From a virus: a stretch of 41,679 bases of DNA. The notes below the pieces were generated by a model. The model did not search any database and was not told the origin of the DNA. It saw only the letters and a list, made by a program, of their open reading frames with translations. A program made the translations under genes and the position numbers. This document shows positions 1-41,679 of this stretch, piece after piece; positions within the stretch are counted from its first letter, which is position 1, and each line of letters begins with the position of its first letter. The stretch is taken from the IMG/VR virus record IMGVR_UViG_3300031576_001285, positions 1 through 41,679 of that record, one strand, 5' to 3'.

Positions 1-219
1 GTGGCCGTATCCGCTCAAGTCATGCTCGACAACATCGAGGCCGCAATCAACGCTCGTCTGACGGGCGGAGCTGTCCAGTCGTATTCAATCGGCGGTCGCA
101 ACCTTCAGTACATATCGCTCAGCGAACTAAGGCAGATGCGAGACCAGTTAAAGCGCGAGGTCGCCTCTCAAACGCCAAATGGTGCTAGAACCTACGCGAA
201 ATTTACGGACCCAGTATGA
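1..219 (+). CDS. gpW-like head-tail joining protein
   Basis: A 72-residue protein with a GTG start at the first base of the window. Its size, the internal YSIGGRNLQY-type hairpin followed by a helix (SLSELRQMRDQLKREV) and its position directly before a portal gene match the lambda gpW family, small proteins that sit under the portal and help attach the tail. The stop overlaps the portal start (ATGA). In lambda-like order the large terminase subunit precedes gpW, so that gene should lie just outside the left edge. Because the gene begins at base 1, a longer N-terminus cannot be excluded, although 72 residues is already the normal family length. Confidence 0.8.
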   Translation: MAVSAQVMLDNIEAAINARLTGGAVQSYSIGGRNLQYISLSELRQMRDQLKREVASQTPNGARTYAKFTDPV

Positions 220-1820
220 ATCAAAAAGAAACCTTAAGCGAACGCATCAACAAAAGCATCGACAGCTTCATCGGGCTATTTTCTCCGAAAGCCGCGTACA
301 AAAGAAAAGCGTTCCGTAGAGCGCAGGCGATGCTCGGGTCATACCGCGGGGCGGACAAGACGAGACTGCGCGGCAAGTGGTGGCCAGGCGGCGGGTCGGC
401 GGACGAGGATCTTTTGCCGGATCTTTCGGCCTTGCGTGAAAGAAGCCGGGATCTTAACCGCAACGACGCTCACGCGTCCGGAATCACGACGACGGTGACT
501 TCAAACACGGTAGGCACGGGGATCAAGCCTCAAAGCCGAGTGAAAGCGAAGAAGCTCGGTATATCCGACGACGAAGCGACCGCGTTTCAAGAAGCGGCCG
601 AGGATAACTGGGAGAAGTGGTGCCCCTTCGCCGATGCGGGAAACCGCATGGACTTTTATGAAATTCAAAACCTTGTCGACAGGCAAATTCTCGAAAACGG
701 CGAAATCATCCTTTTGCCGCTCATGTTGGAAGACAAGTCGAGGCCTTTTTCTCTGGCCTTTGACGTCGTCGAATCAGACCGCCTTGAAACCCCGCCCGAT
801 AAAAGAACCGACAAAAACATCCGGCACGGCGTTGAGATAGGAGAACGCGGGGAGCCGGTCGCCTACTACATTCGGAAAACTCACCCCGGAGATCTCGTTT
901 TATCCCGAGGAGTCGAACGCCAGTATGTGCGCATCCCGGCCGTAGGCGAGACGGGAAGAAAAAACGTTATTCATCTTTACTGGGTGAACCGTCCGGGTCA
1001 GACGAGAGGCGTTCCTTTCTTCGCGCCGGTCATGAATTATTTCAAGGACCTTGCCGATTACATGGAGGCGGAGCTCGTTGCGGCGCGTGTCGCCGCGTGT
1101 TTTGCGGTGTTCATTAAAAAAGACGACAACTATTCGGCGGCTTTAGGCAACACCGCCGAGATAAATTCCAAAGGCCAGAGGATTCAGGAACTCGAGCCGG
1201 GCATGATCGATTACTTGGGCCCCGGCGAGGACATATCCGCTTTCAATCCCAACAGGCCCGGTGGGCAGTTCGAGCCCTTTGTTGATCGAATCCTAAGAGC
1301 GATTTCAACGGGTCTCAATCTTCCGTATGAGATTGTCGCCAAAGACTTCTCGAAAACAAATTATTCAAGCGCCCGGGCGGCTCTCCTTGAGGCGCGGCGT
1401 TACTTCATGGTGCGTCAAGCATGGCTTTCAAGAAAACTCTGTCAGCCAGCGTGGGACATGCTTCAGGAAGAAGCGTTCCTTAAAAACCAGCTTCCGGCCA
1501 AATCGTTTTACGAAAAAAAGAGCGACTGGTGCCGCGCCCGTTGGATTGCTCCCGGCTGGCAGTGGGTGGATCCGGTGAAAGAAGCCAAGTCCTCTGAGAT
1601 GGCGATAGACATCGGGATCTCGACCTTAGCCGACGAGGCCGCCTCTCAAGGCAAAGATTGGGAGGAAGTCTTGGAGCAACGCGCCCGCGAAGCGACGAAG
1701 GTAAAAGAACTCGAAGATAAATACGGCGTAAAGATTCTCGGTTCCGGATCTGGCGACGCGTGGTCAGACGATCTGGTCGGCACGGCGAGCGAAACGGGCA
1801 AAGGGAGCGACGCCTCATGA
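216..1820 (+). CDS. Portal protein, lambda family
   Basis: A 534-residue protein, the usual length for lambda gpB-type portals. The N-terminal region has the family-typical stretch SRDLNRNDAHASGITTT followed by a VGTGIKPQ motif, and the rest is the mixed alpha/beta portal clip and wing region. Portals form the dodecameric ring at one capsid vertex through which DNA is packaged and ejected and which docks gpW and the tail. The gene overlaps gpW by 4 bases and the protease by 4 bases (ATGA), so these genes are translationally coupled. Identification rests on family pattern and gene order and is strong. Confidence 0.93.
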   Translation: MNQKETLSERINKSIDSFIGLFSPKAAYKRKAFRRAQAMLGSYRGADKTRLRGKWWPGGGSADEDLLPDLSALRERSRDLNRNDAHASGITTTVTSNTVGTGIKPQSRVKAKKLGISDDEATAFQEAAEDNWEKWCPFADAGNRMDFYEIQNLVDRQILENGEIILLPLMLEDKSRPFSLAFDVVESDRLETPPDKRTDKNIRHGVEIGERGEPVAYYIRKTHPGDLVLSRGVERQYVRIPAVGETGRKNVIHLYWVNRPGQTRGVPFFAPVMNYFKDLADYMEAELVAARVAACFAVFIKKDDNYSAALGNTAEINSKGQRIQELEPGMIDYLGPGEDISAFNPNRPGGQFEPFVDRILRAISTGLNLPYEIVAKDFSKTNYSSARAALLEARRYFMVRQAWLSRKLCQPAWDMLQEEAFLKNQLPAKSFYEKKSDWCRARWIAPGWQWVDPVKEAKSSEMAIDIGISTLADEAASQGKDWEEVLEQRAREATKVKELEDKYGVKILGSGSGDAWSDDLVGTASETGKGSDAS

Positions 1821-2983
1821 AGCGGGAACTTTTAAGAACCGAAATCGCAAGAGGCATCAAGCAAGGTTTCGGCGTCGACCGCGAAAAGGGGATCATCCGC
1901 GGTTTCGCGGTGATGACAAAAGGTTTCATCAAAGACCAGCGGGGTTGGGAGATTGACGAAACCACGCTTCTTCAAGTCGTCGAATCCGGAAACAGTTTGA
2001 AGACGGGTCTTAAGTCCCGGTTCGGACATCCCATGATGTCGAGCGAAGCTTTGGGGACTTTTCTTGGGAGGGTCAAGAATTTCGGTAAAGAAGGCGACGT
2101 TGTCCGCGCCGATCTTTATTTTGACGAGTCGGCTTACAAAACGCCGGACGGGGATCTTGCCACTTACGTCATGGATTTAGCCGAAAACGACCCGGAGGCT
2201 TTCGGGGCATCAGTTGTTCTTCTGGAATATGACCTTGAGGAACAGCTAGAGGCAGACGGCAAAACGCCGAAAAAAGATGCGAACGGAAATCCCCTCCCCG
2301 AGAGACTTCGTGTCGCCAAACTTTCATCCGTCGACGTGGTGGACGAACCAGCCGCGAATGAGGGGTTTTTCGGAAAGTTCTTTCCGGACAACGTAAAGCT
2401 TTCGGCGGGTTTGGCTGAATTTCTCGACAGGTTCATTCAAAACCCGGAAGCGGTCGAGAAGGCAGGTGCTTTTCTTAGGAGATATCAAAACATAAGAGTC
2501 GAGGAAAACAAAAAGGAGAACGAACCAATGGATCTTAAAAGCTTAACACTCGAGGCGCTTAAAACGGAGCGGCCTGATTTAGCAGACGCGTTGCAAAAAG
2601 AAGCAAAAACCGCTGGATCTCAGGATGGCGTTACATCCGAAAGAAAGCGTGTCCTGGGGATTCTGGCAAAAGCCGAGCTTCCCGAATATCAGAACATGCG
2701 CACCCTGACCAAGGCATCCATCGAAAACGGGGACAGTCTCGAAACGTCAGAGGGGAAGTTCAAGGATCAGAGAATTAAGGATCTTGAAACTCAAGCTCCC
2801 AAAACTCCGGGCCCCGGTGACGGCGGCGAAGGAACGGAAACTTCGCACCTTTCGGTCGAGGAACAGTGCAAGCGTGACTGGGAGACGAAGCCCGGGATTC
2901 AAAAGGAATTTTCGTCGCTCGGCTCATATACGTCGTATGTGAAAGCCGTGAAGCGCGGCCAAGTAAAAGAACTGAAGAAATAA
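1817..2983 (+). CDS. Prohead protease with C-terminal scaffold region
   Basis: The ATG at 1817 overlaps the portal stop (ATGA), giving 388 residues. The first ~200 residues look like a prohead maturation protease: a GIIRGFAVMTKGF entry strand, a candidate catalytic His in KSRFGHPM, a candidate Ser in EAFGASVVLL, and the typical terminal motif SSVDVVDEPA. After residue ~235 the protein becomes charged and helical (MDLKSLTLEALKTERPDLAD), as expected for a capsid scaffold that is cleaved out during maturation. This is the lambda gpC/Nu3 arrangement of protease and scaffold in one frame. The catalytic assignment is inferred from motif context, not alignment. Position between portal and decoration protein fits. 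Confidence 0.85.
   Translation: MKRELLRTEIARGIKQGFGVDREKGIIRGFAVMTKGFIKDQRGWEIDETTLLQVVESGNSLKTGLKSRFGHPMMSSEALGTFLGRVKNFGKEGDVVRADLYFDESAYKTPDGDLATYVMDLAENDPEAFGASVVLLEYDLEEQLEADGKTPKKDANGNPLPERLRVAKLSSVDVVDEPAANEGFFGKFFPDNVKLSAGLAEFLDRFIQNPEAVEKAGAFLRRYQNIRVEENKKENEPMDLKSLTLEALKTERPDLADALQKEAKTAGSQDGVTSERKRVLGILAKAELPEYQNMRTLTKASIENGDSLETSEGKFKDQRIKDLETQAPKTPGPGDGGEGTETSHLSVEEQCKRDWETKPGIQKEFSSLGSYTSYVKAVKRGQVKELKK
2528..2983 (+). CDS. Nested in-frame scaffold protein (internal start)
   Basis: Inside the protease gene an in-frame ATG at 2528 (residue 238) is preceded by AAGGAG ending 9 bases upstream (GGAG at 2515-2518), a better ribosome binding site than that of the full gene. It would make a 151-residue protein consisting only of the charged helical scaffold region. 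Lambda makes its scaffold Nu3 the same way from within gene C. The sequence shows the site and frame; separate production is inferred from the lambda precedent. Confidence 0.65.
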   Translation: MDLKSLTLEALKTERPDLADALQKEAKTAGSQDGVTSERKRVLGILAKAELPEYQNMRTLTKASIENGDSLETSEGKFKDQRIKDLETQAPKTPGPGDGGEGTETSHLSVEEQCKRDWETKPGIQKEFSSLGSYTSYVKAVKRGQVKELKK

Positions 2984-3013
2984 CTAAACACTCAAAAAGG
3001 GAGGAAATAAAAA

Positions 3014-3430
3014 ATGGCAACACTCGCACAAGATAAACCCCGCGCTTTCGGCGTCGGGGATTTCAACGAACTGCCCGTCATCGCAAGCGACATCATCTTT
3101 GAAGGTGCCGCTGTAGGCGACAACGCGTCGGGACTGGCAAGGCCGCTTGTGGCGGCGGATCCATTTCTTGGATTTGCCAAGGAGCGTTGCGACAACAGCG
3201 CGGGAGCCGCGAGCGCACGAAACGTTAAGGTTTTCGAGCGCGGGAAGATCGAGCTCGACGTGACCGGCGTGGCATCGGCCGCCGACGTGGGAGAGGCGGT
3301 GTACGCGTCGGATGACGACACCTTCACGCTCACCTCGGCCGGTAACTCGGCCATCGGAAAGGTCGTTCGTTGGGTTTCGGGTACGCGCTGTGTCGTGTAC
3401 TTCGAGGGCGTTCAGGTCAGGTCTCTGTAA
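3014..3430 (+). CDS. Capsid decoration (cement) protein, DUF2190-like
   Basis: A 138-residue protein between protease and major capsid genes, with GGGAGG about 8 bases before the ATG. It is rich in Ala, Gly and Val with short beta strands (VFERGKIELDVTGVASAADVGEAVYAS, here described by its start), matching the DUF2190/capsid-cement pattern of a beta-rich domain with the VGxAVYASDDDTFTLT-like strand pair. Such proteins coat the expanded capsid lattice and stabilise it. Function is inferred from family pattern and position. Confidence 0.75.
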   Translation: MATLAQDKPRAFGVGDFNELPVIASDIIFEGAAVGDNASGLARPLVAADPFLGFAKERCDNSAGAASARNVKVFERGKIELDVTGVASAADVGEAVYASDDDTFTLTSAGNSAIGKVVRWVSGTRCVVYFEGVQVRSL

Positions 3431-3458
3431 TTTTTAACCAAACAAGGAGGATATGAAA

Positions 3459-4442
3459 ATGGGTCTTAAACAACTTTCAAGCCGCGACGTCATCGGCCAG
3501 TTTTTCGAGGCGCTTGAAGCCGCGACCGGGGTCACGTGGATTCCGAAAATCAGTATGCTTTTCCCCTCAAACCAGCAGTTTGAGAACTATAAGTGGCTTG
3601 GGTTCTCACCGGCCTTAAGACGCTGGATCGGAGAAAGACAGGCGAAAGGCCTCCGCGTGAACGGGGTGACGATTGAAAACCTGCTTTATGAATCCACGCT
3701 TGGGATCGATGTGGATGATATCCGCCGCGATAAAACGGGACAGATCAGAATCCGCATCAAAGAGCAGGTGGAGGAGGCGATCTCGCATTGGGCGACGCTT
3801 CTTACGACACTCGTTCAAAATGGCGAGACGGCGGCTTGCTATGATGGGCAGTTTTTCTTCGATACGGATCACCAGGAAGGTGATAGCCCCTCTCAGAAGA
3901 ATAAACTCGCCGCAGGCGACTTCGGGGAGCTCAACGTCGCCACTCCCACAAACCCCACGGCGAACGAGCTGGCTGATGTCATCTTAAAGATGATTCAGCA
4001 TCTTTACAGCTTGAAGAACGACCAGAACCGTCCGATGAACCGCTTTGCCAGGGAATTCCTCGTGATGGTGCCGGTCGGTATGTGGGGAAATGCGATGCAG
4101 GCCGTCACAAAGGCGAACTTGAACACCGGCTCCGGTGTCCGAGACAACCCACTCATGGGTTCGGGCTTAAGGATCAGCGTCGAGACGAACCCGGAGCTCA
4201 CTTGGACGGATAAGCTTGCGATCTTCCGTACGGACGGAAACGCCAAGCCCTTTATCCGGCAGGCTGAGCTTCTGGATGGCGCTTCTCAAGCGGACGATGA
4301 GTCGCTTGGTATCCAAGTCCAGAGCATCGCGGAGGGCTCCGAGGAAGAGTTCAAGAATAACCAGTGGCTTTTCGGCATCAAGGCCAGCCGCAACGTCGGC
4401 TATGGCTACTGGCAACACGGGGTTATCGGCCAGTTATCCTAA
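3459..4442 (+). CDS. Major capsid protein, Mu gpT-like
   Basis: 327 residues from the ATG at 3459. That start is preferred over the ATG at 3453 because AAGGAGG ends at 3450, leaving 8 bases to 3459 but only 2 to 3453. The protein resembles the Mu-like major head subunit gpT: an N-terminal helix, then WLGFSPALRRWIGERQAKGL, a conserved FFFDTDH turn, and a C-terminal WLFGIKASRNVGYGYWQ motif. It would form the icosahedral shell with the HK97 fold. A gpT-type capsid beside a lambda-type portal and siphophage tail is a normal mosaic combination. Confidence 0.88.
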   Translation: MGLKQLSSRDVIGQFFEALEAATGVTWIPKISMLFPSNQQFENYKWLGFSPALRRWIGERQAKGLRVNGVTIENLLYESTLGIDVDDIRRDKTGQIRIRIKEQVEEAISHWATLLTTLVQNGETAACYDGQFFFDTDHQEGDSPSQKNKLAAGDFGELNVATPTNPTANELADVILKMIQHLYSLKNDQNRPMNRFAREFLVMVPVGMWGNAMQAVTKANLNTGSGVRDNPLMGSGLRISVETNPELTWTDKLAIFRTDGNAKPFIRQAELLDGASQADDESLGIQVQSIAEGSEEEFKNNQWLFGIKASRNVGYGYWQHGVIGQLS

Positions 4443-4458
4443 GCCGGGGATTTTCCCC

Positions 4459-4650
4459 ATGGCTAAGGGAAAGGTCTGTCTTGTCTTAATCGAAACAAAG
4501 AAGATCCGGGGCGAAGAAGTTCTTGCTGGGACGATTCTTATGGAAGGCGCTCTAGCAGGGGCTTTTTCGCTCAAGGATATTTCAAAGGCAGTCCGTCTTG
4601 GCCAAGCCCGTACAGAAATTAAGAAAAGAAACGGCGAAAAAAGCCTATGA
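4459..4650 (+). CDS. Small protein of the head-tail region, unknown function
   Basis: 63 residues, starting at an ATG 16 bases after the capsid stop. A GGGGA/TCCCC inverted repeat lies immediately before the start and no clear Shine-Dalgarno is visible, so translation may depend on coupling from the capsid gene. The protein is basic at its C-terminus (KAVRLGQARTEIKKRNGEK) with a short beta-like N-terminal half (KGKVCLVLIETKKIRGEEVL). It ends in an ATGA overlap with the next gene. No family recognised; a small neck-region protein is the most that can be said. Confidence 0.6.
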   Translation: MAKGKVCLVLIETKKIRGEEVLAGTILMEGALAGAFSLKDISKAVRLGQARTEIKKRNGEKSL

Positions 4651-4994
4651 CGCTTAAGTCCAAGATGCAAGATGACGCGAAGGTTGCGTTTCTCAACAGC
4701 GATGAGTTTGCCGAGTCGGTTGTTTACACTCCAAACGGCGGATCCCCGAAAACAATCAATGCGATTGTTGTGCGCGAGCGGCTTGAATCCAAGGGCCCGG
4801 ATCAAAACATTTCACTAAGCCGGGGATGCGAGATTCTTATCGCCAATGATGCCGTGGCCGGTGTCACTTCCATTAATAAAAATAACGACAAGGTTTCTTT
4901 CCCTGTTCAGGTTGGCGGCGCATCCGTTATTTGGACTGTGGTCGAGATTTTACACCATGACGATGCGATGTGGCACTTGAGGGTCATCAAATGA
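4647..4994 (+). CDS. Head-tail joining protein (gpFII-like position)
   Basis: 115 residues, ATGA overlap with the preceding gene and with the next one. The sequence has a helical start (KSKMQDDAKVAFLNSDEFAE) then a beta-rich body containing NAIVVRERL and RGCEILIANDAVAGV, typical of the short phage proteins often annotated as head-tail joining or ATP-binding sugar-transporter-like proteins. These correspond to lambda FII, which caps the neck and presents the tail attachment surface. Assignment is by pattern and place in the operon. Confidence 0.65.
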   Translation: MTLKSKMQDDAKVAFLNSDEFAESVVYTPNGGSPKTINAIVVRERLESKGPDQNISLSRGCEILIANDAVAGVTSINKNNDKVSFPVQVGGASVIWTVVEILHHDDAMWHLRVIK

Positions 4995-5620
4995 TCAAAA
5001 CTCAAGTCGACGCATCACGCGTTCTTTCGGTTCTCGGCAAGCTCCCGGTGGCCGTTCGCTTTCAGTTTGGCGACGCGCTCGATCATATCAGTCTTAAATT
5101 CTTAAAGAAACTCCGCAACGAACGGCTTTCGGGTGGTGAGGGAATAAAAGCGCGTCCGGGTGGCCTCTTCAGACGTTTTAAGAGAGTTTTTCTCGTTCCA
5201 TCCGATAACCAAACAATGGGTGTGGAAATATTTACCTCTTCCAAAATCGCAAAGCTTCACGAAGAAGGCGGGGTTATGCGCGGCACGGGAGGCCTTCGGC
5301 TTGCCGTTCCGATTTCTGCGAGTGCAGGGACGACCGAGACTTCTACAGGAGCCATCAGGCGTCAGTTTGGCGGCACTGCCTATAACCGCGATGTCAGACC
5401 GAAAAAGAACGTCATGCCGGTGAATGTAGGCGGCAAAACCTATCTCTTCCGAAAAAGAAGAAAGGCTGGGGATGTGTTGCCGCCGTTATTTGTTTTAAAA
5501 GAAGAAGTTCGCCTGAAGCCGCGTCTTGGTTTTTACAAAACCTGGAAAGATATGGAACCCGATGCGATTCGAATTGTGAGTAACGCGCTTACAAAAGCGG
5601 CGAAGGAGGCGACAAGCTAG
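4991..5620 (+). CDS. Putative tail-completion / neck protein (gpZ-like position)
   Basis: 209 residues from an ATG overlapping the previous stop (ATGA). The order FII-like, this gene, terminator-like gene, tube protein corresponds to lambda FII-Z-U-V, so a tail-completion role is likely. The N-terminal part is helical (VLGKLPVAVRFQFGDALDHI) and followed by a basic stretch; KIAKLHEEGG and a PPLFVLKEEVRLKPRLGF motif are seen in HK97 gp10 or minor-tail-protein relatives. No direct family call can be proven by eye. Confidence 0.55.
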   Translation: MIKTQVDASRVLSVLGKLPVAVRFQFGDALDHISLKFLKKLRNERLSGGEGIKARPGGLFRRFKRVFLVPSDNQTMGVEIFTSSKIAKLHEEGGVMRGTGGLRLAVPISASAGTTETSTGAIRRQFGGTAYNRDVRPKKNVMPVNVGGKTYLFRKRRKAGDVLPPLFVLKEEVRLKPRLGFYKTWKDMEPDAIRIVSNALTKAAKEATS

Positions 5621-6084
5621 TGCCGAATACCGTCCGAGAGAACATTTTTCAAAACATAAAATCTACACTTTCGCTTATCTCGGTTGCCAACGGCTTTGAC
5701 AATAACATCGCAAGCGTTCAACAGTGGGATGTAAACGGCAACACTTTGGCGTCTGTTCCGACGATTATCGTCAATTCCGGTCCTGAAGACGGATCGGACA
5801 ATGCCTATCCACTTACGACTTGTAGTCTGAAAGTTTTTCTTACTCTTTGGACGCGCATCGACGAAGGATCCCCGGACGCGCCAGACACCGTTTTAAACAG
5901 TCTCTTGGGCGACATCAAAAAGAAATTAAAAGAGGACATCACACGCGGTGGAAACGCCGTCGATACGGCGGTCACATCTGTCGAACCGTTCGACACAATC
6001 GAAGGCCAGGGAGAAGTGGGGCTTGTCATCACGGTTGAAGTTAAATATCGCCACGCTCAAACAAATCCGAAAACGGCTATGTAA
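5620..6084 (+). CDS. Putative tail terminator protein (gpU-like position)
   Basis: 154 residues starting with GTG at 5620, which overlaps the TAG of the previous gene by one base; AAGGAGG about 10 bases upstream supports this start. It has a helical start (VRENIFQNIKSTLSLISVA) and strands resembling tail-terminator proteins (PTIIVNSGPEDGSD, CSLKVFLTLWTR, GLVITVEVKYRHA). Tail terminators form a hexameric ring that stops tube polymerisation and joins tail to neck. The assignment is from fold-like pattern and its place directly before the tube gene. Confidence 0.65.
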   Translation: MPNTVRENIFQNIKSTLSLISVANGFDNNIASVQQWDVNGNTLASVPTIIVNSGPEDGSDNAYPLTTCSLKVFLTLWTRIDEGSPDAPDTVLNSLLGDIKKKLKEDITRGGNAVDTAVTSVEPFDTIEGQGEVGLVITVEVKYRHAQTNPKTAM

Positions 6085-6101
6085 AAAAGGAGGGGTTTTA
6101 A

Positions 6102-7028
6102 ATGAGATCAGCACTTGGGGTCATATACGCGAAAGTCGAAGGAACTTACGGCACGGATTCGGTGCCGACGGGTGCGGCAAACGCCATTCAGGCATTTGAC
6201 GTAAAGCTGGATCCCCAGCACGAAACGTTGGAGCGAGATGACTTTGCAGTCAGCAAATCCAAATTAAAGAGTTTGGGGGGCAAGAGAAAATACGAGCTTT
6301 CGTTTTATGTGGAGCTTAAAGGATCGGGCGCTGCCGGTACGGCTCCGCGTGGGGTCGGGGATCTTTTAAAAGCGTGCGATCACACCGAAACCATCAGCGC
6401 CGGTGTCAGCGTCACCTACGCGCCGCGTTCGGGGTCGCTTCAGTCCTGCACGATTTATCTTTTCATGGACGGAGTGCGTCATATTCTCACGGGCTCGGTG
6501 GGAGATATGGAATTTGCAGGGGTCGCGGGAGAGGTCGCAAAGCTCAAATTCAAAATAAAGTGCCTCTATGCCACGCCTACAGATCAAGCGCTTCCGGCGA
6601 GCCCGACGTATGATTCGACGGTGCCTGTGGTTTTAAAGAATCTCACGGCGACGATGGACGCATACGCCGCTATTATTCGTGAGCTCATGTTGAAACAAGG
6701 CAACAAGATCACCGAGCGCGGGGATTTGACGGCGACTCACGGGATACGCGGCTTTGATGTCGTTGACCGCAATCCCGAAGGCGAGATCACACTCGAGGCG
6801 ACGACGCTTGGCACGAAGAACTGGTACACGAAGTTTGAAGCCGACACCGTGCAGGTTTTAAGCATCGCTATCGGAGCAAGCGCCGGGAATATCTGCACGA
6901 TCACCGCCAACCAATGCCGCTTAAAAAACATTCCTTATGACGCGTCAGACGGCATTCTCGTTCATAAGCTGCCGTTCCAGATGGCGCGTTCGGTTGCGGA
7001 TGATGAGTATGCGATTGTTTTTACGTGA
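6102..7028 (+). CDS. Major tail tube protein
   Basis: 308 residues, AAGGAGGGG upstream of ATG 6102. The protein is beta-rich and shows the duplicated pattern of some siphophage tube proteins: an N-terminal half with KLDPQHETLERDDF and a C-terminal half with KNLTATMDAYAAIIRELMLK and EITLEATTLGTKNWYTKF. Length is above lambda gpV (246) and fits tube proteins with an extra domain. It polymerises into the DNA-conducting tube around the tape measure. The next genes are the tail-assembly chaperones, as expected. Confidence 0.78.
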   Translation: MRSALGVIYAKVEGTYGTDSVPTGAANAIQAFDVKLDPQHETLERDDFAVSKSKLKSLGGKRKYELSFYVELKGSGAAGTAPRGVGDLLKACDHTETISAGVSVTYAPRSGSLQSCTIYLFMDGVRHILTGSVGDMEFAGVAGEVAKLKFKIKCLYATPTDQALPASPTYDSTVPVVLKNLTATMDAYAAIIRELMLKQGNKITERGDLTATHGIRGFDVVDRNPEGEITLEATTLGTKNWYTKFEADTVQVLSIAIGASAGNICTITANQCRLKNIPYDASDGILVHKLPFQMARSVADDEYAIVFT

Positions 7029-7067
7029 TTTCTAAATAACTTAAAACAAAAGAGAAAGGATAAAGAA

Positions 7068-7487
7068 ATGATTATTTCCGATTTGTCAGATAAGCACGAA
7101 GTAAAAATCAAAGACGCGACGTTCAGCGTGAGAGCATTGCCCGCGAAAACCTACCGGAGTCTTATCTCAAGGCTCTCTTTTTTGAGGGAGATGAGTAACA
7201 AAGTCACGAAGGAAAGCTTCGAGAGTTTGAAAGCCCAGGATCCCCAAAAGTATGAAGAGGTGAACGAAAAGCTTCATGAGGTTTTTAGAGACTTCATCAA
7301 ACAAAGTGTGGTGGGACACACCGGCATCACGAAAAAGGACGGCTCGGACGTGGTTTTTGTTTCTGACGAAAAAGGCCTCGTGTCCGATGAGACATTGGAC
7401 GCTTATGAGCGCCTTCACATCACCTATATTTTGGCGAGTGAAGTGATTGCCTTGAATACCATGACAGGGCAAGACCTAAAAAACTAA
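7068..7487 (+). CDS. Tail assembly chaperone G-like protein
   Basis: 139 residues between the tube and tape-measure genes, the classical place for lambda G/GT-type chaperones. It begins with a short strand region (MIISDLSDKHEVKIKDATFS) then long amphipathic helices, and ends in ITYILASEVIALNTMTGQDL. The stop TAA at 7485-7487 is placed immediately after an A AAA AAC slippery heptamer at 7478-7484, so a fraction of ribosomes should shift to -1 and make a longer G-T fusion. The chaperone coats the tape measure while the tube assembles and is not normally in the virion. Confidence 0.82.
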   Translation: MIISDLSDKHEVKIKDATFSVRALPAKTYRSLISRLSFLREMSNKVTKESFESLKAQDPQKYEEVNEKLHEVFRDFIKQSVVGHTGITKKDGSDVVFVSDEKGLVSDETLDAYERLHITYILASEVIALNTMTGQDLKN

Positions 7488-7539
7488 TCGTTGCCGTCTT
7501 GCAGTCAGAACTCGTCAAATCCCACGAGTGCGAGACGGC
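7478..7539 (+). promoter_or_regulatory. Programmed -1 ribosomal frameshift site
   Basis: A AAA AAC at 7478-7484 lies in the correct zero frame (CTA AAA AAC TAA), directly before the stop. Eight bases later a stem starts: GCCGTCT at 7493-7499 pairs with AGACGGC at 7533-7539, and inside it ACTCGT (7510-7515) pairs with ACGAGT (7524-7529). Slippery site, spacer and structured element match known G/GT frameshift signals. Confidence 0.88.
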
Positions 7540-7813
7540 CGCACCGGCGGCCCGGGAAATCATGGGTTGTGACAGACCAAAACCAGAAAGTGCTTGCTTC
7601 AAGTTTGACGGCATCGTGATTGATCGGTGTCCGGGTTTTTATCTAAAAGAAGGCGGACTCATCAAATTCGCCTACGAGCTTCACAATTGGCGTGAAAAAG
7701 GATTTTTGCCGTATCCGGGCGGGTATCTCGATCAGCCAAACCGAATAGTCGAGATTTGTAATTACATGGATTATTTGTTCGCGGAAAAACTTAAACGGGA
7801 AACAAAGTCATGA
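7484..7813 (+). CDS. T-like extension of the tail chaperone, made by -1 frameshift
   Basis: This frame is open from the slippery heptamer to 7813 and adds about 109 residues to the 139-residue G protein, giving a GT product of about 248 residues. The extension includes LQSELVKSHECETAAPAARE, an HxxC-type Cys/His cluster (HEC, MGC, AC, RC) and PYPGGYLDQPNRIVEICNYM. A Leu (TTG) codon at 7499 could only weakly initiate and has no Shine-Dalgarno, so frameshifting is the better explanation. It overlaps the tape-measure start by 4 bases (ATGA). In lambda the T part recruits tube subunits to the tape measure. Confidence 0.8.
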   Translation, partial: LIVAVLQSELVKSHECETAAPAAREIMGCDRPKPESACFKFDGIVIDRCPGFYLKEGGLIKFAYELHNWREKGFLPYPGGYLDQPNRIVEICNYMDYLFAEKLKRETKS

Positions 7814-9627
7814 GCGATACAACGCTAAGCATAAAGCTTCTCTTGGACGATAAAGATGCCTTAGGGAGGCTTAACGGCGCCCTGAAACAAATTGGCAATG
7901 ATTCGAAAAGTTCCACAGATTCGATGAATCTGGGCTGGGCGGGGTTTGCCTCGCAGCTCTTTATCGTGGAGAAAGCCATCGGGCCCGTAATTGAGCTCAT
8001 GAAGAGCGCCGTTGTGGAAGCCCAAAAAGATGAAGAAGCCTTTCACAGGCTTTCGATGGCGCTTCAAAATCAAGGTTTCACGACCGATGCCTTATCGAAA
8101 AAGTATGAGGACTTAGCAGATACGCTCTCTCGGTCGACGCGCTTTAGCAGAAGCGCCCTAGAGGAGACAATCACAACCCTTATAAATCTCGGCAACGTGG
8201 GCCCGAGTCAAATGGATAAGATTACACGGGCAACGCTTAATCTTGCGACGGTAACGGGGCGCGATCTTCCGCAAGCCGCACTCATCATGGCAAAGGCCGC
8301 TGAAGGCAATCTCACCGCCTTAAAGAAATGGGGCATCGAGCTTGATGAAAACAAAACTAAATCCGAGCAGTACGACCAGCTTTTAGAAATCCTCTCCACG
8401 CGCTTCGGCTCGGCCGCGACTGAAGATGTTAAAAACTTCTCGGGCGCACAGGCGCAGCTCGGGAACGCCATCCATGAGGTTTTAGCAGAGCTCGGAAATT
8501 TTGTCATCAAGTCGCCGGGTGTTCAGGCGGCTATGGCAGGCATGACGAAAGGAGCGCTCGATCTTGCCGAGAGTCTTAAGAAAATCAACGCAGAATCCGA
8601 GAGCGACCGGTCGAAAAAGTTTATGGAGGCGAATAAACAGAATCCCGATATCGCCCGGTTTTTACAGCAACAGAACGCTTCAGCCCTTGCCTCGGGCGGA
8701 GAAGCTCAAAATAACCTAGCGAGGCCTTCTTCGGAAGAAGCTTTCTTGAGAAACCTTGCTAATGCGCGTGCCGAGGTCAGCGCCCAGATAGAGGCCGACC
8801 AGGTTCTTCACAATCAGCGGATGGATGAGATCGACCGGCTATTTAATGATTCAAAGTTAAATCAGCTGATTTCAGGTTCAGAAACCGCGAAGCTTATTAA
8901 AGAGAAAGAAACGCAAGATTATCTTGAAAAAGAGCAAAAGAAAATTGACGCATTTTTAAAAGCCGCTGACCTGGACAAAGCCACGCAAGCTAAGCTTCTT
9001 CAGTACAAAAAAGCAATCAGTGAAGCGGAGCTTGAAAACCACCAGAAAACACAAGAAGCGGTTTTAAAGGCCGAGCTTCAAAAATTTAAACTTCAGTTTC
9101 AGTTGGCATCAGCTGTGGCCAATTTAAGCCAAGAGCTTTCGATTGCAACAGGATCAAGCGCTCTAAAAGGGATATCGGTGGTCTTGAACGCCAGCGTTGC
9201 TGCGGCAAAAGCGATCATTGCGATCAAAGCAGCCGTGAATCCTCTTGCGCGGATCACCGCCGCGGTGGAGCTTGCCGCGGTCATTGTGAGTGCCGCTAAT
9301 GCTTTTAGCCAGATTAATGCCGCTGAAAAGGCGCTGAACGAATCAAAAAATAAGGAGCTTGATCTTCCCAATATTCCGGGTCTTGCCGGTGGAGGCACCG
9401 TCACGCGCACGGGAGCCGTTCTTGTGGGAGAGCGGGGGCCTGAGCTTTTAAATCTGCCTCGCGGCGCTGTGGTTTCTCCGAATCAAGGTTCAGGCGGGAA
9501 TGTCTATCATATCCAGATCGTGATCAATAATCCTGTTTTTACTCCCGACAATTTGGCGGATCAAGTCGTAAGGAATATCGGGCCCCGGCTTTCGCAGTTT
9601 ATCGACGTTGAAAGGGAAAGACTTTAA
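7810..9627 (+). CDS. Tape measure protein
   Basis: 605 residues, short for a tape measure, implying a short tail. The sequence is mostly alpha-helical, with a hydrophobic Ala-rich stretch around residues 450-505 (NASVAAAKAIIAIKAAVNPL) that could cross a membrane during ejection, and the typical end motif AGGGTVTRTGAVLVGERGPE followed by LLNLPRGAVVSPN. This C-terminal motif is a recognisable signature of phage tail tape measures. The protein fixes tail length and may help DNA enter the cell. It starts within the stop of the chaperone extension and its own stop overlaps the next start. Confidence 0.88.
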   Translation: MSDTTLSIKLLLDDKDALGRLNGALKQIGNDSKSSTDSMNLGWAGFASQLFIVEKAIGPVIELMKSAVVEAQKDEEAFHRLSMALQNQGFTTDALSKKYEDLADTLSRSTRFSRSALEETITTLINLGNVGPSQMDKITRATLNLATVTGRDLPQAALIMAKAAEGNLTALKKWGIELDENKTKSEQYDQLLEILSTRFGSAATEDVKNFSGAQAQLGNAIHEVLAELGNFVIKSPGVQAAMAGMTKGALDLAESLKKINAESESDRSKKFMEANKQNPDIARFLQQQNASALASGGEAQNNLARPSSEEAFLRNLANARAEVSAQIEADQVLHNQRMDEIDRLFNDSKLNQLISGSETAKLIKEKETQDYLEKEQKKIDAFLKAADLDKATQAKLLQYKKAISEAELENHQKTQEAVLKAELQKFKLQFQLASAVANLSQELSIATGSSALKGISVVLNASVAAAKAIIAIKAAVNPLARITAAVELAAVIVSAANAFSQINAAEKALNESKNKELDLPNIPGLAGGGTVTRTGAVLVGERGPELLNLPRGAVVSPNQGSGGNVYHIQIVINNPVFTPDNLADQVVRNIGPRLSQFIDVERERL

Positions 9628-10391
9628 TGGCTGATGAAATCGACATAAATATTGGGACGTTCGACCTCGACAGCAATAACAACGTCGCCGTCGAAGACAT
9701 TAATATCAGCGTCGCCAAAAGTATTCAAGAGTTTGACCTGCCGAAGTTTCACGGATCGGTTATTCCTATTGGAAAGAGAAAAACTCTGAATGTCAGGATC
9801 CGTGGCACGATCACCGGCTCAAACTACGACAACTTAAGATCAAAACTCGACGGTTTAAAAGCCGCATTTGAGGGTTCATCCGAACAGAATTTGACGCTCG
9901 ATGACGACAGAATCCTTAAAGTCCAGTACCGGAATTTCGCATATTCGTATAAGACACTTCGGACGTTTTCGGATTTCTCGGTTGATCTTGTAGCATCTGA
10001 CCCTTTTTGGTACGCCGTGGCTTTGACAACCCATGATCAAAACCCGGCTATAAGCGGCTCAAGTTATGTGGTGAATAATCCCGGCAATGCTCCCACTCGG
10101 GTAAAGGTCCAGATATCGAATTCAGGAAACTCGATTCAAGACGACTGCAAATTGGAAAACCAAACCACCGGCGAGACGATGCAGTACCGGGGAACGGTGG
10201 CGGCCGGACAAAATCTTATCGTGAATAACCGGGTGGATGCCCAGGATCTTTCCGTCACCAATAACGGAGTCGACGATATCAAAAGTTTCGAGGGGGACTT
10301 CATCACGTTAAACCCTGGAAACAACACCATCGTTTTTACAGGAACATCCGGCACAAGGGTGCAGCTAATTTTTAGACCGGCTTATTATTAA
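9627..10391 (+). CDS. Distal tail protein (Dit-like)
   Basis: 254 residues, ATG overlapping the tape-measure TAA by one base. It has the N-terminal PKFHGSVIPIGKRKTLNVRI and FSVDLVASDPFWYA pattern characteristic of siphophage distal tail (phage tail family) proteins, and a C-terminal galectin-like beta domain with NNPGNAPTRVKVQIS and NPGNNTIVF. Dit forms the hexameric hub at the tube tip on which receptor-binding proteins assemble. Position directly after the tape measure agrees. Confidence 0.82.
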   Translation: MADEIDINIGTFDLDSNNNVAVEDINISVAKSIQEFDLPKFHGSVIPIGKRKTLNVRIRGTITGSNYDNLRSKLDGLKAAFEGSSEQNLTLDDDRILKVQYRNFAYSYKTLRTFSDFSVDLVASDPFWYAVALTTHDQNPAISGSSYVVNNPGNAPTRVKVQISNSGNSIQDDCKLENQTTGETMQYRGTVAAGQNLIVNNRVDAQDLSVTNNGVDDIKSFEGDFITLNPGNNTIVFTGTSGTRVQLIFRPAYY

Positions 10392-10392
10392 A

Positions 10393-10430
10393 AAGGAGAC
10401 GCCGTTTAATCGGCATAGACATTACGAATG
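10393..10430 (+). promoter_or_regulatory. Ribosome binding site separated from its start by a hairpin
   Basis: AAGGAG at 10393-10398 is about 30 bases before the only plausible start, ATG 10428. Between them GCCG (10401-10404) can pair with CGGC (10411-10414), which would fold out part of the spacer. No closer Shine-Dalgarno is present. Confidence 0.4.
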
Positions 10431-11759
10431 GCTATACAACACGTTCAAACCCCATCAGCTTCTGCCAAATATGTGACAACTATTACGAGCGTCACCGAAA
10501 CTTTCTTATCGAACACCATTAACGGGAATTTCATACTCGTTTATTTTGTGGTTTTTAAAAGTGGGGGCCCGGTGCCGTCAATCTCGAGTGTCACGGATAA
10601 TTTCGGGAATACATACACGCTGGCCGCGAGCACATCAAACTCCGATAGGAACGGATATATTTATTTCGCCAAAAATGTTTCCGGTGGCGTCTCGCATACC
10701 GTGACGGTTACTTTCGGCTCAACGGCCGACAGCGCCACAATCGCTATCAGTGAATATTCCGGCATAGACACGGTAAATCCCTTGTGCCAGCTCGGTGGCG
10801 GGATCTCAGGTACGAGCACCACACCCACGGCTAGAAAACTTAACGGTGGCGGCATTACGAATCTTTATATCGGGCTTTTAGTTCCTTACAGCAATCCGAC
10901 AATTACCGAATCATTCACTTTGCGTGCCGAACGCGAAACCCACTTGGGGTTATGCATTCAAGACACAATCGGAAGCGGGCCAATCACCTTGACGTGGACG
11001 TATAACGTATCTAATTTTTGGAATGTTTGCTGTGCAGTATTTAGGTCGAACGAGCCGGGGCCCCAGCGCGTTCAAGATGCTGTTTACAGCGATGATTTGC
11101 TGCTGACAAGTAAGTCCGTCAACCTGCCGTCTCCGGCCACGGCGGGCAATCTTATTTTGGCGGCTGTGGCCATTGATAAAAATTCCGGGACGATTACGGT
11201 ACCGTCAGGATTTACGCTTATACAAGACAGCGTGAATACCAGTGTCTCCAGCGCATTTGCTTATAAAATTGCGACCGGCGGAGAGCAGACGATTACTTGG
11301 AATTGGGTAACCTCTCACTTGGCGACGGTTTGGGCTGGCGAATACACGGGCACTAAGTCCGTTGCGCCAGTTATAGACCAATCGGCTGAGAATTCGACGG
11401 AAACGGTTGTGACGTCATTAAGCGCCGGAACCACCCCGTCGACGACTGTGGATTCCGAGCTTGCTGTAGCGATGATGGCGGCTGACACAGGAACAAGTGT
11501 GGACGCAGGACGAACCTGGTCGAACAGCTTTACCGAGATAAATTTTGACATTGGAACCGGATCCGGCGCACCGGGTCTTTTTATAGCGGAGAAATATCTG
11601 ACATCGGCAGGGGCCCAATCGTCGACTTATTCCACGACAGACACAGGAGATCAGATGAGCGGAGCGATTGCGACATTTTTTTGGAATGTCAGTGTTAGTG
11701 AAGTAAATTTAGAGCGTTTCCCCATTCGCGGACTTTGTAGAGGAGTTGGAATCCGATGA
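10428..11759 (+). CDS. Tail-tip beta protein with two tandem domains
   Basis: 443 residues with no recognised enzymatic motif. The protein contains two copies of a ~190-residue beta-sandwich unit: the first begins near GNFILVYFVVFKSGG and includes SHTVTVTFGS and AISEYSGIDT; the second begins near GNLILAAVAIDKNSG and includes EQTITWNWVTS and WAGEYTGTKS. The order (GN-strand, PSGF/NFGN turn, AYK/YFAK strand, TITW/TVTF strand, EYTG/EYSG end) is conserved between copies. Such domains are common in phage tail-tip and fibre proteins and could bind surface glycans. Placed between Dit and the hub-like gene, it overlaps the next gene by 4 bases. Confidence 0.6.
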   Translation: MAIQHVQTPSASAKYVTTITSVTETFLSNTINGNFILVYFVVFKSGGPVPSISSVTDNFGNTYTLAASTSNSDRNGYIYFAKNVSGGVSHTVTVTFGSTADSATIAISEYSGIDTVNPLCQLGGGISGTSTTPTARKLNGGGITNLYIGLLVPYSNPTITESFTLRAERETHLGLCIQDTIGSGPITLTWTYNVSNFWNVCCAVFRSNEPGPQRVQDAVYSDDLLLTSKSVNLPSPATAGNLILAAVAIDKNSGTITVPSGFTLIQDSVNTSVSSAFAYKIATGGEQTITWNWVTSHLATVWAGEYTGTKSVAPVIDQSAENSTETVVTSLSAGTTPSTTVDSELAVAMMAADTGTSVDAGRTWSNSFTEINFDIGTGSGAPGLFIAEKYLTSAGAQSSTYSTTDTGDQMSGAIATFFWNVSVSEVNLERFPIRGLCRGVGIR

Positions 11760-12874
11760 TTATCCTGCGTAAATACAACACCGCGACGCATATTTATATC
11801 CCAATCGTAAAAAGAGCGGTCGTTGATTTCGCCGTGGGTGCCGACTGGACGCCGGTTGCGGGGGATGTGAAGATTTCAAAAGATGGCGGAGCCGCGGCGA
11901 ACGTCACGAATTTACCGACGGCCATTGCCATGGGCAACACCGCCATGTGGGATTTCAACTTAACCGCGACGGAACTCCAAGCGGCCAAGATTATGATCAC
12001 GGTCGCTGATGCCGCGACAAAGGCCGTTGAAGATCAATGTATCGCCATTGAAACCTACGGAAACGCCTCGGCTCAACATGCGGTTGATTTAAGCGATTCC
12101 GTCCGCATGGGACTCACCGCACTTCCGAATGCAGCCGCCGGTGCAAACGGCGGCCTTCCGCTTGGGGACGCAAACGCACGAGTTGACGTCGGTAAGTGGA
12201 TCGGCACGGCACCCAATGCTCTTGTCCAAGGCAAGCTTGATGCCGCAACCATAGTTAGGAGTGGAACCGCGCAAGCGGGTGCGGCATCTTCGATCACCCT
12301 TGATGCGGGCGCATCGGCCACCACCGATTTTTATAAGGGCCTTGCCGCTTTGATTGTGGCCGGAACAGGTGCCGGTCAAATGCGTGAGATCACCGCCTAC
12401 AACGGAACGACAAAGGTCGCATCAGTCGCTCCGAACTGGGCAACGAACCCTGATGGAACCAGCGTTTTTATTCTCATTCCGGTAGATGGAGTTGTCGTCG
12501 GAGCGGACGCCAAAGCGATTCTTTCCTCGGATCCGCATACAGGCGCGGTTGTTCCGACCGTCACTGCTGTGACAAATGACGTCAAGATAAGCTCGGCTTT
12601 CAAGAAGAACGCGGCTTATGTGAATTATATGTTCCTCATGGTGGACGACACGGACGGTAAAACTCCGGAAACGGGACTCACGGGCATCAGTTGTACCAGA
12701 AGCATCGATGGTGCGGCATTCGGGGCCTGTGCCAACAGCGCCTCCGAGGTCGGAAACGGCTGGTACAAGATTGACCTGGCGGCAGGTGATTTAAACGGCG
12801 ACGAGATCGTGCTTCGTTTCACCAAGAGCGGTGTCGCCCGAAACTGGGAACACAAAATAAGGACGAATCCTTAA
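11756..12874 (+). CDS. Baseplate / tail-tip structural protein
   Basis: 372 residues. Two related beta domains flank a central region: the N-terminal one has DWTPVAGDVKISKDGGAAAN and the C-terminal one has TGLTGISCTRSIDGAAF then GWYKIDLAAGDLNGDEIVLR, the same plan of a strand with a cargo-like x-DG-x turn followed by a W-x-DL segment. The centre contains the SGTAQAGAASSITLDAGASA and GTGAGQMREITAYNGTTK motifs that recur in phage tail proteins. It is likely part of the adsorption apparatus, like upper baseplate proteins. No enzyme activity is suggested. Confidence 0.6.
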   Translation: MIILRKYNTATHIYIPIVKRAVVDFAVGADWTPVAGDVKISKDGGAAANVTNLPTAIAMGNTAMWDFNLTATELQAAKIMITVADAATKAVEDQCIAIETYGNASAQHAVDLSDSVRMGLTALPNAAAGANGGLPLGDANARVDVGKWIGTAPNALVQGKLDAATIVRSGTAQAGAASSITLDAGASATTDFYKGLAALIVAGTGAGQMREITAYNGTTKVASVAPNWATNPDGTSVFILIPVDGVVVGADAKAILSSDPHTGAVVPTVTAVTNDVKISSAFKKNAAYVNYMFLMVDDTDGKTPETGLTGISCTRSIDGAAFGACANSASEVGNGWYKIDLAAGDLNGDEIVLRFTKSGVARNWEHKIRTNP

Positions 12875-14164
12875 GTGTCCGCGAGAATTGTTTCGCCATC
12901 GAGCGTTCAAGTTTCGCCGGATCAAGGTGTCATCGGGCATTACTCGTCACGCGTACCGATTGTCACCATTTCGCCTTCAAGATACGCGATTGAAATCCGG
13001 GATAAGAACTTCACATTGAAGCGAAGGATCGAATCTCAAGTTACATCTCTTTCGTGGGAGTGGAACCGCATCGGAGGTTGCGGCCGGGCGACCATCAAAG
13101 TCGACGGAGATTATAAGAATTTTCAGGTCAATCCCGATGATGACGTAAGAATTTATCTGCCGAAGGCGGGATCGGGAGCTATCCTTTGGTACCGGGGATA
13201 CGTGGAAGCCGTGTCGCCCACAATCCAAACGGGAAACTCAGGCTCCATCACGATTGAATGCACCGGCTACTTCGGCTGGCTTGACCGGATCATCGTTCAT
13301 GACTCAGGGGCAGGCAAGGTTTACACGAATCAAGAGGTAAGCGCCATCGTTCAGGACATCGTCGACAACTTCATCGTCGGAAACTCAGGCATTACGCGGG
13401 GCACGATTCAGGGGAACAATTTTTCACCGGATTCGATTTCATTTAAAACGACGGCCAAGGAAGCGGTCAGAACGCTTTTTGACTTAATCGGCACGGTCGA
13501 ATACGGCATCAACGAGAGCTTGCAGTTTTTCTGGTACAACCAAGACCCGATTTTAAAGCACGTTTTTTATCTCGGGGACAAGGTGGTGAAGATCACCGAC
13601 CGGGTGGATTTCAAAAACATCGTGAACAAGATTTACTTTGAAGGCGGCGAGGCAAGCCCGGGCGTGGTTTTTCAAGCGACAGGCCAGTCGCAGTCGAGCA
13701 TCAACCGCTATGGCAAGCACGAGGAAATTATCTCGAATGGCTCAATCTATACCACAAACGTCGCAAGCCAATTCATCACAAGCATTCTTCGCCAAAGGGG
13801 CATTCCGGCACGCCAGCTTTCTGTTGGTTTGAAGAATACCACAAAACGATTTGAAACGTCCTTACCGATTGGCGCGGCTTCCGTTGTTGATTCAGAGAAT
13901 AATCAGACGGGCGCTGTATACGGCACGACCGCCGCAGGCGGGTCAAACAAGTATTACGGATCGATTTTAAACGGTGGGTCGGGCCAGCTTTACGGCGGGG
14001 TCGCAAAGCACCAAGTTGACCGCGTGCAATATCAGATGAGCCCCGAAGACGGGCGGGTTCATGCGGAGGTGCAGTTTGGCACGTCCATCGGCTATTCGAG
14101 GGCCTCGGCCGCATTACGAAAACTCGAACTTGAGCAAAACGCACTAAGGCTTCGGAGTCTTTAA
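12875..14164 (+). CDS. Tail hub-like protein (siphophage Gp37-like)
   Basis: 429 residues from a GTG that directly follows the previous TAA. The sequence YAIEIRDKNFTLKRRIESQV, SLSWEWNRIGGCGRATIKV and the later YNQDPILKHVFYLGD region match the siphophage proteins related to Rhodococcus phage Gp37, which resemble tail-hub (gp27/Tal-like) proteins with beta barrels. An insertion with NNQTGAVYGTTAAGG and LYGGVAKHQVD looks like a beta-helical or loop region. It probably closes the tail tip and links to fibres. A weak start codon without strong ribosome site suggests coupling to the upstream gene. Confidence 0.65.
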   Translation: MSARIVSPSSVQVSPDQGVIGHYSSRVPIVTISPSRYAIEIRDKNFTLKRRIESQVTSLSWEWNRIGGCGRATIKVDGDYKNFQVNPDDDVRIYLPKAGSGAILWYRGYVEAVSPTIQTGNSGSITIECTGYFGWLDRIIVHDSGAGKVYTNQEVSAIVQDIVDNFIVGNSGITRGTIQGNNFSPDSISFKTTAKEAVRTLFDLIGTVEYGINESLQFFWYNQDPILKHVFYLGDKVVKITDRVDFKNIVNKIYFEGGEASPGVVFQATGQSQSSINRYGKHEEIISNGSIYTTNVASQFITSILRQRGIPARQLSVGLKNTTKRFETSLPIGAASVVDSENNQTGAVYGTTAAGGSNKYYGSILNGGSGQLYGGVAKHQVDRVQYQMSPEDGRVHAEVQFGTSIGYSRASAALRKLELEQNALRLRSL

Positions 14165-15112
14165 ATGGCCGGATCAACCACCTACCCCACAAGCGTCGAC
14201 AATAAAACGGCACTCCAAGACGGCGTCGATATCATTCAAGCCGATGACGTCAACGATGCCTACGTGCCGGTAGACGCCATCGAAACCTTTGTCGGCGCAT
14301 CGGGCAAACCCCAAAGCGGATCCATCGATCTTTTGGAGTATTTGAGGTTTCTGGGGGATCCGGTAAACGAGGCAAGGGTAGAGTGGGTCAGCGCCACGTC
14401 GCTCAAAATCAAGGCGGGCGTTATCTGGTGCACCAACGCATCGGGCTCGATCCGCGTTCCAAGAAAGCTGACAGCGGATCTTACGCTCACCTTTGCGGAC
14501 CTGGACGCGGGAGCAGAGGCCGCAAACACCAGATATTACGTGATCGCCGTTGCAGACGCGGCGAATACTTCGATCACAGGAAAGTTTAGTTTAAGTAAGA
14601 CCGCTCCAAGCGGGATCACGACTTTCGCGGCGCTCGCATCTTTCGTGAATAACGCCTCATCCGACATCGACAAGTGGTCGGTGAAAAACTTAAGAGACCG
14701 GACGAAACCCGGCGAGATCATGGAATGGGCGGGAACAATCGCCTCGCTCCCCGAAGGCTGGAAGCACTGCGACGGCTCGGCCATCTCAAGAACGCTCTTT
14801 GATGATCTTTTTAACGTGATCGGCACCCAGTATGGTTCAGGAGACGGAAGCACAACCTACAACTTGCCGGAGGCGAGAGACCGCTTTGTGGTCGGAGCGA
14901 AACAGGATGATTCGGGTGTGGCAAAAACAAACCTTACGGGAGCACTTACCAAGTCCGGGGGCGATACAAACCAGCCGCCGAAGACGTCGAACGATTTAAA
15001 CGGCGCGTTCCAGCCGTCAGGTTCAAACCCGCCACTTTCGTGTTCCTTTTCACCGCACCAGCATAATTTCACGCCGCCGTTTATTTCGTTTGTGGTGGCG
15101 GTCAAGATTTAA
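14165..15112 (+). CDS. Tail fibre protein with phage tail collar domain
   Basis: 315 residues, starting at the ATG immediately after the previous stop. Residues ~180-250 carry the phage tail collar domain: PGEIMEWAGTIASLPEGWKH, CDGSAISRTLFDDLF, then a GSGDGSTTYNLPEARDRF segment. The C-terminal tail ends in FSPHQHNFTPPFISFVVAVK, where the HQH could hold a metal as in short tail fibres. The N-terminal ~100 residues with TSVDNKTALQDGVDIIQADD look like the virion-attachment part. It probably forms trimeric receptor-binding fibres. Confidence 0.82.
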   Translation: MAGSTTYPTSVDNKTALQDGVDIIQADDVNDAYVPVDAIETFVGASGKPQSGSIDLLEYLRFLGDPVNEARVEWVSATSLKIKAGVIWCTNASGSIRVPRKLTADLTLTFADLDAGAEAANTRYYVIAVADAANTSITGKFSLSKTAPSGITTFAALASFVNNASSDIDKWSVKNLRDRTKPGEIMEWAGTIASLPEGWKHCDGSAISRTLFDDLFNVIGTQYGSGDGSTTYNLPEARDRFVVGAKQDDSGVAKTNLTGALTKSGGDTNQPPKTSNDLNGAFQPSGSNPPLSCSFSPHQHNFTPPFISFVVAVKI

Positions 15113-15122
15113 GGAGAGGGCC

Positions 15123-15734
15123 TTGTACGAGATCGAAAAGAACTCATTTATCTGTGTTGAAGATAACGCGCTTCCGGATCACTTGTGCGACGAGATCGTT
15201 TCGTTCTTTGAGCATTCTCAAAAGAAGCTCGAAGGGCGCGTGATCGATGAAAAAGGGAATCACGTTGTTAACCGAAAAGCGAAGATCTCGATGGATCTTG
15301 ATTTAAGCGGCGAAGCGGGGATGGGATCCGGTATCGACAAGGAGCTTTACCAGCTCGTGGGTCGGGCGTTCAACACCTACGTCGATATGTTTGGGGTCCT
15401 GAAGGCTTTTTCGGTGTACGACACGGGGTATTTTCTGACGAAATATTTTAGGGGCGAGGGGTTCTACGATTGGCATATCGACGCCGGAAATGACGCCACA
15501 ATTAACCGGCTTTTTTCATGCCTCATTTATTTGAATACGGTGAGCGACGGCGGGGAGACGGAGTTCTTTTATCAGAAAGTAAGCGTGAAGCCAACAAAGG
15601 GCAGGCTTATTTTGTTTCCGGCGGCCTGGACGCACCTTCACAAAGGGTCGGTTCCGGTGTCGGACAACAAATATATTCTCACTACTTTTTTGACGCACAA
15701 GGTTTCAAATTTGATGGAGCTTAAAAACATTTAA
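15123..15734 (+). CDS. 2-oxoglutarate/Fe(II)-dependent oxygenase, prolyl-hydroxylase-like
   Basis: 203 residues from a TTG at 15123, chosen because AAGGAGAGGG ends just upstream at 15120 and no in-frame ATG is well placed. The double-stranded beta helix signature is present: HxD iron ligands in YDWHIDAGND, the distal His in PAAWTHLHKGS, and a downstream basic residue (NKYILTTFL) that would bind 2-oxoglutarate. This pattern is that of P4H-type hydroxylases (2OG-FeII_Oxy_3). It lies between the fibre gene and small tail-end genes, so a structural protein of the tail is a possible substrate. The target is inference only; such oxygenases are known in phages. Confidence 0.85.
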   Translation: MYEIEKNSFICVEDNALPDHLCDEIVSFFEHSQKKLEGRVIDEKGNHVVNRKAKISMDLDLSGEAGMGSGIDKELYQLVGRAFNTYVDMFGVLKAFSVYDTGYFLTKYFRGEGFYDWHIDAGNDATINRLFSCLIYLNTVSDGGETEFFYQKVSVKPTKGRLILFPAAWTHLHKGSVPVSDNKYILTTFLTHKVSNLMELKNI

Positions 15735-15743
15735 GGGGGACTC

Positions 15744-15938
15744 ATGCTTAAACCAACAGGTGAAAAGTTCACCGCCGAAATCGACGGCAAGATCAGAGAA
15801 GTAAATGTCTACACCCGCGAGTCGATTGCGACGCGGAGAGTGGATCTTGCCTCTTTGAAAATCCGGAAGGCCGAACTCGAAAAAGAACTTGAGGAAGTAA
15901 GCCAGATCATTCTGGAAATTGTATCTGAGGAAGCATAG
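15744..15938 (+). CDS. Small coiled-coil protein, unknown function
   Basis: 64 residues with AAGGGGG before the ATG. The N-terminal third is a beta-like segment (EKFTAEIDGKIREVNVYTRE), and the remainder is a predicted coiled coil (LKIRKAELEKELEEVSQII). It has no membrane segment. It lies between the oxygenase and a membrane protein and ends 4 bases before the next start. No family recognised. Confidence 0.6.
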   Translation: MLKPTGEKFTAEIDGKIREVNVYTRESIATRRVDLASLKIRKAELEKELEEVSQIILEIVSEEA

Positions 15939-15942
15939 CCCA

Positions 15943-16257
15943 ATGAGCAATCAAGACACGCAGAAACAACTGAAACCGGCAAACGGCGAAGCCATAAGGA
16001 TTCTTTGGTGGCTTCTGGCCACGGTCACGGGCGTCATGGTCACCGGCGCGTGGTTGTGGGTTGCGAGCGTCATGTCCAAGATAAGTGTCGTCGAAGCAAG
16101 CCAAGTCTCGGGCATCGAACGGGTGGCCAAACTCGAAGAAGCCCTTAAGGGATTGTCAAAAGACATTGGAAAAATTGACGTAAAGGTCGAAGCCACAAAC
16201 GAAAAGCTCGACCGGCTTCTCGAATATCAATACCGGATTCCAAAGGGAGGGAGATAA
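15943..16257 (+). CDS. Small single-span membrane protein with coiled coil
   Basis: 104 residues from ATG 15943. One membrane segment at residues ~19-45 (ILWWLLATVTGVMVTGAWLW) follows a polar N-terminus, then a C-terminal heptad-like region (RVAKLEEALKGLSKDIGKI) ending in a basic tail. This layout is seen in many phage proteins encoded at the end of tail operons, including candidate holin-like and hemolysin XhlA-like proteins. Given that no endolysin is visible in the window, a lysis role is only a suggestion. Confidence 0.6.
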   Translation: MSNQDTQKQLKPANGEAIRILWWLLATVTGVMVTGAWLWVASVMSKISVVEASQVSGIERVAKLEEALKGLSKDIGKIDVKVEATNEKLDRLLEYQYRIPKGGR

Positions 16258-16259
16258 CG

Positions 16260-16597
16260 ATGGATTTTATAACCGAAAATACGGGGACAATCGCGCAAAG
16301 ATCGACGCGGCCGCAAGCGGCGACAATCAAATTATCGCGGCGGTGGCGGGTAAAAAGATCAGGGTATTGAGTATGTTCTTCGTGGCGGGTGGTGCGGTGA
16401 ACGCCAAGTTTCAAAGCGACTCGGGTGGCGGCGCGACCGATCTCACGGGCGCGTTGCCTTTGGCGGCCAACGGAGGCGCGTCGCTTCCCTTTAATCCGCA
16501 CAGCTGGCTTCAGACGGAGGCTGGGAAAAAGCTGAATCTCAATCTCTCAGCCGCGGTGCAGATTTCAGGATCGATAACCTATGCGCTGATCGGATAG
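16260..16597 (+). CDS. Small phage structural protein with a probable 1-base frameshift near its start
   Basis: The intact frame from 16343 encodes GKKIRVLSMFFVAGGAVNAK and ANGGASLPFNPHSW, a recognisable pattern of small beta-rich phage tail or capsid-associated proteins, and ends at 16597. The same frame is open and looks coding further upstream (NRKYGDNRAKIDAAASGDNQ), but it has no start codon there. The ATG at 16260, 8 bases after the GGGAGGGAG ribosome site, is in another frame. One extra T in the TTTT run at 16265-16268 would join that ATG to the coding frame as MDFYNRKYGD. So this is a deletion in a homopolymer, real or from sequencing; otherwise translation must begin at GTG 16343. Confidence 0.65.
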
Positions 16598-16600
16598 GAC

Positions 16601-17137
16601 ATGCCGCTTACTTCGTTTGAAAGTCTGCCTTGGGACAGGGTCTATGAAATAGGAAACGTGGCTTTTAGCAGTATCGCAAGAGCCGGGCAGAGTTTTCAGA
16701 TTCAAGCCCAAGCCGAGGTCACGGGAGCCCGGGTATATCTTCAGAGAAACTCAGGCCAAGCCCAAGTCCAAGTCAGAATTGAAACGGACAGCGCGGGCTC
16801 GCCCTCGGGGACCTTTGTTCATGCAAACGCCTTGGCGACCCTTGAGCAGGCGGATATTCCAACCGCCGAAGGCTACGTCAGCGTCTCTTTTCAGGCCTTT
16901 ACGCTTCAAGCGAATACAACGTACTGGCTTGTTCTGAAAAGGACAACGGAGCCGGGCCCCAACTTCAGCACGTATTACTGGTATGGGAAGCTTAATCCAC
17001 CAAGCTATGACAGCGGTGTCGCAAAATATTTTAACGGAACCTGGAATCAGTTTACGGGACAGGATCTTATCTTTGAAATCAGCGGTGGCGGAGGTCTTCT
17101 TAAGGGATCAATGGCACTTCTTGGGGTGGGTGGCTGA
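16601..17137 (+). CDS. Beta-sandwich structural protein, unknown function
   Basis: 178 residues directly after the preceding gene. It resembles the carbohydrate-binding-like domain found in many surface and phage proteins: GQSFQIQAQAEVTGARVYLQ, then QVRIETDSAGSPSGTFV and FTLQANTTYWLVLKRT, each a strand of a jelly-roll. The C-terminus (SMALLGVGG) is short and hydrophobic. A role in the virion surface or tail tip is plausible, but nothing in the sequence fixes it. Confidence 0.6.
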   Translation: MPLTSFESLPWDRVYEIGNVAFSSIARAGQSFQIQAQAEVTGARVYLQRNSGQAQVQVRIETDSAGSPSGTFVHANALATLEQADIPTAEGYVSVSFQAFTLQANTTYWLVLKRTTEPGPNFSTYYWYGKLNPPSYDSGVAKYFNGTWNQFTGQDLIFEISGGGGLLKGSMALLGVGG

Positions 17138-17138
17138 T

Positions 17139-17645
17139 ATGTGGAAATGGATCATCATAGGTTTTTTAGGTCTTTTTATTTTAGGTCTGTGCGGGTGCGC
17201 GTCGGTTATGCCAAAGTTTCCGTCGCTAGTGCCACCCGAAAAGCCCCGGACTGTCTACAACTGGAACGAGGAAATGATCACCGAACCGAAGGTGATCAAG
17301 ACCGGCGAGGGGGAGTTTATCGTTCAACGAACCGAAAAGAGGCTTTCGGCCGGTCTTGATACGACACCGAAAAAGATCGGCTTTATCGAAAGGATCGGAA
17401 ATTTCATCGGAGGACTGAGCTTCTGGATCTTCGCTTTGATTGTTCTCGCACTAATTTTGGCTCCGGGTACCACGATAGGATTCTTGTTCAACAAGTACCA
17501 GCAGTACAAGAACGCCATGAAACAGACTGTCGCAGCGATCAAAGAAGCCCGGGCGGTTGATTCACAGGCTCTTCATGACGCACTCAAGGCAAGGCAGACC
17601 GTTGAGACGAAAAAGATTGTTGGAAATCTCAAAGCTGATTTGTGA
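17139..17645 (+). CDS. Lipoprotein with a second membrane segment
   Basis: 168 residues from ATG 17139, two bases after the previous stop. A signal peptide (MWKWIIIGFLGLFILGLCGC) ends in a lipobox with lipidated Cys near residue 20, so the N-terminus should be anchored in a membrane. A second hydrophobic stretch lies at about residues 92-118 (FWIFALIVLALILAPGTTIG), followed by a helical basic C-terminus. It is the last gene of the structural cluster. Roles could include lysis, superinfection exclusion or virion release; none can be established. It supports a Gram-negative host. Confidence 0.65.
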   Translation: MWKWIIIGFLGLFILGLCGCASVMPKFPSLVPPEKPRTVYNWNEEMITEPKVIKTGEGEFIVQRTEKRLSAGLDTTPKKIGFIERIGNFIGGLSFWIFALIVLALILAPGTTIGFLFNKYQQYKNAMKQTVAAIKEARAVDSQALHDALKARQTVETKKIVGNLKADL

Positions 17646-17744
17646 ATTGTAATGTGGTAGGAGAAAAGCCGATTTATAAGCCAACACAAAGTAGTTCTCT
17701 AGTTATTTAGCTCTTGTGGTTTAACCGCACTTATAAATATTTAT
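17646..17744. other. Intergenic leader region before the nrd control elements
   Basis: About 100 non-coding bases between the last tail-operon gene and the NrdR-like box. A nearly perfect inverted repeat TGTGGTTTAACCGCA is at 17715-17729 and a perfect AT-rich palindrome TATAAATATTTATA is at 17732-17745. No terminator for the tail operon is recognisable. Confidence 0.5.
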
Positions 17745-17760
17745 ATACAATATATTGTGT
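17745..17760 (+). promoter_or_regulatory. NrdR box
   Basis: The 16 bases ATACAATATATTGTGT match the published NrdR consensus acaCwAtATaTwGtgt at all but one position, with a perfect ACAATATATTGT core. NrdR represses ribonucleotide reductase operons when ATP/dATP is plentiful. The box ends 6 bases before the -35 element. A second box at the usual one-and-a-half turn spacing was not found. NrdR itself is not in the window and would be a host protein. Confidence 0.72.
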
Positions 17761-17766
17761 TTTTTC

Positions 17767-17795
17767 TTGACAATCAATTTTAAATCCTCTAATAT
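17767..17795 (+). promoter_or_regulatory. Sigma70-type promoter of the nrdBA operon
   Basis: TTGACA at 17767-17772, a 17-base spacer, and TAATAT at 17790-17795. Transcription would start near 17802, just upstream of the riboswitch aptamer. Confidence 0.82.
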
Positions 17796-17816
17796 CCTTT
17801 TCACAACTAAATAAAA

Positions 17817-17993
17817 GATAGTGGTTATCCTTAACCGGATATTGAAAGGGAAGGCAGTGTGAATCTGCCACGGTCCCGCCGCTGTAATCCGATCGCTTAT
17901 ATTTTTTAGTAAGCGAACGTTTTGACAAAAAAGCCACTGGTTTAAACTGGGAAGGCGTCAAAGCGTAGGAGAGTCAGAAGACCTGCCACTGTC
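17817..17993 (+). promoter_or_regulatory. Cobalamin riboswitch aptamer
   Basis: All the main conserved blocks are visible in order: GAAAGGGAAGGCAGTGTGAA from 17844, TGCCACGGTCCCGCCGCTGT from 17866, AAGCCACTGG near 17931, GGGAAGGC near 17949, and the B12 box AGTCAGAAGACCTGCC at 17972-17987. P1 closes the aptamer: GATAGTGG (17817-17824) with CCACTGTC (17986-17993). A following hairpin, TCCTCTC (18008-18014) with GAGAGGA (18027-18033), corresponds to P13. Its loop holds CGTGG, complementary to CCACG at 17868-17872, a candidate L5-L13 kissing contact. Ligand binding (adenosyl- or other cobalamin) would favour the downstream terminator and switch nrdBA off. Confidence 0.95.
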
Positions 17994-18070
17994 ATAGCAT
18001 ATATTTGTCCTCTCGAGTCGTGGTTAGAGAGGATAATTATTATTTTCTGGGGCCTAGAAATCAGGGAGCA

Positions 18071-18107
18071 ACCCTTAGAATCCTTCACAGGATCTAAGGG
18101 TTTTTTT
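18071..18107 (+). terminator. Intrinsic terminator, riboswitch expression platform
   Basis: ACCCTTAGAATCC (18071-18083) pairs with GGATCTAAGGGT (18090-18101) with one bulged base, followed by seven T. It stands between the aptamer and nrdB, so the switch acts by premature transcription termination. A clear antiterminator was not worked out by eye. Confidence 0.88.
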
Positions 18108-18125
18108 ATTCATTATGGAGAGCTT

Positions 18126-19100
18126 ATGAACGAACCAATTCTTAAAGAAAATAAAGATCGATTTGTTTTATTTCCGATTCAACACACGGAAATTTGGAAT
18201 ATGTATAAAAAAGCCGAAGCCAGTTTCTGGACAGCCGAGGAAGTCGATCTGTCGCACGACCAAAAAGACTGGGATCGGCTTCAGAGCGGTGAGCGACACT
18301 TCATTACGAATGTCCTGGCATTTTTCGCCGCTTCGGACGGCATCGTGAACGAAAATCTGGCCGTCAATTTCATCCGCGAAGTACAAATTCCCGAAGCACG
18401 CTGTTTTTACGGCTTTCAGATCATGATGGAAAATATCCATTCCGAAACGTACTCTCTCCTTATCGACAGCTATATCAAGGACAACGCCGAGAAACAGCGT
18501 CTTTTCAACGCCATCGAAACCGTGCTATGCGTCAGGAAAAAGGCAGAGTGGGCACTGCGTTGGATACGCAAAGCCTCTTTCGCCGAACGCCTGGTGGCGT
18601 TCGCGGCTGTCGAAGGGATTTTCTTTTCCGGCAGTTTCTGTTCGATTTTTTGGCTGAAAAAGCGCGGCATCATGCCTGGCTTGGCGTTTTCAAACGAACT
18701 CATTGCGCGTGACGAAGGTCTGCACTGCGATTTCGCCTGCCTACTCTACGGCATGTTGCAAAACAAACTTACCGTTGAGACTATCCACGAAATTATCGGC
18801 GGTGCCGTTGATATTGAAAAAGAATTTGTTTCGGAATCCCTGCCGGTGGACTTGATCGGCATGAACGCCAAAATGATGTGCCAGTACATCGAGTTTGTCG
18901 CCGACCGTCTGCTAGTGGCGCTCGGTTACCCGAAGCTTTACCGTGCCTCTAACCCATTTGACTTCATGGAATTGATATCGCTTCAGGGTAAAACCAATTT
19001 CTTTGAAAAGCGGGTGGGCGAGTATCAGAAGGCCGGCGTCATGAATGGCAACAGTATCAACAAGGAAAACTTCTCGTTCAATAAGGACGTAGATTTTTAA
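18126..19100 (+). CDS. nrdB: Class Ia ribonucleotide reductase, beta (radical) subunit
   Basis: 324 residues, GGAG six bases before the ATG. It houses the diiron-tyrosyl radical that starts ribonucleotide reduction in the partner alpha subunit. All metal ligands are visible: D41 (AEEVDLS), E102 and H105 (MENIHSE), E163 (AAVEGIFF), E197 and H200 (RDEGLHCD). The radical tyrosine is Y109, so this is not the Phe-substituted chlamydial type. The C-terminal NKDVDF resembles the alpha-binding tail. Many long stretches, such as [20 protein letters not shown], are nearly the eukaryotic R2 sequence. The enzyme needs oxygen and iron, not cobalamin. It is the first gene after the B12 riboswitch and is followed by nrdA 48 bases later. 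Confidence 0.96.
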
Positions 19101-19148
19101 AACTCTCGCCAGAGGCCGGCAGGTTGAGTAAAAAAAAGGAAACTTTCT

Positions 19149-21524
19149 ATGCATGTTATAAAAAGAGACGGAAGACGCGAATCGGTTAAGTTCGACAAGG
19201 TAACATCTAGAATTGAACGACTTTGCTACGCGCTGGACCCCAAGCACGTGGATCCGACCGACGTGGCAAAGAAGGTTATTCAGGGAATTTATGATGACGT
19301 CACCACTTCCGAACTCGACAATCTCGCCGCTGAAATTGCGGCGTCGCTGACCACTAAGCATCCGGATTATGCACTCCTAGCCTCGCGCATCGCGGTCTCG
19401 AATCTTCACAAGAATACCAAGAAGTCTTTCTCCGAAACCATGCGGGACCTCTACCGGTATGTCAGTCCACGTACCGGGCAGAAAGCGCCACTGATAGCCA
19501 AGGACATTTATCAAATAATCGAGAAAAACGCCGACCTTTTGGACTCAACTATTATTTATGACCGCGATTTCGATTATGACTATTTTGCTTTTAAGACACT
19601 GGAAAAAGGGTATCTTTTGAAAATCAACGGTAAAATTGCTGAGCGTCCCCAACATATGCTTATGCGTGTGGCTGTCGGGATCCACCGCGAGGACTTGCAA
19701 GCTGCCATCGAGACGTACACGCTCATGTCCGAGCGCTGGTACACGCACGCGACGCCGACTTTGTTCAACGCAGGCACGCCTAAGCCCCAGCTTTCTTCTT
19801 GCTTTTTGATTCAGCTTAAAGACGACAGTATAGATGGTATCTATGACACGCTGAAGCAATGCGCCAAGATCTCCCAGTCGGCCGGAGGCATTGGGCTTTC
19901 CATACACAATATCCGCGCCACGGGTTCCTATATTCGTGGTTCCAATGGAACATCTAACGGCGTCGTCCCTATGCTGCGCGTGTTTAACGATACCGCGCGC
20001 TACGTCGATCAGGGCGGCGGTAAACGCAAGGGCGCATTTGCCATTTATCTCGAACCGTGGCATGCCGACATTTTAGAATTTCTTGACCTCAAGAAAAATC
20101 ACGGCAAGGACGAAATGCGCGCGCGTGATCTATTCTATGCGCTTTGGATCCCCGATCTTTTCATGAAGCGTGTTGATGAAAACGGTATGTGGTCGCTTTT
20201 TTGTCCCAATGAAGCCAAGGGCCTTTCTGAGGTTTACGGCGAGGAATTCGAGACGCTGTATGCCAAATATGAGGCCGAAGGCAAAGCGCGTAAAACCATG
20301 AAGGCCCAGGATCTCTGGTTCGCGGTGCTCGAGGCGCAAATCGAGACCGGGACCCCTTACATCCTATTTAAAGATGCGGCGAATAAAAAATCTAACCAGA
20401 AAAATCTCGGCACTATCAAAAGTTCGAACCTTTGTACTGAAATCATGGAATACACGTCGCCAGATGAAGTGGCCGTCTGCAACCTGGCCTCCATCGCGTT
20501 ACCACGCTTCGTGATTGACGGACAGTTCGACCATAAGCGACTTTTCGAAGTGACGAAGGTCGTTACGAAGAACCTGAACAAAGTCATTGACGTCAATTAT
20601 TACCCGATCGAAGAAGCGCGTCGTTCCAATCTCAGACATCGGCCGATTGGTATCGGCGTGCAGGGCTTAGCCGATGTATTCATTCTTCTGCGCACATCTT
20701 TTGATTCAGACGAGGCGAGGTGGCTCAATAAGCAAATTTTCGAGACAATTTATTTCGCCGCGATGACGGCGTCGATGGAGCTGGCCCAGATGCAAGGAGC
20801 TTATGAGACTTACGCAGGTTCACCGGTGTCACAGGGCATTTTTCAGTACGATATGTGGGGAGTCGAGCCATCAGATCGTTGGGACTGGGTATCCCTCAAA
20901 GAAGCGGTGAAACAGCATGGCATTCGCAATTCGCTTCTGGTTGCGCCGATGCCCACTGCTTCGACTTCGCAAATTCTTGGAAACAATGAATGTATCGAAC
21001 CCTATACGTCCAACATTTACAATCGTCGCGTCCTTTCGGGAGAGTTCATTGTGGTCAACAAGTACCTCTTGAAAGATTTGGTCGATTTGGGTATCTGGAA
21101 CGGCAAGCTCAAGGAAAAGGTCATTGCTAACAACGGCTCCGTGCAAAACATTGAGGAAATTCCGCAGTCGATTAAGGAAATTTACCGTACGGTGTGGGAA
21201 ATCAAACAACGCTCGCTGATTGACATGGCGGCCGACCGCGGCGCTTTCATCTGCCAGTCGCAGTCGCTGAATCTCTTCATTCAGGAACCCAACTTCGCCA
21301 AGCTCACGTCCATGCATTTCCATGCGTGGAAAACAGGCCTCAAAACCGGAATGTACTACCTGCGCACCAAGTCGGCGGTTGACGCGATCAAGTTTACTGT
21401 CGAAAACGAAGAAAAGGTGTTGATAGACGCAGTTACTAAAAATGCTACGTCTAAAGAGCAAAAAATGGCTGATATCACTTGTTCGTTGGATAACAAGGAT
21501 GAATGCTTGTCTTGCGGTAGTTAA
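19149..21524 (+). CDS. nrdA: Class Ia ribonucleotide reductase, alpha (catalytic) subunit
   Basis: 791 residues, one fewer than human RRM1 as I know it. An N-terminal ATP cone ([20 protein letters not shown]) gives dATP control of overall activity. The catalytic residues fall at the human positions: C218 (LSSCFL) and C444 (EVAVCNLAS) as redox pair, N427, C429 and E431 (SNLCTEI) around the thiyl radical, Y736-Y737 (GMYYLRT) for radical transfer, and a C-terminal CLSC pair at 786/789 for re-reduction by thioredoxin-type donors. It reduces NDPs to dNDPs with NrdB. The eukaryote-like character is unusual among the E. coli-type phage enzymes. It shares the riboswitch-controlled transcript with nrdB; a terminator follows. 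Confidence 0.97.
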
Positions 21525-21562
21525 TCGTTAGCGAAAAGTTTTTTCAGAATTATAACGTTTAC

Positions 21563-21628
21563 CACCGTCAGTCGGGGGCGGGAAATATGCCGGGCCTCGT
21601 TGGCATACCTCGTCTGGCGGTGTTTTTT
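21563..21628 (+). terminator. Large structured terminator after nrdA
   Basis: CACCGTCAG (21563-21571) pairs with CTGGCGGTG (21614-21622), followed by six T. Inside are two further helices, CGGGG with CCTCG and ATGCC with GGCAT, making a three-tier stem-loop much larger than a minimal terminator. It should isolate nrdBA from the following operon. Confidence 0.8.
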
Positions 21629-21653
21629 ATTAGTTAAATAAACAAAAATAAAA

Positions 21654-21668
21654 TCAACTATCAGTTGA
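21654..21668 (+). promoter_or_regulatory. Candidate operator (perfect inverted repeat)
   Basis: TCAACT ATC AGTTGA is a perfect 6-3-6 inverted repeat 21 bases upstream of the -35 element of the next operon. The HTH regulator encoded by the first gene of that operon is the obvious candidate ligand; this is inference. Confidence 0.5.
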
Positions 21669-21689
21669 ATAGAATAAAGGATAGGGTGC

Positions 21690-21718
21690 TTGATAACTTC
21701 TTCCTAGTGTTTTATATT
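21690..21718 (+). promoter_or_regulatory. Sigma70-type promoter of the regulator-metE operon
   Basis: TTGATA at 21690-21695, a 17-base spacer and TATATT at 21713-21718. The expected start near 21725 leaves an untranslated leader of only ~16 bases, too short for a riboswitch, so metE must be controlled differently from nrdBA. Confidence 0.75.
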
Positions 21719-21740
21719 TTTTAAAGTATGTGGAGAAATT

Positions 21741-22478
21741 ATGGATCTGGGTGGACGCATTCGAACTTTACGGGAGAAGAAGCATCTTAAGCAGGTTGAT
21801 CTTGCCAATGCTTTGCAAATTAGTCCCCAAGCCGTGTCTAAATGGGAGAAAAATGAAAACGCACCGGACTTGGTCAGTCTCCCGCGTCTGGCAAAGCTAC
21901 TCGGTGTCACCATAGATGAACTTTTAGGAATGAACAATATCGAAAATGGAGTATTTGAGGCTACCGTCTTTTGTTCTTCGATATCTGGTTTTGCAAAGGG
22001 AGCGCTTGTCGCTGGCTCCAAGGAAGTCGCCGACCGGACAAATGTTATTTTTCATCACTTGACCGAGGTTGCGCTTAAATACGGCGGCGTACCGATTAAA
22101 TACGTTGGGGATGGATTTTTATGTTTTTTCTCCGGCGTCGCCCACGCAGATCGTGCGCTTGAGGCAGCGCGGCACGCTAAAAGGTCATTAACTGATCGCT
22201 CAATTGCTATTTCCCTTAATTCTGGAGATATTTATTTGGGCTCAATAGGTCATCCAGAATATGCCAGCCGGGATATATGCGGGGATACCGTCAACCGGGC
22301 TTTTCTTATTTCGGAACGGATTGCAGATATCTGTAAGAGCGGGATCGGTTTGACCGAATCTGTTCGGAATAAGTTAGAAAAGAAAAATTCTTTAACACCA
22401 CCTAAACAGGTTTTTGTACGGCATTTGAGGACACGTCTTGCCGTCTATGAGCCGCGATTGAATAAGAAGGAGCAATAA
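21741..22478 (+). CDS. XRE-family regulator fused to a degenerate class III nucleotide cyclase domain
   Basis: 245 residues. Residues 1-63 are an XRE/Cro helix-turn-helix (QVDLANALQISPQAVSKWEK). Residues ~72-220 are a class III adenylate/guanylate cyclase-like domain: VFCSSISGFAKG, then KYVGDGFLCFF and DICGDTVNRAFLISER. Key residues have changed: the first metal Asp position is S80, and the transition-state Arg expected four residues after N185 is L189, although D124 and N185 remain. So catalysis is doubtful and the domain may instead bind a nucleotide and control DNA binding. The stop is immediately followed by the metE ATG, so the two are co-translated and this is probably the metE regulator. 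A direct HTH-cyclase fusion of this order is not one I recognise. Confidence 0.82.
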   Translation: MDLGGRIRTLREKKHLKQVDLANALQISPQAVSKWEKNENAPDLVSLPRLAKLLGVTIDELLGMNNIENGVFEATVFCSSISGFAKGALVAGSKEVADRTNVIFHHLTEVALKYGGVPIKYVGDGFLCFFSGVAHADRALEAARHAKRSLTDRSIAISLNSGDIYLGSIGHPEYASRDICGDTVNRAFLISERIADICKSGIGLTESVRNKLEKKNSLTPPKQVFVRHLRTRLAVYEPRLNKKEQ

Positions 22479-24827
22479 ATGTTAGCAAAAAGTGAGGCCC
22501 TTAAAACTTGCGTATTGGGTTTTCCGAGAATTGGCGAAGAAAGACTATTAAAAAAGTCCACCGAATCTTATTGGAAAGGTGAGATATCGGAAGAAGTACT
22601 GAATGCGGCCGGATATCAGATTAGGTCAAAAAATTGGCTTATTCAAAAAGAAGCCGGTATCGACATCATTCCTTCCAATGATTTCAGTTTTTACGATCAG
22701 ATGCTTGATATGACCGCTCTCTTAGGGGCTGTGCCATCACGTTACAAATGGAACGGCGAGAAAGTTGATTTGAATACTTACTTTGCCATGGCCAGAGGAA
22801 CAAAATCAATTCCTGCTATGGAAATGACAAAGTGGTTTGATACCAATTATCACTATATCGTGCCTGAGTTCCGTAGGAATCAAAAATTTAATCTCGCTTC
22901 CAATAAGCCATTCGACGAATTTAAAGAAGCGCTTTCCATGGGAATCCTAACAAGACCCGTATTGATCGGACCCATCACTTATCTCATGTTAGGCAAATCA
23001 AAAGACAACCAGTTCTCTACTTTGGATCTTTTGGAGCCCATCCTTGAAATTTATACGGTAATCCTGAACAAGTTCAAGGCTATTGGCGCCGAATCTATTC
23101 AAATAGATGAGCCAATACTTGTGCTAGAACTGGATACAAAAGTGAAGACCGCGATTAAGAAAGCTTATGCGAAATTCGCAAAAGAAGTGCCGGACATGCC
23201 TTTGATATTGACTACTTATTTCGGAGAATTGAAAGACAATATGAAACTTGCGGTTTCATTGCCGGTTAGCGGCCTGCATTTGGACCTAATAAGAGCTTCT
23301 CGAGAACTGAAGAAGCTTGTGAGCGTAATGCCCGACGAAATGCTTCTGTCGTTGGGCGTGGTTGAAGGAAGAAATATTTGGAAAAATGATCTGACGAGGA
23401 GCATCGGACTTTTAAAACCCGTCATTAAAAAAAGAGGTGCTGAGAAATGCATTATCGCCACTTCTTGCTCGCTTTTGTTTTCTCCGGTGGATCTTGAAAA
23501 CGAGGCCCAAATTAATGCCGAATTAAAAAGCTGGCTTTCGTTTTCGGTTCAAAAGCTCCACGAGATTGAACTGATAACGAAAGCGCTTTCCGATGGCGAA
23601 GAGTCTATTGCCTCAGAGCTTAGTCGGAATAAACGCGATATAGAAGCTCGCAGAAAAAGCAAAACAATTCATAAAAAAACGATTTTGCAAAGGATCAGGA
23701 AACTTAAGGCGGAGAACTATGCTCGTAAAAGCTCGTTTAAAATCCGTCAGGTTATACAGAGGGAAAGATTGGGTTTGCCGCTTTTACCAACAACAACGAT
23801 CGGTTCTTTTCCTCAGACCTCTGATATCCGTCAAGCACGGGCTAATTTTAAAAAGGGCGCTTTGTCCTCAGATAAATACGAGAAATTCTTGAAAGGAAAA
23901 ATAAAAGAGTGCGTCGAGCGTCAAACAGAAATCGGTCTTGATGTCTTGGTACATGGGGAAGCCGAGCGTAATGACATGGTTGAGTACTTTGGCGAACAAT
24001 TAGACGGATTTGCTTTTACGAAAAATGGGTGGGTGCAATCTTACGGCACGCGTTACGTCAAACCTCCGATTGTTTATGGAGATGTTTCAAGGCCAAAGCC
24101 GATGACGGTTAAATGGATAAAATATGCGCAATCTTTGACCGATCAACCAGTAAAAGGAATGCTTACGGGACCCATCACGATTCTTCAATGGTCATTTGTA
24201 AGAGATGATCAGCCACGCAGTGAAACGGCCAGGCAAATTGCGCTCGCGATCCGCGACGAGGCCGCCGATTTGGAAAAGATGGGTTCTTCTATCATCCAAA
24301 TAGACGAACCGGCTATCCGGGAAGGATTACCTATTCGAAAATCGGAATGGCCGAAATATCTCAAATGGGCTGTCGAATGCTTTAGGCTTTCGTCGAGCGG
24401 CGTGCAAGATAAGACGCAGATACACACCCATATGTGTTACAGCGAGTTCAATGACATTATCAAGTCCATTGCTGCCATGGATGCGGATGTTATATCAATC
24501 GAAACGTCACGGTCACAAATGGAACTTTTAGACGCTTTCGTTAAATTTCACTACCCGAATGAAATCGGTCCCGGTGTCTATGATATTCATTCTCCCCGGG
24601 TACCGTCCGTGGAGGAAATAGAGAATCTGCTTAAGAAGGCAGCCTCTTTATTACCAATTAGCAATCTCTGGGTGAATCCGGATTGTGGTTTAAAGACTCG
24701 GGGGTGGGAAGAAACAGCTCTATCTTTGAAAGCGCTGGTGAAGGCTGCCAAATCACTTAGACAGCAAGCGACTGATAAGAAAAATTTCAAAATGCCCATG
24801 ACCTCCTGTGCGAAGAACGCATCATAG
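22479..24827 (+). CDS. metE: Cobalamin-independent methionine synthase
   Basis: 782 residues, about the length of E. coli MetE (753) with small extensions, so full length with both barrel halves. It transfers a methyl group from 5-methyltetrahydrofolate (polyglutamate) to homocysteine. The zinc ligands are all present in the C-terminal barrel: H651 and C653 (HTHMCYSEF), E675 (SIETSRS) and C736 (NPDCGLKTRGW); IIQIDEPAIREGLP is the family core motif. The start follows the regulator stop with no gap and GGAG lies just upstream. MetE replaces the B12-dependent MetH, as NrdAB replaces B12-dependent NrdJ. The gene is visibly AT-richer than the tail genes. Confidence 0.96.
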   Translation: MLAKSEALKTCVLGFPRIGEERLLKKSTESYWKGEISEEVLNAAGYQIRSKNWLIQKEAGIDIIPSNDFSFYDQMLDMTALLGAVPSRYKWNGEKVDLNTYFAMARGTKSIPAMEMTKWFDTNYHYIVPEFRRNQKFNLASNKPFDEFKEALSMGILTRPVLIGPITYLMLGKSKDNQFSTLDLLEPILEIYTVILNKFKAIGAESIQIDEPILVLELDTKVKTAIKKAYAKFAKEVPDMPLILTTYFGELKDNMKLAVSLPVSGLHLDLIRASRELKKLVSVMPDEMLLSLGVVEGRNIWKNDLTRSIGLLKPVIKKRGAEKCIIATSCSLLFSPVDLENEAQINAELKSWLSFSVQKLHEIELITKALSDGEESIASELSRNKRDIEARRKSKTIHKKTILQRIRKLKAENYARKSSFKIRQVIQRERLGLPLLPTTTIGSFPQTSDIRQARANFKKGALSSDKYEKFLKGKIKECVERQTEIGLDVLVHGEAERNDMVEYFGEQLDGFAFTKNGWVQSYGTRYVKPPIVYGDVSRPKPMTVKWIKYAQSLTDQPVKGMLTGPITILQWSFVRDDQPRSETARQIALAIRDEAADLEKMGSSIIQIDEPAIREGLPIRKSEWPKYLKWAVECFRLSSSGVQDKTQIHTHMCYSEFNDIIKSIAAMDADVISIETSRSQMELLDAFVKFHYPNEIGPGVYDIHSPRVPSVEEIENLLKKAASLLPISNLWVNPDCGLKTRGWEETALSLKALVKAAKSLRQQATDKKNFKMPMTSCAKNAS

Positions 24828-24862
24828 GCGGAAATGGGATAGTTGAAAAAGGATTCTGCCAA

Positions 24863-24891
24863 TTGACGAAAGGCGCTGTTTTACCTAAAGT
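24863..24891 (+). promoter_or_regulatory. Candidate sigma70-type promoter
   Basis: TTGACG at 24863-24868, a 17-base spacer and TAAAGT at 24886-24891, upstream of the two genes of unknown function that follow metE. Confidence 0.5.
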
Positions 24892-24923
24892 TGAATATTT
24901 TAAAAGAAAGTAGAGGGGTTTTT

Positions 24924-24941
24924 ATGGGACGAATTATCTAG
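24924..24941 (+). CDS. Five-codon leader reading frame ending in TAG, in frame with the next gene
   Basis: GAGGGG ends about 6 bases before ATG 24924, giving MGRII and then TAG at 24939-24941. Two codons later, in the same frame, is ATG 24945 of the following gene, which has no Shine-Dalgarno of its own. Either ribosomes terminate and restart 3 bases later, or the TAG (in a TAG CAA context) is read through, or the stop is a mutation. Confidence 0.45.
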   Translation: MGRII

Positions 24942-24944
24942 CAA

Positions 24945-26051
24945 ATGGCCAAACATCGGTCGTTTAAAATTGACAAATTTCTCCGGGCAGTTGACCCAGA
25001 GCTTTTGAAAAAATATTTCTCCGAGAAGGAATTAAAACTTCCTGCTAATACAAATTTTAGGGACGATAGTTTTGAAAAGGTCTGGGATGGCATCGATGAA
25101 AAAAAGAAATCGGAGGTCGATGATGAGCTCCAGTACATTAATGATACGGCAGACGAAGTGCGCGACTGCCTCGAGCAGTCTGTAAAAACTTTTAAGATCG
25201 AAACAAGTGATGATGAAACCTCCGAGACGACCGCCATGCGAGTATTCCTCCATAGTGATGAGGCGTTCTCCCTCGCTTTCGATCTTTATCTTTACCATTC
25301 TGCGGAATCCAAGAAGCTGAGTCATCACAAGTTTGAGAAGGGAAAGGCCGATTTTAGCCAATCCAATTTTAAACGGTTTAGGTCAGAGGTTGAGAAGCAC
25401 TTCAAGGAGTGCGGAAAAAGCGACAACTGCGATATTCGGGAAAGGATGGACGGCGACAAGCACATATGCCTAATTGCTCGCGGTGATTTTATGAAAACCC
25501 AGCTTATCTTTGAAAGCGGGAAGGTCGAAACGCGTACCTTTAGACCGGCCAAAGAAGACGTCCTTGTCTATGACATCAAGGCTTCAATTTTGAGCGTACA
25601 TATAAACAGTCGAAATAATCAGGATAAAGAAAAATACATTGAGATCTTTGGCCGGTCAATCTTAGGGCTGTCAGAGATCGACGAAAAAACCTTGAATAAC
25701 ACCCTCGTTTTTCTTGATCCGATAAAAGACGAGAGTTTCGACTACAATGGTAATAAAGACATCGAATCGATCCGTTTGACGGAAGTCCGGGCAAGGCTTC
25801 CTCGAGAAAGGGATCTTTTTGTGACGCTGAAATCCAGAGACATTGCCGAGTTTCTTTCAAAATATGGCTTGTCGCAGGACGGTGCAGAATTCATCTCGGC
25901 CAAGCTCAAGTTTTTCATTAGGAGGGAAGGCAAGAAAAGCAGGCCGGTCAGCATAGAAATCAAACCTCCGGCCAATTCGAGAGTTCCTAAAAAGAAAGAA
26001 AAGAAAATCATTGAAGACTATCTCCGGGAGCAGGGCGTTTTACTTGCTTGA
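24945..26051 (+). CDS. Protein of unknown function, first of a pair
   Basis: 368 residues, no family recognised and no membrane segment or signal peptide. The N-terminal 90 residues are charged and helical (DEKKKSEVDDELQYINDTAD); the middle contains alternating strands and helices with ARGDFMKTQLIFESGKVETR; the C-terminus is basic (VPKKKEKKIIEDYLREQGV). Translation probably depends on the five-codon leader just upstream, which has the only good ribosome site. The second gene of the pair begins inside its 3' end. Together with that gene it might form a two-protein complex; an accessory or defence role would be a guess from location only. Confidence 0.6.
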   Translation: MAKHRSFKIDKFLRAVDPELLKKYFSEKELKLPANTNFRDDSFEKVWDGIDEKKKSEVDDELQYINDTADEVRDCLEQSVKTFKIETSDDETSETTAMRVFLHSDEAFSLAFDLYLYHSAESKKLSHHKFEKGKADFSQSNFKRFRSEVEKHFKECGKSDNCDIRERMDGDKHICLIARGDFMKTQLIFESGKVETRTFRPAKEDVLVYDIKASILSVHINSRNNQDKEKYIEIFGRSILGLSEIDEKTLNNTLVFLDPIKDESFDYNGNKDIESIRLTEVRARLPRERDLFVTLKSRDIAEFLSKYGLSQDGAEFISAKLKFFIRREGKKSRPVSIEIKPPANSRVPKKKEKKIIEDYLREQGVLLA

Positions 26052-27183
26052 TGGTTTATTCACATTTATTTTAAAACGGATCGAAGCCTTCCCGAAGGCG
26101 ACGTTTTCCCAGAGTGAACTGACCCGCGTTTCAAAATCTTCCTTCGAGAATCTTAAGAAGCAGAAATTCCTCAAGTACGTTCAGTACGATCCAGAACAAG
26201 AGCCGTATTACTCCCCGGGCGATGACGGAAGCGGACGCCTTGTCAGGAAGATCGACGGAAAGTACCTGGCCTTCGCGGCCGAAGGATCGCCGCTTACCCT
26301 GACGTTTGAAGATTTAAATCGCTGGTCGTTTGATATCAAACCCCTTCTTGATGAAATCAGTGCGGCAAATAAGCTTACAAAACCTACGAAGGCGCTAACC
26401 CACAGAATCCATTTTATCGGAGAACGAGATAGCGGCACCAAGCTCGTCCGCGTATGTTTGGGATTTTTTAGCGGTGATGAAGAGGCTAAGTCCGAACTAT
26501 TTAATTTACGTTCATCCGTCGGATTAAAAAGCCATGTATTGATTCTTTGCCCGAGCTTTGAAGTCGGGGTTGAGTTCCATTCGGAGCTGGATGCCCGGAA
26601 CATCACTTGCGCTACTTTCAAACAAGCTTTTCCTAAAGGAAATTTAGGAATTGATTTTGGAATTATAAGGGATGCCCGAGCTATTGAGCCGGGAGTATCG
26701 GAGTTGACGTCCGAAGAGGAAGCGGCCAAGCAGAAATACGGCTATAAGAGTCGGGACGCTCTCAAGTTTTTAAGTGAGCGCGGCAGATACAGCTCATATT
26801 CGATTCAAGTAAATGACAACAAAGAAATTATTCCCGCCTCGCAAATTCTGCTTTTAATCTTCATGGCGCAAAAGCTTAAAAAAGACAAGAAAGGCTGGAT
26901 AACAAGAGAAGAAGCCGCCCAGGCCAAGATTATCGATCCTTATGAGAACAATCATTTTGACGACCTCATTCACAAACTGCGAAATAAGCTCGGGCCTTAC
27001 CTTAAAACCTGCAAGAAGGACGAGTTCTTCGAAACGAGTCAAAAGCGATTTCGGCTCTCAACTCATGCCGGTCGGGTCATTGTGCCGCATGAACGATGGT
27101 TGAGCGAAACTTTCAACGAAATCAAAACGGATCTCTTAGAGAAGCGTAAGAAAAAAGGCGGCGAGCAGTGGCAGGATCAATGA
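26011..27183 (+). CDS. Protein of unknown function with C-terminal winged-helix-like region, second of a pair
   Basis: Up to 390 residues from TTG 26011; a TTG at 26044, 379 residues, is equally possible and is preceded by GGGAGCAGGG. Either start lies within the upstream gene, so the two are coupled. The N-terminal part is helical with SELTRVSKSSFENLKKQKFL, which resembles a winged helix. The middle (SHVLILCPSFEVGVEFHSEL) is Rossmann- or nuclease-like in pattern without a catalytic motif I can name. The C-terminal ~110 residues (GWITREEAAQAKIIDPYENN, then LRNKLGPYLK) look like a response-regulator-type winged helix. No family recognised. It may bind DNA. Confidence 0.58.
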   Translation: MKTISGSRAFYLLDGLFTFILKRIEAFPKATFSQSELTRVSKSSFENLKKQKFLKYVQYDPEQEPYYSPGDDGSGRLVRKIDGKYLAFAAEGSPLTLTFEDLNRWSFDIKPLLDEISAANKLTKPTKALTHRIHFIGERDSGTKLVRVCLGFFSGDEEAKSELFNLRSSVGLKSHVLILCPSFEVGVEFHSELDARNITCATFKQAFPKGNLGIDFGIIRDARAIEPGVSELTSEEEAAKQKYGYKSRDALKFLSERGRYSSYSIQVNDNKEIIPASQILLLIFMAQKLKKDKKGWITREEAAQAKIIDPYENNHFDDLIHKLRNKLGPYLKTCKKDEFFETSQKRFRLSTHAGRVIVPHERWLSETFNEIKTDLLEKRKKKGGEQWQDQ

Positions 27184-27214
27184 AAAACAGGCCAAAAATC
27201 AGAAACTCAATTTC

Positions 27215-27244
27215 TTGACTAAGCCCCATTTTGGGTGGTATACT
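27215..27244 (+). promoter_or_regulatory. Sigma70-type promoter before the NYN gene
   Basis: TTGACT at 27215-27220, an 18-base spacer and TATACT at 27239-27244. Transcription should start near 27251. Confidence 0.7.
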
Positions 27245-27249
27245 TCCAG

Positions 27250-27310
27250 CATCATCCCAGTAAGACCTCGTGTTTTGCTGGCCCCGGCTTCCTGTGGAGC
27301 CGGGTTTTTT
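27250..27310 (+). ncRNA. Short terminated leader RNA upstream of the NYN gene
   Basis: The ~60-base transcript has two adjacent hairpins. CCAGTAA (27257-27263) pairs with TTGCTGG (27275-27281), and CCCGGCT (27283-27289) pairs with AGCCGGG (27298-27304), followed by six T, an intrinsic terminator. The NYN ATG is only 15 bases beyond the T run and no promoter lies between, so the gene needs read-through of the terminator. This is either an attenuated leader or a stable small RNA. Confidence 0.62.
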
Positions 27311-27324
27311 ATTATATAGGACTT

Positions 27325-27933
27325 ATGCGAAAACTAGCCTTTTTCATAGACGGTTTCAATCTCTACCACGCCATAAAAGACAATAAAAACCTGCATAAGT
27401 ACAAATGGCTGGATCTGGCAAAGCTTTGCAGGAGCTTTTGCAGATCGGACGATGTCGTTCAGGAGATATTCTATTTCACGGCCTATGCCACTTTTAAACC
27501 GGAAGGCATGGAGCGCCACAAAACGTATGTGAGGGTCCTAGAATCCAAAGGTGTTAAACCTATTTTTGGGGAATTTAAACGCAAAGAAAAATTCTGTTTC
27601 ACTTGCAAAAAATACACTCAGTCCTACGAAGAAAAGAAAACAGACGTAAATATTGCAATCAAGCTTTTCCAGACGGCGATTCACGGCCTTTACGATATGG
27701 CATTTATTATCTCTGGAGATAGCGATCTGATTCCGGCCATTCAAGCGGTCAAGGAGACTTTCCCGGACAAAACAGTGGGTGTTATCATCCCAATCGGCAG
27801 ACGGGCGGAAGCGTTAAAACAGGCGGCTCATTTTCACATGAAAATGAAACAGCGACATCTTGAAACATGTCAGTTACCAGATCGGGTTGAATTAGATGGG
27901 AAAACAATCATGCGACCGGATCGTTGGAAATAG
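27325..27933 (+). CDS. NYN-domain (PIN-like) ribonuclease-type protein, LabA/Maelstrom-like group
   Basis: 202 residues from ATG 27325; AGGA precedes it and the conserved domain begins at once. The acidic pocket of NYN/PIN nucleases is visible: D9 (FFIDGFNLYHA), the Asp in EEKKTDVNIAI, and the two Asp in ISGDSDLIPAI. A CFTC pair in the middle may bind zinc. Such proteins are predicted metal-dependent RNA nucleases or RNA-binding proteins. A terminated leader RNA directly upstream could regulate it or be its partner. The next small gene starts six bases after its stop, so the two are probably co-transcribed. Confidence 0.85.
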   Translation: MRKLAFFIDGFNLYHAIKDNKNLHKYKWLDLAKLCRSFCRSDDVVQEIFYFTAYATFKPEGMERHKTYVRVLESKGVKPIFGEFKRKEKFCFTCKKYTQSYEEKKTDVNIAIKLFQTAIHGLYDMAFIISGDSDLIPAIQAVKETFPDKTVGVIIPIGRRAEALKQAAHFHMKMKQRHLETCQLPDRVELDGKTIMRPDRWK

Positions 27934-27938
27934 CATCA

Positions 27939-28166
27939 ATGGGACAAAGAGCGAGCAAGAATTTTAAAAAACGTTTTGGTGATCCTCCGCGAATCACTGT
28001 CTCCTATCTCAAGAAACCGTTAAGCGCTGTTGAGAAGAATATTCAAAGCACTAAGATTCGGGAAGTCTTTACCCTCATTCTTTCCGAGCAGTTAAAAAGG
28101 CCTCCCACTGAGGCCGAGCTTCTCGGATGCGTTGATCTTCAGAAAGAACTAAAAAAGAAGAGTTGA
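27939..28166 (+). CDS. Small basic protein, unknown function
   Basis: 75 residues from ATG 27939; a TTG 15 bases earlier in the same frame overlaps the NYN gene and is less likely. The N-terminus is basic (GQRASKNFKKRFGDPPRI), followed by a helical half (KIREVFTLILSEQLKRPPTE). A short PPTEAELLGCVDLQKEL end suggests a fold with two helices. No family recognised. Co-transcription with the NYN gene makes a functional link possible, for example as partner or antitoxin, but nothing in the sequence proves it. Confidence 0.55.
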   Translation: MGQRASKNFKKRFGDPPRITVSYLKKPLSAVEKNIQSTKIREVFTLILSEQLKRPPTEAELLGCVDLQKELKKKS

Positions 28167-28198
28167 TTCCCCGCTTTTCCAGGATTTTAATTCTTTGC

Positions 28199-28244
28199 TT
28201 GAAGCAACCCGCTCCCATGATAGAATACTTTGCATACGCAAAGT
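28199..28244 (+). promoter_or_regulatory. Promoter with overlapping operator before the HTH gene
   Basis: TTGAAG at 28199-28204, a 16-base spacer and TAGAAT at 28221-28226. Immediately after the -10 is a perfect inverted repeat, ACTTTGC ATAC GCAAAGT (28227-28244), covering the expected start of transcription. A protein bound there would block the promoter; autoregulation by the following HTH protein is inferred. Confidence 0.55.
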
Positions 28245-28262
28245 CATGGAGTGGGGGAGACG

Positions 28263-28556
28263 TTGAAATTAAATCCGCTGAAAAAATGGCGTACTGTGGC
28301 TCAGGTAGCCGAGCAATGCGGCGTTACGCCCCAGGCCATCCGGGATGCGGTTAAAACGGCAAAGATCGAGGCCTGGCCGGTTGGCGAATATCTTCTGATT
28401 CATAAGGATCAGGTGCCCCTGTTTGAAAAGACGCGGTTAAGAAAGATGCGGCAGGTTGGCGATGGGAAATTCAAGGTCGACTACCTGCCTGCCCGTGGTC
28501 GGCGCAAGACCTTGAATCGGGATGCCGGTGTAGCCGTGGCGGGATCTCAGGCTTGA
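28263..28556 (+). CDS. Excisionase/MerR-like HTH protein
   Basis: 97 residues from TTG 28263, preceded by GGGGGAG. The N-terminal half is a winged helix of the excisionase or HTH_17 type: WRTVAQVAEQCGVTPQAIRD followed by the wing WPVGEYLLIHKDQVPLFEK. The C-terminal part is basic (LRKMRQVGDGKFKVDYLPAR). Small proteins like this act as recombination directionality factors or transcription regulators. It lies about 500 bases from the 3' end of the serine recombinase gene, which supports an excisionase role, but serine-recombinase partners are not conserved in sequence, so this stays open. Confidence 0.65.
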   Translation: MKLNPLKKWRTVAQVAEQCGVTPQAIRDAVKTAKIEAWPVGEYLLIHKDQVPLFEKTRLRKMRQVGDGKFKVDYLPARGRRKTLNRDAGVAVAGSQA

Positions 28557-28607
28557 GTTCCTCTGAGGGATTCAAAAGATTTTGCTCTATTAACGGTATT
28601 GAATTTC

Positions 28608-28687
28608 TGCTAGTATTGGAAATACGCGGCGGTCATCTCTTCAGCAGGACAGAAGTCGCCCGTCCGGGCAAGCCGGGCGGTGTTTTT
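28608..28687 (+). ncRNA. Short intergenic transcript ending in a terminator
   Basis: An extended -10 (TGC TAGTAT, 28608-28616) is followed by ~40 bases and a terminator hairpin CGCCCG (28657-28662) with CGGGCG (28674-28679), then GTGTTTTT. It could be a small RNA or just the terminator of the HTH gene with a chance -10. No coding sequence follows directly. Confidence 0.4.
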
Positions 28688-28718
28688 GAGGGCTTTTTGG
28701 AATTGAATAGTGGTCTTT

Positions 28719-28830
28719 GACCAAACCAGGGTTCCCTGGGATATCTGCTCGGGGAGGTTTTCGAACCTCTCCTAAGGGTCAATTGGAGAGGGTAAAAGCC
28801 CTGGTTCATAACCTGAATCAGGGCTTTTTT
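28719..28830 (+). ncRNA. Structured non-coding element with mutually exclusive helices and terminator
   Basis: The 3' end is an 11-bp terminator hairpin: GCCCTGGTTCA (28798-28808) with TGAATCAGGGC (28814-28824) and six T. The ACCAGGG at 28722-28728 can alternatively pair with CCCTGGT in the left arm of that terminator, an antiterminator-like arrangement, and CCAGGGTTCCCTGG is itself palindromic. Between them a UUCG-capped hairpin (GGAGGTT TTCG AACCTCTCC) is present. No annotated gene follows on the same strand, so it may be an RNA in its own right. Confidence 0.45.
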
Positions 28831-29066
28831 ATGTCTTTGAAACGTCGCGAGATGTGCGATATTTTCTTCGCAACAGCTCCCAAATATTCCATCCTTTGGA
28901 TCGTTTGATAAAGCCAGCCAGACACGCGCTTCATTTTCTCCGAAATAGACCCAACCCTCTCGAAAGTGGCTCGTATTTAATGCTTCCTATTTAATGGAAT
29001 ATTGGGCAAATTTTGCCTGTCGGATCTGTGGGTTCTTACCAGCCATTTGGCATGAAATAGGAAATT
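28831..29066. other. Non-coding region next to the recombinase gene; possible attachment-site area
   Basis: About 230 bases with no convincing gene; a 25-codon frame after the terminator lacks a ribosome site. GGCAA ATTT TTGCC-type symmetry is at 29005-29017 and two related ATAGGAA/TTCCTAT segments flank it (28984-28990 and 29057-29063). Serine recombinase attachment sites are often beside the gene, so attP could be here, but no crossover core can be identified from one sequence. Confidence 0.3.
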
Positions 29067-30704
29067 CTAAGCTAAAAGGGGAGAGGGTGTCTCAGTTTTT
29101 GGGCTTGGGTCGGCGTATTCAGCGAGAAGCGCTTGCCAGCTTTTGGTTTGTTTATCCCAGTCGGCCTCTCTGACGAGCTCGTTCATCTTGTACTCTGGCA
29201 CTTGGAAGATCGCTTTGTCGCTGGAGAGGAGAATGTCCTCCTGGATCTTGGGCGCAAGAAGCGCCATGCCCATGATCTGGTTGATGCGCACGTGGATCAT
29301 GTTAAGGTGGCCTGTAAGCTGCTTCACGTCGTTTATTTTGCCGGTATCCAGAAGGTCTTGGATCTGGTGAGCCAGGGCCAGATTCTGGCGAAGTTTCGGC
29401 TCTTCCTTGATAGCTTCTTTTTTCGTGGCCTTTATGTGTTTCAGGTCTTTTAATTCGACCGTGTATTCGCGCCGTTCGCTGTCCTTGTGGAGCACAAGGC
29501 CGAGGATCGCGTCCTTGGCGCTATAATCGATTCCTTTAAGCAAAGCCTTGACCGCTTCAACTTTTTCTTCCAGGGCGAGTTCCTTCCAGGCCTTTTCCTT
29601 AAGCTTTGGTTCTTGGCTTAATTTTCGAAGGATGCCCAAGACCACGTTTTCAATCTTATCGGCGCTGACGGATCGCGTGGGGCAATTACTGTGGCCGCGT
29701 TTGATGGCGTTAAGGCACACATAATAGAGGTACCTGAACTTGCCTTTTTGGGAATACGTGTGGCACATGGCCACACCACACTCTTTACAGCGAAACAAGC
29801 CACTTAAAATACCGATGCTCTTTGTGTTTGTCGAAGAACCTCGCTCAAGCCTGTTGCCTGTCAGGATTTCATTTGCCTGGAGAAAGATCTCTTCAGAGAC
29901 GATGGCTTCGTGAAGCCCTTGGTAAGCTTGGCCCTGGTGAAAGACTTTTCCGGCGTATATCCAGTTGCGGACCATCCATTGGATATTCGTGTTTTTGAAC
30001 TTCACGGCCCCGGAAGGTTTGCCTTTGTAGATCCGGGCCTTGGTGTTCAGGCCCTGCTCATTTAAGAGCCGTGCCACTGTTCGAAGTGATTTCTCCTGGA
30101 TGTAGAGATCGAACATTAGCCGGATTATTTTGGCTTCCTCGGGGTTGATCACGAGTTTCTTATTTGCCCTGTCGATGTCGTATCCGAGAGATGGTAACCC
30201 TCCGGCCCATCTACCTTTCTTTCGCGCCGCGCCTAATTTGTCTTTGGTTCGTTCGCTGATGATCTCTCGCTCAAACTGGGCGAAGGAGAGAAGGATGTTG
30301 AGTGTCAGGCGACCCATCGAAGTCTGGGTGTTGAAATGTTGCGTGACGGAGACAAAAGTAACCTTGCTCTCTTCAAAGAACTGGAGAAGCTTCACAAAGT
30401 CGATAAGGGATCTCGAAAGCCGATCTACCTTATACACGATGACGCAGTCGACTTTTCCTGCCTTAATGTCATCTGTGAGCTTCTGAAGGGCGGGGCGGTC
30501 GATGTTGGCACCGGTGAAGCCACCATCATTGTACTGGTCTGGTAGGGCTATCCAGCCCTGGCTCTTTTGGCTTTGAATGTAGCTTTCGGCCGATTCCCTT
30601 TGATTGTCGAGGGAAGTGAAGTCTTGGTCTAATCCTTCACTTGTGGACTTGCGCGTGTAGATCGCGCATCGGATTATTTTCTTTTCTTCAGTGTCAGTTT
30701 TCAT
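29067..30704 (-). CDS. Large serine recombinase (phage integrase)
   Basis: 545 residues on the minus strand. The N-terminal resolvase domain has the catalytic Ser at residue 20 (YTRKSTSEGLDQDF) and the arginine-rich motifs YKVDRLSRS and FAQFEREIISERTKDK. A recombinase domain follows (GGLPSLGYDIDRANKKLVIN), then a zinc ribbon with Cys pairs CKEC and YVCLN plus CPTRS, and a C-terminal helical region. It would integrate a circular element at attB/attP and, with a directionality factor, excise it. The start overlaps the stop of the DUF2924 gene (ATGA), a known gene pair. This marks the element as temperate or otherwise integrative. Confidence 0.93.
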   Translation of the reverse strand: MKTDTEEKKIIRCAIYTRKSTSEGLDQDFTSLDNQRESAESYIQSQKSQGWIALPDQYNDGGFTGANIDRPALQKLTDDIKAGKVDCVIVYKVDRLSRSLIDFVKLLQFFEESKVTFVSVTQHFNTQTSMGRLTLNILLSFAQFEREIISERTKDKLGAARKKGRWAGGLPSLGYDIDRANKKLVINPEEAKIIRLMFDLYIQEKSLRTVARLLNEQGLNTKARIYKGKPSGAVKFKNTNIQWMVRNWIYAGKVFHQGQAYQGLHEAIVSEEIFLQANEILTGNRLERGSSTNTKSIGILSGLFRCKECGVAMCHTYSQKGKFRYLYYVCLNAIKRGHSNCPTRSVSADKIENVVLGILRKLSQEPKLKEKAWKELALEEKVEAVKALLKGIDYSAKDAILGLVLHKDSERREYTVELKDLKHIKATKKEAIKEEPKLRQNLALAHQIQDLLDTGKINDVKQLTGHLNMIHVRINQIMGMALLAPKIQEDILLSSDKAIFQVPEYKMNELVREADWDKQTKSWQALLAEYADPSPKTETPSPLLA

Positions 30705-31156
30705 AGGTTAAAAAACAAGAACCCGTTCCAATGTGCCCCTGTGATCTCTTTCGCGATTGCCGTGAGGGACTTATAAATTTTGCCGCTATATTCAAAGCCC
30801 TTGTCCAGCGCCTTCACTTGGATTTTCGTGTTTTTATAATCTTTTGTGATGATCGTACCGGGAAGGGGAAGTCGCCGGTCTCTTTTGGGGAGGAAGCCAG
30901 ATGAGGCCACTTGGGGCTTGAGGGCCGCATTGTTCACGGGATCATAGGCGTCCATAAGTGCTTTCAGCTTGGCCTTCGCCCTGGCAGGTAATACGCCATA
31001 TTCAGCCTCCTGAATTCTATACGCCACTCTACGCCATAAATAGGTACGGTTATTGGAGGCCTTTTTGTCTGGGAAATGCTCGGTGTAGGCCGCTTGTAAG
31101 GCCTTCAAAGGCGACTCTTTTAGGGCTTCAATTTTCTGGGCTATTTCGTTGCCCAT
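30701..31156 (-). CDS. DUF2924-family protein
   Basis: 151 residues from ATG 31156 on the minus strand, chosen because GAGG lies 6 bases upstream; upstream codons would extend it into the control region. Its domain pattern is typical: LWRRVAYRIQEAEYGVLPAR, then PGTIITKDYKNTKIQVKALD and the end KSLTAIAKEITGAHWNGFLF. DUF2924 genes commonly precede a serine recombinase, as here with a 4-base overlap, and may help the recombinase or bind its site. The true function of the family is unknown to me. Confidence 0.85.
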   Translation of the reverse strand: MGNEIAQKIEALKESPLKALQAAYTEHFPDKKASNNRTYLWRRVAYRIQEAEYGVLPARAKAKLKALMDAYDPVNNAALKPQVASSGFLPKRDRRLPLPGTIITKDYKNTKIQVKALDKGFEYSGKIYKSLTAIAKEITGAHWNGFLFFNL

Positions 31157-31315
31157 GCCATCCTCTCTTTCTTGACTGCATAGGGCCATACGTTTCGAGA
31201 GATAGCAAGGGGTAATAGCGAGACGGCTATGGGACGATTCAGAGAAACTTAACAACTTTAAAAAGGCACTGAATTTACACGCGTGGTAGAATAGAACCAT
31301 ATATTTATTAACCAA
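31157..31315. promoter_or_regulatory. Divergent control region with a motif shared with the XRE gene
   Basis: This gap separates the leftward recombinase operon from the rightward KAP operon. CATAGGGCCATACG at 31179-31192 (TATGGCCCTAT on the minus strand) lies 22 bases before the DUF2924 start. The same TATGGCCnTAT core occurs at the same orientation and distance before the first XRE gene (38042-38055). For KAP, a TAGAAT at 31288-31293 may be a -10 but no good -35 is present. Confidence 0.45.
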
Positions 31316-34300
31316 ATGCCACAAAATTTAAAACTCTCAGATTTCTCTAATTTATACTTGGTTGATCGAGTTGCCGATGAGGACAAATTCGATCACCAGG
31401 ATTTTTCCGAAATTCTATGGCGGATTATTCAAGATAAGACTCTGACCGAAGACCGCACTCCTTTTAACATAGGCATCTTTGGAAAATGGGGAGTAGGGAA
31501 ATCAACGGTTGTTAACCTGTTCCGAAAAGAACTGGATTTATGGAATAAGAATAATGGCCATCAAAAAAAGTACGAATTTATTGAGTTTAAAATTTGGAAG
31601 TTCTCAAAAGAGGCCATAAAACGCAAATTTATATTCACAATTGGCCGGTCCTTATTAGGCGAAAACAAGCTAGACGAACTCAATGTTAAAGTCAGAGGCC
31701 AAAGGGTTTTTCAGCACTCCCTATTATCAGCCCCCGATTATCTTGTAAGGGAGTTACTGAACTGGAATAAGAACAAGCCGACTAAATGGATTAAACTGGG
31801 CATTGGAGTATTCGCTGCTTTTGTTGCCGCGGTCTTTCTTTTTAATCTCAAATTTCAATGGGTTCACTCATTTAGTGATTTTTTCTCTCTTCTGTGTGCT
31901 TTTCTTATTTTCCAATTGCCATCTGCTTGGGCATATATTTGCAAGGCGGTTAATAATGCCAAGATTGAAATTTCCTTTGATAAGTACGATTCAGACGAGC
32001 AATTCGAAGAAGAATTTATCCGTCAAGTCAAAGACACTGAAGAAATCATCAAAATAATATTTATTGATGACTTAGATCGTTGCCCCGACGACAAAGTGGT
32101 CGAGGCTCTTGAGACCATCAAGACTTATCTGGATGTCAAAACATGCGTGTTCATCATTGCCTGCGATGATGAGGTTATAAAAAGGGTAGTTGAATCAAAA
32201 AGAAAAGAGCTTCTTAAAGATGGGAATGCCAGCGACTATTTGAATAAGTTTTTCCAATACACCCTTAGAATACCTCCTTTTATCCATCAAAACATGCGTG
32301 ATTATGCTAAAGAAATTCTCTCTCTTCAAAAAAACGATCTCTTGAAATTAGAAAACGTTGACGATATTTTGGAGGTTCTTATTCACCCAGGTGTCGTCAA
32401 TCCTAGGAAAGCTATATCCTTAATAAATAACTTCGCGTTTGATTTTGAAACAATTCTTAAGAGAGAAGAATCGGTTTCTTCCAAGTTACGCGCTGGCGAT
32501 GTTTCAAGCCAGCTTCCTGCTCTGGCGGTTTTTACAGTCATCAAGAACGACTACTCGCCAATTTACGATTTATTGCTTCGGGACAATGAGCTCCTAAAAT
32601 ATCTCACTGAGGATGGAAAAGCCGAATTTGGAGAAGAATACCATCAGAAAATTATTCAAGAGGCCAAAAGTTTTCCAGACTTTGCCAAATTTATTTATTT
32701 TTTGAATGGCGTGACTGAATTTATTAGAGATGTTGACGATTTTACCCCGTTTGTATATTTGGATGCTGATAAAAATAGTTCAAGCTTGAAAAGCGACCGC
32801 CAGAAAGACCTCTATCACTTTTTCAAAACTGGTCAATCTGAAAAAGTTAAACAAATGATCCTCGAAAATAAAGATGTAGAGCGTCAGGTTGCGCACTTTG
32901 AAGTGATTGTGGATCTGCTAAACAGGCTAAAAATTTCTAGAGAAAAGAAAAATGGCCTAAAGACTATTTTTGATGTTGTGGAATCTGTGCCTGATAATCT
33001 AGCGCTTGGTAACCTTTCCGTTCGAATCATGGCTAAGTTTCATGATTTTGTTAGGACTAATGAAAAATGGGTCGAAGAGTTCAATTTAGAAGGTGTGATG
33101 TATGTGCTTCAGCATCTCTGGCATTCTAAATCTACGCAGCAAGAAGTAATCGGGACATTTGTTGATACTCTTAACAAGACATCCCAAATAGAATTAGCCC
33201 ATAAGTTAGTTCGTGCGATATTAAAATACGAGTTTCTTCTCACCGATCCCGTTGTTATCCAAAAGGTGCAGAATTATATTGATCGGAATAAGCCAGTGGA
33301 GGCCAATAAGGAACTGGTTTGGCTGTCTATAACGGATGTCGCTAATTTGGTTATTGAGCAAGCGGGAAGAAAGCAGGCTTTGAGTAAATTTATTTCTGCG
33401 GCAAGGATTCAAGAAATATGTGATGTGATAGCTGATTTTGATAGAGATGGCAGAGAGCTGACGGATGAAGAAAAAACGCAATTACAAACTGCTATATCCG
33501 CGTTTGACATTATAGATGATATTTTATTGACAACCCAAAATAGAATCAAAGACAGGATTGCCTCATTTACAAAGCTTCTCCCAACGAAAACCTACTATTT
33601 TGCGATATTAGACAGGGTAAAAAAATGCGTGAAAGATATTCCCGCCGACTGTGTTGATTCGTTGATAGGGGCACTGATCTTAGAAATTAGTTCTGTTGAT
33701 GGAGATGAACTAAGAAGCCTGCTTGATGCTATTGATCGCGTTTCCGCGCATAGCGAGTTAAAACCCGTACAAGGGCTGTCTTCCATAGTCACTACGCTAC
33801 CTAAAAAGATATTTGATGAATACAGCGAAGAAAACTTTCAGGTAGGCATAGAATACGTCATTAAATATTCCGATGGTCGACTGTCTGTAGAATCTCTGGA
33901 ATCGATTTTGTCTTATTTGGTTCAGAAGGTGAGCCTAGCCTCTCAAGCAGAATATAGTCGTGCGGCTTTTAGTTTCTTTCTTGAAAATGAAAGAATTCTA
34001 AGTCAAAAAATCAAAACCGATATTTGCAGCGTATTTGTAAAAGAGTTAAGTGACCCAAATTTATATGCTTTACAAAAATTTCCAAATAACGAAGGCTTTG
34101 TTTTTCTGAAATCAGTATCCGATAAGGTAGTAGCATTCTCAGAAAATAAGAATCAATTAGTCGCTAGCCTCAACGCTTCCGGGATACTTCAAGCTAATAC
34201 AGTTTCTTTGACGCTTAACCAAAAGTCCGACTTACTAAGCCTAGTGCGATCATATTTCGACCATTACGATGCGACGACCAGGGATGCGTTCTTGGTGATT

Positions 34301-35215
34301 TTGTTGCCTTATTTGACCAACGCAAATAAAGATATTGCTGCCTGGGGGATTGAACAGATCGATATCACACTACCTCTCCTTAAAATTGAAGATATATCCA
34401 CCGCATCCCAAGAAGGCCTAGTGCGCTCAGCAACTAATTTGGTCAAGACCTTGGATGGAGCTGACGATAGTGCGAGAGTTTTAAGGAGTCTTTTGTTTTG
34501 CGCAGATAAAGCTAAGCAAATGGGCGGAGTTTGTATTGCGGCGTTACTGGAGGCAATTGAATTACAATTTCAGCCGAACCGTAACCATCAATTAGCTTTT
34601 AATGCACTTGTTGCCAGATACGATGACTTTAATTTAGAAAAACAGGTGGTATTATGCGGAAGTTATTTAGGTTCAACCGCATTCTCTGGTGCGAATACTT
34701 CTATGTTGTTGAAAAAGATTGAAGAGCAGTTTTCTAAGTTGGCTTCCAAAGAAGAAAAGTTAGATTTGATCGATAAGTACGCGGTTGGCGTTAGTCTTGA
34801 CGAGCGAGCATGGACTTTCTTTTCTCAGGTTTTGGATAGTTTGCATAAACAACTAGATGCTGATTTTAAAAAGGAAATTGCCGAGAAAAGTATCACGCGA
34901 GTCAAAGCCCAAGACGAAACCTCGAGTGTCACAAGGAATCGGTTTACTATTGTTAATCGGCTAAAGTCCGATAAGGTGTATCCAGATTCAGAAATTTACG
35001 GATTGTTTACCCACTTATTTAATGGGGATTCCGACGAATCAAAAGATTTGGCATGCGATTTGATAAATGTATTTTATGGCGATTTTCAAAAGATACCAAA
35101 GAGACTTAGAGAGAGCTACAAAACTACTATAGAACAATCAATAGACAGAACTGAAAACGAAGCAATTAAGGCTAAGATGAAATCGGTTCTGGGGTCAGAC
35201 TGGCTAGTATTTTGA
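31316..35215 (+). CDS. KAP-type P-loop NTPase with membrane insertion and long C-terminal region
   Basis: 1299 residues. The Walker A is at 56-64 (GKWGVGKST) and Walker B at 247-255 (FIDDLDRCP, with D251/D252). Between them are two hydrophobic segments near 160-182 and 190-214 (GIGVFAAFVAAVFLFNL and FFSLLCAFLIFQLPSAW), the membrane insertion that defines many KAP NTPases. After ~400, some 900 residues of repeated helices suggest a HEAT-like scaffold. The N-terminus has no Shine-Dalgarno, and the gene is AT-rich compared with the tail genes. It precedes a methyltransferase and endonuclease by 16 bases, so it is likely a component of, or fused to, that defence operon. Its effector activity is unknown. 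Confidence 0.85.
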   Translation: MPQNLKLSDFSNLYLVDRVADEDKFDHQDFSEILWRIIQDKTLTEDRTPFNIGIFGKWGVGKSTVVNLFRKELDLWNKNNGHQKKYEFIEFKIWKFSKEAIKRKFIFTIGRSLLGENKLDELNVKVRGQRVFQHSLLSAPDYLVRELLNWNKNKPTKWIKLGIGVFAAFVAAVFLFNLKFQWVHSFSDFFSLLCAFLIFQLPSAWAYICKAVNNAKIEISFDKYDSDEQFEEEFIRQVKDTEEIIKIIFIDDLDRCPDDKVVEALETIKTYLDVKTCVFIIACDDEVIKRVVESKRKELLKDGNASDYLNKFFQYTLRIPPFIHQNMRDYAKEILSLQKNDLLKLENVDDILEVLIHPGVVNPRKAISLINNFAFDFETILKREESVSSKLRAGDVSSQLPALAVFTVIKNDYSPIYDLLLRDNELLKYLTEDGKAEFGEEYHQKIIQEAKSFPDFAKFIYFLNGVTEFIRDVDDFTPFVYLDADKNSSSLKSDRQKDLYHFFKTGQSEKVKQMILENKDVERQVAHFEVIVDLLNRLKISREKKNGLKTIFDVVESVPDNLALGNLSVRIMAKFHDFVRTNEKWVEEFNLEGVMYVLQHLWHSKSTQQEVIGTFVDTLNKTSQIELAHKLVRAILKYEFLLTDPVVIQKVQNYIDRNKPVEANKELVWLSITDVANLVIEQAGRKQALSKFISAARIQEICDVIADFDRDGRELTDEEKTQLQTAISAFDIIDDILLTTQNRIKDRIASFTKLLPTKTYYFAILDRVKKCVKDIPADCVDSLIGALILEISSVDGDELRSLLDAIDRVSAHSELKPVQGLSSIVTTLPKKIFDEYSEENFQVGIEYVIKYSDGRLSVESLESILSYLVQKVSLASQAEYSRAAFSFFLENERILSQKIKTDICSVFVKELSDPNLYALQKFPNNEGFVFLKSVSDKVVAFSENKNQLVASLNASGILQANTVSLTLNQKSDLLSLVRSYFDHYDATTRDAFLVILLPYLTNANKDIAAWGIEQIDITLPLLKIEDISTASQEGLVRSATNLVKTLDGADDSARVLRSLLFCADKAKQMGGVCIAALLEAIELQFQPNRNHQLAFNALVARYDDFNLEKQVVLCGSYLGSTAFSGANTSMLLKKIEEQFSKLASKEEKLDLIDKYAVGVSLDERAWTFFSQVLDSLHKQLDADFKKEIAEKSITRVKAQDETSSVTRNRFTIVNRLKSDKVYPDSEIYGLFTHLFNGDSDESKDLACDLINVFYGDFQKIPKRLRESYKTTIEQSIDRTENEAIKAKMKSVLGSDWLVF

Positions 35216-35231
35216 TTAATTTTTTTACAAT

Positions 35232-36863
35232 ATGAAAACACTGCAAGAATCTAAAAGTTTAAACATCAGCTTCATTCAAAATCAGGAAAAACTTGGGCAA
35301 GAATCTCTAGTAGATTATGCGGAAAATTTGGCGGCTCAGCATATTCAGATTAGCGATTCTGAGCAAAGAAAAACCAAAGGCCAGTTTTTTACCCCAAAAG
35401 AAGTTGCCCGTTTCATGGTTGGTTTGTTCGATATAAAAGGCCAGCGGATCAGGTTGCTCGACCCTGGAGCGGGCGCCGGTATGTTGACCGCGGCATTCTG
35501 TGACCGCGTTTTACACTTGAAAACAAATATTGAATTGAATATTGATATTTATGAAAATGATCCTTTGATAATTCCTTGTCTCAAGAAGGTGCTACAAAAG
35601 TGTAGATCAACTTTGAAAGAAAAGGGGCACGAAGTTAGTATTAACGTTATAGAGGATGATTTTATCCTAAAAAACGCCAGATTCTTTGATAGTGAAGAGC
35701 TTTCGTTATGGGCTGATAAGCGCCCAATGTTTGACTATGTGATTTCTAACCCTCCTTACTATAAGTTGAACGCCGATTCCGTACACGCGAAAACCATGAA
35801 GGGGCTTGATTTGGGGCACCCAAATGTTTACGCGCTCTTCATGGCGTTGTCTCTTCGGCTTCTACGGTTAGATGGGGAGATGGTTTTTATCACGCCAAGG
35901 AGTTTTTGTTCAGGGCTCTATTATAAGAAATTTCGCGCATGGTTTCTTAAAAATGTTTCCTTCTCGCGTATCCATATGTTTGGATCAAGAAAGGACGTGT
36001 TCGATCAGGAAGGGGTTTTACAGGAAAATATCATTTTTAAAACTAGACCTCAATCTTCTAAAGACAAAACATCTTCTGTAGATATTACCATCAGCAAAAA
36101 TCAGTCATTTGAAGATGTAAGGGGACACCGAGTTGCCCGCAGAGAGATTTTCCATGAAATGAACGAAGATACTTTAATAAAAATTCCGACATCGCAGCTT
36201 CATATTCAAATCCAACATGCGGTTAAAGATTGGAAATACACATTACATGATCTCGGTTTGGAGGTTTCTACTGGGCCTGTTGTCGATTTCCGTGCCAAAG
36301 CATTGTTGATAGACTTCGTGGATACAAAGAAGACCGCCCCTTTGATTTGGATGCATAACATTCAGGGAATGAAAGTGGTTTGGCCGCTCGAAAAAAATGG
36401 GAAGCAGACAGGAGTCCGGCTTACCAAAGATTCTGAGTCATTATTGCTGCCTGCGAGAAACTATGTTTTGATAAAGCGTTTTAGCTCAAAGGAACAGGAA
36501 CGGAGACTTTACGCGGGGGTTCTCTTTGCCCATGAGATCAAATCGCCAACCATTGGCATTGAGAATCACGTCAATTATCTCTACCGGCGACGGGGGAACA
36601 TGTCGTCAGATGAAACCGTTGGTATGGCGGCGCTTCTTAATACTGCCATAGTGGATGAATATTTTAGATGTTTGAATGGGAATACCCAGGTCAATGCCTC
36701 GGATTTAAGAGTGTTGCCATTTCCTTCGCTTGATTTAATAGAAGAAATTGGGAACGTAGTGAGAGTCAGGAAACCAGAAATCGGTTTTGAGATGGATAGT
36801 ATCGTGGCGGATATCATTGGTATGGATAACCGAATTATTGAGAGATTGTATGAGAAAAGTTAA
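35232..36863 (+). CDS. N6-adenine DNA methyltransferase of a type II restriction system (Eco57I/PstI-like)
   Basis: 543 residues. A motif X-like GQFFTP (50-55), motif I LDPGAGAGML (76-85) and motif IV NPPY (173-176) identify an amino-methyltransferase that uses SAM to methylate adenine. The C-terminal half would be target recognition, as in PstI/BsuBI-type enzymes. The upstream gap contains no Shine-Dalgarno (TTAATTTTTTTACAATATG), so translation may be weak or coupled to KAP. The endonuclease gene starts inside its 3' end with a 14-base overlap, typical for a modification/restriction pair. It would protect the DNA that the endonuclease cuts. Confidence 0.9.
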   Translation: MKTLQESKSLNISFIQNQEKLGQESLVDYAENLAAQHIQISDSEQRKTKGQFFTPKEVARFMVGLFDIKGQRIRLLDPGAGAGMLTAAFCDRVLHLKTNIELNIDIYENDPLIIPCLKKVLQKCRSTLKEKGHEVSINVIEDDFILKNARFFDSEELSLWADKRPMFDYVISNPPYYKLNADSVHAKTMKGLDLGHPNVYALFMALSLRLLRLDGEMVFITPRSFCSGLYYKKFRAWFLKNVSFSRIHMFGSRKDVFDQEGVLQENIIFKTRPQSSKDKTSSVDITISKNQSFEDVRGHRVARREIFHEMNEDTLIKIPTSQLHIQIQHAVKDWKYTLHDLGLEVSTGPVVDFRAKALLIDFVDTKKTAPLIWMHNIQGMKVVWPLEKNGKQTGVRLTKDSESLLLPARNYVLIKRFSSKEQERRLYAGVLFAHEIKSPTIGIENHVNYLYRRRGNMSSDETVGMAALLNTAIVDEYFRCLNGNTQVNASDLRVLPFPSLDLIEEIGNVVRVRKPEIGFEMDSIVADIIGMDNRIIERLYEKS

Positions 36864-37794
36864 AGAAGGAATCGCGATTTTATCAATGCTTGGAATGCCA
36901 CGAGGGCAGCAAAACGACCGATCTGCCTTAACCTTGCTTGCCTTGCTGAATCTTGGAAAAAATAAAAGGTGGGCTCAAGCCGAGCAAAGAATGATAAGAA
37001 TACACGATATTCTCAAATTTGCAAAAAAAGAATATAAAAAAACTTATGCTGAAAATTCTCGGGAGACTTTTAGAAGGCAAACACTCCACCAATTCGAGCA
37101 AGCAGGCATAGCTGATAGAAACCCCGATGATCCAAGTCGATCAACCAATAGCCCCAAAAATGTTTATATGGCGACGACAGAGATCGTTGAAGCAATTTCA
37201 AAATTTGAAACTTCTCGGTGGCAATCCGCCGTCAATAAATTTACCAAAAATAAAGGCAAACTTATTGATAGGTATGCGAAGCGTAAAAAAGCAAATCTGA
37301 TAACTATGAATGTACCGGGAGGAACGTCGATTGCTTTTTCTCCCGGAAAACATAATGAGTTGCAGGTACAGGTTATCGAGGAATTCAGACCACGCTTTTG
37401 CCCAGACTCCGAGGTGCTATACGTCGGCGATACCGCTCGGAAGATGCTTTTTGTTAAGGAAGAGGCGTTTAAGAAATTAAATATTCCTATTACCCAGCAT
37501 GACAAGCTGCCTGATATAGTTTTATATAATAGGAAGAAAAATCATCTTATTTTGATTGAAGCCGTAACTGCGCATGGTCCGATGTCACCGAAGCGGCAGG
37601 TTGAACTTGAACAAACATTGAAAAATTGTAAGTCGCAGAGAATATATTTAAGCGCGTTTCCCGATTTGAGGCAATTCAAGAAGCATATTGATAATGTTGC
37701 CTGGGAAACGGAGGTCTGGCTTTCTGACAATCCTGACCACATGATTCATTTAAATGGGCCAAAGTTTTTTACAGCCTATGACCCACCGGCGTAA
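36850..37794 (+). CDS. BsuBI/PstI-type restriction endonuclease
   Basis: 314 residues from ATG 36850, which overlaps the methyltransferase by 14 bases; earlier in-frame starts lie deep inside that gene. The C-terminal region carries the family signature: D222 in LPDIVLYNRKKNH and IEAVTAHGP at 236-244, the altered PD-(D/E)XK site of BsuBI_PstI_RE. The N-terminal half (KEGIAILSMLGMPRGQQNDR, LTLLALLNL) is the winged-helix part of that family. It should cleave unmethylated sites of the partner methyltransferase. The recognition sequence cannot be read from the protein. Confidence 0.9.
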   Translation: MRKVKEGIAILSMLGMPRGQQNDRSALTLLALLNLGKNKRWAQAEQRMIRIHDILKFAKKEYKKTYAENSRETFRRQTLHQFEQAGIADRNPDDPSRSTNSPKNVYMATTEIVEAISKFETSRWQSAVNKFTKNKGKLIDRYAKRKKANLITMNVPGGTSIAFSPGKHNELQVQVIEEFRPRFCPDSEVLYVGDTARKMLFVKEEAFKKLNIPITQHDKLPDIVLYNRKKNHLILIEAVTAHGPMSPKRQVELEQTLKNCKSQRIYLSAFPDLRQFKKHIDNVAWETEVWLSDNPDHMIHLNGPKFFTAYDPPA

Positions 37795-37810
37795 GGCATA
37801 TTCGATTTAT

Positions 37811-38023
37811 TTATAAAAGATCTGGCATTCCCCGCTTAAAAGCATCTGCAAGCTTCTTGATAGTATCGACTGTCACGTTTGGCGGGTTTTTCCCCTCAAT
37901 TTTCTGAAGATAGCTTCTTGAAATCCCTGCACGCTTGGCCAGCTTCTCCTGCGTCCAGAAGTAGCCTTTCCGTAACTTCTTAACCCCTCGTCCAAGCCTG
38001 TATCGAGCGCTTTTCTTGGCCAT
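37811..38023 (-). CDS. XRE-family repressor 1
   Basis: 70 residues on the minus strand from ATG 38023, preferred over a TTG 12 bases earlier because GGAGG lies just before the ATG. It is almost entirely one HTH domain: RLGRGVKKLRKGYFWTQEKL followed by the recognition helix in ISRSYLQKIEGKNP. It is a paralogue of the next repressor. It lies convergent to the endonuclease gene, as controller (C) proteins of restriction systems can, or it may act as a lysogeny repressor. Its upstream region has the TATGGCCnTAT core also found before the integrase operon. Confidence 0.82.
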   Translation of the reverse strand: MAKKSARYRLGRGVKKLRKGYFWTQEKLAKRAGISRSYLQKIEGKNPPNVTVDTIKKLADAFKRGMPDLL

Positions 38024-38041
38024 ATTGCCCTCCAATTGGCA

Positions 38042-38055
38042 CTATACGGCCATAG
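38042..38055 (-). promoter_or_regulatory. Candidate operator shared with the integrase operon
   Basis: CTATACGGCCATAG on the plus strand (CTATGGCCGTATAG on the transcribed side), 18 bases upstream of the XRE1 start. The core TATGGCCnTAT is the same as at 31179-31192. Confidence 0.45.
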
Positions 38056-38098
38056 GTTTGGCTGGATATCAAGGGTATTGGGAAGTAGAAAAGCTTCT

Positions 38099-38320
38099 TT
38101 AGAAATCCAGAAGCTTGGAGCAGCTCATCTTGAAGGCTTTAGCCAGCTTTTCAATGGTGTCGATTTTAACCGGCGAAGGAGTTTTGCCTTCCAAGCGCTG
38201 AATGTGCTTATAGGCGGTATCGGCATGATCGGCCAGGTCTTCTTGGGTCCAGTCGTTTCTTTTCCTTAGCTGGCGCAGTCTCCTGCCGAATTTATAGCGT
38301 ATTTCAGGGTACTTTCGCAT
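38099..38320 (-). CDS. XRE-family repressor 2
   Basis: 73 residues on the minus strand from ATG 38320. It repeats the plan of repressor 1: KFGRRLRQLRKRNDWTQEDL, then the helix with HIQRLEGKTPSPVKIDTIEK and LAKAFKMSCSKLL. A perfect inverted repeat lies directly before its start, implying autoregulation. The two repressors could respond to different operators and set the decision between lysogeny and lytic growth, or control the restriction system. Divergent to the nuclease-like gene on the other strand. Confidence 0.82.
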   Translation of the reverse strand: MRKYPEIRYKFGRRLRQLRKRNDWTQEDLADHADTAYKHIQRLEGKTPSPVKIDTIEKLAKAFKMSCSKLLDF

Positions 38321-38338
38321 GAGATTATCCTAAATCTC
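38321..38338 (-). promoter_or_regulatory. Perfect inverted repeat at the XRE2 start
   Basis: GAGATT ATCCTA AATCTC is a 6-6-6 inverted repeat that begins one base upstream of the start codon. It covers the ribosome-binding region, so it could act as an operator or as an RNA hairpin. Confidence 0.5.
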
Positions 38339-38428
38339 ACGCCTTCCAACTGCCACCACCCAAGTGGCCTTTTTAAGTTGATATATCCAAGCCCAAGAGC
38401 TAACATCCTCTTCTTAAGGGAGAGGTCT

Positions 38429-38905
38429 ATGGGAGAAGCTGAAAAGGTGCGGATTGATGCAAGGCCAAGCGCAATTCTGGCAGGGGTGGCTGGCGAATAC
38501 TATGTTGCCGCCGAGCTTTCAAGCAAAGGGTATATAGCTTCCATTACCTTAAGAAACTCCAAGGGCGTTGACGTCCTCTGCTCCAATTCTGATGCCACGC
38601 GATCCGTGGGCATACAGGTTAAAACATCTTTCGGCCATGACAGAAGGTGGCTCTTAAACCAGAAGGTCGAAGACTACTACGCGAAGAACCTTTTTTATGT
38701 CTTTGTGTGCCTCAATAAGAATAAGTCAAAGCCAGAATATTTTGTTGTCCCCAGTAAGCACATAGCTAAAAAGACAAAAGAAGGCCACGCCAAATGGCTT
38801 CTAACCCCCGGGAAAAAGGGTCGTGTCCACAAGGACAGCAAGATGAGGATCTTTAAAGATAAAAAGGAAGAATTTAAGGACCGATGGGATCTTCTGGGGT
38901 TATAG
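38429..38905 (+). CDS. PD-(D/E)XK-like nuclease-fold protein
   Basis: 158 residues from ATG 38429, with AGGGAGAGG 3-11 bases upstream. The core pattern is present: Glu in AGVAGEYYVAAELSSKGY, Asp in NSKGVDVLCSN, and QVK in SVGIQVKTSFG, as in small PD-(D/E)XK proteins related to DUF4365 or group I intron-type endonucleases. The C-terminus is basic (TPGKKGRVHKDSKMRIFKDK). It could be a stand-alone nuclease or DNA-binding protein with a structural nuclease fold. It stands alone between the repressors and a lipoprotein gene and has its own upstream region. Confidence 0.68.
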   Translation: MGEAEKVRIDARPSAILAGVAGEYYVAAELSSKGYIASITLRNSKGVDVLCSNSDATRSVGIQVKTSFGHDRRWLLNQKVEDYYAKNLFYVFVCLNKNKSKPEYFVVPSKHIAKKTKEGHAKWLLTPGKKGRVHKDSKMRIFKDKKEEFKDRWDLLGL

Positions 38906-38949
38906 AAGGATTTCTTTGGGGAAGGTGGTAATAAATGAAAGGAGAATAT

Positions 38950-39324
38950 ATGAAAAGAGGACTAGGCGTTTTTTTGATAGCGCTATTTATGTGTGGATGT
39001 GCCACGACAGGCACGCGCATCGAAACCGATAAGGTCCAGCAGATCAAAGAGGGTATTACTACAGAGAAAGAGGTTGTCGACATATTGGGAAGCCCTTGGC
39101 AGAAGACGCTAGGATCTGATGGAAAGACTTTAATGGTTTACCAATACACGAAGGTAAAAAATAGGGCTCAGAACTTCATCCCAGTCGTGGGTCTTCTTGC
39201 CGGTGGCATGGACATGGATCAGCAGATGCTGACAGTCCTGATCGGGAAGGATGGCAAGGTCGAGAAATACACTTTTAATGACAGCAAGAGCCCGATTAAT
39301 TCAGGTTTATTGAACACACGCTGA
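38950..39324 (+). CDS. SmpA/OmlA (BamE)-like lipoprotein
   Basis: 124 residues from ATG 38950; the ATG at 38935 is in frame but AAGGAG lies between the two starts, favouring 38950. The signal peptide (RGLGVFLIALFMCGC) ends in a lipobox with the lipidated Cys at residue 17. The mature part has the SmpA/OmlA pattern: KVQQIKEGITTEKEVVDILG, then WQKTLGSDGKTLMVYQY. Small outer-membrane lipoproteins of this fold are best known from the Bam machinery, but phage-encoded ones may change the cell surface to block superinfection. That role is inferred. Confidence 0.75.
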   Translation: MKRGLGVFLIALFMCGCATTGTRIETDKVQQIKEGITTEKEVVDILGSPWQKTLGSDGKTLMVYQYTKVKNRAQNFIPVVGLLAGGMDMDQQMLTVLIGKDGKVEKYTFNDSKSPINSGLLNTR

Positions 39325-39405
39325 ATTAATTGAATCGCCAGTGTACCACTATACATTTAGGGTCATTTTCGTTAACCATATTTTTTTGAGCCAAAAATAT
39401 CTGCA

Positions 39406-39434
39406 TTGACATCGTGATATGCTTGGAGTAGATT
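39406..39434 (+). promoter_or_regulatory. Sigma70-type promoter of a leader RNA
   Basis: TTGACA at 39406-39411, a 17-base spacer and TAGATT at 39429-39434. The start of transcription would be about 39441. Confidence 0.72.
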
Positions 39435-39440
39435 AGATAC

Positions 39441-39530
39441 GTTCGTTTGGATGACGAACAACTGAACTGATCAGAAGACCGACCGGTTCCTTAGGATAAA
39501 ACAAATATACCTAAGGAGCCGGTCTGTCTT
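39441..39530 (+). ncRNA. Terminated leader or small RNA
   Basis: The RNA begins with a hairpin GTTCGT (39441-39446) with ACGAAC (39454-39459) and ends with a strong terminator: GACCGGTTCCTTAGG (39481-39495) with CCTAAGGAGCCGGTC (39510-39524), then TGTCTTTTTTT. It would be ~90 bases long. The gene after it starts at 39576 without a further promoter, so this may be attenuated as at the NYN gene. Confidence 0.62.
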
Positions 39531-39575
39531 TTTTTGTGCCCAAAAACAATGAAATCAAAAAGATGCGGAGGATCT

Positions 39576-39755
39576 ATGGAGATGGGAAAGGACCCAGATA
39601 CTGGGGAAACGGTAGTCAGACGCTGGACAAAGTGCAATGTCTGTAAGTCTACTATGCGAGTCACAACTAACAATATTAATTTCGCGCAACTACAAAACGG
39701 CGAATGGACGGGTTTGAAATGTCCAGTTTGCAATAACAACGGAGAGCTAAGATGA
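39576..39755 (+). CDS. Small zinc-ribbon protein
   Basis: 59 residues from ATG 39576 with GGAGG 5 bases before it; an ATG at 39549 is in frame but has no ribosome site. Two Cys pairs, CNVC and CPVC, on either side of a beta region (GLKCPVCNNNGE) make a zinc ribbon. The stop overlaps the ATG of the ParB-methyltransferase gene (ATGA), so the two are coupled. Function unknown, perhaps a DNA- or RNA-binding accessory protein near the terminase. Confidence 0.65.
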   Translation: MEMGKDPDTGETVVRRWTKCNVCKSTMRVTTNNINFAQLQNGEWTGLKCPVCNNNGELR

Positions 39756-41020
39756 ACATTAAAAAAATGAATATCGATGATTTAAAGCCAGCAGAGTACA
39801 ACCCGAGAATTGAACTCAAGGAAACAGACCTTGAATACAGGTAAATTGAAAATTCAATAGATGAGTTTGGGCTAGTAGATCCGCTTGTTTTTAACGAACA
39901 GACAGGATGCCTTGTATCCGGACACCAAAGAAGGAACGTTTTAAAGAACAGAGGGGTGAAAGAAGTTTACGTCAGCGTCGTAAATTTGCCACTTGAGAAA
40001 GAGATCCAATTAAACTTATTGCTCAATAAGGCCGTTGGGAGATGGGACTTTAACCGGTTAGCCATTATTCTTGACGAAATGTCGCACATACCTGATTTCA
40101 ATATTGAGCTCACCGGTTTTTCTTTACCAGAAGTCTCGGAAATTCTGGACAGGCACCTCAAAAAATCCGAGGAAGACGATTTTGATTTCGATAAGACCGT
40201 TGAATCCATAAAGGAGCCGATTACTAAAAAAGGAGATGTGATAAATCTTGGGCCTCACCGCATCATGTACGGCGATTCGGCAAGTACGGATGATTTAAAT
40301 ATGCTCATGCAGAATCGGAAAATAGCTCTCATTCATAGTGACCCCCCGTATGGCTGCAAATATTTATCGCAGAACCGTCCGGACCTTGAGTCGCGCCCAA
40401 AAAAATCTAAACGCTGGGAAAAATTGTATAAGGATGATTTAAGTGAAAAGGATTATGAGGACTGGATTAGGGGCGTTCTAAGCAATATACGACCTCATCT
40501 TAAACCGGGCGCTTCAGCGTACCTCTGGAATGGGCACGCCAAATTTTATTTTATGCACCAGGTGCTCAAGGAGCTTGGATTCCACGTATCGACCGTGATC
40601 ACGTGGGCGAAGCCGACTTTCGCGATTTCGTACGGCGATTTCAACCAACAGACCGAATTTTGCTTATTTTCTTGGCTTAAAAACGGTCCCCACAAGTGGT
40701 ATGGCCCCACGAATGAGACAAATCTGTGGGAAATCGCCCGAGATAAGGCATCCACTCTAATTCATCCGACGCAAAAGAGTGTTGAGATTCCTACTAGAGC
40801 CATTCGCAATAGCTCAAAGAGGGAAGATGTTGTGTTCGACGGCTTCCTTGGCAGCGGGTCTACTCTGATCGCCGCTGAAAGCCTTGGTCGTCGTTGTTAC
40901 GGCACCGAGATAGAACCCAAGTACATCGATGGAATAATTCTTCGGTACACTGCATTCGTTGGAAAAGAAAAAGTCTCAAAAGAAATCAGAGACAAGTATT
41001 TAAAGGAGGTTTCATCATGA
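39752..41020 (+). pseudogene. ParB-domain DNA methyltransferase with an in-frame stop at codon 31
   Basis: The frame from ATG 39752 has a good ribosome site (GGAGAG) and is coupled to the preceding gene, but codon 31 is TAA (39842-39844). Downstream the frame remains open to 41020. Before and after the stop lies a ParB-like domain (KPAEYNPRIELKE, then LVSGHQRRNVLKNRG, with G57-R60 GHQR), and then an adenine/cytosine methyltransferase with DPPY at 197-200 and FLGSGS at 365-370. This beta-class order (DPPY before the SAM motif) is common in phage methyltransferases near terminase genes. An A-to-T change of AAA to TAA would explain it. GTG 39956 could restart but would lose most of the ParB domain. 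The methylase half may still be active. Confidence 0.78.
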
Positions 41021-41679
41021 AAGCGCATAACGAAGAATTAGATCAGATTTCCGTCCACGCGGTTTTAAGCGGAATCCAAAGTAACACGCTTGACGCAGGC
41101 ACTTTGTCAAAAGCCATGAGGCAGCTTTGCGTGGAGGCGCTTTTTTTGGAGGGTTACACGCCTACGTCGCTTGCCCAGCTTTTTAAAGTGAGCGACAAGA
41201 CGATCCGGCGCGATATGGAGGAAATTCGAAGAAAAAACGCTCTTCTTCCAAGTGTTGATTTTGCAAAAGAAATGATCGGTGAGTTTTGGCAGAAGGTTCA
41301 AGTCCATGAAGCGCATCTTATGAAGCTCGCTCGGGCCAAAGATAGTTCTATAGGTGAGAAGGCTCAAGCGGAGTTTCTTGCGTTCCGTGTCATGAAAGAA
41401 GCGATTCAAATTTTTCAGACTTTAGGATACGCACCTTGTAAGCCCACCGAACTGGTAGCCGAGCTTTTTCATTATGACGCAGATGACAGTGGCTTCGACG
41501 ATATTCGGAAAAAACTCGCTGAATTTGAGGCCATTAAAAAAGAAACAGGCGCTTTCCCAAAAGAAATTGAGGAGAAGATTGAAAAACTGAAACTACAAAT
41601 CGATAAAACGGAAATTGAAAAGAAATTGGACGAGCTTAAAAAATTCCGCGAGGACAGTATCCATGAAGACCCTAAATAA
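41017..41679 (+). CDS. Terminase small subunit-like protein
   Basis: 220 residues from ATG 41017, overlapping the methyltransferase stop (ATGA), with AAAGGAGG upstream. Residues ~43-70 are an HTH (YTPTSLAQLFKVSDKTIRRD), which would bind the packaging site; the C-terminal part is coiled coil (EEKIEKLKLQIDKTEIEKKL). Phage small terminase subunits have this DNA-binding plus oligomerisation arrangement. Its stop is the last base of the window, and the large subunit should follow. The call rests on position next to gpW/portal on the permuted map, the HTH and the coiled coil, rather than a diagnostic motif. Confidence 0.6.
   Translation: MKAHNEELDQISVHAVLSGIQSNTLDAGTLSKAMRQLCVEALFLEGYTPTSLAQLFKVSDKTIRRDMEEIRRKNALLPSVDFAKEMIGEFWQKVQVHEAHLMKLARAKDSSIGEKAQAEFLAFRVMKEAIQIFQTLGYAPCKPTELVAELFHYDADDSGFDDIRKKLAEFEAIKKETGAFPKEIEEKIEKLKLQIDKTEIEKKLDELKKFREDSIHEDPK

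Follow-up and report, generated by a model that had tools for sequence, protein, structure and literature searches.

The fusion gene considered here lies in a window of 41,679 nucleotides, the whole stretch of DNA that was analysed, which spans virus record IMGVR_UViG_3300031576_001285 and carries a lambda-type portal gene, a Mu-like capsid gene and tail genes. Genes for a B12-independent class I ribonucleotide reductase, nrdB and nrdA (18126–21524, plus strand, assigned from domain matches), are preceded by a cobalamin riboswitch (17805–18004, plus strand, RF00174, 95.6 bits). Between nrdA and the fusion gene there is a terminator-like hairpin followed by T6 (21563–21628, plus strand, fold −32.7 kcal/mol, z −2.95), which was missed by a simple terminator scan. 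Because of this hairpin the fusion gene and metE are probably on their own transcript, and nrdB-nrdA with its cobalamin riboswitch is probably a separate transcription unit. The fusion gene itself (21741–22478, plus strand, ATG start) encodes 245 amino acids. The first base of metE (22479–24827, plus strand, TIGR01371, 1118 bits), the gene for B12-independent methionine synthase, comes directly after the stop codon of the fusion, which thus heads an operon with metE as its second gene, as a preliminary description of this DNA had claimed. No riboswitch was found in the window between nrdA and metE. The B12-free counterparts of nrdJ and metH are nrdAB and metE, which means that a B12-independence cassette is present on the element; in the prophage-like window it occupies positions 17805–24827, where the unit of cobalamin riboswitch and nrdBA together with metE provides B12-independent replacements. 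The genes nrdA, nrdB and metE are also adjacent on a Methylocella tundrae plasmid (L006). Further along the window there are a candidate defence gene for a NYN-domain protein (27235–27933, PADLOC HEC-09 match, E 5e-58), a DUF2924 gene adjoining a large serine recombinase on the minus strand (29067–31324) and a KAP P-loop NTPase with a QatA-like match followed by a BsuBI/PstI-type restriction-modification pair (31316–37794).

In the protein an XRE helix-turn-helix (HTH) domain is joined to a class III cyclase domain that is catalytically dead, the architecture that the preliminary description had read from the sequence. More specifically, residues 7–61 match PF01381 (E 1e-14) and residues 73–226 match PF00211 with 21.9 bits, which is exactly the cut-off for this degenerate domain of about residues 71–236. 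In the AF2 model, predicted as a monomer (pLDDT 84.7), the five helices of an XRE (Cro/C1) domain are found at residues 3–61 and the remainder has the cyclase homology fold, with Foldseek TM scores (by target length) of up to 0.78 against solved cyclases; the loop 169–178, beside the adenine Asp, has low confidence. The closest solved structures to the cyclase-like domain are 5OYH (CaAC with ATP) and 2W01 (Cya2). Domain searches gave no cobalamin-binding domain and no ArsR domain in the fusion, and no Pfam or NCBIfam model spans the whole protein. A weak match to the Pycsar cyclase PycC (E 5e-6) was rejected; it is due to the shared cyclase fold only, the catalytic residues are missing and the neighbouring gene is metE.

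Upstream of the operon there is a perfect inverted repeat, TCAACTATCAGTTGA, with arms TCAAC and GTTGA around TATCA (21654–21668). It lies 5′ of the predicted promoter TTGATA-17-TATATT (21690–21718, plus strand, 10/12 in a consensus scan, conserved in position), in agreement with the preliminary description. We call this repeat putative operator box 1; its centre precedes the −35 hexamer by 29 bp, counted to the first base of the hexamer. Putative box 2 (21675–21693, TAAA...TTGA) begins 21 bp downstream of the box 1 start and its right arm overlaps the −35 hexamer; it is degenerate in the window and its position is taken from the relatives described below. A second exact copy of the inverted repeat is found at 12073 inside a tail gene, and for this reason a single exact repeat in the window is not significant by itself. 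What makes it significant is its recurrence in the relatives, where at least 9 of 10 positions match in 18 of 40 upstream regions as compared to 0.2 expected. The same box and spacing recur in a fixed layout, namely box 1 as TCAAC-N5-GTTGA, a gap of 6 bp, box 2 from TCAA, then the TTG of the −35 and, about 17 bp downstream of it, a −10; the ahcY group has the same layout with right arms near CGYCA. Scored as a whole, this arrangement is present at 14 or more of 18 matches in 33/40 upstream regions against 0.1 expected, a figure that is descriptive, since these loci, many of them related, also served to define the pattern, although the margin is very large. The operator is missing upstream of L009, L012, L013 and L118 and doubtful in L018. 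Exact pattern searches in 15 and 17 genomes gave mostly intragenic matches at chance level, and these were treated as chance with the exception of sites in trans before metF and metH: one lies 76 bp before metF in a single genome (G289) and full two-box sites precede metH in two genomes (G825 and G826). Other intergenic matches were found in L158, L171, L200 and L218. Judged from this conservation, the inverted repeat looks like the operator of the fusion protein. At the autoregulated lambda promoter PRM, one CI dimer sits at about −42 and another at about −65. The putative box centres here are near −42 and −65 as well, which suggests activation; as the direction of control we would give activation rather than repression roughly an even chance.

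Regarding the distribution of the fusion, one genome scan gave 13 relatives with 48–57% identity, and searches with an alignment of these 13 brought the total to about 40 full-length relatives in several phyla. The fusion thus belongs to a family and is not a single decayed gene. The family is patchy, being present in 4/248 genomes of one class, 2/237 of a phylum, and 13/46 and 12/68 in others. Phyla are intermixed within one clade of the tree, and this suggests transfer between lineages. The relatives sit in bacterial contigs. Searched with the single protein, viral contigs, plasmids and phages gave shared HTH domains only or no match, and the alignment search of viral contigs revealed no second fusion.

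Downstream sequence was readable at 39 loci, and 32 of these have one of five partners, taken as the next gene or, in one group with an intervening small membrane protein gene, as the one following it: ahcY (15), metE (9), thyX (4), metH (2) and purA (2), counts that overstate the independent events because many loci are mutually related. None of the five genes is adjacent in the other seven (L008, L009, L011, L012, L013, L116 and L118). The preliminary description had proposed a search for the same fusion beside metE or nrd in other genomes and would count it as contrary evidence if homologues never adjoined metE and did not bind the repeat; metE is next or one gene away at the 9 loci, window included. 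The gene metH directly follows the fusion in L019 and comes after thyX in L015; thyX adjoins the fusion in L114, L115, L117, L119 and L015. The purA call in L104 is based solely on similarity with L103. An AdoCbl-II riboswitch separates the fusion from metE in L010, where B12 is therefore read by RNA. No SAH or SAM riboswitch was detected at the fusion loci scanned. A cobalamin riboswitch is located just 3′ of metE in the fusion operon region of L111 (7476–7655) and L112 (2909–3049). The small conserved membrane protein of about 125 aa (RYGLYLxRWQLSTPILAxV), which has no Pfam match, is encoded between the fusion and metE or thyX in L109, L112–L117 and L119.

Alignment of the window protein with ATP-bound 5OYH places S80 at the metal Asp D457, D124 at D501, N185 at N573 and L189 at R577. 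The preliminary description was accurate on all four residues: D124 and N185 are kept, and other residues have taken the place of the first metal Asp and transition-state Arg. In 5OYH, adenine is bound by K497 and D566, N573 reaches purine N7 through water, D501 contacts the ribose and a metal, D457 contacts the metal, R577 points towards the alpha-phosphate and T462 is part of the phosphate loop (PMC5967339). The adenine pair, K120 and D178 in our protein (K497 and D566), is present in 39/39 aligned family members, and N185 and D124 are each found in 37/39. The first metal Asp occurs in no member, with S, A, G or T at this position in all 39, so that the two metal Asp residues of an active class III cyclase are not both present; the transition-state Arg is likewise absent from all 39, replaced by L or I, and with it the Asn and Arg combination of an active enzyme. 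No member has Ser or Thr at the T462 position of the triphosphate loop. Arg at the R545 position, which faces the gamma-phosphate, is seen in only 3 members, in a less reliably aligned column. All aligned members have H171 and Y174, two residues of the loop beside the adenine Asp. Both D457 and R577 are retained in other cyclases from the genomes of the family members. Thus the family has kept a place for adenosine and has lost the main means of holding and cutting a triphosphate. D124 could still coordinate a metal, and the kept base contacts would also be compatible with ATP, ADP or AMP as ligand. Unlike all other aligned members, the purA-leading relatives L103 and L104 have P in place of D124 and S in place of N185. 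As this pair is nested inside the ahcY clade of the tree, a shifted ligand is suggested for it.

We propose that the fusion protein is a dimeric, autoregulated one-component transcription factor. Its XRE domain would bind the conserved two-box operator just 5′ of the −35 of its own operon, and the enzymatically dead cyclase domain would act as a dimeric sensor of an adenosine-containing metabolite of the SAM cycle that lacks a triphosphate. The most likely ligand would be S-adenosylhomocysteine (SAH), with SAM or adenosine less likely. Ligand binding would alter DNA binding and in this way adjust genes for recycling SAH and remaking methionine (ahcY, metE, metH, metF). These four genes are controlled by SAH-sensing systems, either SahR or the SAH riboswitch (PMC4239095), and the fusion loci and their trans sites likewise bring ahcY together with metE, metH and metF. 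It is very probable that the fusion protein regulates these operons through the operator; a ligand with an adenosyl group and without triphosphate seems slightly favoured. As a whole, we consider it reasonably likely that the protein is a one-component regulator which controls the SAM/methionine cycle in response to an adenosyl metabolite, SAH being the most likely one. The linkage to thyX and purA does not fit a pure SAH sensor, and thyX is unexplained by SAH alone. The preliminary description had put forward a regulator that reads a small molecule and acts on the repeat rather than making cAMP. This part is supported, as catalytic losses and operator are conserved family-wide and the neighbours are metabolic genes.

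Among the alternatives, a sensor of adenine-nucleotide status (ATP, ADP or AMP), whose dead cyclase domain would tie energy or purine status to one-carbon genes, could account for the invariant adenine contacts, the retained D124 and the two relatives leading purA. It is nevertheless unlikely, because the first metal Asp, the alpha-phosphate Arg and the loop Ser/Thr are lost in every member and most of the linked genes are SAM-cycle genes rather than genes of purine synthesis. We find it improbable that the protein senses one-carbon or folate status, for example ZTP or a folate: the commonest partner, ahcY, uses no folate and the pocket retains the adenine-type K/D pair, even though metE, metH, metF and thyX are all folate users, thyX lies beside the fusion at the five loci named above and there is a metF site in L173. 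The suggestion of the preliminary description that the protein is the B12-status sensor for metE does not hold up. It would agree with the adjoining metE and with the cobalamin riboswitch and B12-independent nrdBA nearby, but the same fusion also leads ahcY, thyX, purA and B12-dependent metH operons, its pocket residues are of adenine type, it has no B12-binding domain, metE of L010 has a separate AdoCbl-II riboswitch and the window already contains a cobalamin riboswitch before nrdB; this makes such a role very improbable. Hardly credible is a phage repressor or immunity regulator placed by chance 5′ of metE: the XRE domain does resemble phage repressors and the record is prophage-like, yet the relatives are on bacterial contigs, where they adjoin SAM-cycle genes and have the same operator, and the fusion was found on no other viral contig among those searched. 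An active DNA-tethered cyclase making cAMP or cGMP would agree with the class III fold; it has next to no probability, since the metal Asp and transition-state Arg are missing in 39/39 members.

If the SAH-sensing regulator is true, it would be a new protein sensor of the SAM cycle in lineages where no described one was found, and would clearly exemplify the conversion of a second-messenger enzyme into a one-component ligand sensor. The chances are about equal for and against the broader picture, a widespread, horizontally moving family of one-component regulators whose nucleotide cyclase domain would have given up catalysis and triphosphate binding and become a sensor of SAH or another adenosyl metabolite, and whose member in the window travels on a prophage along with B12-independent enzymes. 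As the putative operator is delimited at single-base resolution, targets can be predicted and tests begun without delay. A natural test of a joint change of pocket and target is provided by the purA-linked pair, in which D124 and N185 are lost as well.

In a literature search limited to open-licence papers no published description of the fusion family was found. Sensors that pair an HTH with an enzyme have precedents; we have found no description of one with this sensor fold, operator and regulon in combination. SahR has targets including ahcY, metE, metH and metF and the same suggested ligand, but it is an ArsR-family protein, whereas the fusion joins XRE to a dead cyclase domain and has another operator (PMC4239095). 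MetJ, MetR and SamR control overlapping methionine genes and have ribbon-helix-helix, LysR and ArsR folds, respectively, and other effectors (in part PMC4239095). The SAH riboswitch resembles the fusion in the SAH-responsive control of ahcY operons, but is RNA and not protein. With class III cyclases (5OYH CaAC, 2W01 Cya2) the fusion shares the fold, the Lys and Asp of the adenine pair, the second metal Asp and the Asn; it differs in having lost the first metal Asp, the transition-state Arg and the triphosphate-loop Ser/Thr and in having a DNA-binding domain. In BzdR/BoxR-type regulators an XRE domain is fused to a shikimate-kinase-like sensor, which makes them similar in combining XRE with an enzyme-derived domain and different in sensor fold, ligand and targets. 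Lambda CI, with its comparable placement of two sites at PRM, differs from the fusion in sensor domain, operator sequence and biological role.
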